NCBI RefSeq assembly: GCF_000020605.1
Contig: NC_012781.1
Location: 2,791,501-2,855,500, forward strand
Length of the DNA: 64,000 nucleotides
Source: Agathobacter rectalis ATCC 33656
Lineage (GTDB): Bacteria; Bacillota; Clostridia; Lachnospirales; Lachnospiraceae
Direction: 5' to 3'
A model generated the notes under the pieces. The model worked only from the letters and a program-made list of their open reading frames with translations. It did no database searches and was not told the DNA's origin. The translations under genes and the position numbers were made by a program. Positions 1-64,000 of the stretch are shown here, one piece after another (within the stretch, counting starts at the first letter, position 1; every line of letters starts with the position of its first letter).

Positions 1-718
1 GCACTACCGGGAAGCCGTCGATGCTCTTAATCGCATCGCCTACCCACTCTGCACCGATCATGATATGTCCGAGGAGCTGACCAGCGTCTGTATAGTCATT
101 TTCCGGGAAAGTAGAAAGCTCCTTTAATTTTCCGATATCATGGAAAATAGCTGCTGTAAGAAGCAGGTCACGGTTTAAAACCGGATACATTTTTGCAAAA
201 TAATCACAGTTCTTCGTCACACCGAGTGTATGCTCCAAAAGACCTCCTACAAAGCCGTGGTGCACGCTCTTTGCTGCTGAATGGAACTTGAAACGGCGCT
301 CAAACTCCTTATTGTCAAAAAAGCTATGTAAGAGCTGTGACAGGTACTGATTCTTTACAGAACCGATAAAGCCCATGAGTTCCTTATACATGACCTCGAC
401 ATCCTTATCGCTGACCGGCAGATAATCCGCAGGGTCATATTCTCCCTCGTTTACCTTTCTCGCACGCTTTATGGAACACTGCAAATTGCCCTGAAAGCTT
501 GTGATATCACCGGTTATGGCTATGTAATCCATTGCATCAAATTCCTCAATGCCTACTGAGCCCACATCCCATATCTTGGCATCCAGCGTACCTGTCTTAT
601 CCTGCAGGATAACATTGTCATAAGGCTTTCCGCTTTTGGTCATGGCTGTCTGCTTGCTCTTGCATAAAAAAATCTCATTGATTCTCTCTCCCTCGCGGAG
701 AGTTGAAATATACTTCAT
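1..718 (-). CDS. yhaM: 3'-5' exoribonuclease YhaM-family protein (3' end outside window)
   Basis: The reading frame starts at an ATG 8 nt or so behind an AGGAGGAT ribosome site and runs off the left edge, so the C-terminus is missing. The first ~95 residues look like an OB-fold nucleic-acid binding domain (start MKYISTLREGERI). An HD domain follows, with HHGFVGGLLEHT and the diagnostic FHDIGKLKEL. OB fold plus HD is the YhaM/CBF1 arrangement, an Mn-dependent 3'-5' exoribonuclease acting in RNA turnover in Firmicutes. It sits directly upstream of the HtrA-like gene on the same strand, 18 nt apart, so the two are probably co-transcribed. The identity rests on the motifs and their order; the missing C-terminus cannot be judged. 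Confidence 0.85.
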   Translation of the reverse strand, partial: MKYISTLREGERINEIFLCKSKQTAMTKSGKPYDNVILQDKTGTLDAKIWDVGSVGIEEFDAMDYIAITGDITSFQGNLQCSIKRARKVNEGEYDPADYLPVSDKDVEVMYKELMGFIGSVKNQYLSQLLHSFFDNKEFERRFKFHSAAKSVHHGFVGGLLEHTLGVTKNCDYFAKMYPVLNRDLLLTAAIFHDIGKLKELSTFPENDYTDAGQLLGHIMIGAEWVGDAIKSIDGFPVV

Positions 719-736
719 ATATCCTCCTAATTTCGG

Positions 737-2005
737 CTAATTCATCACTCCGATTTTCACCTGACAGGTAATCTCCGTGTAGCCGTTGCTTCCTTTTCTC
801 TTTACTTTCAGATTGCAGGTATCCTCAGGCTTTTGCTTCATAAGCTGTGTGTTGTACGCGGACACATTCGACACCTCTGTATTGTTTACCGCAACTATCA
901 CATCTCCGCTTTGAAGCCCAGAAACAAATGCCGGTGAATCCATGGTAACCTGCTTTATATAAACACCCTTTGGGATGTTATATCTGTTTGCTATTTTTTC
1001 TGTAACTGTAGTACAGGTGATGCCTATGTACGGCACATCCGCGCCGCTCTCGATCTTTTCAATGACAGGTGACAGGTCGCTTATGCTGACAGCCGTGAGC
1101 GTATTGTTTTCCTCCGCCGGATTGAAATCCTGCAGCGAAAGCCCTATGACCTGACCATCTGTATTAATCAGTATACCGCTCTGTAACTTGTTGCTTGCGA
1201 TATCTGTGGTGAGCACCGAGTAATTGTTGTCCTGCGCCGACAGCTCGTTGGTTGTTGACGTTACAAGACCTGTGAGAATGGCATAGTTTGCCTCAAGTGC
1301 AATGACAGATGCTCCTCTTGAAACAATATTTGAATTACCAAGCTCCGCAACCGCTATAGCCCTTATTGTGGCGTCGTCCAGAAGCGACTTATCCACGGAA
1401 ATGATTGCTATACCTGTATTGCTGTCATACTTGACCAGCGCAGCATCAGCCATCATGTCGTTTACAAAGGTTACACTAAGCTTATCCGCCTTATCCACTA
1501 CATTTTTCTCTGTCAGAATGATTAGCTGCTTTCCATTGTCCCTCAGTATCACTCCCACTCCCTGACCCTCGGTCTCATAGGAATTATTGAAAATATCAGT
1601 GGCATCTGTCACACCCGTGACTCCTACTACAAATTTCGTGGCCGAAGTGCCCACTCTGTAGAGCTGGTTCTGCACTGCCTGATAATCTGCGAGTGTAGGC
1701 TGATAGGTCTGCGAAGACGACTCCGAAGAAGTGCCGGACTCTGTGCTTTGTGTACCATTTTCACTATATGCATCACTGCTGTCATCTATGCCCGGCTGCT
1801 GTGTGGCTGTCTGCACATCATTATTATTTTTTCCATCTGAAGCTTTTTTTGATTGTCTGTTGATAACCGGCAGAAATATAGCAAAAACAATGCTTGCAGC
1901 CACTGCAAATGCCACTCCGCAGAGTGCTGCTGTGCCAGCTTTTTTTGCAAGTCTTTTTTTATTCAGCGGTTTATCCTTTATCTTTTCTCTGATAAATTGC
2001 TCCAT
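737..2005 (-). CDS. HtrA/DegP-like membrane-anchored PDZ protein, probably catalytically inactive
   Basis: This 422-residue protein has a short basic cytoplasmic N-terminus, one membrane segment (about residues 27-48), a Ser/Thr/Gln-rich linker to ~110, a trypsin-like fold (~120-310) and a C-terminal PDZ domain (~320-415, YIGITCTTVTEK then GLQSGDVIVAVNNTEV). The layout is that of S1C proteases. Aligned by eye, however, the His position reads ILTEKNVV instead of ILTNNHVV, and the Asp position reads SNTGIAII instead of D(T/S)DLAVL. Only a Ser remains, in LQSGILIN where GNSGGPLL is usual. It is therefore likely a pseudoprotease that binds peptides or acts as a scaffold. The start follows AGGGTGACAAT. 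The call as HtrA-like is firm; loss of activity is inferred. Confidence 0.85.
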   Translation of the reverse strand: MEQFIREKIKDKPLNKKRLAKKAGTAALCGVAFAVAASIVFAIFLPVINRQSKKASDGKNNNDVQTATQQPGIDDSSDAYSENGTQSTESGTSSESSSQTYQPTLADYQAVQNQLYRVGTSATKFVVGVTGVTDATDIFNNSYETEGQGVGVILRDNGKQLIILTEKNVVDKADKLSVTFVNDMMADAALVKYDSNTGIAIISVDKSLLDDATIRAIAVAELGNSNIVSRGASVIALEANYAILTGLVTSTTNELSAQDNNYSVLTTDIASNKLQSGILINTDGQVIGLSLQDFNPAEENNTLTAVSISDLSPVIEKIESGADVPYIGITCTTVTEKIANRYNIPKGVYIKQVTMDSPAFVSGLQSGDVIVAVNNTEVSNVSAYNTQLMKQKPEDTCNLKVKRKGSNGYTEITCQVKIGVMN

Positions 2006-2097
2006 ATTGTCACCCTGATTAGATGTCTTTAGTTACTATCTTACATTATATTCTGAATTATATTGCGTTGCAACCATATTTTTTGAGTACGCCTTTG

Positions 2098-2376
2098 AGT
2101 ACGCTCTTGTGGCATGTACCCGCCGGACTGCTGCACTGCTCCCAACGGTGCTACGCTGCGTGACTAAGATTCTGTATGGATTATGCATTTACTTTTTCTA
2201 TACATGACGAAACCGTCGCTACTCGCCTTCCATGGCTCGATAGCTCCTTGCCACGGCATCCATGCCGTGGCATTTCTGTGTTATGAGCATAATCCTACAG
2301 TATCTAAGCCACTGCGCTATTCGCGCCGTTGGGAGCAGTGCAGCAGTCCGGCGGGTACATGTCGCAAGCCCTTACT
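2098..2376 (+). repeat. Long palindromic repeat, copy 1 of 5
   Basis: The two ends form a ~50-bp imperfect inverted repeat (2098-2148 with 2326-2376, including CCCGCCGGACTGCTGCACTG and its complement). Inside is the family core: GATTCTGTATGGATTATGC pairs with GCATAATCCTACAGTATC, then GACGAAACCGTCG leads into two further hairpins, the second being CCACGGCAT-cc-ATGCCGTGG, ending in ATTTCTGTG. It lies in the 545-bp gap between the divergent HtrA-like gene and mutS2. A short open frame on the plus strand here is an artefact of the palindrome. Confidence 0.85.
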
Positions 2377-2551
2377 TTTTGGCTCGTTTAACAAACTGGT
2401 TTGTTATGTATTAAACTTTATGTTATCATCTTGTAATTATCATTTAATACATATTTATTATGGTTTTTTTGAAGATTTTCAGCTATAATATGATAAGCTA
2501 TACAGTAAATATGAATTTAATATTCAACTACCGAAATATAAGGATATAGAA

Positions 2552-4930
2552 ATGAATAAAAAAGTTTACAAAACATTGGAATATAACAAAATCCTCACCA
2601 TGCTAAGCAGCTACGCAGCATGTGATGAGACAAAGAAGCGGTGTCTTTCGCTTGAGCCTATCACCGATTTATACGAAATCAGACATCTGCAGACCACCAC
2701 TGCCGATGCACTAAGCCGCCTGTACAAGGACAGCGGAGTGTCCTTCGTTGGCATACACAATGTACATGCTTCTCTAAAGAGGCTTGATATCGGTGGTGCA
2801 CTGAATACGACCGAGCTTCTTCGCATCTGCAGTCTTTTGGAGGTTGCAAAGCGCGTGAAGGCTTATGGCAGAAGCGCCATGGACAATGAGAAGCAGGATT
2901 CTCTCTCCGGTCTGTTTGCAGGGATTGAACCGGTTTCTGCGCTCTGCGATGAGATTAAGAGGTGCATTTTATCTGAGGAAGAGATTGCCGATGATGCGAG
3001 TCCTGAGCTTTTTAAGATAAGAAAGAGCATACGCGGCATGAACGACAGAATCCATGCGCAGCTCACCAAGCTCATGAACAACAGCACAACGAGGACATAT
3101 CTGCAGGATGCGGTTGTGACCATGCGTGACGGCAGATATTGTCTGCCTGTAAAGGCTGAGGCAAAGGGCAATGTACCCGGCATGATGCACGACCAGTCAT
3201 CTACCGGCTCTACCCTTTTTATCGAGCCGATGGCTGTCGTCAATTTGAATAATGAGCTCAAGGAGCTTTTCATAAAGGAGCAGGAGGAGATTGAAAAAAT
3301 CCTTGCAGCGCTCAGCGACAAGGTTGCCATGAATGCGGCTGCCTTGGAGCAGGACTATGAGATTCTTTCAGAGCTTGACTTCATTTTTGCAAAGGCAAAT
3401 CTGGCTAAATCATATAACGGTGTGGCACCGGATTTCAACACCGATGGGCATATCAATATCAGAAAGGGCCGTCATCCGCTTTTGGATGCTAAAAAGGTGG
3501 TCCCTATAGATGTACGGCTCGGCGAGGACTATAAGCAGCTCATCATCACCGGACCAAATACCGGTGGTAAGACGGTTTCACTAAAGACTGTCGGACTTTT
3601 GACTCTCATGGGTCAGGCAGGTCTTCACATTCCTGCGGCTGACAGGTCAAAGCTCGCCATCTTTGAAGATGTCTTTGCGGATATAGGCGATGAGCAGAGT
3701 ATTGAACAAAGTCTCAGTACCTTCTCGTCTCACATGACCAATATCGTAAAAATTCTTGAAAAAGCCGATGACAGAAGCCTTTGCCTGTTCGATGAGCTCT
3801 GCTCGGGAACCGACCCGACAGAGGGTGCGGCACTTGCCATCTCAATTTTAAACAGACTGCACCAGTATGGTGCCATCACCATGGCCACCACACACTACAG
3901 TGAGCTGAAGGTATATGCGCTTTCCACAGACGGTGTGGAAAATGCCTGCTGTGAGTTCAATGTGGAGACTTTAAGCCCTACCTACCGCCTGTTAATCGGT
4001 ATTCCTGGAAAGAGTAACGCATTTGCAATCTCATCAAAGCTTGGTCTGGACGAAAACATCATCGAGGATGCAAAAAGCAGAATTAATGATAACGACCTTG
4101 ATTTTGAAGATCTGATTGCAAGCCTCGAGTCACAGCGACAAACCATCGAAAAGGAACAGCTTGAAATCAACAGCTACAAGGCCGAGATTGAAAAGCTCAA
4201 GAAACAGCTCGAAGAGAAAAACGAGCGTATAGACAAGAGCAAAGACAAGATTTTACGCGAGGCAAATGAGGAAGCCTACAAGATACTGCAGGATGCAAAG
4301 GAACTTGCCGACAAAACCATCCGCAATTTCAACAAATACGGACAGGGACAGGCTCCTATGAGCCAGATGGAAAAGGAGCGCTCTGCCCTTCGTGACAAGA
4401 TGAATGACAAGGAAAAGAAGCTGTCAGACATCAAGAAAAACACTGCCAAGGCAAATCACAAGGCGCCTAAGAAGCTGCGCATCGGTGATTCTGTGCTTGT
4501 GCTCTCCCTCAATCTGAAGGGAACTGTCCACACTCTGCCAAACGCCAAGGGCGATTTGTATGTGCAGATGGGTATACTGCGCTCGCTGGTTAATATTAAT
4601 GACCTCGTGCTCTTAAACGACGATGTCTCTCCTGCCAAGAAGTACGGCGGCAGCGGAAGCAAGATAAAGATGAGCAAATCGCTGTCAGTTTCATCCGAAA
4701 TCAACCTGATAGGAAAGACTACGGATGAGGCGCTTGCTCTCTTAGATAAATACTTAGACGACGCATATATCGCTCATCTTTCATCAGTGCGCATTGTCCA
4801 CGGAAAAGGCACCGGTGCTCTGCGAAAGGCTGTGCATGGACTCCTTAAGAGGACAAAAACTATTGCGGAATACCATCTCGGTGAGTTTGGTGAGGGCGAT
4901 GCCGGAGTAACCATCGCAACCTTTAAATAA
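2552..4930 (+). CDS. mutS2: Endonuclease MutS2
   Basis: The 792-residue length is normal for MutS2. A MutS-like core and clamp occupy ~1-310. The ABC-type ATPase has Walker A GPNTGGKT near residue 333 and Walker B DELCSGTDPTEG near 413. A charged coiled coil spans ~515-640, and a C-terminal Smr nuclease domain follows with VRIVHGKGTGALRKAV near 747. MutS2 lacks the mismatch-binding domain of MutS. It has been linked to suppression of homologous recombination and, in Bacillus, to rescue of collided ribosomes. A weak AAGGA site precedes the ATG. It is the only plus-strand gene before the two-component pair and is followed by only a 51-bp gap, so the three may be one transcript. Confidence 0.95.
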   Translation: MNKKVYKTLEYNKILTMLSSYAACDETKKRCLSLEPITDLYEIRHLQTTTADALSRLYKDSGVSFVGIHNVHASLKRLDIGGALNTTELLRICSLLEVAKRVKAYGRSAMDNEKQDSLSGLFAGIEPVSALCDEIKRCILSEEEIADDASPELFKIRKSIRGMNDRIHAQLTKLMNNSTTRTYLQDAVVTMRDGRYCLPVKAEAKGNVPGMMHDQSSTGSTLFIEPMAVVNLNNELKELFIKEQEEIEKILAALSDKVAMNAAALEQDYEILSELDFIFAKANLAKSYNGVAPDFNTDGHINIRKGRHPLLDAKKVVPIDVRLGEDYKQLIITGPNTGGKTVSLKTVGLLTLMGQAGLHIPAADRSKLAIFEDVFADIGDEQSIEQSLSTFSSHMTNIVKILEKADDRSLCLFDELCSGTDPTEGAALAISILNRLHQYGAITMATTHYSELKVYALSTDGVENACCEFNVETLSPTYRLLIGIPGKSNAFAISSKLGLDENIIEDAKSRINDNDLDFEDLIASLESQRQTIEKEQLEINSYKAEIEKLKKQLEEKNERIDKSKDKILREANEEAYKILQDAKELADKTIRNFNKYGQGQAPMSQMEKERSALRDKMNDKEKKLSDIKKNTAKANHKAPKKLRIGDSVLVLSLNLKGTVHTLPNAKGDLYVQMGILRSLVNINDLVLLNDDVSPAKKYGGSGSKIKMSKSLSVSSEINLIGKTTDEALALLDKYLDDAYIAHLSSVRIVHGKGTGALRKAVHGLLKRTKTIAEYHLGEFGEGDAGVTIATFK

Positions 4931-4981
4931 CGACAATTTACTTTTACGGAATATAAATAATTTTTAAGAAGGAGATTAGAA

Positions 4982-5683
4982 ATGGCTGTTAAACAGAAAA
5001 TACTGATAGTAGACGACGACAACAATATAGCAGAGCTTATATCTCTATATCTGACCAAGGAATGCTATGACACCAAAATCGTAAATGACGGTGAGCAGGC
5101 GCTTATCGCATTTGAGCACTACAAGCCAAACATGCTTCTTTTGGACCTCATGCTTCCGGGCATAGACGGCTATCAGGTATGCCGTGAGATACGTGCAAAG
5201 TCCGATGTGCCGATTATCATGCTCTCCGCAAAGGGCGAGGTATTTGACAAGGTTTTAGGCCTGGAGCTTGGCGCCGACGACTATATACTCAAGCCCTTTG
5301 ACTCAAAGGAGCTTGTGGCAAGAGTCAAGGCCGTGCTCAGACGCTTCCAGCCTGCAAAGCCGGAGGCCTATGCTTCCGTAGATATCAAGTGTGTGGAGTA
5401 CCCGGGGCTTATTGTAAATCTGTCCAACTACTCTGTCACTTATGACGGACAGCAGATTGATATGCCGCCAAAGGAGCTTGAGCTTTTATATTTTCTTGCC
5501 TCATCTCCAAATCAGGTGTTTACAAGGGAGCAGCTTCTGGACAACATATGGGGCTATGAATATGTCGGCGACACCCGCACTGTCGATGTGCATGTAAAGC
5601 GTCTCCGCGAGAAAATCAAGGACAAGCCAACCTGGCGCATCGCAACTGTCTGGGGCATCGGATACAAGTTTGAGGTAAAATAA
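4982..5683 (+). CDS. OmpR/PhoB-family response regulator
   Basis: The receiver domain (residues 1-118) shows the acidic pair in LIVDDDNN, the phospho-acceptor Asp55 in LLLDLMLPG and the conserved Lys in ILKPFDS. A winged-helix DNA-binding domain follows (~135-233, ending TVWGIGYKFEVK). A strong AAGGAG precedes the ATG. Only 3 nt separate its stop from the kinase gene, so the two are translationally linked and form a cognate pair. The target genes cannot be read from the sequence. It is a different lineage from the PhoP-like regulator at 37.8 kb, because its linker is longer and carries an extra segment around residue 130. Confidence 0.93.
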   Translation: MAVKQKILIVDDDNNIAELISLYLTKECYDTKIVNDGEQALIAFEHYKPNMLLLDLMLPGIDGYQVCREIRAKSDVPIIMLSAKGEVFDKVLGLELGADDYILKPFDSKELVARVKAVLRRFQPAKPEAYASVDIKCVEYPGLIVNLSNYSVTYDGQQIDMPPKELELLYFLASSPNQVFTREQLLDNIWGYEYVGDTRTVDVHVKRLREKIKDKPTWRIATVWGIGYKFEVK

Positions 5684-5686
5684 ATA

Positions 5687-7126
5687 ATGAAACATACCAT
5701 CTACACTAAGCTGTTAATCAGCTACCTGATTTACGGTGTCATCGCTTTTTTCATTATATGCACATTTACACAGCATCTCACCACAGACTATATTGAAAAG
5801 CAGGAGGCATCCAATCTCTACAGGGAAGCCTCCATCATTGCAGGTGATTACGCCGCCGAATACTTTGACTCATCCATGTCGCTTAGCGATTTCCAGAATC
5901 ACATGAAAATCGTAGCCGACTATATGGATGCCAAGGTATGGGTGGTCAGCCCTGACGGTGAGCTGCTCATGGACTCAGATGATCCGTCAATAGGCATTGA
6001 TATCCAAAATGACAGTTCTAAGCCTGTAGTGATAAATGGCTTTGATGTCACCGATTTTGGCAGCAACAACTATATGATTGGAGATTTTTATGGCTCCTTC
6101 AAGCATAAGATGCTGTCCGTATTTTCCCCGGTAAATGTCTCGTACCAGAATATCGGCTACATAGTCATTCACAAGACAATGAGCCATATCACGGCAGGTG
6201 TAAACGGTTTTATGAATATCTCCTTTTACACTGTAGCGCTCATTTTTGCCTTTGCATTTGTTCTGCTTTTCATGATGAGCCGCTCCATTTACCGTCCTAT
6301 CTCCAAAATCACAAAGACCGCAAAGAAGTATGCAAAGGGTGATTTCACTGCCCAGATTGATGTACATTCCAATGACGAAATCGGCTATCTGGCAAACACA
6401 CTAAACTACATGGCAACTGAGCTTGATACGCTTGAGGAGGATCAGCGCAAGTTTGTTTCCAACGTGTCACACGACTTCCGCTCCCCTCTTACCTCGATAA
6501 AGGGCTACGTGGAGGCCATGCTGGACGGAACCATCCCTGTTGAGATGCAGGATAAGTATTTAAATATCATACTTTTTGAAACCGAGAGGCTTAATAAGCT
6601 CACCAAGAGTCTTATTGATCTGAACCAGTTCGGTCATCACGGCATACACCTGGATATTGCTGATTTTGACATCAATACAATGATCCGCACGACAATCCTC
6701 ACCTTCGAGGGTAAATGCAGTGAAAAGGGCTTAAGCTTTGACCTGCTGCTCACCGGAAAAGAGCTTTTCGTGCGCGGTGATATGGTCAAAATCCAGCAGA
6801 TTCTTTACAACCTGATAGACAACGCTGTGAAGTTTTCAAATAATGATTCGAGTATCAAGATTGAGACGAGTATCAGAAATGAAAAGGTGTTTATATCAGT
6901 AAAGGATCACGGTATCGGTATACCAAAGGACAGCCTTTCAAAGATCTGGGAGCGCTTCTACAAGAGTGATTTATCCCGCGGAAAGGATAAGCGCGGTACG
7001 GGACTTGGCCTGTCTATAGTTAAAGAAATCGTGCAGGCGCATGGTGAGAATATAAATGTGATAAGTACTGAGGGTGTGGGAACTGAGTTTATATTTACGC
7101 TGCCGCTCAGCAAAAAAGAAGGGTGA
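5687..7126 (+). CDS. HAMP-domain sensor histidine kinase
   Basis: The 479-residue kinase has a first membrane helix (~9-29), an extracellular sensor of about 150 residues, a second helix (~178-200), a HAMP linker (~200-255), a phospho-acceptor H box VSHDFRSPLTSIKG (His near 262) and a HATPase_c domain with N box NLIDNAVKFS, G1 DHGIGIP and G2 GTGLGLSIV. It is the partner of the preceding regulator. The sensor region has no motif I recognise, so the signal is unknown. Its stop codon overlaps the left arm of a terminator hairpin. Confidence 0.94.
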   Translation: MKHTIYTKLLISYLIYGVIAFFIICTFTQHLTTDYIEKQEASNLYREASIIAGDYAAEYFDSSMSLSDFQNHMKIVADYMDAKVWVVSPDGELLMDSDDPSIGIDIQNDSSKPVVINGFDVTDFGSNNYMIGDFYGSFKHKMLSVFSPVNVSYQNIGYIVIHKTMSHITAGVNGFMNISFYTVALIFAFAFVLLFMMSRSIYRPISKITKTAKKYAKGDFTAQIDVHSNDEIGYLANTLNYMATELDTLEEDQRKFVSNVSHDFRSPLTSIKGYVEAMLDGTIPVEMQDKYLNIILFETERLNKLTKSLIDLNQFGHHGIHLDIADFDINTMIRTTILTFEGKCSEKGLSFDLLLTGKELFVRGDMVKIQQILYNLIDNAVKFSNNDSSIKIETSIRNEKVFISVKDHGIGIPKDSLSKIWERFYKSDLSRGKDKRGTGLGLSIVKEIVQAHGENINVISTEGVGTEFIFTLPLSKKEG

Positions 7127-7172
7127 GGCGCAGCTCATCAAATGATTGGTGGTGGTGGGCGCCTCGCTTTTT
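7125..7172 (+). terminator. Rho-independent terminator of the two-component operon
   Basis: GAGGCGC at 7125-7131 pairs with GCGCCTC at 7159-7165, followed by GCTTTTT. The stem begins inside the stop codon of the kinase gene. The right arm can also pair with AGCGAGGCGC near 7362, so two mutually exclusive structures are possible. Confidence 0.75.
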
Positions 7173-7371
7173 AGGTTGTGAGGTTGCCGGCATAGCACAC
7201 AGTATATTCCTCAGAAAAATGTGAAGTCAGCCGCGGTTCTTTATCCGGACAGGTTACGATTTTATTTATGTTTTCTTTCTTTTTTACTTTATGGAACTCC
7301 GCGGCAGTTCACATTTTTCTTCGGAACACACTGTATGCTCTCCGGCTAATTCAGGTTTACGAGCGAGGCGC
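7159..7371. repeat. Long imperfect inverted repeat in intergenic region
   Basis: The segment 7186-7238 (starting GCCGGCATAGCACACAGTAT) matches the reverse complement of 7293-7346 with a few mismatches. Outer arms GCGCCTCGCT (7159-7168) and AGCGAGGCGC (7362-7371) extend the pairing to ~213 bp in total. It has no recognisable coding content and no second copy in this window. It could be a solo mobile palindrome (MITE-like) or a structured 3' region. Confidence 0.7.
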
Positions 7372-7393
7372 TTTGCTGCCTTGCATTTTGGCA

Positions 7394-7439
7394 GTGCCGG
7401 ACTTATTTCACTGGCGTGAAATTTTGTCCGGCACTTTTT
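7394..7439 (+). terminator. Terminator-like hairpin
   Basis: GTGCCGGAC pairs with GTCCGGCAC, with an inner TTTCAC/GTGAAA pair, followed by TTTTTG. It is the second strong hairpin downstream of the kinase gene. No gene lies between it and the first terminator. Confidence 0.65.
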
Positions 7440-7452
7440 GCTTTTTAAATTT

Positions 7453-7484
7453 AAAGCTCATTTCACTTATGCGAAATGAGCTTT
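7453..7484. terminator. Hairpin between converging genes
   Basis: AAAGCTCATTTC pairs with GAAATGAGCTTT around a short loop. It stands between the plus-strand kinase and the minus-strand gene ending at 7577, so it may terminate transcription from either side. Confidence 0.55.
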
Positions 7485-7576
7485 ATTAAATAGTTATAGA
7501 CTGTTTATAAATATTCTGAGCCGCCTTGAAAACACAAGAAAAACCGATTTTAAATAATTACACTTATATCACATTT

Positions 7577-8617
7577 TTATGGCTCGTATTTGCTGCCAGC
7601 CGGGTCGGCTACTGTGTAGTCGCCGCCGGATATGTCGGCTATGGTTTCAAAGTCCGTGATGTCCTGATTTACGGTACCATCGAACAGGTCATATGTGAAG
7701 GTGTAGCCCTGTGCCGATACTGCTTTGACATATATTTTGATATTGCTTGCAGCTGTGACAGGGATTAAGTCTTCGATTTTGACTGTGCCTTCGAGGCTAT
7801 GGAGCTTACCGTCGTCCTCTTTTGAGGCATCAGAGGTATCATTTTCCGTGTCATTCTTTGAGCCATCTTTTTTGGCATCATCCTTCCGACTTAAGGCGGA
7901 TGTGATGGAGTCTATGTCTGCAGAGTCTGCACTGTCTGTGCCGTTTTCTGCCAACAGCTGTCGGATATCGTATGTCTTTAGCTCTGTATCTGAGCTTGCA
8001 ACCACGAGCTGCACACTGTTAAAGTCAAAGTAATCATTTCCCATGACCGCTACATCTACATCTGTGCCAAGCTTTATGCTGCCATTGTCAAAGGTTGGTT
8101 TATCGGCAAGTATGCCTGATGCTACATTTTTGAACACTGATGTCACACCTTCAAACTCATCGAGCACCTCTGTGCTTCTCTTATTTCCGTCAACAAACAG
8201 AAATGTCACATTGCCCGCATAGTCCTCAGACAGCGGAAGTGTGGCCTCACCCGTATACTTGATGCCGTTTAGCTCGAGCGGTATCTCGTTTGTACCGAAA
8301 AATACACTGGTTTTTGTATCCTCTGTGTACTCCTTTGGCACCACCGAGACAGAGACTGTGTATGTCATATCGGTAAAATCTGCACTTTTTAAGGAAATAT
8401 CCCAGTCTGTTATGAGGCTGGCCTCCTCCTCAAGAGTGGACTTGATATCATCCTGCATGGTCTGCACATCAGAAAGTATCACCGATGTGTTGTCTGAGGT
8501 GTATGACATCTGTGTCTCGAGCTTTTTTATCCTGTTATTAAGCAATACTGCCCCCGCAATAAGTGCGGCGAGCAGTATTATGGTAATCGCATTGAAAATA
8601 TTTTTTTTCAAATTCAT
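7577..8617 (-). CDS. Membrane-anchored protein of unknown function
   Basis: I do not recognise this family. The 346-residue protein starts with a short basic stretch and one hydrophobic segment (~10-27, ITIILLAALIAGAVLL). A heptad-like helical region follows (~28-65, IKKLETQ...DVQTMQDDIKSTLEEE), then a mostly beta-type extracellular part. A low-complexity Asp/Ser/Lys stretch lies near 235-270. Signal-anchor, coiled coil and beta domain suggest a cell-surface or envelope protein. Its ATG lies 9 nt after the aspS stop, so it is the third gene of the hisS-aspS transcript. A link to translation is not implied by the sequence. Confidence 0.8.
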   Translation of the reverse strand: MNLKKNIFNAITIILLAALIAGAVLLNNRIKKLETQMSYTSDNTSVILSDVQTMQDDIKSTLEEEASLITDWDISLKSADFTDMTYTVSVSVVPKEYTEDTKTSVFFGTNEIPLELNGIKYTGEATLPLSEDYAGNVTFLFVDGNKRSTEVLDEFEGVTSVFKNVASGILADKPTFDNGSIKLGTDVDVAVMGNDYFDFNSVQLVVASSDTELKTYDIRQLLAENGTDSADSADIDSITSALSRKDDAKKDGSKNDTENDTSDASKEDDGKLHSLEGTVKIEDLIPVTAASNIKIYVKAVSAQGYTFTYDLFDGTVNQDITDFETIADISGGDYTVADPAGSKYEP

Positions 8618-8626
8618 ATTATAGTG

Positions 8627-10423
8627 TTATTCCTCATCTTCCTCTGCAGCTACAGCTATTCCAAGCTCCTCAAGCTGCTTTGGATCTACAGTTCCGGGTG
8701 CCTCTGACATGAGGTCCGAAGCGTCCTTTACCTTAGGGAATGCAATAACCTCCTTGATATTGTCTGTATGCAGCATATGCATGCAGATACGGTCAACACC
8801 GAAGGCAAGTCCTGCATGTGGCGGTACACCATATGAGAATGCATCAAGCAGGAATCCAAACTGCTCATGTGCACGCTCCTTTGTGAAACCAAGCACCTCA
8901 AACATCTTCTCCTGGATGTCATCCTGATGGATACGCACTGAGCCTCCACCGAGCTCTGTACCATTGAGTACGATATCATATGCCTTTGCACGAACTGCGC
9001 CCGGATCTGAGTCTATCTTGTCCCAATCCTCCTCCATAGGCATGGTGAATGGATGATGCATTGCCATAAATCTGTTTTCCTCATCAGACCACTCAAGGAG
9101 TGGGAACTCAGTTACCCAGAGGAAATTGTACTTGTTCTCATCAATCAGTCCAAGCTCAGCTCCGAGCATGAGACGAAGCGCTCCAAGTACATTCCATACG
9201 ATTTTATTCTTGTCTGCTGCGAAAAGGAGTAAATCTCCCGGCTTTCCGTTCATCTTTGCAACAAGTGCATCAAGCTCAGCTTCTGTCATAAACTTGGCAA
9301 ATGATGACTTGTATGTGCCATCCTCATTGATGCACAGATAAGCAAGTCCCTTTGCTCCACAGCCCTTTGCATGCTCTACAAGCTTGTCAATCTTCTTACG
9401 AGGCATCTTTGCCTGTCCCTCTACATTGATACCACGGACAGAGCCACCGTTTTCAAGAGCTCCTGTGAATACTCCAAAGCCACAGTCCTTTACCACTTCC
9501 GAAACATCGCAAAGCTCCATACCAAAGCGTGTATCAGGCTTGTCAGAACCAAATCTGTCCATAGCCTCCTGCCAAGGCATACGCTTAAACGGAATCTCAA
9601 CATCCACATTTATGACCTCTTTAAAAAGGTGCTTTAACAGTCTCTCATTTACCTCGATTACATCATCGATATCTACAAATGAAAGCTCCATATCGGCCTG
9701 TGTAAACTCAGGCTGTCTGTCTGCACGCAGATCCTCGTCACGGAAGCATCGTGCAATCTGGAAATATCTGTCATAACCTGAAGCCATCAGAAGCTGCTTA
9801 AAGAGCTGTGGTGACTGAGGAAGTGCATAAAAATGTCCGTGGTGTATACGGCTTGGCACGAGATAGTCTCTGGCGCCCTCCGGTGTAGACTTGCAAAGGA
9901 TTGGTGTCTCTATCTCCAAAAATCCCTCGTTTGCCATAAAGTCACGCATCACGCGAAGCACATTGCTTCTGAGCATGAGATTTCTCTGGATATCAGGACG
10001 GCGAAGATCCAGATAACGGTATTTAAGTCTGATGTCCTCGCTGGTCTTTGAATTCTCCTCAATATGGAATGGAGGTGTCTGTGCCTCTGAAAGCACTCTG
10101 ATTGATGTAGCGATAACCTCGATATCACCTGTCTTTAAGCTCTCATTGACAGCAGCTGTTCTCTTCTGAACAGTTCCCTCAACTGCGATGACGAACTCAC
10201 TTCTTAAGGTGCCTGCCTTTTCAAAGCCCTCTGCACCTACATTTTCCTCACCGAATACTATCTGAAGTATTCCGCTTCTGTCTCTTAAATCTACGAAAAT
10301 GAGACTTCCTAAATTTCTTCTCTTCTGTACCCAGCCCATGACGGTGACCTTCTCACCGATATTGGCATTTGATACCTCTGTACATCTATGGCTTCTATGT
10401 AAGCCCTGCATTGATTCTGCCAT
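8627..10423 (-). CDS. aspS: Aspartyl-tRNA synthetase
   Basis: This class II synthetase of 598 residues has the bacterial layout: an N-terminal OB anticodon-binding domain (VMGWVQKRRNLGSLIFVDLRDRSG), a catalytic core with motif 2 FRDEDLRADRQPEFTQ, the GAD insertion (~300-410) and motif 3 GLAFGVDRICM near 555. It charges tRNA-Asp. Whether the enzyme also charges tRNA-Asn cannot be decided by eye. An AAGGAG site precedes the ATG. It follows hisS by 88 nt, the usual hisS-aspS pairing of Firmicutes. Confidence 0.97.
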   Translation of the reverse strand: MAESMQGLHRSHRCTEVSNANIGEKVTVMGWVQKRRNLGSLIFVDLRDRSGILQIVFGEENVGAEGFEKAGTLRSEFVIAVEGTVQKRTAAVNESLKTGDIEVIATSIRVLSEAQTPPFHIEENSKTSEDIRLKYRYLDLRRPDIQRNLMLRSNVLRVMRDFMANEGFLEIETPILCKSTPEGARDYLVPSRIHHGHFYALPQSPQLFKQLLMASGYDRYFQIARCFRDEDLRADRQPEFTQADMELSFVDIDDVIEVNERLLKHLFKEVINVDVEIPFKRMPWQEAMDRFGSDKPDTRFGMELCDVSEVVKDCGFGVFTGALENGGSVRGINVEGQAKMPRKKIDKLVEHAKGCGAKGLAYLCINEDGTYKSSFAKFMTEAELDALVAKMNGKPGDLLLFAADKNKIVWNVLGALRLMLGAELGLIDENKYNFLWVTEFPLLEWSDEENRFMAMHHPFTMPMEEDWDKIDSDPGAVRAKAYDIVLNGTELGGGSVRIHQDDIQEKMFEVLGFTKERAHEQFGFLLDAFSYGVPPHAGLAFGVDRICMHMLHTDNIKEVIAFPKVKDASDLMSEAPGTVDPKQLEELGIAVAAEEDEE

Positions 10424-10511
10424 TTTATACTCCTTATATTTCTACTATATATTTATTCTAATAACTGTTTGGTACCACTGCTACACAGCTAAACTGCTGC
10501 TTATCAGATTC

Positions 10512-11771
10512 CTATCTGTTAAAGAACTCAACAAACTCCTCGTAGCCCTCTTTCATAAGCTGCTCCTTCTGGAATTTCTTGTTCTTGTTCATGCGCACAA
10601 CAAGCACCTGCTGTCCGTTTGCTCTTGCGTCTTTTGCCTGGTTCATGACATCAACAAGCTTGTCTGCCGGATATTTCTTCTCAACCAGATAAGCCACCTT
10701 CTTTGGACTCTCAGGAATCTTGAAGCCACTCTCCATGAGAAGCAGGATAATTCTCTCAAAACCGATTGAAAAACCACAGGCCGGTACATCATTTCCGGTG
10801 AACTTTCCAATCATCTTGTCATATCGTCCGCCACCGCCACAGGCTGCGCCAAGCTCAGGCATTGATATCTCAAAAATAGTTCCTGTGTAGTAGCTCATTC
10901 CACGAACAAGTGTAGGGTCAAATACGAGCTCAAACTTTGCTCCCTTTGTGGCATTAACAGCAGTAGCTATCTCTGTCATATTTGTAACCACTTCTTCGTC
11001 TAAATATTCACCGAGCTTTTCTGAAAGTATATTTACACCCTCAGTGACATCCCTTGTCTGCTCCAAAAGCTTGAACAGATCAAGATATTTGTCTATATTT
11101 TCCTGTGGGTAGCCATCCTGTGCAAGCTCACTTGCAACACCTTCCACTCCTATCTTGTCCATCTTATCGAGTGTGATAAATACGCTGTCGTAGTCCTCCT
11201 CAGCGAAACCACTGTAAGCAGCCATTGCCTTTAGGATTCTTCTCTCGTTGATTCTTATCTCAAAGTTCTCGAAACCGAGTCTTCCGATTGTGGTAGTGGT
11301 TGCTGTAATCAGCTCTATCTCTGCCAGATTGCTTGGCTCTCCGAGTATATCTATATCACACTGTGTAAACTGTCTGTAGCGGCCTCTCTGAGGTCTGTCT
11401 GCTCTCCACACACTGCCCATCTGAAGTGCCTTAAACGGCGATGGCAGGTTGTTGGCATTGTTTGAATAATATCTTGAAAGTGGCACTGTAAGGTCATAGC
11501 GCATTCCAAAGTCTACTACATCCGACTCTTCCTTTGCTGTCTCCAGATTCAGCTTCTCGCCTCTCTTCATTACCTTGAAGATCAGCTTCTCATTTTCTCC
11601 GCCCTGCTTGCTTGTGAGATTTGCTATATTCTCCATGCATGGTGTCTCTATCGGTGTAAATCCGAAGCTTCTATATGTATCCTTGATCACGCTTGTCACA
11701 TAATCACGGATTTCCATCTCTGCAGGTAGTATATCCTTCATGCCGTTGACCGGCTTTTTGCTCAGTGCCAT
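10512..11771 (-). CDS. hisS: Histidyl-tRNA synthetase
   Basis: This class II synthetase has 419 residues. The N-terminal catalytic core carries motif 2 GRYRQFTQCDIDILG, the HisA-type signature GAACGGGGRYDKMIG and motif 3 GFSIGFERI. A C-terminal anticodon-binding domain ends the protein. It charges tRNA-His in the cytoplasm. It is the first gene of the operon: a sigma-A type promoter lies about 50 nt upstream. No T-box leader is visible in the short 5' region. Confidence 0.97.
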   Translation of the reverse strand: MALSKKPVNGMKDILPAEMEIRDYVTSVIKDTYRSFGFTPIETPCMENIANLTSKQGGENEKLIFKVMKRGEKLNLETAKEESDVVDFGMRYDLTVPLSRYYSNNANNLPSPFKALQMGSVWRADRPQRGRYRQFTQCDIDILGEPSNLAEIELITATTTTIGRLGFENFEIRINERRILKAMAAYSGFAEEDYDSVFITLDKMDKIGVEGVASELAQDGYPQENIDKYLDLFKLLEQTRDVTEGVNILSEKLGEYLDEEVVTNMTEIATAVNATKGAKFELVFDPTLVRGMSYYTGTIFEISMPELGAACGGGGRYDKMIGKFTGNDVPACGFSIGFERIILLLMESGFKIPESPKKVAYLVEKKYPADKLVDVMNQAKDARANGQQVLVVRMNKNKKFQKEQLMKEGYEEFVEFFNR

Positions 11772-11818
11772 TTGGTTTCCTCCATCTATATTAAAATATT
11801 GAATTCATTAGCTATTCT

Positions 11819-11847
11819 ATTATACTTTTCGGTTTTGCAATCGTCAA
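11819..11847 (-). promoter_or_regulatory. Sigma-A promoter for hisS-aspS
   Basis: Reading the minus strand, TTGACG and TATAAT are separated by exactly 17 nt, with the -10 box 48 nt before the hisS ATG. Confidence 0.75.
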
Positions 11848-11895
11848 GGGTTACAGGGGATTTTGCTGTATGTGCTATAGGATGTACTACAGGAC

Positions 11896-12170
11896 GGACT
11901 GTAAGCCACGGCACCGCTAGGGCACACGCATATGCTTTGCTTTCGCTACGCTTTGCCGCTAAGATACTGTACGGATTATGCTTTTTGCGCTTCTATGCTT
12001 GACGAAACCGTCGAAACGCGCCCTCCGTGGCGCGGTTCTCCTTGACTTGCCCTCCATGGCAAGTCATTTCTGTGCTTCATGTGCATAATCCTACAGTATC
12101 TAAGCGGCTTCGCTATTCGCTCAATCAAATGCATATGCGTATGCCCTAACGGTGCCGTGACTTGCAGCCC
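11896..12170 (+). repeat. Long palindromic repeat, copy 2 of 5
   Basis: The outer arms (GCCACGGCACCG...GGCACACGCATATGC with its near complement at 12131-12165) differ in sequence from copy 1 but pair with each other. The core is intact: GATACTGTACGGATTATGC, GACGAAACCGTCG, hairpin a around CCGTGG, hairpin b GACTTGCC-ctccat-GGCAAGTC, ATTTCTGTG, GCATAATCCTACAGTATC. It lies between hisS and the nuclease gene. The right flank GCCCTTACT resembles that of copy 1. Confidence 0.85.
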
Positions 12171-12252
12171 TTACTCTGTGACAGTATTTTCATATACCGG
12201 GTTACTTTCAAGTTACTTCAATAAACCTTGTGCACTGCTGAAATAACGTACA

Positions 12253-12418
12253 TCTGCTGTGAAAGGTTACAAATGCTAATGTTCGTCTACTGTGGAAAAT
12301 TTCAGATGTTAATGTGCTTCTACTGAGGTGGATTGCAAATGCTAATGCACATCTACTGCGGTGAATTACAAATGCTAATGCACATCTACTGTGGCGGATT
12401 GCAAATGCTAATGCACAT
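12253..12418 (-). repeat. 33-bp tandem repeat: duplicated 3' end of the nuclease gene, each unit with a TAG
   Basis: Read on the minus strand, the gene ends ...TGCAATCCGCCACAGTAG and is followed by five units of the same 33-bp sequence (starts at 12386, 12353, 12320, 12286, 12253 on the plus axis). Each in-frame unit reads M-C-I-S-I-C-N-P-P-Q-stop or a variant. Units diverge with distance from the gene and one has a 1-bp insertion. An open frame across the array in another phase is a by-product of the period being a multiple of three. Confidence 0.9.
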
Positions 12419-13552
12419 CTACTGTGGCGGATTGCAGATGCCGCACGGTGACAAGCCCATGGATTTTGCTTCATCAAGCGTTACCTCTGTGTCACTCTTT
12501 TTCAAGGTCCGACAGCCCGCACGGTGATATTTCTTGCCGGTTGCTGTGATATGAACCATAGTCTCGCTGTTTGAGGAATCTGCAGCGCTATTTTCTGCTG
12601 CTGAGCTGTCTGAACCTGATGATGCACTTCCTGTTGTACTGCCTGAAGAGCCGGATTCTCCTGCCCCGCTTCCAGCGCTGCTCTGCGAACCTTCATTCTG
12701 CGGTGTATCCGTCTGAGCGCTCTGCTTCTGCGGAGTGGTGCCATCCAGCCAGCTGTCACCATTCTCATAGTTTATTCCGACTCCGGGCTGCACATTATAG
12801 CAATATACATTAAAAAGTATGCCGCCACCGTTATCCTCAACCGACTTTGCCTCTATGAGAACGCCGTTTGCAACTAGATTGCTGCCCGAGAACATCGGAG
12901 TCACTCTGTAAAGCACATGATTTCCTGTATTGTTTACATAATCCGCTACCAGATTCTCAAACGGCAGCATGCCCTCCACATTCAGGTATCTCGTACCGGT
13001 AATAAGATTCTTCGGATTGGCATTCTCGCCGGCAAGCTGATAGCCAATAAGATGACAGCGATTATATAAATACCTGTCCTTTATCACATCATACTTCACC
13101 GTATGCCAGCCTGATGGCTTTATCATGCCTATCTTGCCACGCTCCTCAGTCGGCATGATATCTCTGCAGATATTGGCATAAGCCACACCGCATCTGCCAA
13201 GTGAATCCAAATCACTGTAATTTTCAAAAGCAGTGGTAGTCATATCGCTGTCCGTAAAAAAAGGCTCATTATTGTTGACAGCCACATATGCCTTGCCATC
13301 ATATGCCGGAATAGCATCGATGGAAACGTAGGAATTGTTGTTTACAAGATCCTCCTGTGGCCCATCCGCGTTATCCTTGCTGCCTAAAGCACCGGAAGAA
13401 TCCTCACCTGCCACTACAGCTCCTGCGGCATGCCCGGCACCTTCAGTGCCGGATAAATCAGCGGAGGCACAGCCTGTAAAAATTGTAGCAATTGCAAGTA
13501 ATTCACATAGTGTAATTGCAGCTGTTTTCCTTAACTTTAGCCATATGTTCAT
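12419..13552 (-). CDS. Lipoprotein DNA/RNA non-specific endonuclease with C-terminal Cys-rich domain
   Basis: The 377-residue protein has a lipoprotein signal (IFTGCAS, Cys near 28), a Ser/Gly-rich region, and a DNA/RNA non-specific endonuclease domain (~75-270) with the active-site segment LYNRCHLIGYQL and the downstream Asn in NLITGTRYLN. A low-complexity Ser/Gly/Ala linker follows. A C-terminal module (HITATGKKYHRAGCRTLKKS...CGICNPP) resembles an Ada-like metal-binding domain. The canonical DRGH is NRCH here, a variant known in this family. A role in extracellular DNA breakdown or uptake is inferred from the family (EndA/NucA). The stop codon lies within the first unit of a tandem repeat. 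Confidence 0.85.
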   Translation of the reverse strand: MNIWLKLRKTAAITLCELLAIATIFTGCASADLSGTEGAGHAAGAVVAGEDSSGALGSKDNADGPQEDLVNNNSYVSIDAIPAYDGKAYVAVNNNEPFFTDSDMTTTAFENYSDLDSLGRCGVAYANICRDIMPTEERGKIGMIKPSGWHTVKYDVIKDRYLYNRCHLIGYQLAGENANPKNLITGTRYLNVEGMLPFENLVADYVNNTGNHVLYRVTPMFSGSNLVANGVLIEAKSVEDNGGGILFNVYCYNVQPGVGINYENGDSWLDGTTPQKQSAQTDTPQNEGSQSSAGSGAGESGSSGSTTGSASSGSDSSAAENSAADSSNSETMVHITATGKKYHRAGCRTLKKSDTEVTLDEAKSMGLSPCGICNPPQ

Positions 13553-13568
13553 ATAAAATCACTCTTTC

Positions 13569-13584
13569 TATCAATCGATTGATA
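13569..13584. promoter_or_regulatory. 16-bp perfect palindrome upstream of nuclease start
   Basis: TATCAATCGATTGATA is perfectly self-complementary and lies 17 nt before the nuclease ATG in the 5' leader. It could be an operator or a translational control hairpin. Confidence 0.4.
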
Positions 13585-13665
13585 TTGGATTTTCCCTAAT
13601 TACAATAAATTAAATAAATACTTAAATTACTAAACCTAATATACTTTTATTTCCTCACTTTATTT

Positions 13666-13694
13666 ATTATAGCAAACATTTGTTTGTTTTTCAA
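13666..13694 (-). promoter_or_regulatory. Sigma-A promoter for the nuclease gene
   Basis: TTGAAA and TATAAT are 17 nt apart on the minus strand. The -10 box is about 114 nt before the ATG, giving a leader of about 105 nt that contains the 16-bp palindrome. Confidence 0.65.
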
Positions 13695-13782
13695 CCCTTG
13701 CTGTAAAGCTATGCATTTCACACTATTGGGGTATGTTAGCGACTTTCCCCGATAGTACGCGCCTATGTCGCGTAAACTAAAA

Positions 13783-13815
13783 AAAGGTTTCGAGCAAATA
13801 CTCGAATCCTTATAA
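13783..13815 (-). terminator. Terminator hairpin
   Basis: On the minus strand, GGATTCGAG pairs with CTCGAAACC and is followed by TTTTTTTAG. No gene is seen directly upstream, which supports a short transcript arising from the promoter at 13998-14026. Confidence 0.55.
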
Positions 13816-13921
13816 ATACCAGCTTATTAAACTATCATTTAAGATTGCTCGATGATACTAACAACTCTTGAACTTCTTTTTAGAAAATATACACACAATC
13901 AAAACCTATATGTATATTTTC

Positions 13922-13991
13922 TAAAAAATAAAAAAGAAGCCAGACGCATCCAACTCTCTTAGGCATAGTCCGCAGACGTCCGCCGCAATTC
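13922..13991 (-). ncRNA. Candidate small RNA (promoter plus terminator, no ORF)
   Basis: A promoter TTGCAT-17 nt-CATAAT (13998-14026, minus strand) points into a ~70-nt segment. This begins near GAATTGCGGCGGACG, folds by pairing GACGT with GCGTC, and ends TGGCTTCTTTTTTATTTTTT. An AT-rich hairpin (TTAGAAAATATACA and complement, ~13872-13923) and a second terminator follow. No start codon with a ribosome site is present. I do not recognise it as 6S, SRP, tmRNA or RNase P RNA. Evidence is structural only. Confidence 0.35.
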
Positions 13992-14123
13992 TGTAATATT
14001 ATGCCATAATGAAAACTTTTATGCAATAGCACTTTTAAAGTTTCCACAAATATTTTTGAAGTTACTGTTCACACCTAACAGTATGACCAGCGACGCTCTT
14101 AGGTGGATTCCACCACAGCGTAA

Positions 14124-14393
14124 GGGCCGTAAGCCCCGCCCGGCGTGGTGCACACGGACTCTCGTGAGAGCGCATAGCGAAGCTGTTTAGATACTGTAGG
14201 ATTATGCCCATGAAGCACAGAAATCCGCAGCCATGGACGGCTGGGGAAGGCGTTATGCGCCACGGACGGCGCATAAAAGCCGGTTTCGTCGAGCATTGAA
14301 AACCCAAAAGCATAATCCGTACAGTATCTTAACAGCGCAGCGTAGCGAAAACGAGAGTCCGTGTGCACCACGACCGGGCGGGGCTTACGGCCC
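14124..14393 (-). repeat. Long palindromic repeat, copy 3 of 5 (reverse orientation)
   Basis: Arms GGGCCGTAAGCCCCGCCCGG and its complement at the right end pair over ~50 bp. The core is in reverse orientation relative to copies 1, 2 and 4. It has hairpin a ATGCGCC-gtccgt-GGCGCAT and hairpin b CAGCC-gtccat-GGCTG, different in sequence from the other copies but in the same position. It lies between the nag operon end and the nuclease promoter. Confidence 0.85.
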
Positions 14394-14399
14394 GAACTC

Positions 14400-14438
14400 A
14401 AAAAAGCCACCCCAGGCATAACACCCGGTGTGGCTTTT
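14400..14438 (-). terminator. Terminator of the nag operon
   Basis: On the minus strand AAAGCCAC...GGTGGCTTTTTT forms a stem with a U run, 70 nt after the EIICB stop. The hairpin may work in both directions. Confidence 0.65.
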
Positions 14439-14505
14439 AATCATGTATTATGAAATTATGTGAATCACCTAATGTGAATCAACACTGCTATATTGCAGAC
14501 CAAAT

Positions 14506-15975
14506 CTACTCGCAAAGCTTAGAAAACTCATCCGCAACAAACTGAACCTTGGTTCCGATAATAACCTGAACAGAATTCTTGCCAGGCTTCATAACGCCTG
14601 CAACACCTGCAGATTTAATCTTCTTGTCATCAACCTGAGTGATATCCTTAACCTCAAGTCTGAGTCTTGTGATGCAGTTGTCAATGCTTGCAATATTTTC
14701 TTTGCCACCGCATCCCTCAAGAATAGTCTTTGCTACTGCTGTGTAGTCATTGTTAGAAAGCACTGCCTTCTTCTCTGCCTCGACATCATCGTCCTCTCTA
14801 CCAGGGGTCTTAAGATCCCATTTCTTGATAGCGAAATAGAATACAATGTAGAATACGATAAAAGCTGCGATTCCAAGAGGAATGATGAGCCATGTCTTTG
14901 CTGCAGCCGGAAGTGAAGATGAGAATAATAAATCCATCGCACCGGCTGAGAATGAGAAGCCTGCTCTAAATCCAAGAGCTACTGTAATCATTGTGAAAAT
15001 ACCATAAAGTAAAGCATAAATCACATAGAGAACAGGAGCAAGGAACATAAATGCAAACTCGAAAGGCTCTGTAACACCACAGATGAATGCACAGATAGCT
15101 GCAGAAGCAAGGATACCGATGGCAGCCTTTTTCTTAGCAGTCTTTGCACACTTAACCATGGCAAGTGCAGCACCAGGAATACCAAACATCATACATGGGA
15201 AGAAACCTGACATGTACATTCCGAGGCTCCATGAAACATCCTTTGATGTCTCGCCTGCCCAGAAATGTTTGAGGTCTCCAAGTCCGATAGTATCGAACCA
15301 GAATACATTGTTTAATGCGTGGTGTAATCCTGTAGGGATTAACAGACGGTTCAGGAATGCATAGATACCTGCGCCGACTACATCAAGACCAACGATTGCT
15401 TTACCGATAGATACAAGAGCACCGAAAAGTAATGGCCATACAAACAGTAATACTACAGATGCAAGGATTGAAACAACACCTGCGATAATTGCTACGCAAC
15501 GCTTGCCACTGAAGAATGACAGCCAGTCAGGAAGCTTTGTATCCTTAAATCTGTTGTAACACAAAGCACCAATAATACCGGCTAAGATACCGATAAATGG
15601 GTTTTCAATCTTGTCGAATGCAAGTGTCTTTGTAGCGCTGTCAGCGATAGATGGCATGATTGTGGTAACAAAGCCTGTAGACAGGAGTGTTGTCATCATC
15701 AGCCATGAAGCTAAAGCTGCAATACCGCCGGTACCGTCGTTCTTTTCCGACATACCGACACCAACGCCGATTACAAAAAGGATGGCCATGTTGTCAATCA
15801 AAGCGCCCCCTGCTTTAACTAAAAACAGACCTATTAAATTACGCACTCCCTCGATGTCACCACCCTGCATGGTTGCAGGACATAAAAAATATCCAATACC
15901 CATGAGGATACCACAGATAGGAAGTACTGCTACGGGAAGCATTAAAGCTTTACCCAGTTTTTGAAGAAATTTCAT
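14506..15975 (-). CDS. nagE: PTS N-acetylglucosamine-specific EIICB component
   Basis: The start is the ATG of MKFLQKLGKALMLP behind AAAGGAGGGG, not the earlier in-frame one. About ten membrane segments (residues ~10-375) form the EIIC channel, with the typical GGALIDNMAILFVIG and GLHHALNNVFWFDT. A short EIIB domain (~415-489) has the phospho-Cys in SIDNCITRLRLEV. It imports and phosphorylates a sugar. GlcNAc specificity is inferred from close similarity to the NagE class and from nagA/nagB in the same operon. The EIIA domain is a separate gene upstream, so this is EIICB rather than the EIICBA fusion of enterobacterial NagE. Confidence 0.9.
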   Translation of the reverse strand: MKFLQKLGKALMLPVAVLPICGILMGIGYFLCPATMQGGDIEGVRNLIGLFLVKAGGALIDNMAILFVIGVGVGMSEKNDGTGGIAALASWLMMTTLLSTGFVTTIMPSIADSATKTLAFDKIENPFIGILAGIIGALCYNRFKDTKLPDWLSFFSGKRCVAIIAGVVSILASVVLLFVWPLLFGALVSIGKAIVGLDVVGAGIYAFLNRLLIPTGLHHALNNVFWFDTIGLGDLKHFWAGETSKDVSWSLGMYMSGFFPCMMFGIPGAALAMVKCAKTAKKKAAIGILASAAICAFICGVTEPFEFAFMFLAPVLYVIYALLYGIFTMITVALGFRAGFSFSAGAMDLLFSSSLPAAAKTWLIIPLGIAAFIVFYIVFYFAIKKWDLKTPGREDDDVEAEKKAVLSNNDYTAVAKTILEGCGGKENIASIDNCITRLRLEVKDITQVDDKKIKSAGVAGVMKPGKNSVQVIIGTKVQFVADEFSKLCE

Positions 15976-16058
15976 AAATTTCCCCTCCTTTACATTATGT
16001 ATACTAAACTGGAGATACTCCAATAAAGTTCGTTATTATTATATAATTATATTCAAAT

Positions 16059-16538
16059 CTACGCGAGACTTAAAATCTCTTCACCGGCGGATACATCCCC
16101 CTCTTTGAGCATCTTTATCTCACTATAATCAGCAGTGTTGCCAATTAAGACCGGAGTAATGACATTAAGATCTGCTGCCTTAATCTGCTCCAGGTCAGCC
16201 TCCATCAAAAGGTCGCCCTTCTTCACCTGATCACCAACAGAAATATGCGATGTAAAAGGAGCACCCTTTAGTATCACTGTATCCAGACCAATGTGCAAAA
16301 GCAGCTCGACTCCCTGAGTGGTCGTCATGGTAAAAGCATGCAGCGTATCAAATACAGCTGTCACCTCACCATCCGCCGGAGCGTAAAACCTGCCCTCAGA
16401 AGGAATCACGGCCACGCCGTCTCCCAATATCTTCTCAGAAAAAGTAGGATCCGGAACCTCTGTAATAGGAACCACTCTACCGTTGCACGGAGAACAGATC
16501 ACCTTTCCCTTTGACTTATTCTTGAAAAAACCTAACAT
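16059..16538 (-). CDS. PTS glucose-type EIIA component
   Basis: The 159-residue EIIA of the glucose family has the two active-site histidines at about 67 (DTLHAF) and 82 (LLLHIGLDT); the latter is the phosphorylated one. The N-terminus carries a short leader before the beta sandwich. It passes phosphate from HPr to the EIIB domain. Its start overlaps the end of nagA by 7 nt, so the genes are coupled. It could also serve other glucose-family PTS permeases in the cell. Confidence 0.92.
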   Translation of the reverse strand: MLGFFKNKSKGKVICSPCNGRVVPITEVPDPTFSEKILGDGVAVIPSEGRFYAPADGEVTAVFDTLHAFTMTTTQGVELLLHIGLDTVILKGAPFTSHISVGDQVKKGDLLMEADLEQIKAADLNVITPVLIGNTADYSEIKMLKEGDVSAGEEILSLA

Positions 16539-17686
16539 GATATCTCCTTTCCGTCGATATACACACTCACAATATCCAAATCATCATTGAGAAGCACAAA
16601 ATCTGCTCTCTTTCCTGCAGAAATGCTGCCTGCTTCATCATAGATGCCAATCTCCTTAGCCGGATTGGCTGTAGCACACATAATTGCCTCCTCAAGCGGA
16701 ATACCTGCCTGCCTTACTGTGAAACGCATACAATCCATCAGATTGGTTGCCGAACCGGCAATTGTCCCATCATGGAGTGTGGCAAGCGGACCTCTGACTG
16801 TCACTGCCTGTCCACCGAGTGTATACTCGCCATCCTCAAGCCCTGTGGCTCTCATGCTGTCACTTATTAAAATCATGCGCTCAGCCCCAAACATGGCAAA
16901 TGTCGCCCTGATAACCGACGGATGAATATGCACACCGTCACAAATGAGCTCTGCATGACACTTTTTTGAATCTCTCACAGCCCCGATAACTCCCGGATTC
17001 CTGTGATGAAGCGGTGGCATCGCATTATACAAATGTGTAGCATGGCTTGCACCATGCTCAATAGCCTCTACTGCGGTGTCATAATCAGCCGCTGTGTGTG
17101 CTATTGAAACCACAACACTTCCTCTTACCCTGTCTATAAAATCAATCGCGCCCGGCTCCTCCGGAGCGATATCTACAAGCTTTATCAAGCCATGGGCCGC
17201 ATCCTGAAGCTCACAGAAATAATCATAATCACATCGCATGATATTCTCTGCCGCCTGTGCGCCCTTTTTAGAAGGACTGATAAAAGGTCCCTCCATATTG
17301 ATACCTACAAGATGTGCACCACCATGATAATTATAATCACCGGCATTTTTCATGACACTCAAAAGCTCATCCCTTTGAATGGTCATAGTAGCTGGACACA
17401 CGCTCGTCACTCCGACAGAAGCCTCGTATGCTGTAATCACATCAAGTGCCTCTGTGGTACCGTCACACATATCAGCTCCCTTGCATCCATGAAAATGAAT
17501 ATCCACAAGACCCGGTATCATGATAAGACCTGATGCATCTATAATCTCCTGCGATTCGCTGTCATTAGCCGCGTCCGTGTCAGCTGTTCTCTCCAAAACA
17601 CTGTCAAAACGGCCATCCTTAACGACAACATCGCCTTGCATAAAGCTGCCATCCTCTGTAAATACCCTTGCATTTTTTATTATCAT
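16532..17686 (-). CDS. nagA: N-acetylglucosamine-6-phosphate deacetylase
   Basis: This is an amidohydrolase of about 384 residues. I prefer the third of three closely spaced in-frame ATGs (MIIKNARVF), which has AGAAGG at a workable distance. Motifs include the metal site VDIHFHGCKG, the substrate loop MEGPFISPSKKGA, the metal ligand in SHATHLYNAMPPLHHRNPG and the catalytic Asp in ISDSMRATG. It converts GlcNAc-6-P to GlcN-6-P plus acetate. It lies between nagB and the EIIA gene on one transcript. Confidence 0.95.
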   Translation of the reverse strand: MIIKNARVFTEDGSFMQGDVVVKDGRFDSVLERTADTDAANDSESQEIIDASGLIMIPGLVDIHFHGCKGADMCDGTTEALDVITAYEASVGVTSVCPATMTIQRDELLSVMKNAGDYNYHGGAHLVGINMEGPFISPSKKGAQAAENIMRCDYDYFCELQDAAHGLIKLVDIAPEEPGAIDFIDRVRGSVVVSIAHTAADYDTAVEAIEHGASHATHLYNAMPPLHHRNPGVIGAVRDSKKCHAELICDGVHIHPSVIRATFAMFGAERMILISDSMRATGLEDGEYTLGGQAVTVRGPLATLHDGTIAGSATNLMDCMRFTVRQAGIPLEEAIMCATANPAKEIGIYDEAGSISAGKRADFVLLNDDLDIVSVYIDGKEISC

Positions 17687-17715
17687 ATACATGTACCTTC
17701 TCAACTAAAAAACAT

Positions 17716-18441
17716 CTACAAATAACTCAGTGCAGCCTCATCCGCTACAAGCGTAACATCATTGTGCAGCTGCAATACAGAAGCCGGCACCTGTGGTGTA
17801 ATCGGTCCAAAGAAAGCCTTGTGCACAATCTCTGCCTTATCCTCACCACTTGCAACAATAAGAATCTTCTTAGCCTGCATGATGGTCTTGATGCCCATTG
17901 TATAAGCCTGCTTCGGAACATCATCAGCCGATGCAAAGAAGCGCTTATTAGCTTCAATAGTAGACTCTGTAAGATTCACACAGTGTACCTGCTTGTCAAA
18001 AGACTCGCCCGGCTCATTAAAACCGATATGACCATTGTGCCCGATACCAAGAAGCTGTAAATCAACACCGCCAAGAGACTGAATCAGCTCTGTGTAGCGC
18101 TTGCACTCCTTCTGTGAATCCGGCTCCATGCCGTTTGGCAGGTGAGTATTCTCAACTGGAATATTCACATGATCAAACAAATTCTGATGCATAAAATAAT
18201 AGTAGCTCTGGTCATTCTCACGGCTTAATCCCTTGTACTCATCAAGGTTCACCGTCATAACCTCTGAGAAGTCCAAATCCCCCTTCTTGAACCACTCAAC
18301 GAGCTGCTTATACAAGCCGATAGGTGTAGAGCCTGTAGCCAGTCCCAATACACAATTAGGCTTCATAATCACCTGTGCCGATACGATATTTGCAGCCTTT
18401 CTGCTCATATCTGCATAATCCTTAGCCTGATATATTCTCAT
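17716..18441 (-). CDS. nagB: Glucosamine-6-phosphate deaminase
   Basis: The 241-residue length is standard when started at MRIYQAKDYADMS, which has GGGGGG upstream; a longer in-frame extension lacks a ribosome site. Motifs: the TGSTPIGLY phosphate loop, DEYKGL, and the catalytic GIGHNGHIGFNEPG. It isomerises and deaminates GlcN-6-P to Fru-6-P and ammonia. It is the first gene of nagB-nagA-EIIA-EIICB, giving a full route from external GlcNAc to glycolysis. Confidence 0.95.
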   Translation of the reverse strand: MRIYQAKDYADMSRKAANIVSAQVIMKPNCVLGLATGSTPIGLYKQLVEWFKKGDLDFSEVMTVNLDEYKGLSRENDQSYYYFMHQNLFDHVNIPVENTHLPNGMEPDSQKECKRYTELIQSLGGVDLQLLGIGHNGHIGFNEPGESFDKQVHCVNLTESTIEANKRFFASADDVPKQAYTMGIKTIMQAKKILIVASGEDKAEIVHKAFFGPITPQVPASVLQLHNDVTLVADEAALSYL

Positions 18442-18520
18442 GAAAAATCCCCCCAATTCGTAAAATATACCCAATACTATCTGCACAACCTTCAAATGTG
18501 CTGCTTGATTGCATATATGC

Positions 18521-18549
18521 ATTTTACCTCGTATAGGACATTTTGTCCA
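18521..18549 (-). promoter_or_regulatory. nag operon promoter with overlapping palindrome
   Basis: TGGACA and TAAAAT are 17 nt apart on the minus strand, about 80 nt before nagB. The palindrome GGACATTTTGTCC (18536-18548) overlaps the -35 box and is a possible operator; no matching regulator gene is in the window. Confidence 0.55.
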
Positions 18550-18710
18550 GTACTTTTTGTCATATTTTGCATATTTTATAAAAAAAACATTAAATTTTAA
18601 TGCGGTGAAGTGGTAAAATTGCATAAAAATTCGCTTCAAGAGAGCTCTTTCACCGTGTATGAATATTGCTTGCTTTTCTTAGTTATAGTTCAAAGTTAAG
18701 ATTAATCACA

Positions 18711-19124
18711 TTACAGAACAATAACCCTTATAGTATCATCAATTTTTGCAGCCACAAATCTATTTCTTGACCTATTGATTAAATCCTTGCTTTTCACCGA
18801 CTGCTTTTCTGTAATTACGGCTCTTCGTACACTAAGCGAATCAATTTTAATATTTCTCAATTTTCTGATATTTTTCATACAAAGTATGGCTATATATATA
18901 AATAATACTACAAATAACATATCCCAAATTATATCTATAGAAAGACTATTCATAAACTCTTTTGTCAAATAAAATATCATTATTACTAACAGCAATAAGA
19001 CTACCGCTAATAGGAAAACCCATTGTATAATCTTATTGTTTCTATATTTATATATACGATTCAACTCATCCTTTGATAATGCCGTTTTCCGGAATATAAT
19101 TGTATCTAATTTTTGATTTTCCAT
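18711..19124 (-). CDS. Small membrane protein of unknown function
   Basis: The 137-residue protein has two strong hydrophobic segments (~34-52 and ~64-82) separated by a short loop. It has a charged N-terminus (LSKDELNRIYKYR) and a basic C-terminal half with a short beta-like end. I do not recognise the family; the topology resembles YcxB-like proteins, but no specific motif supports that. The gene is noticeably AT-richer than its neighbours, which may point to a recent arrival. It follows hemZ in direction of transcription with a 19-bp gap, so it could be a distal operon gene. Confidence 0.65.
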   Translation of the reverse strand: MENQKLDTIIFRKTALSKDELNRIYKYRNNKIIQWVFLLAVVLLLLVIMIFYLTKEFMNSLSIDIIWDMLFVVLFIYIAILCMKNIRKLRNIKIDSLSVRRAVITEKQSVKSKDLINRSRNRFVAAKIDDTIRVIVL

Positions 19125-19143
19125 TAATTTTTACCATCAACTT

Positions 19144-20736
19144 TTAGTCAAACAGCCTCTGCTTTCTCTCTATCATCTCATCAATCCTTGTGATATACTG
19201 CCCTACATCCTTGACATTCTCGCATCTGTCGATGCGGTGTGTGCCATCCGGATTCGGTACGGGCCAGACACGCTTGGTGCTTGCTCCAGCTCCGCAGGCT
19301 ACAATAGTCTGTTTTTCCTCCATGATCAGTATGTTGTATACGCCGGCCTTGCCCTTTGCCGCATAGCCCACGTTTTCCATATTGCCTGCCATGCCCTTCT
19401 GCCTGTAGAGGTAGTATGGCTCAAGCCCCATCTGCTTACAGTAGGCTGCGCAGAGATCCATATGCTCCTGAGTGTTGACCATCTGCATATCGCTGTAGCG
19501 GTCCTTGAAGATGGTGAGTCGTGCAGCTCGCTTTACTGCGAGTGAGTGGATAGTGACGTTGTCAGGTGCCATATCCTTCACCAGCTCCATTGTGTGCCTT
19601 ACATCATCGAGTGTTTCCTCGGGAAGGCCTATGATGAGGTCCATATTTATGTTGTCAAAGCCCAGCTCACGCGCGAGCTTGAAGCTTTGTATCGTATCGT
19701 CTACTGTGTGGTGTCTTCCTATTATATCAAGCGTCTGCTGCTTCATGGTCTGCGGATTGACTGATATACGGCTGATGCCGTTTTTCTTTAGTGCCAGGAG
19801 TTTTTCTCTCGTGATGGAGTCCGGTCTGCCTGCCTCCACGGTAAATTCCAGGCAGTCCTTTAAATCAAAGCTGCATTTGATTTTTCTGATAAGCCTGTCA
19901 AGCTGTGCAGGGCTTAGTGTGGTCGGTGTACCGCCTCCTATGTAGATGGAGTTTAGCTTTTTGTGGTAGAACTTCTGTGCTGTGTAGTCTATCTCCTTCT
20001 CGAGTGCATCGAGGTAATCGTCTACGCGGTTTTTCCACACACCCAGCGGGTATGAGGTAAACGAGCAGTATGCACAGGTGCTCGGGCAGAATGGTATGCC
20101 TATGTACAGGCTGTAGCCGTTGTCATAGTCCACCTTGTCGAGCAGTGCCTTCTCACGCTTTGCTATGCCTATTGAGAGGTCGATTTTCTCATCGCTTGCG
20201 AGGTAGGTTTCCTTCAGATAGTCGTAGGTTTCCTTATCGCTCATGCCGTCCTCTATGCACTTCATGGCTATCTTGGTCGGTCTGATGCCTGAGAGTGTGC
20301 CCCACGGAAGGCTCTTTCCTGTGCCCTTTTCTATCATGGAATACAGGGCGAGCTTGAGGCGGTTTTTGGTCTCCTTGCGTTCTGCGCTGTCTACGGATAT
20401 TTTTGTGCAGATACTTTCTCCGGCTGTTTTAATGTCACTTTCGTCGGTTTGCTGCATCTCACCTGTCATGGAATTATTTCCGCCGGCTCTATTCAGCGTC
20501 CACTCCACTGCAATTTCATCGCCCACATAGTCTATCTTAAATACCTGTGAGGCATCCGCAAATTCCTTTACGCCATCATCTGTCATCTCGTGGTGTGTGC
20601 AGGCTAAGTTTTTCCCCTCCACCTCATCCGGTGGGCAGCTATAGTACATCTGCACATCCTCCTGAGGGAAGAACTCCTTGAGCAGTGAGTGCACATCATA
20701 TTCAAAATCCGGTTTATTAAATACTACTACTATCAT
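19144..20736 (-). CDS. hemZ: HemZ-type coproporphyrinogen dehydrogenase-like radical SAM protein
   Basis: The 530-residue protein has an N-terminal region of ~150 residues typical of HemZ. The radical SAM core has the cluster motif CPSTCAYCSF near residue 175, then YIGGGTPTTL and the segment NPQTM. The C-terminal part is HemN-like. Family members are annotated as oxygen-independent coproporphyrinogen III oxidases, but the HemZ group of heme-less anaerobes may do something else with SAM. The start overlaps the end of the MBL hydrolase gene by 4 nt. Confidence 0.88.
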   Translation of the reverse strand: MIVVVFNKPDFEYDVHSLLKEFFPQEDVQMYYSCPPDEVEGKNLACTHHEMTDDGVKEFADASQVFKIDYVGDEIAVEWTLNRAGGNNSMTGEMQQTDESDIKTAGESICTKISVDSAERKETKNRLKLALYSMIEKGTGKSLPWGTLSGIRPTKIAMKCIEDGMSDKETYDYLKETYLASDEKIDLSIGIAKREKALLDKVDYDNGYSLYIGIPFCPSTCAYCSFTSYPLGVWKNRVDDYLDALEKEIDYTAQKFYHKKLNSIYIGGGTPTTLSPAQLDRLIRKIKCSFDLKDCLEFTVEAGRPDSITREKLLALKKNGISRISVNPQTMKQQTLDIIGRHHTVDDTIQSFKLARELGFDNINMDLIIGLPEETLDDVRHTMELVKDMAPDNVTIHSLAVKRAARLTIFKDRYSDMQMVNTQEHMDLCAAYCKQMGLEPYYLYRQKGMAGNMENVGYAAKGKAGVYNILIMEEKQTIVACGAGASTKRVWPVPNPDGTHRIDRCENVKDVGQYITRIDEMIERKQRLFD

Positions 20737-21362
20737 AAGTAAGGGTTATACATCCTCTCGTTTTCTATGGTTGTTGTGTCGTTGTGGCCCGGGTACACCT
20801 CTGTATGCTCAGGCAGTGTCATGATTTTTTCCTTCACCGTGCGCACAAGGTCTGACATGCTGCCTCCCTTGAAATCCGTACGTCCGATTGAGCCGCAAAA
20901 CAGCGAATCGCCTGTAAAGATTACGTCCTCATACGGGAAATAATAGCAGCAGCCACCCGGTGTATGCCCCGGTGTGTGAAGCACTACTATGTGAAAGCCT
21001 GCGATGTCAAGCTCCTGCTTATCCTTCAAAAATACATCTGCATAAAAGGTCTTTGACTGGCCCATCATGTAGCTGACATTGAGCTGCGGGTCATCGAGTG
21101 TGGCTTTGTCTGCCTCATGGATATATATCTTGATGCCGTAGCGGTCTGCGAGCGGCTTTGCATCAGTGGCATGGTCAAAGTGTCCGTGTGTGAGCAGTAT
21201 TGCTACAGGCTTTGCGCCTGACTCGTCCACCTTTTTGGCGAGCTGATTAGCACACGCGCCCGGGTCTATTATTATCATTTCCTTTGTCTTTATATTGGTG
21301 ACAAAATAGCAGTTGGTCTGCACCGGTCCCACTACGAAGTGGTCTATCTTCATATTTACCAT
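20733..21362 (-). CDS. Metallo-beta-lactamase-fold hydrolase (glyoxalase II-like)
   Basis: This 209-residue MBL-fold enzyme has the metal-binding THGHFDHATD and a second ligand region HTPGHTPGG, followed by FTGDSLFCGSIGRTD. The pattern is that of the small YcbL/GloB-like hydrolases, which cleave thioesters such as S-lactoylglutathione or bacillithiol adducts. The substrate cannot be told from the sequence. AAGGAG lies 9 nt before the ATG. It sits between relA/spoT and hemZ; the Firmicute order relA-MBL-hemZ is common. Confidence 0.88.
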   Translation of the reverse strand: MVNMKIDHFVVGPVQTNCYFVTNIKTKEMIIIDPGACANQLAKKVDESGAKPVAILLTHGHFDHATDAKPLADRYGIKIYIHEADKATLDDPQLNVSYMMGQSKTFYADVFLKDKQELDIAGFHIVVLHTPGHTPGGCCYYFPYEDVIFTGDSLFCGSIGRTDFKGGSMSDLVRTVKEKIMTLPEHTEVYPGHNDTTTIENERMYNPYL

Positions 21363-21406
21363 ATGAGTGTACTCCTTGTCTGTTATATGTTATGCTTCAC
21401 GCAAGA

Positions 21407-21429
21407 ACCACCGGGATTTAGCCGGTGGT
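21407..21429 (-). terminator. Hairpin spanning the stop codon of the Rel gene
   Basis: ACCACCGG and CCGGTGGT pair around CTAAAT on the minus strand, so the stop codon TAA is in the loop. There is no U run, so it may slow or protect transcript ends rather than terminate. Confidence 0.45.
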
Positions 21430-23769
21430 CCTCTCTACGTCTATTACACTTTCTATCTGTCTGAGCTTCTCCACGAGAACCTTTATCTGGTCCCTGCCTT
21501 TGATATTAAAAAATACCTCGATTGTAGCGATACCCTGCTTGCTGGTCTTGGACTGTATACCACTGATATTGATTTCCTTCTCGGTAAATATCTTTGTGAT
21601 ATCTACGAGCAGTCCCGGCCTGTCATGACAGAATATCTTTAAGTCTGCCTGATACTCGGCACCGTTGTCCATGAGGGCTGTATCCTGCCACTCTGCTTCT
21701 ATGAGCCTGTCCTTTTCTATCTTGGACAGATTGATGATATTCACGCAGTCTGTCCTGTGGATGGAGATGCCTCGGCCTCTTGTGACAAAGCCCACGATTT
21801 CATCTCCCGGAACAGGATTGCAGCACTTCGAGAAGTGCACAGCCACGTCATAGAGTCCGTGTACCACAATACCGCTCTTTGACTTGTGCTCGGGCTGTGT
21901 GCCTGCTGCCGCCTGCTGCTTTTCTGCGATGCTGCCAAGCACATCTGCATCTGTCACCGGCACCACATGATCCTTCTTGTACTCATCGTACATCCTGTTG
22001 ACTATCTGGCTCTCCTTGAGTCCGCCGTGGCCGACGGTTGCAAGGCATGAGTTCCAGTCGTGGAAACCGTATTTGCGGCGTATTTTCTCCTGATACTCAG
22101 GCTTGTTTATCTCAGCAAAGTTGATGCCCTTTGCCTTGGCATAGGCTGCTATCAGATCCTTGCCGTGCTGTATATTCTCCTCCTTGAGCTCACTTCTGAA
22201 CCACTGGTTGATCTTGTTCTTAGCCTGTGTGCTCTTTACGACCTTGAGCCAGTCACGGCTTGGTCCCTTGGAGTTCTGTGAGGTGATTATCTCTATCTGG
22301 TCACCGTTTTTGATGACATAGTCTATCGGCACCAGCTTGCCGTTTACCTTGGCACCGACCATCTTGTTGCCGACCGCAGAATGTATGCTGTAGGCAAAGT
22401 CTATAGGTGTGGAGCCCTTTGGCAGGTTCTTTACATCGCCGGATGGAGTGAATGCAAATACATTGTCGGAGAATAAATTTAAATCACTCTTTAATAAAGT
22501 CATAAACTCCTTATTATCCGACATATCCTGCTGCCACTCGAGTATCTGGCGCAGCCAGCTGAGCTTCTCCTCCTCTGTGACAGTGGTGGTAGTGGCATTG
22601 CCGTTGTTTGTTTCCTTGTACTTCCAGTGCGCTGCGATACCGTACTCAGCAGTACGATGCATCTCGTAGGTACGAATCTGTATCTCAAACGGCTGTCCGC
22701 TCGGGCCTATGAGTGTCGTGTGAAGCGACTGGTACATGTTCTGCTTCGGCATGGCGATATAGTCCTTGAAACGACCCGGTATAGGCTTATACTTCTCATG
22801 TATGATACCAAGCACTGCGTAGCAGTCCGGTATTGTATCCACCAGAATCCTGATGGCAAATAGATCATATATCTGGTCTATAGTCTTGTCCTGATTGACC
22901 ATCTTCTTATATATACTGAAGAAATGCTTTGCCCTGCCGTATATCTCAGCCTTGATGCCGGCATCCGAAACATACTTCTTGACATCGTTTACCAGGCCCT
23001 GGATGTAGGTGTCACGTTCTGTCTTTCTGAGGGCTACTTTCTCTACCAGATCGTAGTAGGCATCCGGATAGAGGTACTTCATACAAAGGTCCTCGAGCTC
23101 TATCTTTATCTTGCTGATACCAAGTCGCTGTGCGATAGGGCAGTAGATATCCTGTGTCTCTCTGGCGATACGCTGCTGTGCCTCCTTGGACTGGTACTTG
23201 AGTGTACGCATATTGTGCAGTCTGTCTGCCAGCTTTATGAGGATGACCCTGATATCCTTTGCCATGGCGAGAAACATCTTGCGCAGATTCTCAGCCTGCA
23301 TCTCAAGCCTGTCCGCATTCTTATCCTTCGGATCCTTGGTGCTGTCTGTCAGATGCAGGTGCTTTAACTTCGTGACACCATCCACCAGATGTGCGACATC
23401 GTCTCCAAATTCTGCACGCATCTCATCCATGGTCATGATAGTGTCCTCCAGCACATCATGGAGCAGACCTGCTGCAATTGTTTCCTTATCCAGCTCGAGC
23501 TCGGCGAGTATTATGGCAACACAAAGCGGATGTATGATATAAGGCTCTCCTGACTTACGTGCCTGACCCTTATGAGCATCATAAGCTACCCTGTAGGCTT
23601 TGTCCACAAGGCTCGTATCATCCGACGGATGGTACTTTTTGATTTCCTTTTTCAGCTCATCGTAAAGCTCCTCCGGGCTCGTAAAATCCTTTGTTCCCCT
23701 TATACCGCTGGTATCTGAGCGAAATTTGTCCGCTATTTTTTCTAATTCTTCTGTTGAGTAATCTGCCAA
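21418..23769 (-). CDS. relA: Bifunctional (p)ppGpp synthetase/hydrolase, Rel family
   Basis: The protein has about 783 residues. Order: HD hydrolase with HPLCVAIILAEL and LLHDVLEDT, synthetase domain (YKPIPGRFKDYIAMPKQNMYQSLHT), TGS domain (VFAFTPSGDVKNLPKGSTPIDFAY), zinc-finger region (HFSKCCNPVPGDEI) and C-terminal ACT. HD residues are intact, so both making and degrading (p)ppGpp is expected, controlling the stringent response on the ribosome. The in-frame GTG at 23778 lies inside the ribosome site GAGGTG; the TTG nine bases later (MADYSTEELEK) is at the right distance and is the preferred start. Confidence 0.95.
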   Translation of the reverse strand: MADYSTEELEKIADKFRSDTSGIRGTKDFTSPEELYDELKKEIKKYHPSDDTSLVDKAYRVAYDAHKGQARKSGEPYIIHPLCVAIILAELELDKETIAAGLLHDVLEDTIMTMDEMRAEFGDDVAHLVDGVTKLKHLHLTDSTKDPKDKNADRLEMQAENLRKMFLAMAKDIRVILIKLADRLHNMRTLKYQSKEAQQRIARETQDIYCPIAQRLGISKIKIELEDLCMKYLYPDAYYDLVEKVALRKTERDTYIQGLVNDVKKYVSDAGIKAEIYGRAKHFFSIYKKMVNQDKTIDQIYDLFAIRILVDTIPDCYAVLGIIHEKYKPIPGRFKDYIAMPKQNMYQSLHTTLIGPSGQPFEIQIRTYEMHRTAEYGIAAHWKYKETNNGNATTTTVTEEEKLSWLRQILEWQQDMSDNKEFMTLLKSDLNLFSDNVFAFTPSGDVKNLPKGSTPIDFAYSIHSAVGNKMVGAKVNGKLVPIDYVIKNGDQIEIITSQNSKGPSRDWLKVVKSTQAKNKINQWFRSELKEENIQHGKDLIAAYAKAKGINFAEINKPEYQEKIRRKYGFHDWNSCLATVGHGGLKESQIVNRMYDEYKKDHVVPVTDADVLGSIAEKQQAAAGTQPEHKSKSGIVVHGLYDVAVHFSKCCNPVPGDEIVGFVTRGRGISIHRTDCVNIINLSKIEKDRLIEAEWQDTALMDNGAEYQADLKIFCHDRPGLLVDITKIFTEKEINISGIQSKTSKQGIATIEVFFNIKGRDQIKVLVEKLRQIESVIDVERTTG

Positions 23770-23844
23770 TAGTCTCACCTCGATTGTAGTGTATCTTTAG
23801 TAGCCATTATATTTTATTTCTTTAAAAATTGCAATCTTATGTTG

Positions 23845-24789
23845 TTAGCCGATAACCATCTTTACTCCGCCATACATGCCGGCTGAGTTGCCGAGTGTGG
23901 CGAGCTTGATCTCTGTCTCACGGCTTGCATGGAAAGCATACTCTTTATAGTACTTTGCTGCTGTATCGATGATGATGCTTCCTGCCTTTGAGAGGCCTCC
24001 GCCTACAACAAATACCTCAGGGTCCATGACGCATGCTACTGCTGCCATTGCCTTGCCGAGAAGCTTCATAGACTGCTCTACTGCTGCAATGCCCGCTGCA
24101 TCTCCTGCCTTTGCCGCATCGCATACATCCTTGGCTGTGAAGCCTGCATTTAAATCAAGCTTTGTTGCCACATCCCTGTGTGCTGCAATGTATCTCTCTG
24201 CCACTCTTACAAGACCGTTTGCTGATGCATACTGCTCTAAGCAGCCCTTCTTGCCGCAGCCACAGCACTCTGACTCATCATCTACCATAGGCATATGTCC
24301 TATCTCTCCGCCTGCTCCGTTTACTCCGGCTACGATTCTGCCCTCGCGGATGATTCCTCCGCCTACGCCTGTGCCGAGTGTGATCATGACTACATCCTGA
24401 TGACCCTTTCCGCCACCCTGCCACATCTCACCGAGTGCAGCTACGTTGGCATCGTTTCCGGCCTTTACCTTGATGCCGCCGCACAGTACTGAGAGTGACT
24501 GTGCCACGTTGAACACGCCCCAGCCGAGGTTGACACACTTCAATACTGTTCCGTCATCCTTTATAGGTCCCGGCACTCCCATGCCTACGCCCTCGATGTC
24601 ACCCATCTCTATGCCATGCTTCTCGTTATTCTCCTTGATGGATGCTGCGATATCAGGCAGGATGAGCTCGCCTGAATTCTCTGTGCGTGTAGGAATCTCC
24701 CATGTATCGACAAGCTTTCCTGTGGTCTCGAAAAAGCCTATCTTTACAGTTGTTCCACCTATATCTACTCCGTATGCATATTTCTTCAT
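23845..24789 (-). CDS. ROK-family sugar kinase (glucokinase-like)
   Basis: The 314-residue protein starts at MKKYAYGVDIGGTT behind GGAGG. The N-terminal ATP-binding VDIGGTTVKIGF is followed by the second phosphate motif TLGTGVGGGII. The zinc-binding ROK signature reads GEIGHMPMV then CGCGKKGCLEQYAS. Family members phosphorylate glucose or related hexoses such as ManNAc or GlcNAc; glucokinase is the usual call for this length in Firmicutes. It lacks the N-terminal HTH of ROK repressors. Confidence 0.9.
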   Translation of the reverse strand: MKKYAYGVDIGGTTVKIGFFETTGKLVDTWEIPTRTENSGELILPDIAASIKENNEKHGIEMGDIEGVGMGVPGPIKDDGTVLKCVNLGWGVFNVAQSLSVLCGGIKVKAGNDANVAALGEMWQGGGKGHQDVVMITLGTGVGGGIIREGRIVAGVNGAGGEIGHMPMVDDESECCGCGKKGCLEQYASANGLVRVAERYIAAHRDVATKLDLNAGFTAKDVCDAAKAGDAAGIAAVEQSMKLLGKAMAAVACVMDPEVFVVGGGLSKAGSIIIDTAAKYYKEYAFHASRETEIKLATLGNSAGMYGGVKMVIG

Positions 24790-24869
24790 TTTTTCGTCCT
24801 CCAAATCGTTAAACTATGTTTATATTTTATTGCCTAATTGTATATTTTTCAATGTTTTTTACTATTTTT

Positions 24870-26183
24870 TTAAAATCCGTAATTTTGCCTTGAAAGCCTC
24901 ATAAAAAGTGGCTTCATAGAAAAGATAAAACTTCTGCGGCTGAAGTTATAGTTTATGACCATGAGCACGTCATCCTCATCGACCAGTACATTTCCATCCA
25001 GGTCCATCACATATGTGGAAAGGCTGAGGTCATCCTGCCTGAAAATACTCTCACAGATGGTGATTGTGGCATCCGGTTGAAAATGTGCTGTACCATATGC
25101 TTCGTCAATATCCTGCAAACCAACAATGTAAACCCTTTTATCAGGCCACATGACTTTTATTTTTTCTTTAAGTGCATCTGCATATAACGGAAATTCACCT
25201 GCCATTATAGCTATATCCGACTTATCGCCTATCGCCCTCTCAAGCCCGTCATAAGTCAATTCCAGATTAAATATCCTGTCCTCCTTCGCTTTTCCCATAA
25301 CTTTGTGAAGTGCATCATCTAATGCCGCCATAACTGTTTTTGAGCGGTTTTCTTCCCCGCGATATAGATCTGTGTAGTTTATCTCAAATATCGAGCCAAG
25401 AAATGTCTCTGCCATATCTGAAAGTCTTTCCTCATCAATATGGTCTAAAAAGAACTTGATCCAGTTCCGCCATGCATAGTAGGTTGGAAATGTATTAATA
25501 TCCTCCTTTTTTGCCCCCATCGCATGACTTGCCGCTGCTGCACCTACAGATGCAACCTCGTAGCCTGCCTCCCTGCACCTGACACACCACTCGGTGTCAT
25601 CCCAATAGAGGAAATTCTCCTCAGGCATGACGCCAATCTGTTCTACAACTGTACGTCTTATCATGAGCGCGCATGCCGGGACTGCATCAGAATATACCAC
25701 ATCAGGCATTGAACCATCCTCTATATGATTTAGATACGTCGAGTCCACGCTGTAATTATCATAATCTATGAACGAGCCATACTGCTGCACATAATTTTCC
25801 TGCCCGGTATGATAAATCTTTGCAGCCGCTATGCCTGCCTTCTCATGTGAATCAAGGAAATCCGAAAGTGTTCCTATACAGTTTTCGTCAAGCAGTGCGT
25901 CATTGTCTACGCACATCAGATACATGTGTCCCTCAGCCATCGCCACGCGAAGCCCTGTATTAAAGCCACCAGAGCCTCCAAGATTTTCACTGTTTTCGAT
26001 AAGTGTGAGCCTGTCGCAGCTTCCGTAACACTCTCTTATCAACCTCACCGACTCGTCTGTCGATGCGTTATCCACAACATAGATGTGATAATCCTCATAT
26101 TTTGATTCAAGAACTGACTGTATACAGTCAATAACATCATTTTGTTTATTATAGTTACATATAACAATTCCTATTTTCGCCAT
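24870..26183 (-). CDS. Family 2 glycosyltransferase
   Basis: The GT-A domain occupies roughly residues 1-250: IVICNYNKQNDVIDCI, the nucleotide-binding VVDNASTDES, the metal-binding DNDAL, and LYWDDTEWCVRCREAGY. It resembles rhamnosyl- and galactofuranosyl-type GT2 enzymes. The C-terminal ~180 residues are not assigned. No membrane segments are seen. It probably adds sugars to a surface polymer. It is the only such gene here, so no polysaccharide cluster is present. Start chosen at MAKIGIVICNYNK; a slightly earlier ATG abuts the ribosome site. Confidence 0.85.
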   Translation of the reverse strand: MAKIGIVICNYNKQNDVIDCIQSVLESKYEDYHIYVVDNASTDESVRLIRECYGSCDRLTLIENSENLGGSGGFNTGLRVAMAEGHMYLMCVDNDALLDENCIGTLSDFLDSHEKAGIAAAKIYHTGQENYVQQYGSFIDYDNYSVDSTYLNHIEDGSMPDVVYSDAVPACALMIRRTVVEQIGVMPEENFLYWDDTEWCVRCREAGYEVASVGAAAASHAMGAKKEDINTFPTYYAWRNWIKFFLDHIDEERLSDMAETFLGSIFEINYTDLYRGEENRSKTVMAALDDALHKVMGKAKEDRIFNLELTYDGLERAIGDKSDIAIMAGEFPLYADALKEKIKVMWPDKRVYIVGLQDIDEAYGTAHFQPDATITICESIFRQDDLSLSTYVMDLDGNVLVDEDDVLMVINYNFSRRSFIFSMKPLFMRLSRQNYGF

Positions 26184-26285
26184 ATTTATGCACATTCCTT
26201 TCTATCAGGCAATTATTCAGTTCTTATATCTGAATGAATCCTGCCGAGCTGTTCCTGCTGAACATATAAAATATATAATGAACTG

Positions 26286-27236
26286 TCAGATTGAAAGAAC
26301 ATACCTATCTAATCCACCGGTATTTCTCTCATTCCCGATTTGTCCGTTTCTGACAAATCCAAGTCTTTTTGCAAGACGCACCGATGCCACATTTTTCTCA
26401 TCTATCCGGCAGTAGAGCTCCTCAAAGTCTGTGTTTTTCCGCGCATAGTCTACGATAAAGCGGCACACCTCCGTGGCATAGCCCAGGTTCTGAAATTCCG
26501 GTGCTATCATATAACCCATTTCATTGTGCTCAAGTCCCGCCCGTCCTATCAGCTTCCCTGTTTCCTTTGAAAACACAAGCCACATACCATACTCGTAAAA
26601 GTCATACATGTTCTCTATGTATGCTTTCTGGTATTCAAGCTCTGTCTCGTAGTCGTAAAGCGGTTCCACAAAGTCTGTCATGCCGGGCTTGTCATAAAGC
26701 TCATAGAGCGCCGGAAGGTCTGCCAGTGAAAGCTCACGTATCAGGCATCTGTCTGTCTCGCCAATATCCCATGGGATATGATTATACCGCCTGCGCACCC
26801 GCTCAAGATACTCAATATCAAGCTCTGCAAGGCTTTCCACTGCATAGCGCGTGCCACACTGCGGTTCTCCTACCGATGCTATGCCGAGTGAGTCAGCTAT
26901 TTGCTTCTGCTGCCTGTCGGATACTATCCAGATGCAGTCGGTGGGAGCTTTCGGTATTCTTAGATTTCCCGTATTAGCTTTCGCTGTGTTATCTGCAGAT
27001 TCTTGTATCGTTGTTTTTTGGAAGTCATTAATTGATTCATCTGCCGGTAGCACAACATACAGTTTTTCCCGCAGCTCATCAGGCAGTTTTTCTTGCAGTT
27101 TTTCCTGAAATTCATCATGCAACTCGTCTGACGCAGATGACATATCGGCTGCGCACTTCCACTGTGGCTTGAATATCTCGTCATGATAGTAAAAAGAGGC
27201 AAGTTTTGCGCTTGCCTCATCAATAATTATTATCAT
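26286..27236 (-). CDS. GNAT-family acetyltransferase with an N-terminal extension
   Basis: The protein has 316 residues. The C-terminal half (~160-316) is a GNAT domain of the RimJ/RimL type, with RELSLADLPALYELY, NEMGYMIAPEFQNLGYATEV and the acetyl-CoA loop ending in NVASVRLAKRLGFVRNG. The first ~150 residues are unlike typical GNAT proteins and may be a separate regulatory or degenerate domain. Its ATG overlaps the cyclophilin stop (TAATG), so it is translationally coupled. The substrate is unknown. Confidence 0.8.
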   Translation of the reverse strand: MIIIIDEASAKLASFYYHDEIFKPQWKCAADMSSASDELHDEFQEKLQEKLPDELREKLYVVLPADESINDFQKTTIQESADNTAKANTGNLRIPKAPTDCIWIVSDRQQKQIADSLGIASVGEPQCGTRYAVESLAELDIEYLERVRRRYNHIPWDIGETDRCLIRELSLADLPALYELYDKPGMTDFVEPLYDYETELEYQKAYIENMYDFYEYGMWLVFSKETGKLIGRAGLEHNEMGYMIAPEFQNLGYATEVCRFIVDYARKNTDFEELYCRIDEKNVASVRLAKRLGFVRNGQIGNERNTGGLDRYVLSI

Positions 27237-27757
27237 TAAACTGTCTCCGGCTCCGGATAGTCCACTCCGAAGGTCTCAACTGTAACTGTCTTCATGACCT
27301 GAGCCTCAAGTGGTTTGTCCATGTAGTCTGTGCGCACCTCTGCGATCTTGTTTACCACATCCATGCCCTCGATTACTTTGCCGAATGCCGCATACTCACC
27401 GTCGAGATGTGGTGCATCCTGATGCATGATGAAGAACTGGCTGCCTGCTGAGTCAGGTATCATGGTACGTGCCATTGAAAGTACACCGGCTGTGTGCTTT
27501 AAGTCATTTTTGAAGCCGTTGTGTGTGAACTCGCCCTTGATTTCATAGCCAGGACCGCCTGTGCCGTTTCCGTCCGGATCTCCGCCCTGGAGCATGAAGC
27601 CCTTGATTACACGGTGGAAGCATACTCCGTCATAGAAGTTGTGATTGATTAAGCTGATAAAGTTGTTTACTGTGTTTGGTGCGATTTCCGGATAAAGCTC
27701 CGCCTTGATTACATCGCCGTTTTCCATTGTGATTGTTACGATTGGATTCTGTGCCAT
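27236..27757 (-). CDS. Cyclophilin-type peptidyl-prolyl isomerase
   Basis: The 173-residue single-domain cyclophilin has the catalytic FHRVIKGFMLQGGDP (Arg in FHR), the loop GTGGPGYEIKGEF, SMAR and GSQFFIMH. There is no signal peptide, so it is cytoplasmic and accelerates proline isomerisation during folding. It lies downstream of murF by about 100 nt and is coupled to the GNAT gene. Confidence 0.95.
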   Translation of the reverse strand: MAQNPIVTITMENGDVIKAELYPEIAPNTVNNFISLINHNFYDGVCFHRVIKGFMLQGGDPDGNGTGGPGYEIKGEFTHNGFKNDLKHTAGVLSMARTMIPDSAGSQFFIMHQDAPHLDGEYAAFGKVIEGMDVVNKIAEVRTDYMDKPLEAQVMKTVTVETFGVDYPEPETV

Positions 27758-27862
27758 TATTTTTCTCTCTTTCTTTTATAATATTATGAGGCTTGGAGAA
27801 TATCCATTCCTCGCAATAATTAAATATCGAATTAATTTCTACCCGATTGATTTTACCTAATT

Positions 27863-29257
27863 TTACTTACTCAGAGCCTCTACCACCTTCGGAAACTCCA
27901 TGAAGTGTGATGCCTTCACCAGTATGGTGTCGCCCTCCTTCACATATGAAAGAAGCTCCTGTGTCATGGTCTCCCTATCCTCGAAATAGTGGATGTCTAC
28001 ATCGGATGATTTCTCCGCTGCCCCGGCTGCATATTCCTTTGCAAGCTCTCCTGCGGCAAAAAGAGTGTGGATATGATTCTCTCCAACTGCTTCGCCTACC
28101 TCATGGTGCAACTTTTTCTCATCGCTTCCCAGCTCGCCCATGTCGCCAAGCACTGCTATTGTCCTGCCCTTTGCATGTGAAAGCACCTCGATAGAGGATT
28201 TCATGGATACAGGGTTTGCATTGTAGCAGTCATCTATCACTGTCATGCCGTGTGTTTTGATAAAATTGGTACGGCCTGCGATTGTCTCTGCTTTCTCAAT
28301 TCCTGATTTTATCTCAGCTATTGTGAGGCCAAGCTGCAATCCGACAGCCGCTGCCGCCATGGCATTGTATACATTGTGCTCACCCGGGATGTGGATGTGT
28401 GCATCGAACTCACCCTCCGGAGTGACAAAATGAGCCTTCATGCCGTCAAATCCCAGGTTTTCAATATTTGTGGTATATACTGATTTATGAACGCCTGAAG
28501 CCGATTCCTTGCCATAGTATATGGCAGGCTTTCCATTTACCGTCTGCACTGTGGCGAGCTTGTCGTCATCTGCATTCAGCACTGCGACCGCATCCGGCAT
28601 CATATGCTCAAAGCACTCTGTCTTGGCTTTAAGCACACCGTCCCTGTCGCCCAAAAACTCCAGATGGCAGTAGCCGATATTGGTGATGACCATAACATCC
28701 GGGCACGACATAGTAGAAAGTCTGTGCATCTCGCCAAAATCAGATATGCCCATCTCAAGCACCGCTACCTGATGACTTTCCCTGATTCCGAAAATAGTGA
28801 GTGGCAGGCCTATCTCGTTGTTGAAATTGCCTGCGGTCTTGTGGACGCTGTATTTCTGCTCAAGAACTGATGATATCATCTCCTTGGTGCTGGTCTTGCC
28901 GACACTTCCGGTGATGCCCACCACCTTGATATCTAGGCTTTTTCTGTAAAATGCCGCGAGCTTTTTCATGGCATCGGTGGTTGATTCAACAAGCACATAT
29001 GGGCCTGCCGGATCCGTCAGCTCATGCTCAGAGAGCACAATTGCCGCCCCCTGCTCAAACACAGTCGGAATGAATTTGTGTCCGTCCACCCTTTCTCCCT
29101 TTATCGGGATAAAAAGATAGCCCTCCTTCACCTGTCTGCTGTCTATGACGGCGCCGGTGATTGTCGTATCAAGCAGTGTCTCATCGCCTATGTATGTGCC
29201 CTCACAGGCCTTTGCAATATTTGCAAATGTAAGATTCTTCATGTACTTATCCGACAT
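27863..29257 (-). CDS. murF: UDP-MurNAc-tripeptide:D-Ala-D-Ala ligase
   Basis: This Mur ligase has about 464 residues. The N-terminal UDP-binding domain is followed by the ATP-binding loop GITGSVGKTSTKEM near residue 110, the central EMGISDFGEM and the C-terminal VIDDCYNANP and LGDMGELG. It joins D-Ala-D-Ala to the UDP-MurNAc-tripeptide in the cytoplasm. The start MSDKYMKNL lies 1 nt after the ddl stop with GAGGTG upstream. The ddl-murF pairing supplies and then uses the same dipeptide. Confidence 0.95.
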   Translation of the reverse strand: MSDKYMKNLTFANIAKACEGTYIGDETLLDTTITGAVIDSRQVKEGYLFIPIKGERVDGHKFIPTVFEQGAAIVLSEHELTDPAGPYVLVESTTDAMKKLAAFYRKSLDIKVVGITGSVGKTSTKEMISSVLEQKYSVHKTAGNFNNEIGLPLTIFGIRESHQVAVLEMGISDFGEMHRLSTMSCPDVMVITNIGYCHLEFLGDRDGVLKAKTECFEHMMPDAVAVLNADDDKLATVQTVNGKPAIYYGKESASGVHKSVYTTNIENLGFDGMKAHFVTPEGEFDAHIHIPGEHNVYNAMAAAAVGLQLGLTIAEIKSGIEKAETIAGRTNFIKTHGMTVIDDCYNANPVSMKSSIEVLSHAKGRTIAVLGDMGELGSDEKKLHHEVGEAVGENHIHTLFAAGELAKEYAAGAAEKSSDVDIHYFEDRETMTQELLSYVKEGDTILVKASHFMEFPKVVEALSK

Positions 29258-29258
29258 G

Positions 29259-30314
29259 CTACACCTCATATTTTTTCAAAGATATGTCAATCAGATGCTC
29301 ACAGAGCTGATTAAAGCTCATACCGATAACCGCTGCCTCCTGTGGCAGAAGACTGGTCGGAGTCATGCCCGGCAGTGTGTTTGCCTCGAGGCAGAACATC
29401 TCATTTTTGTCGTTGAGCAAAAAGTCTGAGCGTGAATATGTGTCAAGCCCGATAACACGCGCAACCTCCTCTGCATAGTGCTGCATATCCTTTGTCACCT
29501 GCTCAGGAAGCTCGGCCGGACATGTCTCTACTGTACTGCCCGCCTTGTATTTATTCTTATAATCGTAGAAGCCCTCCTTCGGTGCAATCTCTATAATAGG
29601 AAGAGCCTTTCCCTCGATAACGCCGACAGAGAACTCCCTGCCCTGTACAAATTCCTCGATAACCAGCTCATTTTCCCACTTGAAGGCATCGTCAAGTGCC
29701 GCCTTGAACTCTGCCGCATCCCTAACGATAGTGACACCGATGCTTGAACCGCCGCAGCATGGCTTTACCACGCATGGAAGTGTCAGGTCAAGCTTTGTGA
29801 TATCGTCCTGTCTGGTCGCTCTGGTCATGGAAATGCCCTTTGGAGTAGGGATACCGTTTGCAAGGAAGAACTGCTTTGATGTCTCCTTGTTCATGGCGAT
29901 GGCTGAGCTTAAATAATCGCTGCCTGTATATTTGACACCGAAGAGGTCAAATGCTGCCTGTATCTTTCCGTTCTCTCCGTTTTCTCCGTGGAGTGCCATG
30001 AAAACAATGTCTGCCATCTGACACATCTTGATGACATTTGGTCCGAAGAAGCAAGGTGACTGGTCCTTTCTGGAAGCCTTTACCTTTGCGAGGTCAGGTG
30101 CCTCTGTCGGAATATCGCTGACCTGCACGCTTATCTCGTCCGCGCGGTCAAATATACCTGTCAGGTCCTCCTCCCTGTCACTATATCCCATAAATACATC
30201 CAATAATATAACTTTGTGGCCGTTCTCTTTGAGCGCCTTAGCTACCATGCTTCCTGTCTTGAAGGAAACATCTCTCTCTGTGCTGAGCCCTCCGGCAAGT
30301 ACTACGATGTTCAT
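29259..30314 (-). CDS. ddl: D-alanine--D-alanine ligase
   Basis: This ATP-grasp enzyme has 351 residues when started at MNIVVLAGGLSTERDVS behind AGAGGA; the longer in-frame start lacks a ribosome site. Motifs: MALHGENGENGKIQAAF, the nucleotide-binding CVVKPCCGGSSIGV, the metal-binding LEANTLPGMTPTS. It makes the D-Ala-D-Ala used by the adjacent MurF. The region aligned with the omega loop carries no feature pointing to a D-lactate-type ligase. Confidence 0.93.
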   Translation of the reverse strand: MNIVVLAGGLSTERDVSFKTGSMVAKALKENGHKVILLDVFMGYSDREEDLTGIFDRADEISVQVSDIPTEAPDLAKVKASRKDQSPCFFGPNVIKMCQMADIVFMALHGENGENGKIQAAFDLFGVKYTGSDYLSSAIAMNKETSKQFFLANGIPTPKGISMTRATRQDDITKLDLTLPCVVKPCCGGSSIGVTIVRDAAEFKAALDDAFKWENELVIEEFVQGREFSVGVIEGKALPIIEIAPKEGFYDYKNKYKAGSTVETCPAELPEQVTKDMQHYAEEVARVIGLDTYSRSDFLLNDKNEMFCLEANTLPGMTPTSLLPQEAAVIGMSFNQLCEHLIDISLKKYEV

Positions 30315-30439
30315 TTTTGTCCTCTTTTCTTTGATTGAATTATCATGCTTTGGTTTAATTAAACACAATGCAATACTTCTTTTTTAAAGCTATGAGTAAT
30401 CAACATAATTTTTCCAAAATTATAACACCATTTGTGCAA

Positions 30440-30470
30440 AAAAGAAAGACCGGTTGCCCGGTCAAAAAAG
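30440..30470 (-). terminator. Terminator downstream of the 88-residue gene
   Basis: On the minus strand GACCGG-gcaa-CCGGTC is followed by TTTCTTTTTT, right after the small gene and before ddl. Confidence 0.7.
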
Positions 30471-30486
30471 AAATTCTCATTTTATT

Positions 30487-30753
30487 TTAAACTATGTTGG
30501 CTTCCAGCAGCTGTATCATTCTCATAAATACCATCCGCCCGTGCAAATCATCCTGTGAAAGTGATTCTCCGTACTTCAATACTAATAATCGGCACTGATA
30601 AAAATTCAGCTCAGGATTGCCAAAAAGCAAAATCCGCAAGGCTGCATTTTCCAGGTAATTGTGTATATTTCCCACCTCAATAAATATATCTACGATATCA
30701 TCGAGGTTAATAAGTCCTTTCTGTTCATAATAAATTCTTCCCAAATATTTCAT
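30487..30753 (-). CDS. Small protein of unknown function
   Basis: The 88-residue acidic protein (start MKYLGRIYYEQKG) contains no cysteines of note beyond one, no membrane segment and no signal peptide. It is predicted largely helical by composition. It has its own downstream terminator and is separated from ddl, so it is probably an independent unit. I do not recognise the family. It sits between core genes and the transposase debris, so it could be accessory DNA. Confidence 0.55.
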   Translation of the reverse strand: MKYLGRIYYEQKGLINLDDIVDIFIEVGNIHNYLENAALRILLFGNPELNFYQCRLLVLKYGESLSQDDLHGRMVFMRMIQLLEANIV

Positions 30754-30869
30754 CCCTCCATCGATTGTATTTTTCGTAGAACTTCTTTTTTTGTCTTTCT
30801 TTTGAAATTTTGTCGCTTTTGCGAAATTTCACTCTTTGTTGGTGGATTCATTTTTCCATATAATATATC

Positions 30870-30935
30870 AATATTCTAGGCGCGTTACGCGCTTGTATTT
30901 TGAAGATTTCTATTAGAAGCTTCAATATTGATATG
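30870..30935. repeat. Inverted repeat with a GC-rich inner hairpin
   Basis: TATCAATATT (30870s) pairs with AATATTGATA (30920s). Inside are GGCGCGTTACGCGC and GAAG/CTTC pairs. It lies next to the truncated transposase and may be a remnant of an element end. Confidence 0.4.
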
Positions 30936-30975
30936 TGATTAGCAGTTTTCGACAAAATACGACATGGTTTTAGGT

Positions 30976-31389
30976 TTAATTTAGTTGGTTTTTGTTTAAT
31001 ATTGCTCTTTTTATATCAGAATTTTTGTAATGATAAATTTGTACTATTTTTGTGGTTTTTTCCTTGCTGGCTGCATCTGGTAGTCTTGATGCAATAAGGG
31101 CAATACAAGATAAATCCATAAAGACTTTTGCCCTTGCCATTTTTGCAACCCGGATGTTATCAAGGTTGTAATTATCTTTTAAATCTCCGAACGTACGCTC
31201 TACGCTGGTTCGTTGATTATATAGTTTTTCAAATGCTTTTGTTTCTCTGAATGGTGCTGTAATAAACCTTGAATTATCTTTGATTTTTCGACATAATCGT
31301 AACCAAGACTGCGTCTTAGAACCGGTAACCGGGTCAGATTTGAGACGCATAACCAATGCCTTTATATCTGATAATTGCTCTATTTGCAT
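30976..31389 (-). pseudogene. Truncated DDE transposase (C-terminal part)
   Basis: The 137-residue open frame matches only the end of a DDE-type transposase: the segment around RTSVERTFGDLKDNYNLDNIR holds the terminal catalytic Glu of such enzymes (IS5/IS1182-like; the exact family is uncertain). The N-terminal DNA-binding domain and the two catalytic Asp are missing. The upstream sequence turns directly into a tandem repeat. The remnant is therefore not active by itself. Confidence 0.7.
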
Positions 31390-31463
31390 AGCATAATGTA
31401 CAATAGCCCTAGGTTGATAGCATAGTGGGCAGGTCTTGAGGAGCTATAATCCATAAAACTTTT

Positions 31464-31693
31464 AAAACAGCTCCCAAAATTCAGCCCATAAGGCGGAAAA
31501 AATACGAGAAAAGTAGCTGAAACCGCAAAAATCTCCAAAACAGCTCTCAAACTCAGCCCATAAGCCGGAAAAAATCGCGTGAAAAAGTAGCTGAAACCGC
31601 AAAAATTCCCAAAACAGCTCCCAAAACCAGTCCATAAGCCGAAAAAATTCCAAAAAAAAGTAGCTGAAACCGCAAAAATCTCCAAAACAGCTT
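31464..31693. repeat. 73-74 bp tandem repeat, three units plus a partial fourth
   Basis: Units start at 31464, 31537, 31611 and 31684 with AAAACAGCT and share CCATAAG.CGGAAAAAAT and GTAGCTGAAACCGCAAAAAT. A long minus-strand open frame through the array (rich in Phe/Gly) arises from the repeat and lacks other signs of coding. It directly abuts the transposase remnant. Confidence 0.85.
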
Positions 31694-31699
31694 AAAAAT

Positions 31700-31740
31700 T
31701 AGAGGCTTCTGGCATAATAGTGGAAGCCTCTAATTATTTC
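31700..31740. terminator. Perfect-stem hairpin
   Basis: TTAGAGGCTTC and GAAGCCTCTAA pair around a ~13-nt loop, followed by ATTATTT. No gene on either strand ends at it. Confidence 0.4.
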
Positions 31741-31891
31741 ACATAAAAAGAGCCTCCACATTTCTGTGCAAGCTTCTTTTGAAAACTAAAAACTAAAAAA
31801 TATATTGTTTTTTATATGTCCTTAAACATCAGTAAAATCAATGACTATGAATTATGTAATTCTCTCAATTATTTCATTTTTTGAAATAATT

Positions 31892-31920
31892 TTGACATGA
31901 TTAGAAATGAATGTTAAAAT
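31892..31920 (+). promoter_or_regulatory. Strong sigma-A promoter of the candidate small RNA
   Basis: TTGACA and TAAAAT are 17 nt apart, with a TGT extended -10 just upstream. The only thing downstream before a terminator is ~93 nt without an ORF. Confidence 0.75.
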
Positions 31921-31926
31921 ATAGTT

Positions 31927-32019
31927 AACAAAAAGGTGCTACCTATAACAACGGTTCGCCTGATCATTTACTTAGTTAAAATAACCGTTCAGTTTCCAGG
32001 CTGGGGCGGTTATTTTTTT
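31927..32019 (+). ncRNA. Candidate small RNA with its own promoter and terminator
   Basis: Transcription from the promoter would start near 31927 and end at the hairpin ATAACCG...CGGTTATTTTTTT (31981-32019), with an inner CAG/CTG pair. The ~93-nt product holds no ATG-started ORF. Its 3' end is antisense to a hydrophobic mini-ORF on the other strand (32010-32096). Convergent overlap of a short RNA with a tiny hydrophobic frame is the layout of type I toxin-antitoxin loci; that reading is inference. Confidence 0.5.
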
Positions 32020-32096
32020 GTGGTCTTACTGCCATTGGAACCAATCGCATATCCAAGACCAAATGAGGTTAAACAGACATAAAAACCGGCAGCCAA
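32010..32096 (-). CDS. Possible hydrophobic mini-protein (28 residues, TTG start)
   Basis: The frame reads (M)AAGFYVCLTSFGLGYAIG followed by a short polar/basic tail ending KTTKK and a stop. It has a single hydrophobic stretch with a basic end, as in type I toxins. There is no ATG and no clear ribosome site, and its start lies inside the hpf terminator hairpin. It is either a decayed toxin or chance. Confidence 0.25.
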   Translation of the reverse strand: MAAGFYVCLTSFGLGYAIGSNGSKTTKK

Positions 32097-32110
32097 CGGC
32101 TGCCGGTTTT
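32081..32110 (-). terminator. Terminator of hpf
   Basis: On the minus strand CCGGCAGCC-gtt-GGCTGCCGG is followed by TTTTT, 40 nt after the hpf stop. Confidence 0.85.
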
Positions 32111-32149
32111 CGATGAAAGAAAGGTTAAATTATGATGAAAAACAAGAGT

Positions 32150-32686
32150 CTAACATTCCGGTTCGATAAGTCCGTATGTATGTCCTTTTCTCTTGTAGAC
32201 TACATTTACTTCGTCATTCTCTGCATTTCTGAATACGAAGAAATCGTGGCCTGAGAGCTCCATCTGGATGCATGCATCCTCAGGATACATAGGCTTCATA
32301 CCAAATCTCTTTGTACGGACAATCTTGATTTCCTCGTCCTCTGCATCGTCTGCCTCCACGAAATCATCCTGGAATATCGCCGGTGCATACTTCTTTGCGG
32401 AAATCTTGGTTCTGTATTTGCGAAGCTGTCTCTCGATTACTTCCTCTACGAGGTCAATTGATACGTACATATCATTGCTGACCTGCTCTGAACGGATAAC
32501 ATGTCCCTTTGCCGGGATAGTAACCTCGATTTTCTGTCTATCCTTTTCTACGCTGAGTGTAACGTATACGTCTGTGTCCGGTTTAAAAAACTTCTCCAGC
32601 TTTGACAGCTTCTCCTCTACTGCCTGCTTAAGCCCCTCTGTTAATTCGATGTTTTTTCCTGAAATTGTTATTCTCATGATGTCCAA
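32150..32686 (-). CDS. hpf: Long-form ribosome hibernation promoting factor
   Basis: The protein has 178 residues. The N-terminal RaiA/HPF domain (~3-100) binds the 30S decoding region. After an acidic linker, the C-terminal domain (KRFGMKPMYPEDACIQMELSGHDFFVFRN) is the dimerisation part found only in long HPF, which makes 100S ribosome dimers. AAAGGGG precedes the ATG. It has its own promoter and terminator, so it is monocistronic. Confidence 0.95.
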   Translation of the reverse strand: MDIMRITISGKNIELTEGLKQAVEEKLSKLEKFFKPDTDVYVTLSVEKDRQKIEVTIPAKGHVIRSEQVSNDMYVSIDLVEEVIERQLRKYRTKISAKKYAPAIFQDDFVEADDAEDEEIKIVRTKRFGMKPMYPEDACIQMELSGHDFFVFRNAENDEVNVVYKRKGHTYGLIEPEC

Positions 32687-32729
32687 CCCCTTTATCGTTT
32701 ATTTGATACGTTGTCTGTATCATGTAAAT

Positions 32730-32757
32730 ATTATACCATAAATTTCGTTTTCATCAA
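32730..32757 (-). promoter_or_regulatory. Promoter of hpf
   Basis: TTGATG and TATAAT are 16 nt apart on the minus strand, with TGG before the -10 box. The leader is about 35-40 nt. Confidence 0.65.
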
Positions 32758-32884
32758 TCATTTTTATGCAATTTATATAAATAATCAAGGGTTTATTTAC
32801 GGTTTTTCGCGAAATCGCTTGATTTCGCTATGATTAGGGATTTCATCAGAATAAAAAACATCAAGTCGAGTGATTTTTTATACA

Positions 32885-32960
32885 CTATCGCAACATTTCT
32901 CAACTACAACAGCACATCTAAGCTATCACAACGTTTCTAAGCTACCACAGCGCATCTAAC
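32885..32960 (-). repeat. 19-bp tandem repeat: duplicated 3' end of the ABC-F gene
   Basis: The gene ends GCTTGAGGCACTGGGATAG. Four further 19-bp units follow on the minus strand (CTTAGATGTGCTGTTGTAG and similar), each ending in TAG at the same phase. The unit length is not a multiple of three, so the copies are not in one frame. Confidence 0.85.
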
Positions 32961-35009
32961 CTATCCCAGTGCCTCAAGCTGAGAGGAAAGCTCCTCCCAC
33001 GCCTCCATATCAATAAGGATTTCTTCCTCGAGAGAGTCTATTTCGTTCTGGATTTCCGTGAGCTTTGAGTAGCTTGACTGATACTCCGGCTTCATGAGCT
33101 CGGCCTTGAGCTCATCCAGCTTTGCTTCCTTGACCGCCAGGTCCTCCTCGGCCTTTTTGACCTTTTTTTGTATCTTTGAGCGCTCCTTGCCCGGGTTGTA
33201 GTATGCCTTGCCGGTTGATGAGACAGCCATGCCGCCAGCCTGGGCTGCGCTATTTGCATTGGTGCTTTCGCCCACATTACCTGCTGCAACGGTTTGTGAC
33301 GTGCTCCGGTTTGCATCACTGCCTGTCTGACTGCTGACGTTCTGGCTTATCGCGCCGCCAAATATTGCATTGCCTCTGTATACATTTTTGCTTTCCTCAG
33401 CCTCACGATCGAGCTTTTCCTGATACTGCTCATAGCCAAACTGATAGAGATTGGTCGTGCCATCCTCGAACACAAGCAGCTGTGTGGCTACCTTTTTCAC
33501 AAAATATCTGTCGTGTGATACAAAAATCAGTGTGCCCTTGTAGTCCTTAAGCATGCTCTCCAGCGTTTCCTTGCCTACGATATCCATATGGTTAGTTGGC
33601 TCATCGAGCACGAGCACGTTCGGTCTGGTCTTTAAAATCTTGCAAAGCGCCAGTCTGACCTTTTCTCCTCCAGATAGCATATTTACGTTCTTGAACACGT
33701 CCTCCCCTGAAAAAAGGAAGGCTCCGAGTGCATTTCTGGCCTCGGTTTCCGTGAGATTCGGATACTCATCCCAAAAATCATCGAGCACAGTCTTGCTGCT
33801 TGTATACATGGCCATCTGCTGGTCGAAATATCCTATCTGCACGTTGGTTCCGAAGCGGTACTCGCCTGAAAGTGCAGGGATCTTACCCACGATAGTCTTT
33901 AAAAATGTCGATTTTCCAAGTCCGTTTCCGCCGAGTATGCCAAGCTTTTCGCCTCTTTTCAAATCAAGCGACACTACGGAGAGCGGATGGTCATAGCCGA
34001 TTGCAAGCTCTGATGTATAAAGCACATCGTTTCCGGTCTCCTTTTCGGGCTGGAAATTGGCATGGAAGGTCTTGTTGTCGTACTTGTCCGGTGCCTCGAT
34101 AATCACCATGCGGTCGATAGCCTTCTGCTTTGACTGTGCCATGGCTGTCTTGGTCGGCTTGCCCTTGAATCGCGTAACCATACGCTGTAAACGCTCTATC
34201 TCCTTCTGCTGGGCGATGTGATCCTTCATCTGCTTGTCGTAGTTTTCCTTTTTGCGGGCGATAAAATTGGTATAATTACCCGGATAGCGCCTTGCTGTGC
34301 CGTACTCTATCTCGTATACCACATCTACCACATTGTCGAGAAACATACGGTCATGGGATACGACAACCACTGCCTTCGGGTACGACTTCAGATAGCCCTC
34401 AAGCCACTCAATCGTCGTGACATCGAGGTGGTTGGTCGGCTCGTCGAGAAGCAGTATGTCAGGCTTTGACAAAAGCAGCTTTATGAATGCTATCTTGGTC
34501 TGCTGACCTCCGGAAAAGTCACGGATTGGCTTTTTGCGCTCATCATCTGAGAAGCCGAACTTGCGGATCATGACCTCATATTCCTTCTCATAATAGTAGC
34601 CACCATCATCCTTGAAGGCCTCCTCCATCGCGGTATATCTGGCTACCTTTTCATCGGAATAATCATGCTCGAGCTCTGCCGCCGCGCGCGCAAGCTCTGC
34701 CTTTCGCTCGTCCATTTTCACGAAGCATTTGCGCACCTCCTGCTCGAGTGTCACATCAGGATCATCAAACGCAATCTGCTTCAGATACCCTATCTCGGGG
34801 TTTCCTGCCTTTGCAATAAAGGCGCTCTCATCGCTGTCGAGCTTTTCCATCTCAACCTCGCCTGAAATGAGCTTTAAAAGTGTTGTCTTGCCACAGCCGT
34901 TTCTGCCGACTATCGCTATCTTTTCTGTGTTTCTGATTTCAAAATCTATACTATGCAAAATGACGTCGTCGCCAAATGCGACAGCGCCATTACTTATCTG
35001 GTAGAGCAT
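32961..35009 (-). CDS. ABC-F family ATPase
   Basis: The protein has 682 residues and two ATP-binding domains without membrane segments. The first has GRNGCGKTT, FSGGQQTK and LLDEPTNHLD; the second has GGNGLGKST, LSGGEKVRLALCK and VLDEPTNHMD. A linker lies between (~240-330), with a Ser/Ala/Gly stretch and a C-terminal coiled coil (~600-682). ABC-F proteins act on ribosomes, either in translation or in antibiotic protection. The length and coiled coil fit the Uup/YfmR-YdiF groups. Nothing marks it as a resistance type. Confidence 0.92.
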   Translation of the reverse strand: MLYQISNGAVAFGDDVILHSIDFEIRNTEKIAIVGRNGCGKTTLLKLISGEVEMEKLDSDESAFIAKAGNPEIGYLKQIAFDDPDVTLEQEVRKCFVKMDERKAELARAAAELEHDYSDEKVARYTAMEEAFKDDGGYYYEKEYEVMIRKFGFSDDERKKPIRDFSGGQQTKIAFIKLLLSKPDILLLDEPTNHLDVTTIEWLEGYLKSYPKAVVVVSHDRMFLDNVVDVVYEIEYGTARRYPGNYTNFIARKKENYDKQMKDHIAQQKEIERLQRMVTRFKGKPTKTAMAQSKQKAIDRMVIIEAPDKYDNKTFHANFQPEKETGNDVLYTSELAIGYDHPLSVVSLDLKRGEKLGILGGNGLGKSTFLKTIVGKIPALSGEYRFGTNVQIGYFDQQMAMYTSSKTVLDDFWDEYPNLTETEARNALGAFLFSGEDVFKNVNMLSGGEKVRLALCKILKTRPNVLVLDEPTNHMDIVGKETLESMLKDYKGTLIFVSHDRYFVKKVATQLLVFEDGTTNLYQFGYEQYQEKLDREAEESKNVYRGNAIFGGAISQNVSSQTGSDANRSTSQTVAAGNVGESTNANSAAQAGGMAVSSTGKAYYNPGKERSKIQKKVKKAEEDLAVKEAKLDELKAELMKPEYQSSYSKLTEIQNEIDSLEEEILIDMEAWEELSSQLEALG

Positions 35010-35039
35010 ATACTATCCTTTCATGCTTATGCCTGCTGC

Positions 35040-36344
35040 TTAATTGTTAGCCATAATGTAGTTGACAAACTGTGTTGCAGTACGTCCCGAAATACCACCA
35101 TGGCTGAGCTCCCACTTGTTTGCCTCCCTGCACAGCTCCTCGTCTGAAAGTGTGCAGCCGCTCTTTCTCGCAAGCTCTGTTACGATATTGAAGAACTCCT
35201 TCTGCGATGGCTTTGAGTAGCTGATCGTCACACCAAAACGGTTTACAAGTGACAGCTTCTCCTCAACTGTATCTGAGTGATGCTTGTCATTGCTGTTGTC
35301 CTGGTCATTGCGGTCATTCCATGTCTCCTTGATCAGGTGACGGCGGTTAGAGGTTGCATAAATCAGTATGTTGTCAGGCTTTGTCTCCACACCGCCCTCG
35401 ATAACTGCCTTTAGGAACTTGTACTCAATCTCATGCTCCTCGAATGAGAGATCATCCATATATATGATAAATCTGTAGTTTCTGTTTTTGATTGCTGCGA
35501 TAATCTTTGACAGATATTTAAACTGATGCTTGTATATCTCAATCATGCGCAGTCCGTCATCATAATACTGATTGACAATGGCCTTGATACTTGTTGATTT
35601 TCCGGTTCCGCTGTCTCCGAAAAGCAGCACATTGTTGGCCTTTTTGCCCTGCACAAACGCTTCTGTATTGTCTGTGAGCTTTTTCTTCTGGATTTCATAG
35701 CCGATCAGGTCATCGAGCATGACCGCATCCATATTGTTGATTGGCATGAAGGAAAAGCCACCGTCCAGATGCTCCTCAATCCTGAATGCCTTGTTTAGAC
35801 CAAACATGCCGACTCCGTATGCCTTGTAAAAGCCTGTTACCACATCAAAGAACTCCTGCTCATCCTTAGCTGCCTCAAGCTTCTTGCTAAGCGCCCTTAC
35901 CTTCTCGCTGACATTGTGATTGTACATAAGGTCCTTTTTCACAATGGCCTTATAATTGCTGATCTGTGTGAAGCAGTCGATTCCGAGTGCTGACTCGATT
36001 GGCTTGAAATCATAATCGAAAAGCTTCTTAAAAATCCTGAAATCGTTTGCCACAAGCCCATTTACGCTGCCATCGCTGGCTCCGACCTTCTCACAGGTGA
36101 TGGAAAACGGATTCTCACTCATCATAAGGAAGAAAGTGAGATAGTTGTGCCACAAATTGTCATCAAAACCATAGTCTGTCGCTACCTTTAAGATTCTCTT
36201 GACCTGTGTATTGATGTCACGCACAAGCTCTGTCTTGTTGTACTCGCCCACCTCAAACTGCTCAAAGAGCTGTCCCAATTTATAAAGTATCTCGTCCTGA
36301 GGTAAATCTCCGTACATAAGTAATTTTGATATTTCCTGATACAT
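35040..36344 (-). CDS. DUF815-family AAA ATPase
   Basis: The 434-residue protein has an N-terminal helical region of ~200 residues. A P-loop domain follows with VLLFGDSGTGKSTSIKA, Walker B FIIYMDDLSFE and the sensor-like IYATSNRRHLIKE. This is the DUF815 family, common in Firmicutes and of unsettled function. It is 30 nt upstream of the ABC-F gene and probably co-transcribed with it. Confidence 0.88.
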   Translation of the reverse strand: MYQEISKLLMYGDLPQDEILYKLGQLFEQFEVGEYNKTELVRDINTQVKRILKVATDYGFDDNLWHNYLTFFLMMSENPFSITCEKVGASDGSVNGLVANDFRIFKKLFDYDFKPIESALGIDCFTQISNYKAIVKKDLMYNHNVSEKVRALSKKLEAAKDEQEFFDVVTGFYKAYGVGMFGLNKAFRIEEHLDGGFSFMPINNMDAVMLDDLIGYEIQKKKLTDNTEAFVQGKKANNVLLFGDSGTGKSTSIKAIVNQYYDDGLRMIEIYKHQFKYLSKIIAAIKNRNYRFIIYMDDLSFEEHEIEYKFLKAVIEGGVETKPDNILIYATSNRRHLIKETWNDRNDQDNSNDKHHSDTVEEKLSLVNRFGVTISYSKPSQKEFFNIVTELARKSGCTLSDEELCREANKWELSHGGISGRTATQFVNYIMANN

Positions 36345-36462
36345 GGCTGTTCCTCCTGGTTTTGCCTTGTTTCCGCTGCTAACATATGATTATAAACACT
36401 GCGCCTCGATTTTGCAAGAGCTTGTGTGCCCGGTATGGCGCAGGAGACGCAAAAAGGCGGAG

Positions 36463-37785
36463 CTAAAACTCCACCTTTATTGTTGTGCCACGTCCCACCT
36501 CGCTGTCGAGTGTAAGCCCTGCATCATGCAGCTCCACTATATGCTTTACTATCGCAAGCCCAAGGCCCGTGCCGCCAGTCTCCTTCGAGCGGCTCTTGTC
36601 TACTCTGTAGAAGCGCTCAAAAACGCGCTCCTGCTGGTCCTTTGGGATGCCTATGCCGTTGTCCTCGACCGTAAGAACTGTCTTGCCACCGAGCTTGTGT
36701 ACCGTCACATTTACGGTGCCGCCCTCATTGTTGTAGCGGATAGCATTCTGGCAGAGATTCTCAACGAGCTCCGTGAGAAGCTGCCTGTTGCCTCGTACCA
36801 TGCAGTCAGTGCCGTCAAAATTGAGTGCTACTTTTCTCTGCTCGGCATTCACCTGTAGATTTTCTATGCAGTCCTTGACCAGACCGTACAGATCAAGCTG
36901 CTCAAAGCCCTGCTGCGCCTCGCTGGAATCAAGCTCCGAGAGCTTTATGATATCATTGATTAAGGAAAGCAGGCGCTGTGCATTTCTTCTGATTTCAGTG
37001 GCAAAATGAATCTGCTGCTCCTTTTCGACCATGCCGTTTTCTATGAGCTCTGCATAGCCGGAGATGGCTGTGAGCGGAGTCTTTAGCTCGTGTGACACAT
37101 TGGCTGTGAAGTCCTGTCTGCTCTTTGCCGCGGCAAGAACGCCCTCATGCTGTATCCTTATCGCATTCATGAACGGCACGAGCTCCTTGTACTCTGTCTT
37201 TTTCTGGATGACAGAGGCCTGCTCCAGGTTGCCTGCGAGTGTCTCGATTGGCTTCATGAGCTTTCTGGTCAGACTCTTGGCGAGAACCACACATATTCCA
37301 ACTATGATAACCGTCACTATAAGCATGGCAGGTATACTGCTTGCAAACATGTTCCAGATACTTCTTGCTGCAATGGAGACACGCAGTACAGTTCCATCAT
37401 TGAGCTTTATGGCATGATAGAAGGTATTGCTGTTCATGGTGGCTGATGTTCTCACGCTGTCTCCCGTACCTTTATCAAATGCTGATTCAACTTCCGGTCT
37501 ATCGCCATGATTTTCAAGTTTTTTCACATCATTTTGATTGTCATACAGCACTGTGCCGTCCTTGTCAACCCAGGTGACACGAATACCCTCCACGTCAATC
37601 TGCGGGATTTCATTTATATCCTGTTTTAGTATTCCGGTGCTTTCTATTGTCTCTGCCATGACCTGCAGGTCTTCCTTTACCTGCTTCTGAAAGAGGTAAT
37701 AGTTGATTACTGTCATGGAAACCATAGTGGCAATTGCTACAAAAAGTGCTGTTGCTACCAGATAGTAATTAATCTTCTTTTTCAT
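36463..37785 (-). CDS. phoR: Phosphate sensor histidine kinase PhoR
   Basis: The 440-residue kinase has two membrane segments (~8-30 and ~158-180), a short extracellular part, HAMP-like linker, H box VSHELKTPLTAISGYAEL (His near 230), N box ENLCQNAIRYN, G1 VEDNGIGIP and G2 GTGLGLAIVKHIV. It follows the phoP gene by 45 nt in the same direction. The PhoR assignment rests on the neighbouring phoP, phoU and pstB. It would phosphorylate PhoP under phosphate limitation, with the Pst/PhoU complex as the likely input. Confidence 0.88.
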   Translation of the reverse strand: MKKKINYYLVATALFVAIATMVSMTVINYYLFQKQVKEDLQVMAETIESTGILKQDINEIPQIDVEGIRVTWVDKDGTVLYDNQNDVKKLENHGDRPEVESAFDKGTGDSVRTSATMNSNTFYHAIKLNDGTVLRVSIAARSIWNMFASSIPAMLIVTVIIVGICVVLAKSLTRKLMKPIETLAGNLEQASVIQKKTEYKELVPFMNAIRIQHEGVLAAAKSRQDFTANVSHELKTPLTAISGYAELIENGMVEKEQQIHFATEIRRNAQRLLSLINDIIKLSELDSSEAQQGFEQLDLYGLVKDCIENLQVNAEQRKVALNFDGTDCMVRGNRQLLTELVENLCQNAIRYNNEGGTVNVTVHKLGGKTVLTVEDNGIGIPKDQQERVFERFYRVDKSRSKETGGTGLGLAIVKHIVELHDAGLTLDSEVGRGTTIKVEF

Positions 37786-37830
37786 GCTGTACGCTCCGCT
37801 TATGTATATTAGAAATCATTATAACAGCTA

Positions 37831-38499
37831 TTATTCTATAACATAGCCCACATTTCTGACTGTCTTTATCCTGCTGCCATAGTCACCCAGCTTATGGCGG
37901 AGTGTCTTTATGTGCATGTCCACTGTACGTGTCTCGCCCTCAAAGTCAGTATCCCAGACGCTTCTCATGATGACCTCCCTGGTCATGACTATTCCCTGAC
38001 TGCCCATCAGAAGCCTTAAAAGCTCGTACTCCTTGTATGTAAGGTCAACCGGCTCATTGTTCACTGTAACCACATGGCGCTCATGGTCAATCACCAGATC
38101 ATCCAGCTTTAAAAGCTTCGGCTCCTCCTTCGCTGTTCTCCTGAGCAGTGCCTTTACTCTTGTGATAAGCTCCATGATTGAGAAAGGCTTTTTGATGTAA
38201 TCATCTGCGCCTCCGTCAAACCCTTTTATCATATCCATCTCTGTTGTCTTGGCTGTGACCATTATAATAGGAATATCCTGTGTGGCCGGACGTTTTCTGA
38301 GCTTTCTCACGATATCGTAGCCGCTCTCATCCGGAAGCATCACATCAAGCAGTATAAGGTCCGGTACGAGTTCATCCAGCTTCTTGTAAAATTCCTTTGC
38401 ATTTTCAAATGCACTGACTATGTAATTACTGTTTTTTAAAGCAATACTCTCTATCTCACGTATGCTCTCGTCGTCCTCTACAATATAAATAAGTGCCAT
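37831..38499 (-). CDS. phoP: Phosphate response regulator PhoP/PhoB
   Basis: The 222-residue OmpR-type regulator starts at MALIYIVEDDESIRE (GGAG 7 nt upstream; a slightly earlier ATG has no such site). Receiver: acidic EDDES, acceptor Asp in LILLDVMLPDESGYD, Lys in IKKPFSI. Winged-helix domain at the end (TVRNVGYVIE). Its promoter carries the same TTTACA boxes as pstS and pstB, so it is probably auto-regulated. Confidence 0.9.
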   Translation of the reverse strand: MALIYIVEDDESIREIESIALKNSNYIVSAFENAKEFYKKLDELVPDLILLDVMLPDESGYDIVRKLRKRPATQDIPIIMVTAKTTEMDMIKGFDGGADDYIKKPFSIMELITRVKALLRRTAKEEPKLLKLDDLVIDHERHVVTVNNEPVDLTYKEYELLRLLMGSQGIVMTREVIMRSVWDTDFEGETRTVDMHIKTLRHKLGDYGSRIKTVRNVGYVIE

Positions 38500-38555
38500 A
38501 GCTTTCTCCATTTCAAAAAATCTTATGTAAAATTTTTACCTGCTTTTTACTTTCG

Positions 38556-38609
38556 ATTATACATTACTAATGTAAAACAGACGATGGTTTTATGTAAAAT
38601 TTATGTAAA
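38556..38609 (-). promoter_or_regulatory. phoP promoter with PhoP-box-like repeats
   Basis: On the minus strand TTTACA occurs at 38609-38604 and 38598-38593 (11-bp spacing) and at 38576-38571 (22 bp further), followed after 9 nt by TATAAT (38561-38556). There is no good -35 box, as expected for an activator-dependent promoter. Confidence 0.7.
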
Positions 38610-38622
38610 ATCCATCGTCTGT
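38577..38622 (-). terminator. phoU terminator whose loop contains the Pho boxes
   Basis: ACAGACGATGG and CCATCGTCTGT form a perfect 11-bp stem followed by TTTTAC. The 24-nt loop holds two of the TTTACAT repeats used by the phoP promoter. Confidence 0.65.
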
Positions 38623-38675
38623 ATCAATTTTGTTTGTATATAACTATGATTTAATTTTTCAGCATAAAGATTAAA

Positions 38676-39326
38676 TCATGATTTGCGAACCTTATCATCA
38701 AGCGCAAACTCAACCCACTCAGCAATATTTGTCGCATGGTCTCCAATACGCTCAAAGTATTTTGCAACCATGAGAAGATCCTCTGCCTGCTCACCATCCT
38801 CCGGATGTTCCCTGATGAAATCAATAAGCTCAGCCTTTACCTTATCAAAAAGATCATCAACCACATCATCCTGCTTCATCACTATGTGAGCCTTGTCATT
38901 GTTCTTCTCAACATATGCCTCGATTGCCCTGATAAGCATAAGCATTGTCTCTGAAGCCATGCTCTTGACATGCTCTATATTGACCCTGTATGGCTTATCA
39001 CTGCTCATCAAAATGGTCATCTCGCTGATATCGGCTGCGTGGTCTCCTATACGCTCCATATCAGTAACCATCTTCATCGCTGCAGAAATTGTTCTAAGGT
39101 CTCTTGCTACAGGCTGCTGCTGCATGAGCAGATCAAAGCACAGGCTCTCTATCTTTTTCTGCTCTCTGTCTATCTCTGAATCGCCCTCCATGATGGCTTT
39201 GGCGCTATCGGCATCCTGATGTATAAATGCCTCGATTGCTTTCTGGATTGACTCCTCAATCATGCTTCCCATGTGCATCATTTCTTCATTCAGCTTCTTA
39301 AGCTGCTCGTCGAATTTCGATCTCAT
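38676..39326 (-). CDS. phoU: Phosphate uptake regulator PhoU
   Basis: The 216 residues form two three-helix PhoU repeats, each with the metal-binding pattern (ERIGDHAADISE near 80 and ERIGDHATNIAE near 180). It links the PstB ATPase and PhoR to lower Pho signalling at high phosphate. Its start overlaps the pstB stop. Confidence 0.95.
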   Translation of the reverse strand: MRSKFDEQLKKLNEEMMHMGSMIEESIQKAIEAFIHQDADSAKAIMEGDSEIDREQKKIESLCFDLLMQQQPVARDLRTISAAMKMVTDMERIGDHAADISEMTILMSSDKPYRVNIEHVKSMASETMLMLIRAIEAYVEKNNDKAHIVMKQDDVVDDLFDKVKAELIDFIREHPEDGEQAEDLLMVAKYFERIGDHATNIAEWVEFALDDKVRKS

Positions 39327-40087
39327 TAACCAAACCTCCCTGTGATGTAATCCTCTGTTCTCTTGTCCTGTGGATATGAGAAAATTGTCTTTGTGTCACC
39401 AAACTCAACCATATCTCCCACAAGGAAGAAGGCTGTATCGTCTGACACACGCACTGCCTGCTGCATGTTATGTGTTACAACCACAACTGTGTACTTTTTC
39501 TTTAAATCCTCCATGAGCTCCTCTATCTTTGAAGTAGAGATAGGGTCAAGCGCTGATGTTGGCTCATCCATCAAAAGCACCTCCGGCTGTACGGCAAGCG
39601 CTCTCGCAATACACAGTCTCTGCTGCTGTCCACCCGAAAGTCCCATAGCAGATTTCTTTAATCTATCTTTAACTTCATTGAATATCGCAGCACCTTGAAG
39701 ACTTTCCTCAACTATCTGGTCGAGTATCTTTTTATCCTTGATGCCATGCACTCTCGGGCCATATGCGATATTGTCATATATGCTCATCGGGAACGGATTT
39801 GGCTGCTGGAAAACCATGCCGACCTTTTTGCGAAGTACGGTTGTATCGACTGATGGTGCATATATATTCTCACCATCTATCTCTATGCTTCCCTCGATTC
39901 TGACGTTGTCAACCAGATCATTCATTCTGTTGATACACTTTAAAAATGTAGACTTACCACATCCTGACGGTCCGATCAGCGCTGTCACGCTGTTTTCTTT
40001 TATGTCCATATTGACACCATGCAGTGCATGATTCTGGCCATAATACAGATTCAGGTCGCGAACCTGAATTTTGATTTTTTTCTCCAT
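39326..40087 (-). CDS. pstB: Phosphate ABC transporter ATPase PstB
   Basis: The 253-residue protein starts at [14 protein letters not shown] behind GGAGA. Walker [11 protein letters not shown]-loop [14 protein letters not shown], signature [15 protein letters not shown], Walker [12 protein letters not shown]. It powers phosphate import together with PstA/PstC, which are encoded 7 kb away rather than next to it. It has its own Pho-type promoter. Confidence 0.95.
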
Positions 40088-40133
40088 TTGTATCTCCTGC
40101 AACATGTAATAAATTTCTTGTCTTCGAGAATAC

Positions 40134-40188
40134 ATTATATGGATGCTTTGTAAAATGCTCTATCAGATGTATGTAAAATCTATGTCAA
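40134..40188 (-). promoter_or_regulatory. pstB promoter with PhoP-box-like repeats
   Basis: On the minus strand TTGACA (40188-40183) and TTTACA (40177-40172) are 11 bp apart. A third TTTACA (40154-40149) follows 23 bp on. TATAAT (40139-40134) lies 9 nt after it. The spacing equals that at pstS. Confidence 0.7.
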
Positions 40189-40284
40189 ATTTTTACACAC
40201 ATAAATTATTCGCACTGTTTGAATTTATTATTTGTATACACTATTTATATGCTTTATAGTCGGCTTTATTAAAGTACTGTCTGG

Positions 40285-41691
40285 TTAAAGTATTGTATCT
40301 TTAATAATTAAAAGCTCATCCATTATCCTGTCTGCATCAATATTTGAGTAATTGATAATAAACTGATGCCTGTCCTCCTTTGGCTTGATCAGGTTGAAAT
40401 GGGTAATCGCCTGAAGCTTTATACCTTTTTTCAAAAGCCTTTCTTCAACTGTTTTGTCCGGAAGGTTCGTGTCAAACTGTATGATAAAATGCAGTCCGGA
40501 GTCATTTTCTATCACCCTGCATTCCTTTTCAGTGAAGCAGCCTTTTATGGACGAAAGCACGCTCTGGCGCTTTCTGCCGTAGTGCAGTCTCATCCTGTTT
40601 ATGTGCTTTTCAAAATAGCCCTCGCTGATAAATCGTGCCAGCGTGTACTGCTCGAAGGTGGATACCGTACATGAGTAAAATGAAAGCCTCCTGTAAAACT
40701 CATTTGCCAGATGCTCCGGCAGCACCATGTAGCTGATTCGGATGGTGGATGTGAGAGACTTTGAAAATGTATTTATATAGATGACCTTTTCACACGCATC
40801 TATCGAGAGGATGGGCGGTATCGGGTGTCCGTTCATGCGAAACTCACTGTCATAATCATCCTCTATGATGTATCTGTCGCTGCTCTCGTTGGCCCATGCC
40901 AAAAGCTCATAGCGGCGGTTCACAGGCATGGTGATTCCTGTCGGAAAATGGTGTGTCGGGCTGATATGTGCTATCTGCGCGTTCGCTTTCTTTATAAGCT
41001 CCACGCTGATGCCCTGCTCATCCATCTGCACCGGCAGACATTTTGCATTGTTGCACTCATATATCTGGCTGATTTTCTTATAGCCCGGATCCTCCACGCA
41101 GTATACCTTGTCCGTACCCAAAAGCTTCACAAGCAGTCCGTACAGATACTCTGTTCCCGCTCCGACTATTATCTGGTCCGGGTCCACATTCATACCGCGA
41201 AACGATGACAGATGGCTTGCTATCGCTTCCCGAAGCTCTCTCACTCCGCCACACGGCGACACCGACAAAAGCTCCTGCTCCCTAAGGGAAATCGTCTCTC
41301 GCATGAGCTTTGCCCATATAGAAAACGGAAAGTTACCCGAGTCTGTCCTGTTTGATGAGAAGTCAAATATACTTTCATCCTGCTCAGGCGGCAGCTTTAT
41401 GCTAAGCTCCTTCTGCACCGGTGCCTTGATTACTCTGATATCTGACACATCGGCTATGAAATAGCCCTTCTTGGGCCTTGCAAACATATAGCCCTCGCCT
41501 ATCAACTGGTCATATGCATTTTCAACCGTAATGGTACTAACTCCCAGATTCTTGGCGAGGGTACGTTTTGATGGCATTTTCTCCCCGGAGCTTAATTTTC
41601 CCTGTGATATATCGTTTTTGATGCACTCATAAAGGCATTTGTAGAGTGGTCCGTCTGTTTTTGTGAGGTCGTAGGTCAGCATTTGATTCAC
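40285..41691 (-). CDS. pdxR: MocR/PdxR-type regulator (GntR HTH plus aminotransferase domain)
   Basis: The 468-residue protein has a GntR winged helix at ~10-75 (MPSKRTLAKNLGVSTITVENAY) and a fold-type I aminotransferase domain with the PLP-binding Lys in NTFSKSLTSTIRISY and the Asp of DDYDSEF. MocR proteins of this kind sense PLP and activate pdxST. Here the gene is divergent from pdxS, the classic arrangement. The space between them is filled by a palindromic repeat. Confidence 0.88.
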   Translation of the reverse strand: MNQMLTYDLTKTDGPLYKCLYECIKNDISQGKLSSGEKMPSKRTLAKNLGVSTITVENAYDQLIGEGYMFARPKKGYFIADVSDIRVIKAPVQKELSIKLPPEQDESIFDFSSNRTDSGNFPFSIWAKLMRETISLREQELLSVSPCGGVRELREAIASHLSSFRGMNVDPDQIIVGAGTEYLYGLLVKLLGTDKVYCVEDPGYKKISQIYECNNAKCLPVQMDEQGISVELIKKANAQIAHISPTHHFPTGITMPVNRRYELLAWANESSDRYIIEDDYDSEFRMNGHPIPPILSIDACEKVIYINTFSKSLTSTIRISYMVLPEHLANEFYRRLSFYSCTVSTFEQYTLARFISEGYFEKHINRMRLHYGRKRQSVLSSIKGCFTEKECRVIENDSGLHFIIQFDTNLPDKTVEERLLKKGIKLQAITHFNLIKPKEDRHQFIINYSNIDADRIMDELLIIKDTIL

Positions 41692-41777
41692 CGCTTTCTG
41701 GCATTTTTATTTTCCTTATTTTGAATATTTTAATATTACCAGATGTGGCGTATTATTGCAACCATGATATGCGGCTG

Positions 41778-42060
41778 GTGTGAGCAAATACAGCCCAGCG
41801 GCGCAGGCGACGAGTACACTCTCGTGTTCGCTACGCTTTGCAGCCAAGATACTGTAAGAATTATGCCTTATAGGTTTTCTATGCCAGACGAAACCGTCGC
41901 TACTCGCCTTCCATGGCTCGATAGCTCCTTGCCCCGGCTTCCATGCCGGTGCATTTCTGGTTCTCTTGGGCATAATTCAACAGTATCTAAGCAGCTCCGC
42001 TATGCGCTCCCACGAGAGTGTACTCGCCGCCTGCGCCACCTAAACATATTTGCTCACGCC
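41778..42060 (+). repeat. Long palindromic repeat, copy 4 of 5
   Basis: Outer arms GGCGCAGGCGACGAGTACAC and its near complement pair over ~50 bp. Core: GATACTGTAAGAATTATGCC, GACGAAACCGTCG, hairpin a nearly identical to copy 1, hairpin b CCGGC-ttccat-GCCGG, ATTTCTGG, GGCATAATTCAACAGTATC. The A-to-T type changes in the stem (GGATTATGC to GAATTATGC) are matched on the other side (ATAATCC to ATAATTC). It lies between pdxR and pdxS. Confidence 0.85.
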
Positions 42061-42080
42061 TAACTACTTTCGTCATATAA

Positions 42081-42120
42081 ATGATTAAAGGGGCAAAATA
42101 CCTTTTGACCCTCATATCAT
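42081..42120. repeat. 40-nt palindromic repeat, copy A
   Basis: The sequence from ATGATTAAAGGGG to CCTCATATCAT is an imperfect palindrome with the inner stem GGGGCAAAA/TTTTGACCC. It lies 50 nt before pdxS. Near-identical units occur at 43662, 47262 and 51688. Confidence 0.85.
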
Positions 42121-42170
42121 ATAAATTGATGCAAAAATACAAATGCAAAAACCAAAAGGAGATTTAACAA

Positions 42171-43055
42171 ATGAAAAATAATAAGAATACTCAATACGAA
42201 CTCAACAAAGGACTCGCGCAGATGCTAAAGGGCGGTGTCATCATGGATGTCACGACTCCGGAGCAGGCCAGGATTGCCGAGGCTGCCGGTGCATGTGCTG
42301 TCATGGCGCTTGAAAGAATCCCTGCTGATATCAGAGCCGCAGGCGGTGTTTCAAGAATGAGCGATCCTAAGATGATTAAGGGCATTCAGGAGGCTGTCAG
42401 CATCCCCGTCATGGCAAAGTGCCGTATCGGTCACTTCGTGGAGGCTCAGATACTTGAGGCTATCGAGATTGACTACATTGATGAATCTGAGGTGCTTTCA
42501 CCTGCTGATGATGTGTACCATATCAATAAGAGAGATTTCAAGGTGCCTTTCGTATGTGGTGCAAGAGATCTCGGTGAGGCTCTCCGCCGTATCAACGAGG
42601 GAGCTTCCATGATCCGTACAAAGGGTGAGCCCGGTACCGGTGATATCGTGCAGGCGGTCAGACATATGAGAAAGATGAATTCTGAGATTGCAAAACTAAC
42701 TTCCATGCGTGAAGATGAGCTTTTCGAGGCAGCTAAAAATCTTCAGGTGCCTTTCGAGCTGGTCAAATTCGTTCACGATAACGGCAAGCTCCCGGTTGTA
42801 AACTTTGCGGCCGGTGGTGTGGCTACTCCGGCTGACGCGGCTCTTATGATGCAGCTCGGTGCTGAGGGTGTGTTCGTCGGTTCAGGTATCTTCAAATCAG
42901 GCGATCCTGCCAAGAGAGCTGCCGCTATCGTAAAAGCTGTGACAAACTTTACTGATGCAAAGCTCATCGCAGAGCTTTCTGAGGATCTCGGTGAGGCTAT
43001 GGTCGGAATCAACGAGAGCGAGATTAAAATCATCATGGAAGAAAGAGGCAAATAA
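42171..43055 (+). CDS. pdxS: Pyridoxal 5'-phosphate synthase lyase subunit PdxS
   Basis: The 294-residue TIM-barrel protein has the catalytic Lys in [17 protein letters not shown] (near 83), [14 protein letters not shown] and the phosphate-binding [12 protein letters not shown]. It joins ribose-5-P, glyceraldehyde-3-P and ammonia from PdxT to make PLP. AAAAGGAG lies 8 nt before the ATG. It is 1 nt from pdxT. Confidence 0.97.
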
Positions 43056-43056
43056 A

Positions 43057-43647
43057 ATGAAATCAGGACTTAAGATTGGTGTTTTAGCCGTTCAGGGAGC
43101 GTTTATTGAGCACAAGCGCATGCTTGAGTCTCTTGGGTGCGAATGTGTAGAGCTGCGCCGGAAATCAGATATCTGTGACTTAGACGGACTCGTGCTGCCT
43201 GGAGGTGAGAGCACTGTGCAAGGCAAGCTGCTCCGTGAGCTTGATATGTTTGATGAGCTTAAGGAAAGAATCGCAAACGGACTTCCGGTGCTTGCAACCT
43301 GCGCCGGTCTTATCCTTTTAGCTTCTCATATCAGCAACGATGACAACGTATATTTCGGCACTTTGCCTGTCACTGTTAAAAGAAATGCCTACGGCAGACA
43401 GCTTGGAAGCTTTGAGGCTACAGCAAGGTTTGACAATAGCTTTGACTTTACCATGACATTTATCAGGGCGCCTTACGTGGAAGCTATTGACGACTCCGCC
43501 AAAAATGATGTACATGTGCTCGCCGAGTATGACGGCAAAATTGTCGGCGTGCAGTATAAGAACCAGATTGGGCTGGCTTTCCATCCGGAGCTTGATGATG
43601 ATACACGGATTCATGAGAGGTTTTTGGAGATGATATCTGCAAATTAA
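43057..43647 (+). CDS. pdxT: Pyridoxal 5'-phosphate synthase glutaminase subunit PdxT
   Basis: The 196-residue class I glutaminase starts at MKSGLKIGVLAVQG; an upstream in-frame extension lies inside pdxS. Motifs: LPGGEST, the nucleophile Cys in ATCAGLILL, and the His-Glu pair in AFHPELDDD. It supplies ammonia to PdxS. Confidence 0.96.
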   Translation: MKSGLKIGVLAVQGAFIEHKRMLESLGCECVELRRKSDICDLDGLVLPGGESTVQGKLLRELDMFDELKERIANGLPVLATCAGLILLASHISNDDNVYFGTLPVTVKRNAYGRQLGSFEATARFDNSFDFTMTFIRAPYVEAIDDSAKNDVHVLAEYDGKIVGVQYKNQIGLAFHPELDDDTRIHERFLEMISAN

Positions 43648-43661
43648 ATCACGTCTATATT

Positions 43662-43701
43662 ATGATTAAAGGGTCAAAATATCTTTTGACCCTCATATCA
43701 T
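43662..43701. repeat. 40-nt palindromic repeat, copy B
   Basis: Same family as 42081-42120, with the stem AGGGTCAAAA/TTTTGACCCT fully paired. It is 15 nt after the pdxT stop, so pdxST is flanked by copies A and B. Confidence 0.85.
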
Positions 43702-43817
43702 ATTATTGAATGGCTATATGTGATATTACACATCTAATCTGAAACATGTGATATAGAGCATAGATGGAAAGCATAATAATATTACGCTTACACAATTGAA
43801 ATGTTTGCGTGTAAAGA

Positions 43818-43840
43818 CCGGGGCATCTGCCCCGGCTTTT
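43818..43840 (+). terminator. Terminator downstream of pdxST
   Basis: CCGGGG-catctg-CCCCGG followed by CTTTTGTTGTTT. Confidence 0.7.
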
Positions 43841-43890
43841 GTTGTTTCTTATGTCGTATAAGTTCAATATATAATATAGTTTTAAAAAGC

Positions 43891-46314
43891 TCAAAACTCC
43901 AGAGTCACCTTAAACAGATCACCGTCCACAGTCAGCTCCAAAGTACCATTCATGAGCTTCATGAGACTTTCTGCAATAGACAGTCCAAGTCCGCTGCCCT
44001 CGGTATTTCGCGAGCTGTCTCCTCTGACAAAACGCTCCTTGAGCTCATCGCTTGAGATATTAAGCGGTGTAGCTGATACATTCTTGAAGGTTATGATGGC
44101 TCCGCTGTCCTTTGGAATGATGTCAATATACACTCTCGTACCCGGCTGGGCGTATTTGTTGATATTGTTCATCAGGTTATCAAACACTCTCCACAGATGT
44201 CGTCCGTCTGCCTGAATCATGACAGGTGTAACGTCATTTTTGATAATTAAATCAAGATTATTTTTCTCGAATTTTTCTTTGTATTCTCCGGCTACCTGTG
44301 ACAGCATAACAGCCGCATCCAGTTCCTCAAGTTCTACATTTATGCTGCCGGTAGATGCCTTTGACGCTTCGAGTAAATCCTGAATTAATTTTTTCAAACG
44401 TGATGACTGTCTGTCGAGAACGTCAAGATATTCGCGTACCTTCTCGTTATCTATGTCCTCCTTCTGCAACAGGTCCACATAATTGATAATCGAGGTGAGC
44501 GGTGTCTTGATATCATGCGACACATTTGTGATGAGCTCCGTCCTGAAGCGCTCGCTCTTCATTTTTTCAGAGACCGCCGCCTCTATTCCATTGCTCACAT
44601 TATTCAAATCCTCGCCATGCTTTCTGAAAAACAGCATGAGTCTTGATGTATCAACCGGCTGTGAAAAATCACCGTTTGCTATTGCCTTTGCGGCGCATCT
44701 TATCCTGTCATACTGCATGATGAATGTGATAAGCAGCGCAAGCTCTATAAGCTTTATAATAAATACAAAGCCAATAAGCTCCATGCCAAAGCCTATAAGC
44801 TCAAGCAGACATAAAAGGCCGAATGCCAGCATACTGATCAAAAACAGCGGTACATTTCTTTCTATCCATGAAAAGCCGTATCTGATTGGAGCAAATACCA
44901 TCCTGCATAGCTTTTTGACAGGCTTTAAGAAAAATCTCACAACATAGTAGCACAGTGTATGCTTCCAGAACTCATGTGCCCTGATTCTTACGTATGTTGA
45001 CAGGATTGCTTCAAGCGAAACCATGGTTGCCGCCAGACAAATGAGTGCCACCACCGGAAGCTGCTTTGTAAGTAAAAAGCCTGCCGGAAATACCATAAAG
45101 TCTGCAAACATTGTCACTCCAAGCATCACCTCATACGACAGCCTGTCATATAATCGTAATTTAATTTCTTCCGAATCCTCACGTTTTCCGGCAACTGTCA
45201 GCAGATACCCCGCTGTAATCACAAAACCAAGTATAAATATGACAAACAATACACTCAAATGAGCCTCTGTAAATTCCATGACGTCAAGTAAGCTGTCTGC
45301 CTGATTGAAGTAATCGCCCTTTTCCTGAAGCTGCTGGGGAAGCTTTGCATACACATAATAGTACTCAGGCTTATCTTCCGTTTGGGTGTATGGATAGTAC
45401 ACAATTCCGGTATCCGATATATTAAAGGTATCCGGTAAAAGCTCATAGCTCTCATTCACCTGCTCCACCACTTTTATGATTTCGTAGCTGTCATAATAAA
45501 TATCCTCATCATAATCGTAGTAAGAGCCGTCACTATCAAAGCGCGAATCGCCGTCATCACTCAGATTCATGCCACACTTTATATGATTTCCTTTTTCATC
45601 ATAGCACTTTACATTTTTCCACTCGGCAAAGCCTGTAATATCGAGTGACTGGCCTGTAAACATCTCCTCGTAGGCAAAGTAATTATTTCCATTCTCATCG
45701 GTTTTCTCAACTGCCTTATATAAGCCAAGCGAGCTGTTATCGTTAGAGCCTGTCATCACCCTCACCTTTGGAATGACATAAGCGGTACCATCATTCAGGC
45801 ACAGATAAAAGAGCCCATTTGTCTTGGAATACATGATTGAGCTGATTCTCTCACTGTTCATATTGTTTGATGCATCGTCTGACTCTTCATAGCGGCCGCT
45901 CATTGCATCCCACAGATATGATAGCCTGTTCCACTTTAAGTTCTTTGCCTTGTAGCTAAAAATATAATCCGGATTTGATATTTCATCCACACTTGAATAC
46001 ACCTTTGCTGCATCAGATTTTACATCTACCTTGTCCTCTGATGTTTCATTACTCTTTACCACTGCGGCCTGCAGATTGGTATCGTCCATCATCTGCGAAA
46101 ATGCATTGTCATCACCGGATTCATAATTGTACACCATCTGTCTGCTATAGGCTCCTGCAATATTCGCATGAATTTCATCCCTTAGCTGTGCTGTACTTTC
46201 ATAATTGTTTGTATACACTGCAACTATCGTTGTTACAACAAGCCCTGCCGCCATGACCGAGCACACTATAAATGCCGCAAGCTTAAGCCACAGATTCCTT
46301 GATATTTTTTTCAT
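43891..46314 (-). CDS. Large multi-spanning sensor histidine kinase
   Basis: The protein has about 807 residues, started at the ATG with AAGGTG 6 nt upstream rather than the GTG within that site. One N-terminal membrane helix (~14-34), an extracellular Asp/Tyr/Ser-rich domain to ~345, about six membrane segments (~350-530), then H box VSHDIKTPLTSIINYVDL (His near 600), N box DNLMNNINKYA and G box GSGLGLSIAESL. It pairs with the regulator just upstream. The layout resembles VanS-like kinases of Lachnospiraceae with unknown signals. It lies downstream of pstA but has a separate leader, so it is not clearly part of the Pst system. Confidence 0.88.
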   Translation of the reverse strand: MKKISRNLWLKLAAFIVCSVMAAGLVVTTIVAVYTNNYESTAQLRDEIHANIAGAYSRQMVYNYESGDDNAFSQMMDDTNLQAAVVKSNETSEDKVDVKSDAAKVYSSVDEISNPDYIFSYKAKNLKWNRLSYLWDAMSGRYEESDDASNNMNSERISSIMYSKTNGLFYLCLNDGTAYVIPKVRVMTGSNDNSSLGLYKAVEKTDENGNNYFAYEEMFTGQSLDITGFAEWKNVKCYDEKGNHIKCGMNLSDDGDSRFDSDGSYYDYDEDIYYDSYEIIKVVEQVNESYELLPDTFNISDTGIVYYPYTQTEDKPEYYYVYAKLPQQLQEKGDYFNQADSLLDVMEFTEAHLSVLFVIFILGFVITAGYLLTVAGKREDSEEIKLRLYDRLSYEVMLGVTMFADFMVFPAGFLLTKQLPVVALICLAATMVSLEAILSTYVRIRAHEFWKHTLCYYVVRFFLKPVKKLCRMVFAPIRYGFSWIERNVPLFLISMLAFGLLCLLELIGFGMELIGFVFIIKLIELALLITFIMQYDRIRCAAKAIANGDFSQPVDTSRLMLFFRKHGEDLNNVSNGIEAAVSEKMKSERFRTELITNVSHDIKTPLTSIINYVDLLQKEDIDNEKVREYLDVLDRQSSRLKKLIQDLLEASKASTGSINVELEELDAAVMLSQVAGEYKEKFEKNNLDLIIKNDVTPVMIQADGRHLWRVFDNLMNNINKYAQPGTRVYIDIIPKDSGAIITFKNVSATPLNISSDELKERFVRGDSSRNTEGSGLGLSIAESLMKLMNGTLELTVDGDLFKVTLEF

Positions 46315-46370
46315 ATCATTCACCTTCCATTTTATAGTGCTTCACTTGACAAACTTTATCAAGCATGCAC

Positions 46371-47060
46371 CTATTCAGCGTCAATTTTGTATCCGCGACC
46401 CCAGATGACCTTTAAGTATCTTGGCTCAGCCGGATTTATCTCAACCTTTTCTCTGAGATGGCGGATATGTACCGCCACCGTGTTTTCTGTCCCATACGGC
46501 TCATCCTTCCAGACCTTTGCATATATCTGATTTGGCGAATACACCTCGCCCGGATGCTCCATGAGAAGCTTCAAAATATCGTACTCTGTACGTGTAAGAT
46601 TTGCTGCCTCGCCATCAACTGTCACTGTCTTTGATTTGTCATCCAGCTCAATGCCGCCGATTACCAGCTTTCCTGCGCTTGTATTGCCTGCGCCAAGAAG
46701 CATGTACCTCCTGATCTGCGACTTCACCCTCGCCTGCAGCTCTACCGGGTTAAACGGTTTCGTCACATAGTCGTCTGCTCCGACCGTGAGCCCGAGTACC
46801 TTGTCAGTGTCCTCACTTTTGGCAGTGAGCAGTATGACCGGCACATTAGAGATTTTTCTGATTTCCACCATCGCCTCTATTCCGTCCATGACAGGCATCA
46901 TGATATCCATCAGGACAAGATGCACATCATTGTGTTTTACTATATCGAGCGCCTCCAGCCCGTTTCGCGCCGGGATTACCTCGTAGCCATCGCTTGTCAA
47001 ATAAATGCTGATTGCCGATACAATGTCTTTTTCATCATCACATACTAATACTTTATACAT
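46371..47060 (-). CDS. OmpR-family response regulator (VanR-like)
   Basis: The 229-residue protein has a receiver with VCDDEKDIV, acceptor Asp in LVLMDIMMPVMDGIEA and Lys in VTKPFNP, and a winged-helix domain ending VIWGRGYKIDAE. It is the partner of the large kinase that follows 56 nt later. The upstream region carries a 32-bp inverted repeat that may be its own binding site. Confidence 0.92.
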   Translation of the reverse strand: MYKVLVCDDEKDIVSAISIYLTSDGYEVIPARNGLEALDIVKHNDVHLVLMDIMMPVMDGIEAMVEIRKISNVPVILLTAKSEDTDKVLGLTVGADDYVTKPFNPVELQARVKSQIRRYMLLGAGNTSAGKLVIGGIELDDKSKTVTVDGEAANLTRTEYDILKLLMEHPGEVYSPNQIYAKVWKDEPYGTENTVAVHIRHLREKVEINPAEPRYLKVIWGRGYKIDAE

Positions 47061-47129
47061 AATTGCCTCCGGAAGTTTTATGTTGGTCTTATTGTATCAA
47101 TTGTAACATTAAAATCCAATTATGTAACA

Positions 47130-47161
47130 CATTAAGATTTGTTTAAGAAATAATCTTAATG
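47130..47161. promoter_or_regulatory. Inverted repeat upstream of the VanR-like gene
   Basis: CATTAAGATT and AATCTTAATG form perfect 10-bp arms around 12 nt. Related half-sites (TTAATGTGTTACAT, TTTAATGTTACAAT) follow toward the gene. It is a plausible autoregulatory site. Confidence 0.4.
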
Positions 47162-47167
47162 AAACTC

Positions 47168-47210
47168 AAAAGAAGCTCCGATTTACTGATATCAAATCGA
47201 AGCTTCTTTT
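47168..47210. terminator. Bidirectional terminator hairpin
   Basis: AAAAGAAGCT and AGCTTCTTTT enclose ATCG/CGAT pairs. It separates pstA from the downstream two-component pair. Confidence 0.65.
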
Positions 47211-47261
47211 CTTAGTCAGTTTATTATATTTGTTATTTACTATATTCGTTAATTTATTATT

Positions 47262-47301
47262 ATGATTAAAGGGGTAAAATACCTTTTGACCCTCATATCA
47301 T
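47262..47301. repeat. 40-nt palindromic repeat, copy C
   Basis: Same family as copies A and B (ATGATTAAAGGGGTAAAATA...CCTCATATCAT). It lies 22 nt beyond the pstA stop. Confidence 0.85.
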
Positions 47302-47322
47302 TATAATAACCGGTTGATTTGC

Positions 47323-48186
47323 TTACTTCGCCTGGAATTTCTTTGCCAGCACCTTTGTCAGGATGTTGATTAAGAATACGATTACGAGAAGCACAACCGC
47401 AATTCCAAATGCCTGGTCGAATTTTCCTTCACTTGTCGCTGCAAGGTAGAGCTTGATGGTAAGTGTTCCACCTGACTGCATTATCTTTGAGAAATAACCG
47501 CTGGCAACCTTTGGAAGCATTCCTGCACTTCCTGCCGTAAAGAGAAGTGCTGCTGACTCACCTACTATTCGGCCGATTGCAAGGATAACACCTGTGATGA
47601 TTCCCGGCATGGCTGATGGCAACAGGATGGTGCGGATGGTGTGCCATTTTCCGGCTCCAAGTCCGACTGCTCCGTGTCTGTAGCTGTCCGGTACAGTTTT
47701 AAGCGCCTCCTGTGTATTTCTTGTGATGAGAGGCAGCACCATGAGTGTCAGTGTCAGTGAGCCTGTCAGGATACTGTAGCCAAAGCCTATTGTCTGTCCG
47801 AAAAACATCATTCCGAAGAGGCCAAAGATGATTGACGGTATTCCTGCAAGTGTCTCTGTGGCAAACTCTATTGTGGATACGAGCTTACCCGGCTTTGCAT
47901 ACTCATTCAAGTACACGGCTGCTCCCACTCCTACGGGAGTTGCTATGAGCATGGTGATAATTATGATGTAAAGTGTATTGAGCAGGTTGCCCGCTATTCC
48001 TACGGTGCCTCTTAATACAGATGTCTCGCTGGTCATAAACTGCCAGTTGACCTGGCCGATTCCCCTGACAAATACATATATGATGATTCCCGCAAGCAGC
48101 ACTACCGATAATGCTGCGCACAGATATATGAAAAAATATACTACATCATCGCCTATTCTGCGACGTTTTCCATTTATACTAGTCAT
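47323..48186 (-). CDS. pstA: Phosphate ABC transporter permease PstA
   Basis: The 287-residue protein has six membrane segments and the BPD-type EAA-like loop around DSYRHGAVGLGAGKWHTIRTI. With PstC it forms the phosphate channel. Its start overlaps the pstC end by 8 nt. Confidence 0.95.
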   Translation of the reverse strand: MTSINGKRRRIGDDVVYFFIYLCAALSVVLLAGIIIYVFVRGIGQVNWQFMTSETSVLRGTVGIAGNLLNTLYIIIITMLIATPVGVGAAVYLNEYAKPGKLVSTIEFATETLAGIPSIIFGLFGMMFFGQTIGFGYSILTGSLTLTLMVLPLITRNTQEALKTVPDSYRHGAVGLGAGKWHTIRTILLPSAMPGIITGVILAIGRIVGESAALLFTAGSAGMLPKVASGYFSKIMQSGGTLTIKLYLAATSEGKFDQAFGIAVVLLVIVFLINILTKVLAKKFQAK

Positions 48187-49081
48187 TTTCCACAGCTCCT
48201 TTCTTTTTGAGTTTCATAAGGGTGAGGTTGATTATCATAATAAACACAAAAAGCACAAGACCTACTGAGAAAAGCACCTGTCTGTGAAGTCCGCTGGCGT
48301 ATCCCATCTCGCTGACGAGCTGTGTGGTAAGGAAACGCACTGAGTTGAACGGAAGTGGAAAGCTTACCGTTCCACCGGCTACCATGTTGATAGCCATCGC
48401 TTCTCCGAGCGCACGACCTATTCCGAGCACAATTCCTGTCATGATTCCTGACTTTGCTGCAGGAACCGTCACTTTAAATATTGTCTGTATCTTTGTTGCT
48501 CCAAGAGCAAGGGATGCCGCTCTCATCTGCTGTGGTACTGCCTGTATTGATGATACGCTCATGTTTATTACCGTAGGAAGAATCATGATTGCAAGCACTA
48601 TGATTGCTGCAAGCAGATTTGATCCGCCGGTAAACTGATGTGTTGCTGAGTTTGCAAAAATATGTTTCTCCAGCTTGTATAATACCGGATTAAGTATCAT
48701 AAGTCCTAAAAGTCCATAGATTACTGATGGAATGGCTGCAAGCAGCTCTACTGCCGGCTGCACTACCGCTGAGAGCTTTTTGTTTGACACCTCCGTGAGA
48801 AATACTGCCGTAAGAAGAGCAATCGGTACTCCTATGAGTATAGATACTGCTGTTCCTATGATGGATGTGAGGATTATGTACAATATTCCGTAGCTTGGGT
48901 CTGCCGCTGTCGGCGCCCATTTTGTTCCGAATAAGAGGTTTAACACTCCGACCTTGAAAAATGCCGGTGCGCCTTTAAGGAACATATAAATTGTTATTGA
49001 TAATACTGCGAATATTGCCACAACCGCACATACCGTGAATATTATTTTGGCAACATTCTCTACTATGGATTTATGTTTCAT
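48179..49081 (-). CDS. pstC: Phosphate ABC transporter permease PstC
   Basis: The 300-residue protein has six membrane segments and the permease loop QQMRAASLALGATKIQTIFKV. It is the second gene after pstS. A ~194-bp space with a hairpin separates the two. Confidence 0.95.
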   Translation of the reverse strand: MKHKSIVENVAKIIFTVCAVVAIFAVLSITIYMFLKGAPAFFKVGVLNLLFGTKWAPTAADPSYGILYIILTSIIGTAVSILIGVPIALLTAVFLTEVSNKKLSAVVQPAVELLAAIPSVIYGLLGLMILNPVLYKLEKHIFANSATHQFTGGSNLLAAIIVLAIMILPTVINMSVSSIQAVPQQMRAASLALGATKIQTIFKVTVPAAKSGIMTGIVLGIGRALGEAMAINMVAGGTVSFPLPFNSVRFLTTQLVSEMGYASGLHRQVLFSVGLVLFVFIMIINLTLMKLKKKGAVEND

Positions 49082-49099
49082 TTGATACTCCTTGTTTCA

Positions 49100-49130
49100 A
49101 AAAGTTCCCCAGGAAACCTGCCATTTCCTG
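49100..49130 (-). terminator. Attenuator-like hairpin between pstS and pstC
   Basis: CAGGAAA-tggcagg-TTTCCTG on the minus strand, followed by GGGGAACTTTTTG, 10-50 nt before pstC. Such partial terminators often let pstS be made in excess over the permease. The remainder of the gap (49140-49260) holds two copies of a GATGTCT...ATCGATGTCTGTATTT motif and nothing else that I can see. Confidence 0.5.
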
Positions 49131-49275
49131 AGGAAACCCTGTATCTTATCGATATGTATTAATACTGATGTCTAATATCGATGTCTGTATTTTGCATTAT
49201 TTTTTATACTTATACTTACTAGTGATGTCTCGCATCGATGTCTGTATTTCGTATCATTAATATGCCCGATAATTT

Positions 49276-50157
49276 CTACTGAGGGAGGATAAGGCCCACC
49301 TTCTTGATAACTGCCTGTCCCTCATCAGAGTTTACATAGTCAAACCAAGCTTTAACAATATCGTTCTGCTCGTCAATCTTGCCCTTTGTAGCCATTACGA
49401 ATGGACGAGAAAGGAGATATTTGCCTGCTACAATGTTTTCCTCTGTTGCCTCTACTCCGTCAATTTTCATTGCTGTTACTGTATCATCAAGCACGTCAAG
49501 TGAAACATATCCGATTGCTCCCGGTGTTGAGCCTACCTTTGCAAGAACTGCTCCTGTTGAGTCAAGCTCCTGTGCATATTTGCACTGATCCTTTACATCA
49601 AGAAGCTCCTCGAAGGCTCCTCTTGTACCAGAAGCTGCCTCACGGCCGATTGCTACGATTGCCTCATCTTTTCCACCAAGGTCTTTCCAGTTTGAAATCT
49701 CACCTGTGTAGATTTTCTTTAAGTCATCTGATGTAAGCTCTGTTACTGAGTTGTCCTTGTCTGTGATTACTGCGATTCCGTCAATTGCTACGATGTTTTC
49801 CTCAACGCCGTTTGCTTTCTCATCATCTGTAAGTGCTCTTGATGAATCTCCGATATCTACGCTTCCTGCTGTCACTGACTCGATTCCTGAACCAGAGCCT
49901 GTATACTCTACTGTTACTGTTACTCCAGGGTTTTTCTCCATGAATGACTCCTTGAGCGCCTCACAAAGCTTCTCCATTGAAGTACTTCCCGCAAGTGAAA
50001 GTGAACCGCTTAAGTTCTCATTTGATGTACCTTCATCTGCGCTTGTATCTGCATTGTTGTCTGCTCCGTCTGAGCCTGAGCCACATCCTGTAAATGCTGC
50101 TGTCATCATTGTTGCAGCAGTTGCTAAAACTAAAAGTTTTTTCATACGATTTTTCAT
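49276..50157 (-). CDS. pstS: Phosphate-binding lipoprotein PstS
   Basis: The 293-residue protein starts at MKNRMKKLLVLAT behind GAGGA. A lipoprotein signal with lipobox TAAFTGC (Cys25) is followed by an acidic linker and a PBP-like phosphate-binding domain with GSTSMEKLCEAL, TGSGSGIESV and GREAASGTRGAFEELL. It captures phosphate outside the membrane for PstCA. Confidence 0.95.
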   Translation of the reverse strand: MKNRMKKLLVLATAATMMTAAFTGCGSGSDGADNNADTSADEGTSNENLSGSLSLAGSTSMEKLCEALKESFMEKNPGVTVTVEYTGSGSGIESVTAGSVDIGDSSRALTDDEKANGVEENIVAIDGIAVITDKDNSVTELTSDDLKKIYTGEISNWKDLGGKDEAIVAIGREAASGTRGAFEELLDVKDQCKYAQELDSTGAVLAKVGSTPGAIGYVSLDVLDDTVTAMKIDGVEATEENIVAGKYLLSRPFVMATKGKIDEQNDIVKAWFDYVNSDEGQAVIKKVGLILPQ

Positions 50158-50214
50158 TTTAATTTCCTCTTTCATTTCTTTCTTGAATTTGTTTCTTTGT
50201 TCGTTACAACTGAT

Positions 50215-50269
50215 ATAGTAATAGGGAAATGTAAAATGCAAAATCATTAGTGTGTAAAATGCATGTAAA
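50215..50269 (-). promoter_or_regulatory. pstS promoter with PhoP-box-like repeats
   Basis: TTTACA at 50269-50264 and 50258-50253 (11 bp apart) and 50235-50230 (23 bp on), then 9 nt to TACTAT (50220-50215). The spacing is the same as at pstB. Confidence 0.7.
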
Positions 50270-50600
50270 AAAATATTTTTAATTTACTGTACGATTGTAA
50301 ATTCATATCCTCCGGTGGCTGTACATCTGTCCTGCCGGATGGTGGCTCTTTGAGCGTGGGAGTCTCTTTATTTGTACTTTCATCTGCTGTATTGCCGAAT
50401 GTATCTGTGTTTGCGTTTTCTGTATCTAAAAGATCCGGGAATGTTCCTCCGTTTCCGTCAATCAGCTTAAGGCGCGCATCCAATGCCTCGTTTATACTTA
50501 TATAGTTTGCGATGTTTATCGTGCCTACAATTGCAATAAGAACAATTGAAACTCATAACATTGCTATGGCTATAAATTTTCTTCGTAATTTTTTGAGCAT
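50247..50600 (-). pseudogene. Remnant of a histidine kinase N-terminus with in-frame TGA
   Basis: An ATG with AGGTGA upstream opens MLKKLRRKFIAIAML, then TGA (50553-50555), then VSIVLIAIVGTINIANYIS and a typical extracellular start. This looks like the first membrane helix of a sensor kinase interrupted by one stop. After about 100 residues the match ends and the frame runs into the pstS promoter. The H box and ATPase domains are absent. It begins 4 nt after the upstream gene stops, so it was once coupled to it. Confidence 0.7.
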
Positions 50601-50604
50601 TTTA

Positions 50605-51360
50605 TCACCTGCACATTTTTTCTATTTCATGTTCTACATCCATTGGGTCCAATGGACTTTCCGCTGTTTCATATGTCAATATAAGATTTTTCCCCTGATA
50701 ATATCCATTTTCGTTATATTTCAATATCTTTCGATAAGCTTTATTTCGATAATCAGGATTGTCTATCAAGCCAAGATGCTCCCACAGAATTATATCGCCA
50801 TTTTTCTTCTCAACCGTAAAATCGGGATAATAAATACCATCTGAGATTTTAATCGCCTTCTCGTACTCAAACTTTATATTATTATCATACAAGGCTGTCG
50901 CAATAATTACTTCTGATTTTGACCGCACTATAATTCCCATTTTAGTATAAAACTTGAGTGCTTCAGGGTTAGGAACCTGTGTCTTTTCATTTGTCTCTTC
51001 ATTGTCCTTCTTATCAACTGCTAAAAGTATACTTCTATAATGTTTTTGCTTCAACATTTTCTGGGCATAATCGGTTTTATATTTTTTCCGGGCCTTCCTG
51101 TTTGTCTCGAGTAGTCTGAGCTCATTTATTGTATCCTTCAAATAAAGCTCCAGATATTTTTTATTGACAAGATTTCTGATTTCTTTATCATTTTTCTTTG
51201 ATAAATACTCTCTTCTGCCATTTTTCCAAACATACCATTTAACATTTCCATCCTTTTGTGTTGGATAGATTGTTCCTTCCTCAGTGATGGTCTCCAGTCT
51301 TTGTTGAATCCCTGATATCTCACCTTCCAACCATTGGATTCTATTATCTATTGAACTTAT
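50605..51360 (-). CDS. Orphan PD-(D/E)XK nuclease-like protein, possible AUA start
   Basis: The protein has about 250 residues. A coiled/helical Lys-rich N-terminal half (~1-120) is followed by a segment typical of PD-(D/E)XK folds: SKSEVIIATALYDNN, then YYPDFTVEKK and IILWEHLGLIDNP. Here E, PD and E-x-L/H stand in the usual order, with a variant final motif. The frame is open from 51360, and a perfect AGGAGG lies 8 nt before an ATA at that position (product starting SSIDNRIQWLEGE). The first conventional candidate is an internal TTG at 51330 with no ribosome site. I do not recognise a named family. Confidence 0.65.
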   Translation of the reverse strand: MSSIDNRIQWLEGEISGIQQRLETITEEGTIYPTQKDGNVKWYVWKNGRREYLSKKNDKEIRNLVNKKYLELYLKDTINELRLLETNRKARKKYKTDYAQKMLKQKHYRSILLAVDKKDNEETNEKTQVPNPEALKFYTKMGIIVRSKSEVIIATALYDNNIKFEYEKAIKISDGIYYPDFTVEKKNGDIILWEHLGLIDNPDYRNKAYRKILKYNENGYYQGKNLILTYETAESPLDPMDVEHEIEKMCR

Positions 51361-51382
51361 TTTATTTTCCTCCTAACTCTTT

Positions 51383-51396
51383 GCATCATGTGATGC
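51383..51396. promoter_or_regulatory. Short inverted repeat before the PD-(D/E)XK gene
   Basis: GCATCA-tg-TGATGC lies 9 nt upstream of the AGGAGG of the nuclease-like gene and could be an operator. Confidence 0.35.
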
Positions 51397-51511
51397 CAGT
51401 ATTTTCTAAATAAAAAGACAAAAAAAGTGAATTTTCAGAAAAAATAAAAATAATTATTGCTCAAGATTCATAGGTGCCCCTGCCATATGGAAACATTTCT
51501 ACCCAAATATT
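51397..51511. other. AT-rich spacer, no gene
   Basis: The stretch holds A/T runs only. On the minus strand a 20-codon frame ending ...MFPYGRGTYES-stop begins at the edge of the hairpin block. It has no start codon and could be the tail of a lost gene. Confidence 0.4.
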
Positions 51512-51727
51512 ATGATTAAAGGTTCAAAAGGTATCATCGATGCACGCTTGCATGCAATTCGATGTATACCTTAGTGACCCGCACTACACCGAGAAAGTAG
51601 CAATTTGCTGCGGGGACGCAGAAAATTAGCGGATTTCGAGGTGTAGTCAGATTACGGGAATGCGTAGCATGTAGCAATCTGATTAATCATAAATGAGGGG
51701 CAAAATACCTTTTGCCCCTCATATCAT
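51512..51727. repeat. Composite structured element flanked by 40-nt palindrome sequences
   Basis: The left edge is the first half of the 40-nt repeat (ATGATTAAAGGTTCAAAAGG), the right edge a full unit (51688-51727). Between them are three hairpins in tandem: GGTAT/ATACC with CATCGA/TCGATG (~51530-51572), a long stem from ACTACACC to GGTGTAGT with inner CTGCG-ggga-CGCAG (~51582-51650), and CAGATT/AATCTG with ATGC/GCAT (~51649-51684). No ORF is present. Confidence 0.75.
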
Positions 51728-51752
51728 TATTATCTTGTATGAATAAAATAAA

Positions 51753-51818
51753 CTATGCATTATTGCTTTCTATGAATGAAATAAACTATGCATTATTGCT
51801 TTCTATGAATGAAATAAA
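51753..51818 (-). repeat. 33-bp tandem repeat: duplicated 3' end of the EAL gene
   Basis: The gene ends TTTATTTCATTCATAGAAAG...TAG. Two further 33-bp units with the same sequence (F-I-S-F-I-E-S-N-N-A-stop in frame) follow, then a degenerate third (51728-51752). Confidence 0.9.
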
Positions 51819-53708
51819 CTATGTATTATTGCTTTCTATGAATGAAATAAACTCAGCAGCATTTCTCGGTTTTGAGAAATAGTAGCCCTGAATGTAATCT
51901 ATTCCAAGCTCATCCAGCTTTGCCAACTGCTCCTTCTCCTCAATTCCCTCAGAAACAATCTCAAGCTTAAGCTTTTGAATCATGCCCATTGCGGCATCCA
52001 TAACCGGCTTGCCCTTTCCGTTGTCAAAATATGCATTTGTCATGCCTCTGTCAAATTTCACAATGTCAATCGGCATATCAACAATATAGCTTAAATTTGA
52101 CTGACCTGTGCCAAAATCATCCAGCGCAAACCTCACTCCCACCTTACGCAGGGCATTCATATTATCAAGCAGTATCTTTTTTTCAGTGATAGATGCAGAC
52201 TCTGTAATCTCAAGCACAATATCATTTGCATCCACATGATATTTCTCCATAATTGCAATAAAATCCTGCGCTAAATGGTCATAAGCACACTGCACCACTG
52301 ACAGGTTGCATTCAATATACTCAATTCCCATCGCATGTATATCATGCTGTACAATAAATCTGCACACTATCTCAAACACGCGCTCTCCAAGCCTTAAAAT
52401 GAGTCCCCGCTTCTCAGCTACAGCAATAAACCTGCCCGGAGGTATGATATTTCCCTCGCGCGACCTTATTCTGACAAGCGCCTCCGCAGAGGTGAATTTA
52501 TGCGTTTTAGTGTTATAAATAGGCTGGTAAAATACCTCAACACGGTTATCGCGCAATGCCTCTATTATCTCATTCTCAACCGAATTTTCATCATATATGT
52601 GCTCAATGACTTCATTATTTATGAGCATCACGCCGCGCCCCGTAAACTCAGCTCTGTTACGCTTGGCATATTGAAAAAGCCCCAGTATATCCGATGGTCT
52701 CCGCACAAGCTCAGTAGACCTTAGATAATATATTTCCCCAAACAGCATCGTCATATTGTCACCGCCCCATGGCTTGTCGAACCTGCGTTCCAATATTCCG
52801 ATTGTTTTTTCTGCACAATCAGTATTCTCAAAAACCAGCAGATACTCGTTTGCCGAGCTTCTAAAAACATAATTATCAGGCAGCTTATTTATAAAAGAAA
52901 CCACCTCATAAAAAATACTTTTTTCCATCTCGCGGGTGAAAAAATCATTTTCATTGCTTCCATAGCGAATACACACTATCGATACATCATTCCCCTGTCC
53001 ATATGCCTCCTTCATGTATTCAAAAAGGGCATTGAGGTTGAAAAATCCTGTATCCCTGTCAATATTTGCCATTGGATTTTCAAGCATAATAAAAAGGATA
53101 AGCACACCTATCACACTCGCAAAGCTGACAATCAATATTTTTTTATCTATAAACTGAATAACCGCCGATATAAACATAAGAGCCACCCAGACCTGCATGC
53201 TCTTTCTTCTTCTCGGATTTATAGCCTGACTGTATTTTTTTGTCAGCATTAGAATAAGCGCCAGCAGAATTACAGTTACTGCATATGTTATAATAACAGC
53301 CGGACCATATGTATAAACTATATTATCCGAATCATAAATTTTAATCGGTACGACCATTATCAGAATATCAGTTAAGATTCCAAATATCCACAGCCGCTTT
53401 CTCCACTTGCGCTCAAGCTCTTTTTTCCTGAAAATATCCACGCATATATACCAGAAGGCCACCATGGCAACCCATGTAACCGTCCAGAGATATAATTTGC
53501 AGATAATATTGGTAGCAGTATGAGGATATCCGCTTCTTTTTTCAATTGCAACAAGTGCGAAAATATCAGAGAAAAGTGACAGCAAGCCTGCAATCCATAC
53601 CTCAACAAAAGCCTTCGATGTATGTAATATAATCTTTTTCTGCGAAATATAAAAATACATTATTACGAACATCACCGCAATGGCACACATTTGTGAAACA
53701 ATATTCAT
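51819..53708 (-). CDS. Membrane c-di-GMP phosphodiesterase (degenerate GGDEF, EAL)
   Basis: The 629-residue protein has about seven N-terminal membrane segments (1-215). A GGDEF-like domain (~220-370) has its signature replaced by SSANEYLL, so it is not a cyclase. The EAL domain (~375-629) keeps SAEALVR, the Asn in ECNLSVV, the Glu in LEITES, LDDFGTG, the Lys in DIVKFDR and the Glu/Gln in SEGIE and QGYYFSKP. It should hydrolyse c-di-GMP, with the membrane part sensing an unknown cue. The stop codon sits in a tandem repeat. Confidence 0.9.
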   Translation of the reverse strand: MNIVSQMCAIAVMFVIMYFYISQKKIILHTSKAFVEVWIAGLLSLFSDIFALVAIEKRSGYPHTATNIICKLYLWTVTWVAMVAFWYICVDIFRKKELERKWRKRLWIFGILTDILIMVVPIKIYDSDNIVYTYGPAVIITYAVTVILLALILMLTKKYSQAINPRRRKSMQVWVALMFISAVIQFIDKKILIVSFASVIGVLILFIMLENPMANIDRDTGFFNLNALFEYMKEAYGQGNDVSIVCIRYGSNENDFFTREMEKSIFYEVVSFINKLPDNYVFRSSANEYLLVFENTDCAEKTIGILERRFDKPWGGDNMTMLFGEIYYLRSTELVRRPSDILGLFQYAKRNRAEFTGRGVMLINNEVIEHIYDENSVENEIIEALRDNRVEVFYQPIYNTKTHKFTSAEALVRIRSREGNIIPPGRFIAVAEKRGLILRLGERVFEIVCRFIVQHDIHAMGIEYIECNLSVVQCAYDHLAQDFIAIMEKYHVDANDIVLEITESASITEKKILLDNMNALRKVGVRFALDDFGTGQSNLSYIVDMPIDIVKFDRGMTNAYFDNGKGKPVMDAAMGMIQKLKLEIVSEGIEEKEQLAKLDELGIDYIQGYYFSKPRNAAEFISFIESNNT

Positions 53709-53845
53709 ATCCCCTATTTCCTGAACCTTTCCTAAACCAAACCAATACCCTAGTACTATTTTACCGTTATTTTACCAATAAAGCAATATATTGTTTTGAT
53801 TTACAAAGAACTAAATAAAAAAGTTACTATTCACACTGAACAGTA

Positions 53846-53869
53846 ACAAAAAAACACGCTATGCGCGTG
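53846..53869 (-). terminator. Terminator of tRNA-Pro
   Basis: CACGC-gcata-GCGTG followed by TTTTTTTG on the minus strand, ~50 nt after the tRNA. A second hairpin (GTTACTGTTCA.../TGAATAGTAAC) follows at 53823-53847. Confidence 0.75.
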
Positions 53870-53917
53870 CTCCAAAATAATACAGTCGATAACTATTCAG
53901 ATACATACATAAATAAA

Positions 53918-53991
<74 letters not shown>

Positions 53992-54250
53992 TCTGCAATT
54001 CGTTTTGCAACTATTAAATAATATCACAATGTATAAATTTTGTCTACCCCATAATATATATTTATGGTATGATTTATGCTGTATAAGATGATAAAAATTT
54101 ACACTATTGTGCCCAGCCTCACAGCGAGGTATCATACCCATGGCAGAACTGTAATTTAATCACGTAATTATTTTCTTTATACTATGAAGCCGGCCCGACA
54201 GCGCAGCGATCGGCTTAGCACCACGGTATATAAATTATAAGGAGAATATC

Positions 54251-55021
54251 ATGACAAATCAGACAAATCACACCAATCACATAAATCACATAAATAAAAC
54301 AGCTATAATAACCGGAGCTTCACGCGGTATCGGTGCCGCCATTGCCAAAAAGCTGGCTTCCTGTGGCTATAACCTCTCACTTTGCTGCCGCAATTCATCT
54401 GACAGGCTAAAGGCACTGGCTGATGAGCTTCACTGTGCATACGGAATTGAGGTGCTATGCTACACCGGAAATGTAGGAGACTTTTTCTTTGCCAAGGATA
54501 TGGTTACGAATACCATTTCCCATTTTGGCCATATAGATGTGCTCATTAACAATGCCGGCATATCGCATATCGGGCTACTGAGCGACATGACACCGGAGGA
54601 ATGGAACAATATCGTGGCGATAAATCTGACCGGTGTTTTCAACTTTACAAAGCTCGTCACCCCTTATATGGTTGCCGATAAATGTGGCCGCATACTACAG
54701 ATTTCATCTGTCTGGGGCAATGTCGGAGCCTCCTGTGAGGTGGCATACTCAGCCTGCAAGGGCGGTATAAATGCATTTACCAAGGCACTCGGCAAGGAGC
54801 TTGCGCCATCGCATATTCCGGTAAATGCCATAGCCTGCGGTGTCATAGATACCGATATGAACCGCTGCTTTGATGAGACAGAACGCGCTGAGCTGGCCGA
54901 TGAAATCCCTGCCGGACGCTTTGCCACAGCCTGTGAGGTCGCAGATATGGCTTACTCCGTCATCACTGCACCTGATTACCTCACAGGACAGATAATCACT
55001 TTTGATGGTGGCTGGATTTAA
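54251..55021 (+). CDS. Short-chain dehydrogenase/reductase (FabG-like)
   Basis: The 256-residue SDR has the NAD(P) loop TGASRGIGAAIAKK, NNAG, the catalytic Ser in QISSVWG, and YSACKGG with Tyr and Lys. The C-terminal DGGW is typical of FabG-like 3-oxoacyl-ACP reductases. No fatty acid genes are next to it, so the true substrate is open. AAGGAG precedes the ATG. The N-terminus has an unusual run rich in Asn, His and Thr (residues 2-15). Confidence 0.88.
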   Translation: MTNQTNHTNHINHINKTAIITGASRGIGAAIAKKLASCGYNLSLCCRNSSDRLKALADELHCAYGIEVLCYTGNVGDFFFAKDMVTNTISHFGHIDVLINNAGISHIGLLSDMTPEEWNNIVAINLTGVFNFTKLVTPYMVADKCGRILQISSVWGNVGASCEVAYSACKGGINAFTKALGKELAPSHIPVNAIACGVIDTDMNRCFDETERAELADEIPAGRFATACEVADMAYSVITAPDYLTGQIITFDGGWI

Positions 55022-55080
55022 AATTGTAATTTTAATTTTCGTATTTTTTAGATATTTGTTGATTTTTGTAATTATTGTGT

Positions 55081-55086
55081 TACAAT
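55081..55086 (+). promoter_or_regulatory. -10 box of the small HTH gene (leaderless candidate)
   Basis: TTGATT and TACAAT are 16 nt apart. The ATG lies 7 nt after the -10 box, at the expected start of transcription. Confidence 0.45.
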
Positions 55087-55092
55087 TCACTT

Positions 55093-55365
55093 ATGAATAG
55101 TATAAATAACTTTCTATTAGAAAAGCAACTATCAACCATTAGTACAACTGTGCCTGACAGGCTTGATTATCTGATGAGGCTCCACAACTTGACCAACATT
55201 GCTCTTTCTGAAATCATGTGCTGTGCAGAATCAACTATTTCAGGCTACAGGACAGGCCGTAGAGTGCCTGACATTTTTGTCATTTGCCATTTAAGTACAA
55301 TTTTTGGTGTCACACCCAATTATTTTCTTGGATTCACAGACGAAATTTGTCCAACTCACAACTGA
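55093..55365 (+). CDS. XRE-family helix-turn-helix protein
   Basis: The 90-residue protein has one HTH domain (~22-80, with LTNIALSEIMCCAESTISGY as turn and recognition helix) and the common ending FGVTPNYFLGF. It starts at ATG 55093; the only upstream in-frame start is a TTG within the promoter. No ribosome site is visible, so it may be read from a leaderless transcript. The target is unknown. It lies 71 nt after the SDR stop. Confidence 0.75.
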   Translation: MNSINNFLLEKQLSTISTTVPDRLDYLMRLHNLTNIALSEIMCCAESTISGYRTGRRVPDIFVICHLSTIFGVTPNYFLGFTDEICPTHN

Positions 55366-55496
55366 TTATGTGATATATACAATGCCTTCCGGTATCACTT
55401 CATAACCATCACAGGCTACTGATGCAAATGTCACATAAAATATATTGAAAAATGAAAGGGGGAAATGTTACAGTCTAAGCCAAAACCGTAACAAAA

Positions 55497-55541
55497 AACA
55501 GCCCGGTGCACATATCACAATGTGTTCCGGGCTGTTTTTTT
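55497..55541. terminator. Bidirectional terminator
   Basis: AACAGCCCGG and CCGGGCTGTT pair, with inner CACAT/ATGTG, flanked by A and T runs. It serves the HTH gene and the debranching enzyme, which converge here. Confidence 0.8.
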
Positions 55542-55542
55542 G

Positions 55543-57675
55543 TTATTCTGCCACAAGTATTATCGTGGTCCTTGCAGGAACTCTTATGGTGTTGACACCC
55601 AAAAGCTCTGTCTTTGCCGTGAAGTCCTCTCCGTCAAAATACTCTGCATTGGTGTTGGTGTCCACATGCCAGTGTTTTCCGTTCGGAAGCACCGGAAGCT
55701 GCATTACAAGCGGCTCCCAATATGCATTCATGCAATAGAATACAATATCATCCTCCGTGTCCTCCTCATTTCTTCCGGCATACATGATGCCGATAAGCTT
55801 TGTCTTGTAATCCGTTGAGGCATTGAACGGTGTACCGTTGTGCACACTGATTTCCGGGAACTGGCAGGATGAAGGCTTTGTCATCTTTCTGAGTATAGGA
55901 TGCTCTTTCCTGAACTGAATCATATGACGCACGAAATCATGGATTTCCTTGAATTCCTCAAGCCTGCTCCAGTCGAGCCATGAGATGATATTGTCCTGAC
56001 AATACGCGTTGTTGTTTCCAAACTGGGTGTTACAGAACTCATCGCCCGCAAAAAACATCGCCGGGCCACGGCTGCACAAAAGCGCTGCAAATGCATTCTT
56101 TATAAGGCGCCTTCTAAGTCCGTTTACATTTGGATCGTCTGTCTCGCCCTCTGCGCCACAGTTCCAGCTATGTCCGTTGTTGTCTCCGTCTGTGTTATTC
56201 CAGCCGTTTTTCTCATTGTGCTTTTCATTGTATGAGTAAAGGTCATACAGTGTAAAGCCATCATGACAGGTCAGGAAATTGACTGATGCCTTGTGTCCTC
56301 TGCTCTCCGGGCTGTAAAGGTCGCGTGAGCCGGTGATACGTGTGATGGCATTTCCCGCCATACCGTCATCGCCCTTTAAAAAGCTTCTCATGTCATCCCT
56401 GTATCTGCCGTTCCACTCAGCCCATCTGTTCCATGACGGGAAGCTTCCCACCTGATACAGTCCGCCTGCATCCCAGGCCTCTGCGATGAGCTTCATCTTG
56501 CCAAGTACCGGGTCGAATGCCAGCGACTCAAGAATCGGCGGATTGGCCATAGGTGCACCGTTTTGGTCTCTTCCGAGAATGGAAGCCAGGTCAAATCTGA
56601 AGCCATCCACTCTGTACTCAATGGCCCAGTGTCTCAGACAGTCTATGATAAAGCTGCGCACAACAGGATGATTACAGTTCATAACGTTTCCACAGCCACT
56701 GAAATTGTAGTAGTGTGCATCCGGTGTAAGCATATAGTACACGTTATTGTCTATTCCCTTGAAGGAGAAGCACGGTCCCATCTCATTTCCCTCAGCGGTA
56801 TGGTTGAACACCACATCAAGAATGACCTCTATGCCATTTTCCTTTAAAGCCTTTATCAGCGATTTCAGCTCGTCTCCCTCGTGGTTGTGCTCCTCGTTGA
56901 AGGCATAGCTGGTATTCGGTGCAAAAAATGATACTGTGTTGTAGCCCCAGTAATTGTAAAGCTGCACACCATCGACCACTCTCGCGCTCTCCATCTCATC
57001 GAACTCAAAAATCGGCATGAGCTCCACTGCATTTATTCCAAGGTCCTTAAGATACGGAATCTTATCCTTCAAACCGGCAAATGTACCCGGTGCGCTGACT
57101 CCAGATGACTTATCCTTTGTATAGCCCCTCACATGTGTCTCATAAATCACAAGGTCCTCAAAGGGTTGCTCAAGCTGCTTTATGTTGCCCCAGTCAAAGC
57201 TGCTTTTTACAACTCTGGCTCTGTACTCAAAATCCTTGCCACCCTCCGGCTTTTCTCCCCATTTTCGCTGTCCAGTGACCGCTCTGGAATATGGGTCTAA
57301 AAGGACATTTTCCTCGTTAAACAAAAGTCCCTTTGCCGGCTCATATGGTCCGTCAAACGAAAATGCATACTCAAATTCATCCGGCTTTATATCAAAAACA
57401 AGCATGGAGTAGGTATCTCCTATCCTATATGAATCAGGAAACGGAATCCTCGCATACGGTTTTGGTGCCTGTGGCTTGAACAATAAAAGAGTACACCTTG
57501 TTGCTCCATGGGAATTGATGGTAAAGCTCACTCCGTTCGATGCCACGCACGCTCCGTACATTCTGAAAAAGCCCGGACGTATCTTAAATCCCTCTACCAC
57601 ATCAAGCGGCAGCAGGCCTGTATTTACTACATCCTCATGCTTTTCTTCTTTACTGCGCTCTCTCCACATATACAT
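55543..57675 (-). CDS. glgX: Glycogen debranching enzyme, GlgX/isoamylase type (GH13)
   Basis: The 710-residue enzyme has an N-terminal CBM48-like domain (~30-150) and a GH13 barrel with DVVFNHTAEGNE, the nucleophile Asp in VDGFRFDLASI, the acid Glu in KLIAEAWDAGG and the third Asp in FLTCHDGFTLYDL. A beta C-terminal domain ends the protein. It hydrolyses alpha-1,6 branches of glycogen or starch. There is no signal peptide, so it is cytoplasmic. No other glycogen genes are in the window. Confidence 0.93.
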   Translation of the reverse strand: MYMWRERSKEEKHEDVVNTGLLPLDVVEGFKIRPGFFRMYGACVASNGVSFTINSHGATRCTLLLFKPQAPKPYARIPFPDSYRIGDTYSMLVFDIKPDEFEYAFSFDGPYEPAKGLLFNEENVLLDPYSRAVTGQRKWGEKPEGGKDFEYRARVVKSSFDWGNIKQLEQPFEDLVIYETHVRGYTKDKSSGVSAPGTFAGLKDKIPYLKDLGINAVELMPIFEFDEMESARVVDGVQLYNYWGYNTVSFFAPNTSYAFNEEHNHEGDELKSLIKALKENGIEVILDVVFNHTAEGNEMGPCFSFKGIDNNVYYMLTPDAHYYNFSGCGNVMNCNHPVVRSFIIDCLRHWAIEYRVDGFRFDLASILGRDQNGAPMANPPILESLAFDPVLGKMKLIAEAWDAGGLYQVGSFPSWNRWAEWNGRYRDDMRSFLKGDDGMAGNAITRITGSRDLYSPESRGHKASVNFLTCHDGFTLYDLYSYNEKHNEKNGWNNTDGDNNGHSWNCGAEGETDDPNVNGLRRRLIKNAFAALLCSRGPAMFFAGDEFCNTQFGNNNAYCQDNIISWLDWSRLEEFKEIHDFVRHMIQFRKEHPILRKMTKPSSCQFPEISVHNGTPFNASTDYKTKLIGIMYAGRNEEDTEDDIVFYCMNAYWEPLVMQLPVLPNGKHWHVDTNTNAEYFDGEDFTAKTELLGVNTIRVPARTTIILVAE

Positions 57676-57769
57676 ATTGCTCTTTGCTCCCTTACTATAT
57701 TTGTATGATGGTACATGCCTTTTGTTGCATGACTGCTTTTTATCTTAATTCGTAAAAAAATGATATTGT

Positions 57770-57813
57770 AACTATTCAGCCCTTCTTTTTCTCAGTGGTT
57801 CTGAATAGTTACC
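57770..57813. terminator. Hairpin between CapA-like gene and GlgX gene
   Basis: GTAACTATTCAG and CTGAATAGTTAC pair perfectly around ~20 nt. It is one of four related hairpins with a GTTACTGTTCA-type arm in the window. Confidence 0.5.
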
Positions 57814-57818
57814 TACTG

Positions 57819-59033
57819 TTAATTTACATGCAGCTTTCCAAGCCCATCAATTTCTATTTTACTATAATTTTGTGAATATGTGTTCATTAAATTGCATATC
57901 TCCTGAGCTTTTTCGCCCGAAGCCACTGTCGGCCTGAAATCATTGTATGAGCTTACGCTGCTTAAGGTGCATGGAATAATCTGAGCATCTATGCCCGGCT
58001 GCAATTCACCATTTATCAGAGTAAATGCCTGCTGATAAATCGCCGTGTTCTTGTCTGCCGGATTTTTATTGCCTCCGAAGCAGAAATTTCCAAGACTGTA
58101 GCATATCATTTTGCCGTTATAGACCTCCATCCCCTGCAGTACATGAGGGTGGTTTCCGACTACCAGGTCTGCTCCCCAGTCGATGATACGATGTGCTGCC
58201 GCCTGCTGATAGTCATTAGGGTAATGGTCACCCTCTATGCCCCAGTGGCAGCATGCGATAACTATCGCCGCTCCCTGTTCACGAAGCTGCGCTATACCGT
58301 TTTGGATATATGCCTCTCGGTCACCGTTTTGTGACAAAAGGCTGACCGACACTATTCCAATCCTTGTCCCATCAGCCGTCTCGTAAATACCGGTATGATC
58401 ATTGAAGCCATACACTATCCCGGCATTGTCGAGCACATTTCTCGTATCGTCAAGTCCCTGCTGTCCATAGTCGTATGTGTGATTATTTCCAAGACTGCAG
58501 GCCTCGATGGAGCTGCCCGTCATAATTCCGATGAAGCCAGGCTTTCCTTTAAGGTTCCAGCGCTTTTCTACGCGATCCGTCGCATCCGATAGCACACACT
58601 CCAGATTGATGAGTGTCATATCGTCAGCCTCAAAAATATCTCTCACACCGCCGAAAAAGTAGTCCTGTCCCTTTGAGTCATAATAAGAATTAAAGCTTCC
58701 GTCATAGCTTTGCTCCTGATTGTTGCCGAGTGTACAGTCTCCTGTAGCCGTAATCACTATGGTTGACATCTGTGGCTGCTGTGTATCCGCTTCTGTTGCA
58801 TCAGCTTTGGTTGCATCAGACTGTGTACTCCCTGTGCCTTGTGCTGTACTGTCAACTGCGTTATCGTCTTCTTTTTCGGTATCCGATGTGTCTTTAACTA
58901 CATCCACACCATTCCGGTTAGCGGCTTCCTTTATATTATCTCCAATATATTCTTTTCCTATGAGTGCTCCCGCCATAATGATGCATAAAACCAAAAGCAC
59001 ACATAATAGAATTTTTAATCCCTTGTTTTTCAT
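57819..59033 (-). CDS. CapA-family protein with N-terminal membrane anchor
   Basis: The 404-residue protein starts at MKNKGLKILLCVLL with AGGAG upstream. One membrane segment (~8-28) is followed by a low-complexity Asp/Thr/Gln linker to ~90, then a CapA domain (PF09587-like): ITATGDCTLGNNQ, SLGNNHTYDYG, CCHWGIEG and GNHPHVLQGM. The fold is a calcineurin-like phosphoesterase; CapA is tied to poly-gamma-glutamate synthesis. No capB/capC is nearby, so its own role here is unknown. Confidence 0.88.
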   Translation of the reverse strand: MKNKGLKILLCVLLVLCIIMAGALIGKEYIGDNIKEAANRNGVDVVKDTSDTEKEDDNAVDSTAQGTGSTQSDATKADATEADTQQPQMSTIVITATGDCTLGNNQEQSYDGSFNSYYDSKGQDYFFGGVRDIFEADDMTLINLECVLSDATDRVEKRWNLKGKPGFIGIMTGSSIEACSLGNNHTYDYGQQGLDDTRNVLDNAGIVYGFNDHTGIYETADGTRIGIVSVSLLSQNGDREAYIQNGIAQLREQGAAIVIACCHWGIEGDHYPNDYQQAAAHRIIDWGADLVVGNHPHVLQGMEVYNGKMICYSLGNFCFGGNKNPADKNTAIYQQAFTLINGELQPGIDAQIIPCTLSSVSSYNDFRPTVASGEKAQEICNLMNTYSQNYSKIEIDGLGKLHVN

Positions 59034-59080
59034 AGTTCTCCTCATATGTAATCTTATACTGTGTTATATTTGAAAAGGCT

Positions 59081-59893
59081 TTATTCAGAATCACCACACA
59101 CCCTTAAAATATCAACCGTGTGCGCACTTGCTCCCATCAGGTCTGCTCTCTCACATGTTGAAAGATGATACTGTACAAACATATCAAACTCTTCCTCGTC
59201 AAGAGCATTCAAATATGGCCTGATATAATTTGCCGCGCCATCGGCTGCTATTATCTTTTCGCGTGTAAGGGCTGCCTGTGCGTTTAATGCCTCTATATCT
59301 TCTAATCGGACAAAACTGTACAAATCATTAGCTTTTTCTGTACAATGGAAGCTCTCATCGAGCATTCCGCCATCTATTCCCTCTTTTATATGCTTCTCCT
59401 TTATGGCATAGGTTATCACGCTGTACTCATTCATAATGTATGCTACAAGTATGTAACCACCCGGTTTTGTCACCCTTTTTGCCTCATTTAATGCGGCAAG
59501 CTTTTCCTCTGCCGACTTCAGATGATACATAGGTCCGAATACGAGTGTGAGGTCAAATTCATCGTTTCCAAACTTTTTAAGCTTTGTGGCATTGCCCTGG
59601 TATGCCTTTACTTTATCGCTCTTTTGCTTCAGTCTGCCGAGGTTATGCTTAACTAACTCGAGTGCTGTCACATCATAGCCCTCCTCGGCAAGAGGCACTG
59701 AATATCTGCCTGTTCCCGCACCGACATCCAGGATTTTAATCTGTGAGCGAAGATCAAGCTGCTTCTCATTCATCAAGCTGCCAAGACAATCGTGTATATA
59801 CTTCATGGAGGTGATAAACTCTACCCTGCCGTGGCGGCTGTTCAGGCGCTTTTCCTCGTTAAATTTGTTATAGTATTCTTCTAATTCTGTCAC
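59081..59893 (-). CDS. Class I SAM-dependent methyltransferase
   Basis: The 270-residue protein starts with GTG behind GGGAGG. The SAM-binding ILDVGAGTGRYSVPLAEEG is followed by the acidic VTALELV and LVFGPMYHL. The C-terminal third is helical and variable. The substrate cannot be deduced. It follows the ArsR gene by 17 nt, so it is probably co-transcribed with it. This ArsR-methyltransferase pairing is also seen with ArsM-type enzymes, but no ArsM cysteines are present. Confidence 0.85.
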   Translation of the reverse strand: MTELEEYYNKFNEEKRLNSRHGRVEFITSMKYIHDCLGSLMNEKQLDLRSQIKILDVGAGTGRYSVPLAEEGYDVTALELVKHNLGRLKQKSDKVKAYQGNATKLKKFGNDEFDLTLVFGPMYHLKSAEEKLAALNEAKRVTKPGGYILVAYIMNEYSVITYAIKEKHIKEGIDGGMLDESFHCTEKANDLYSFVRLEDIEALNAQAALTREKIIAADGAANYIRPYLNALDEEEFDMFVQYHLSTCERADLMGASAHTVDILRVCGDSE

Positions 59894-59910
59894 GTATATT
59901 CCTCCCTGTA

Positions 59911-60279
59911 TTATTCTTCGATATGCTCACGTCCCTGCGCAATGATTGTGCGCACATGTCCGTCGGCAAGTGAATAAAACACTGATTTTCCCTCACGTCT
60001 GCTGTTTACGAGCTTGTTTGCCTTTAATATTCTAAGCTGGTGTGATATGGCGGACTGTGTCATGTTGAGCACCTTTGCAAGGTCGCAGACGCATACCTCC
60101 GCTTCAAACAACACAAAGAGGATTCTGATTCTGGTGGAGTCGCCAAATACCTTAAAAAGCTCTGCAAGGTCGTAGAGCTCGGTTTCCTCCGGCATTGTAT
60201 CATTTACTATTTTCAGAAGATCTTCGTGGATTTCGTTGCAGTCGCAGCATTCTATCTGTTCATTTATGTTTTCGCTCAT
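59911..60279 (-). CDS. ArsR/SmtB-family metal-responsive repressor (CadC-like)
   Basis: The 122-residue winged-helix protein has a Cys-rich N-terminus (IECCDCNE) and the alpha3 metal site EVCVCDLAKVL, as in CadC. The recognition helix is MTQSAISHQLRILK. Such proteins release DNA on binding Cd, Pb or Zn. A matching inverted-repeat operator lies at 63.1 kb in front of the HMA protein and the P-type ATPase, which is the likely target. Confidence 0.88.
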   Translation of the reverse strand: MSENINEQIECCDCNEIHEDLLKIVNDTMPEETELYDLAELFKVFGDSTRIRILFVLFEAEVCVCDLAKVLNMTQSAISHQLRILKANKLVNSRREGKSVFYSLADGHVRTIIAQGREHIEE

Positions 60280-60336
60280 GGTGTGGTGTCCTTTCTGCGC
60301 TATTTTTGCGTTATATTTACTTTTTGGCTATGGGGC

Positions 60337-60548
60337 GGGTGCTCCGCATAAATTGCATGTGCCTTCGCTCAGTATTTCGATATTAAGACTCTGTAGGAAT
60401 TATGATTTAGGTTTTGGCTATAGGACGCAACCGGCTTTTAGCGCCGTCCGTGCGTCCATGCACGGACATTGCTGTGTTGTGACATAATTCCAACAGACTC
60501 TAAATATCTCCATATTCGCGATGTCTCATGCAATTTCTACAAGCACCC
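60337..60548 (+). repeat. Long palindromic repeat, copy 5 of 5 (shorter, divergent)
   Basis: Outer arms GGGTGCT...AAATTGCATG pair with CATGCAATTT...AGCACCC. The core is divergent (GACTCTGTAGGAATTATGA with GACATAATTCCAACAGACTC) and hairpin b is GTCCGTGC-gtccat-GCACGGAC. It lies between the P-type ATPase and the ArsR gene. The rest of the gap to 60700 shows one more hairpin (GTAACTGC/GCAGTTAC). Confidence 0.75.
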
Positions 60549-60710
60549 TTAGTTTTTGGCTCATTTAAGGTATTGACGCGTCGTATTGGCGGGAGCGTAA
60601 CTGCTCAGTGCCTTCGCAGTTACGGGGCTGGTCCGGATGCGTGTAAGGGCACTGCAGGAATTTACTTAGCTTTTGTTTATTAGCTATTGCCGTTTAATTG
60701 TCTTTTGTTA

Positions 60711-60796
60711 CTGTCACACTTTCGTGTGAACAGTAACTTCTTTATACGCGAAAGACAGAGTGCACCTCTTGGGTGCATTCTGTCTGGTATTTTTTA
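60711..60796. terminator. Two hairpins after the P-type ATPase
   Basis: GTTACTGTCACAC/GTGTGAACAGTAAC (60711-60741) and GACAGAGTGCACC/GGTGCATTCTGTC (60765-60796). Neither has a strong U run on the minus strand; together they may terminate or stabilise the ATPase transcript. Confidence 0.5.
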
Positions 60797-60845
60797 TATA
60801 GTAGTTTCATCATGCTTTGATATCTGCTTTTTGGGCTCTATGCAT

Positions 60846-62729
60846 TTAGAGCTTGTGTACGAATAATGCGCGGATTGCATTTAGCACTGCTATCACCATT
60901 ACTCCTACGTCTGCAAATATTGCGAGCCACATATTGGCTATTCCGACTGCTCCGAGCACGAGGCAGATCAGCTTGATACCTATTGCGAAGTATGTGTTTT
61001 CATATACTATTCGCAGGCATTTGCGCGATATTTTTATTGCTTTTGCTATCTTTAGCGGGTCATCATCCATGAGGACGATATCTGCGGCTTCGATTGCTGC
61101 ATCTGAGCCCATGGCGCCCATTGCAATTCCTATATCGGCTCTTGAGAGCACCGGTGCATCGTTGATTCCGTCTCCGACGAAGGCTAGCTTTTCTTTACTG
61201 CCCTTTCTTGCGAGCAGTTCTTCTACCTTTGCTACTTTATCACCCGGTAAAAGCTCACTGTATACTTCATCAATTCCCAGCTCGGCCGCTACTGAGTCGG
61301 CTACTGTCCTCGAATCGCCTGTAAGCATTATTGTACATTTTATTCCGGCTTTTTTCAATGCCTTTATTGCTGCCGCTGAGGTTGGCTTTATCTTATCTGA
61401 GATAAGGATATAGCCCTCATATCTGCCGTCTATTGCGATATGAACTATGGTGCCGACCTTGTCAGTTTCACTGTAGCTTAAGCCCAGCTTTTTCATAAGC
61501 TTATAGTTTCCTGCCGCTACAGATATGCCATCTACCTTTGCGGTGATTCCATGGCCGCTGATTTCCTCAATGTCTGTCACGCGGTTTCTGTCGATTTCCT
61601 TTCCATACGCCTTCTGTAAACTTCTGCTGATTGGATGCGATGAGCTGCTCTCTGCAAGTGCTGCGTACTCGAGCACCTTTTCTCTATCGAGCGTATTGTC
61701 GTAGACTCCTGCCACCTCGAAAACGCCCTCTGTCATGGTGCCGGTCTTGTCAAATACAACGTATCTGGTCTGTGATAAGGTCTCAAGATAGTTTGAGCCC
61801 TTTACAAGAACACCCTCGCGGCTGGCGCCTCCGATTCCTGCAAAAAAGCTGAGCGGAATACTGATGACCAGCGCGCACGGACAGCTTATTACAAGGAAGG
61901 TAAGTGCCCTGTATATCCATATGCCCCACTGTGGTGCGGCTGACATGAAAAGTATTCTGACAATCGGTGGCAGTATCGCAAGTGCAAGTGCACTGTAGCA
62001 GACTGCCGGAGTGTAATACTTGGCAAATTTTGATATGAAGTTTTCTGATTTTGATTTCTTTGAGCTTGAATTTTCAACGAGGTCAAGTATCTTTGAAACC
62101 GTTGATTCGCCAAACTCTTTGGTCGTTTTAATCTTTAAAACACCTGACATATTGATGCATCCGCTGATTATCTCATCACCGCATTTTGCATTCCTCGGCA
62201 CGCTCTCACCTGTAAGTGCGCTGGTGTTTAATGTAGATGAGCCCTCAACTATCACACCGTCGATAGGGACCTTTTCACCGGGCTGTACCACGATTACTGA
62301 GCCGATAGCAACCTCATCAGGATCAACCTGGGTGAGCTTTCCGTCCACCTCGATATTGGCATAGTCGGGTTTGATGTCCATGAGCTCGCTGATATTCTTA
62401 CGGCTCTTTCCGACTGCATAGCTCTGAAACAGCTCTCCTATCTGGTAGAAGAGCATAACGGCTATAGCCTCTGTATAGTCACCATTCTCATAAAGTGCAA
62501 CCGCTATCGCACCTACAGTGGCAACCGCCATCAGGAAGTTTTCATCAAATACCTGCTTGTTTTTGATTCCCTTAAATGCTTTTTTCAGGATATCGTATCC
62601 TATAACCAGATAAGGCACCATGTAAAGCAGGAACCTGATAATTCCCTTAACCGGTATGAAATGTAATATAATCATGAGTACCGCTGCGATTATGATACGC
62701 GCAAGTACTTTTTTCTGCTTTTTATTCAT
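60846..62729 (-). CDS. P1B-type heavy-metal-translocating ATPase (Zn/Cd-like)
   Basis: The protein has about 627 residues and starts at MNKKQKKVLARI, since an earlier ATG overlaps the ribosome site. Six or more membrane segments carry the metal motif SCPCALVISIPL. Actuator loop TGESVPR, phosphorylation site DKTGTMTEG, HP motif SSSHPISRSL, and GDGINDAPVL. CPC followed by Ala-Leu-Val-Ile-Ser-Ile is the CadA/ZntA pattern, so it likely exports Zn, Cd or Pb. It has no N-terminal HMA domain; that domain is encoded as the separate gene upstream. Confidence 0.92.
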   Translation of the reverse strand: MNKKQKKVLARIIIAAVLMIILHFIPVKGIIRFLLYMVPYLVIGYDILKKAFKGIKNKQVFDENFLMAVATVGAIAVALYENGDYTEAIAVMLFYQIGELFQSYAVGKSRKNISELMDIKPDYANIEVDGKLTQVDPDEVAIGSVIVVQPGEKVPIDGVIVEGSSTLNTSALTGESVPRNAKCGDEIISGCINMSGVLKIKTTKEFGESTVSKILDLVENSSSKKSKSENFISKFAKYYTPAVCYSALALAILPPIVRILFMSAAPQWGIWIYRALTFLVISCPCALVISIPLSFFAGIGGASREGVLVKGSNYLETLSQTRYVVFDKTGTMTEGVFEVAGVYDNTLDREKVLEYAALAESSSSHPISRSLQKAYGKEIDRNRVTDIEEISGHGITAKVDGISVAAGNYKLMKKLGLSYSETDKVGTIVHIAIDGRYEGYILISDKIKPTSAAAIKALKKAGIKCTIMLTGDSRTVADSVAAELGIDEVYSELLPGDKVAKVEELLARKGSKEKLAFVGDGINDAPVLSRADIGIAMGAMGSDAAIEAADIVLMDDDPLKIAKAIKISRKCLRIVYENTYFAIGIKLICLVLGAVGIANMWLAIFADVGVMVIAVLNAIRALFVHKL

Positions 62730-62825
62730 ACGCCATAGCTCCATTCATTATAATCTCTTGATAATCACCCTTACTATAGCGCAGGCATTGAAATAATATC
62801 GTTTGTCATTCCTGCGCCCGGCAAT

Positions 62826-63044
62826 TTATAAGAAAATCTCGCAGTCGTCCTCTACCTTTTTACAGTTCTTAAGAACCTCCTGCATAACCGCCTTTGCATC
62901 CTGTCCCTCTTCAAACTCAACGCTCATCTTGAGTGTCATGAAATTGACTGTAGCATCCTTTACACCTGCTGTATTCTTTGCGGCATCCTCCATCTTGTTG
63001 GCGCAGTTAGCGCAGTCTACATCGATTTTGTAAGTCTTCTTCAT
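62826..63044 (-). CDS. Small HMA metal-binding protein
   Basis: The 72-residue protein has a ferredoxin-like HMA fold with the metal motif DCANCANKMEDA. It is likely a metal chaperone or a detached N-terminal domain for the ATPase 80 nt downstream. It is the first gene behind the ArsR-type operator. The CANC motif and Asp before it are typical of Zn/Cd HMA domains. Confidence 0.9.
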   Translation of the reverse strand: MKKTYKIDVDCANCANKMEDAAKNTAGVKDATVNFMTLKMSVEFEEGQDAKAVMQEVLKNCKKVEDDCEIFL

Positions 63045-63098
63045 AGTGGTGTTCTCCTTATTTTCATGAATTATTTGTTTTACTGTACGTTTTTATTG

Positions 63099-63124
63099 AA
63101 CATATGAATGATTGTTCATATGTT
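63099..63124. promoter_or_regulatory. ArsR/SmtB-type operator
   Basis: The 26-nt imperfect inverted repeat has arms AACATATGAA and TTCATATGTT, matching the TGAA/TTCA 12-2-12 type sites of CadC/SmtB repressors. It lies just downstream of the -10 box, where a bound repressor would block transcription. Confidence 0.8.
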
Positions 63125-63130
63125 GATTTT

Positions 63131-63158
63131 ATTATAGCACCTTTTGTACTGTTGTCAA
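63131..63158 (-). promoter_or_regulatory. Promoter of the metal efflux genes
   Basis: TTGACA and TATAAT are 16 nt apart on the minus strand, directly upstream of the operator. Confidence 0.75.
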
Positions 63159-63228
63159 TACACAATGTGCATCTACACAAAATTTATTCACATACTCTAA
63201 TCACATAATTAATCTCATAGTTTATGAT

Positions 63229-63426
63229 TCAGGCTTCATCTGTGATATTTTCTTTCCAGCTGCTTCCCTCTTTTATCCCATTTGCCGTAAGCCATTCATC
63301 CTCAACCTCTACATGACGCTGTCTGCCGTTTTCATCCTCGAGATAAACCACGCATTTTGCTTTTGCGCCGTCTGCTCTTTCCTCACAGCCAAAATCAGCC
63401 TCATATATGTGTGTTACCGTATACAT
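63229..63426 (-). CDS. Small protein of unknown function
   Basis: The 65-residue acidic protein (start MYTVTHIYEADFGCEERADG) ends with a WLTANGIKEGS segment. It is mostly beta by composition, with two Cys and no membrane segment. I do not recognise the family. It lies upstream of the metal efflux promoter on the same strand, but that promoter makes a shared function uncertain. Confidence 0.6.
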   Translation of the reverse strand: MYTVTHIYEADFGCEERADGAKAKCVVYLEDENGRQRHVEVEDEWLTANGIKEGSSWKENITDEA

Positions 63427-63473
63427 CTGCATCTACCTTCTTTCATATGATTTTGCATGACATAAATATATAG

Positions 63474-63535
63474 AAACTTCCCACATGTACAGGTGGATGT
63501 GTCCACTCTAAAATATCATGTGGGAAGCTTTTTTC
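63474..63535. terminator. Large hairpin terminator
   Basis: CTTCCCACATG and CATGTGGGAAG pair, with an inner GTGGA/TCCAC hairpin, followed by CTTTTTTC on the plus strand. It probably ends the ThrH-like transcript on the minus strand as well. Confidence 0.65.
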
Positions 63536-63549
63536 AACTATATTTATGA

Positions 63550-64000
63550 TTATAATGCTGCTTTAATCGCCGCAAGCAGCTCATCATATGTCTCATATGC
63601 AGGAAGCTCAGGGTAGTCCTTCTTGATGGCATCTGTGCTTCTGAAAAGGAAACCTGCCTTGCTGGCCTGTATCATGCCTAAATCATTGTGGCTGTCACCG
63701 CTTGCGATGGTATCGTATCCGATAGACTGCAATGCCTTTACAGTTGTAAGCTTTGACTGCTCACATCTCATTCTAAAGCCTGTAATCTCGCCATCTTCAG
63801 CAACCTCAAGCTCGTTACAAAAGATTGTCGGCCAGCCGAGCTTCTTCATGAGCGGGCCTGCAAACTGTGAAAATGTATCACTGATGATGATTACCTGTGT
63901 GATTGAACGAAGCTCATCCAAGAATTCCTTTGCGCCAGGCATTGGATCTATCTTTGCGATTGTCTCCTGGATTTCTTTTAATCCGAGTCCGTGCTCCTTT
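63550..64000 (-). CDS. thrH: HAD phosphatase, ThrH/SerB-like (N-terminus outside window)
   Basis: About 150 residues of the C-terminal part are present and the frame continues past the right edge. HAD motif II is IIISDTFSQFAGPLMKKLG and motif IV is ASGDSHNDLGMIQAS. The segments PTIFCNELEV and GFLFRSTDAIKKDYP match the ThrH type, a phosphoserine phosphatase/homoserine phosphotransferase. The nucleophile Asp lies outside the window. Confidence 0.85.
   Translation of the reverse strand, partial: KEHGLGLKEIQETIAKIDPMPGAKEFLDELRSITQVIIISDTFSQFAGPLMKKLGWPTIFCNELEVAEDGEITGFRMRCEQSKLTTVKALQSIGYDTIASGDSHNDLGMIQASKAGFLFRSTDAIKKDYPELPAYETYDELLAAIKAAL

Follow-up and report, generated by a model that had tools for sequence, protein, structure and literature searches.

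A TwoAYGGAY RNA with CsrA-type loops at the tip of a MITE-like palindrome in Agathobacter rectalis

The palindromic element at positions 14124..14393 (plus strand) of the window, the 64,000-nucleotide stretch of the Agathobacter rectalis ATCC 33656 genome analysed here, carries a member of the known RNA family TwoAYGGAY (RF01731). We consider it probable that this is a MITE-like element with a TwoAYGGAY RNA at its tip, in which the letters that would contact CsrA are under selection and whose RNA would bind a CsrA dimer. TwoAYGGAY was first described by Weinberg et al. in 2010 as a structured RNA motif, "probably RNA, probably not cis-regulatory" (PMC2864571), and CsrA binding was already proposed for it by Gardner and Eldai in 2015 (PMC4333381). 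The idea of CsrA binding is not new and was tested here; what is new are the position-specific constraint and the mobile-element setting. A literature search found no published test of the proposal.

The element is delimited by its inverted repeats, by pairing along its whole length and by homologous MITE-like copies elsewhere. Its outer arms (14124-14165 and 14351-14393) enclose an RNA core (14175..14343, plus strand) that matches the full length of the RF01731 covariance model (positions 1-168) with 146.1 bits and an E-value of 5e-27, the curated cut-off being 43 bits. The core is a member of the family by sequence and structure as well as by its two AYGGAY-type terminal loops, both of the CsrA-type ANGGAN form. 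These close hairpin 1 (14228..14243, plus strand; CAGCC-AUGGAC-GGCUG, loop 14233-14238) and hairpin 2 (14253..14276, plus strand; UUAUGCGCC-ACGGAC-GGCGCAUAA, loop 14262-14267). The initial annotation, in which hairpin 1 is called hairpin b, had located the palindrome and its inner hairpins correctly, as confirmed from the sequence and by an inverted-repeat search, and the five stems it listed are hairpin 1 of the five TwoAYGGAY copies in the window. The other copies were likewise identified by Rfam match and all lie on the minus strand, with cores at 2153..2319, 11948..12115 (orthologous to L073:4669-4836 in a sister genome), 41833..42002 and 60372..60514. The last of these is shortened (91.9 bits), retaining the GGA loop in hairpin 1 while its hairpin-2 region is reduced and has no GGA loop. 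The whole 3.45 Mb genome contains 49 copies. A 106-aa open reading frame on the minus strand (14099-14419) overlaps the whole palindrome and is probably a repeat artefact.

Comparison of the copies shows which letters are constant. A CCAT loop had been described as invariant on a stem that differs in every copy; the fixed loop is real, but it had been read on the wrong strand, CCAT being the reverse complement of AUGG in CANGGANG, and these four letters are not always present. Genome-wide, ATGG occurs in only 35 of 47 hairpin-1 loops, whereas the fixed letters are C-A-n-GGA-n-G, with the GGA present in 45 of 47. The stems do vary, with full covariation, but not from each copy to the next, as there are 27 distinct hairpin-1 stems among 47 copies and 7 distinct hairpin-2 stems among 36. 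In a wider set of 108 copies from approximately 28 genomes, including that of the window, GGA is found in 96 of 106 readable loops and CACGAnG in 8, the loop A preceding nGGA is almost invariant, and the loop-closing C-G pair is invariant (106/106), while the pair next to it is AU in 36, CG in 35 and GC in 31. The logo of loops and stems over genomic copies that the initial annotation had suggested as a check shows that the loops are not random and that the stems are paired: 93.2% of pair cells are paired, compared with 61% in shuffles, and there are 981 double-change cells, compared with 268 in shuffles. Read on the RF01731 sense strand, mismatches among paralogues are more often G-U than A-C (123:78, p = 0.002).

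The loop consensus CANGGANG, whose N positions are free and whose closing pair never varies, is the published CsrA/RsmE binding hairpin motif, an ANGGAN hexaloop in which N is variable; the SELEX consensus for CsrA is RUACARGGAUGU (PMC7652899, PMC3791407). As in Csr/Rsm sponges, more than one ANGGAN-type GGA loop is present per RNA.

The strongest evidence for the reading of the loop is its constraint between sister genomes, which is independent of any co-occurrence with CsrA. We compared 23 orthologous copies (44 loops) between this genome (G000) and a sister genome (G250), aligned in the RNA's own orientation. The two N positions of the loop changed in 9 of 88 cases and the six fixed positions in 1 of 264 (Fisher p = 2e-5). 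The conserved letters, which are the CsrA/RsmE contacts, are thus spared, supporting the earlier suggestion that the loop is recognized by a protein or an RNA. Substitutions are approximately 3.5 times rarer in the core (87/3854) than in the arms (180/2290). Changed positions amount to 1.5% of the paired core, 3.6% of the unpaired core and 6.0% of the paired outer arms, with approximately 2.8% in the flanks, which include coding DNA. One orthologue has lost its GGA.

The same comparison bears on the suggestion that some mechanism rewrites the stems. For the inner hairpins we reject it, since only two Watson-Crick-to-Watson-Crick double changes were found in the core pairs of the 23 elements; because orthologues hardly differ in these pairs, the variation among inner stems goes back to old divergence of the paralogues. 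The outer arms may undergo such rewriting, as there were 16 such double changes, more than 10 times the approximately one expected if the two sides were independent (our own estimate, from 949 pairs, a rate of 0.06 per side and one third pairing). Single-step intermediates between orthologues show no excess of G-U over A-C (25:25 over all stems). Maintenance or repair of pairing in the DNA itself, perhaps through template switching, would fit these observations.

Six of the 23 orthologues are inverted in place, core and arms together, between collinear flanks (positions 251900, 512070, 968366, 1837835, 2273859 and 2672573 in this genome; L225, L179, L161, L223, L155 and L236, respectively, in the sister genome). 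The longest exact arm match in the inverted copies is only 13-40 bp, except in one sister copy with 51 bp, and such short matches make mis-assembly of the draft sister genome a less likely cause of the inversions.

The palindrome reaches well past the Rfam model, in other bacterial families too, and the TwoAYGGAY RNA is the tip of an apparently unreported MITE-like, near-perfect palindrome of approximately 285-300 bp without a transposase of its own. The clearest case is the complete genome of a member of another family (G280), with seven near-identical copies over 285 bp. All seven have terminal inverted repeats of the type CTGYRATTCGTAATAT, and five are bordered by target duplications of 8-10 bp (GTACATAAAA, ATCATATAA, ATCCATAA, GTTTTGCAT and ATGGAATGG), with partial repeats at the other two. 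Together with the sharp limits of the copies, these inverted ends and target duplications constitute the anatomy of a MITE. A setting of this kind is absent from the TwoAYGGAY literature that we found, and no report of CsrA sites in MITEs was found in the open-access literature. The plasmid and phage records searched contained no autonomous partner transposon.

In the genome of the window, the ends of the copies are degenerate. They are old: in our searches no two copies matched better than approximately 88%, apart from a single segmental duplication (1481197 and 1485100). Presence/absence polymorphism, a third feature of MITEs besides terminal inverted repeats and target-site duplication, is found here as well: three copies of the sister genome are absent from this one, two of them with clean junctions (L226 and L231) and one with a remnant. 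Short repeats of 5-6 bp are found at the two empty sites, which could alternatively have arisen by deletion between such repeats. Five loci were matched in another A. rectalis strain, with flanks of 97-99.6% DNA identity. At the locus of copy 495876, A. rectalis DFI.5.28 carries another palindrome in place of TwoAYGGAY (L273:5407-5613). The record NZ_CP143948.1 (L272-L276), although labelled a plasmid, probably represents part of a chromosome, since it contains rpoB, rpoC and operons for ribosomal proteins.

Other elements were observed in and beside the copies. A group II intron (L055:6531-8340; RVT_1 and GIIM protein, Rfam D1D4-3) is inserted antisense in TwoAYGGAY copies, at the same spot in at least three of those in this genome (1468841-, 2184758+ and 2406493+), just after hairpin 1 on the other strand. 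The copy at 2053357+ in this genome probably also carries a group II intron. The insertions resemble those of class C introns, which target terminator-like hairpins. The window also contains a Clostridiales-1 RNA (RF01699; 51513-51689), a multi-copy RNA of this bacterial family that might also be a mobile repeat.

It is conceivable, but unlikely, that the element is a selfish palindromic repeat only, with hairpins that serve transposase recognition or hairpin replication and with no involvement of CsrA. The clear MITE anatomy is in keeping with this explanation, as are intergenic insertion in both orientations and the equal numbers of G-U and A-C intermediates between orthologues, which are expected where pairing is maintained at the DNA level. 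However, old and immobile orthologues change far less in the core than in the arms, the paralogue mismatches favor G-U, and a decaying MITE is not expected to spare six CsrA-contact letters while its two N letters vary.

The placement of the copies bears on a further alternative, in which each is a cis-acting element that renders its own transcript responsive to CsrA. The copies are intergenic and sit near gene ends, which would suit such a role, as would the fact that CsrA acts on mRNAs. Yet they occur in both orientations, with no bias relative to the adjacent genes (19 forward, 18 reverse, 8 convergent and 4 divergent), no fixed orientation or position upstream of genes was found across the 49 copies, and the orthologues inverted in place likewise count against a cis-acting function. 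A classical leader would be expected to show such a bias, and the cis-regulatory label that Rfam gives to RF01731 is not supported by these data; we regard this alternative as improbable. A search of the element ends yielded no convincing promoter or terminator, the 19 alignable left ends showing only AT-rich upstream DNA. Where two copies lie close together, they almost always diverge from adjacent 5' ends (9 divergent, 3 tandem and 0 convergent; L186, L198, L206, L208, L217, L218, L219 and, in this genome, 613736/614033 and 2296099/2296552).

The distribution of CsrA was examined in a family sample of 250 genomes, almost all from different genera, and in a class sample of 393 genomes. In the family sample CsrA is encoded in 36 of 37 genomes with RF01731 and in 87 of 213 without it (p = 9e-12); in the class sample these numbers are 33 of 35 and 102 of 358 (p = 8e-15). 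The RF01731 genomes that lack CsrA, one in the family sample and two in the class sample, are all drafts but still count as exceptions. No positive association with CsrA was seen for RF01699, an unrelated control RNA of this bacterial family (odds ratio 0.58). Additional csrA genes are somewhat more frequent in genomes with RF01731 (7/36 vs 5/87, p = 0.04). The link between RF01731 and CsrA presence is confounded by flagella, as FlhA is present in 37 of 37 RF01731 genomes of the family sample, where the presence of CsrA can hardly be separated from that of FlhA. Since flagella co-occur equally, we reject co-occurrence with CsrA as stand-alone proof.

The genome of the window encodes fliW adjoining csrA, the product of which aligns with solved CsrA/RsmE proteins through the conserved RNA-binding strand. 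A divergent second CsrA, csrA2 (L032; G000:C1:3209104-3209238), directly adjoins flagellin. Several observations point away from CsrA. Highly stable secondary structure may, according to a review, hinder CsrA binding, and in light of that review the long stems of TwoAYGGAY count against it, as do the CACGAnG loops without GGA (approximately 8% of hairpin-1 loops) and the orthologue that has lost its GGA. A link between TwoAYGGAY and CsrA is nonetheless likely. A partner other than CsrA, for instance the UCC of the 16S rRNA anti-Shine-Dalgarno, pairing with GGA, or another loop in a loop-loop contact, would agree with the Shine-Dalgarno-like nature of GGA and with the CACGAnG variants, but it has little probability given that rRNA pairing requires neither the near-invariant A before nGGA nor the invariant closing C-G pair, and that CsrA presence is linked to the RNA in two genome samples.

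For a MITE-like element with a CsrA-binding RNA at its tip, the following course of events can be envisaged. An early burst of transposition would have scattered the element to many intergenic sites. After insertion, selection would have kept the core, above all the CsrA-contact letters, while the outer arms drifted. RNA presumably transcribed from many copies would then bind the CsrA dimer, each RNA offering two sites. The outcome could be titration of CsrA, as by CsrB or RsmZ, or the marking of the transcripts that carry the element. Titration by the copies, that is, function as a sponge, is possible. More tentatively, the copies may form an array seeded by transposition, with up to approximately 100 candidate hairpins, kept by selection as a CsrA sponge that acts alongside FliW; this number is two hairpins times approximately 49 copies, some of which are shortened or lack a loop.

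TwoAYGGAY resembles the sponges CsrB, CsrC, RsmY and RsmZ in its ANGGAN-loop hairpins, and E. coli CsrB belongs to the same Rfam clan as RF01731 (CL00106). It differs from them in having two sites per RNA, approximately 49 dispersed copies per genome and hosts with FliW, and no promoter or terminator of its own was seen at its ends. With MITEs and REP/BIME sequences it shares its short, palindromic, intergenic and multi-copy nature, and the ends and 8-10 bp duplications in G280 are those of MITEs. In contrast to these repeats, selection maintains its core as an RNA whose loops are of a protein-binding type, and a partner transposase was not found in the plasmid and phage records. The fliW-csrA gene pair is shared with the Hag-FliW-CsrA switch of Bacillus subtilis, where the known antagonist of CsrA is the protein FliW (PMC7652899), whereas here there is a candidate RNA antagonist besides FliW.

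A 2020 review stated that joint modulation of CsrA by FliW and sRNAs was still to be determined in any species (PMC7652899). Both FliW and TwoAYGGAY are carried by abundant gut bacteria related to A. rectalis, and position-resolved binding predictions are now given for an RNA that has had no assigned function since 2010. If the copies do act as a CsrA sponge, RNA and protein antagonists of CsrA would work within one cell. As a mobile element that distributes sites for a global regulator, TwoAYGGAY would also offer a clear example in bacteria of transposition spreading a regulatory RNA.
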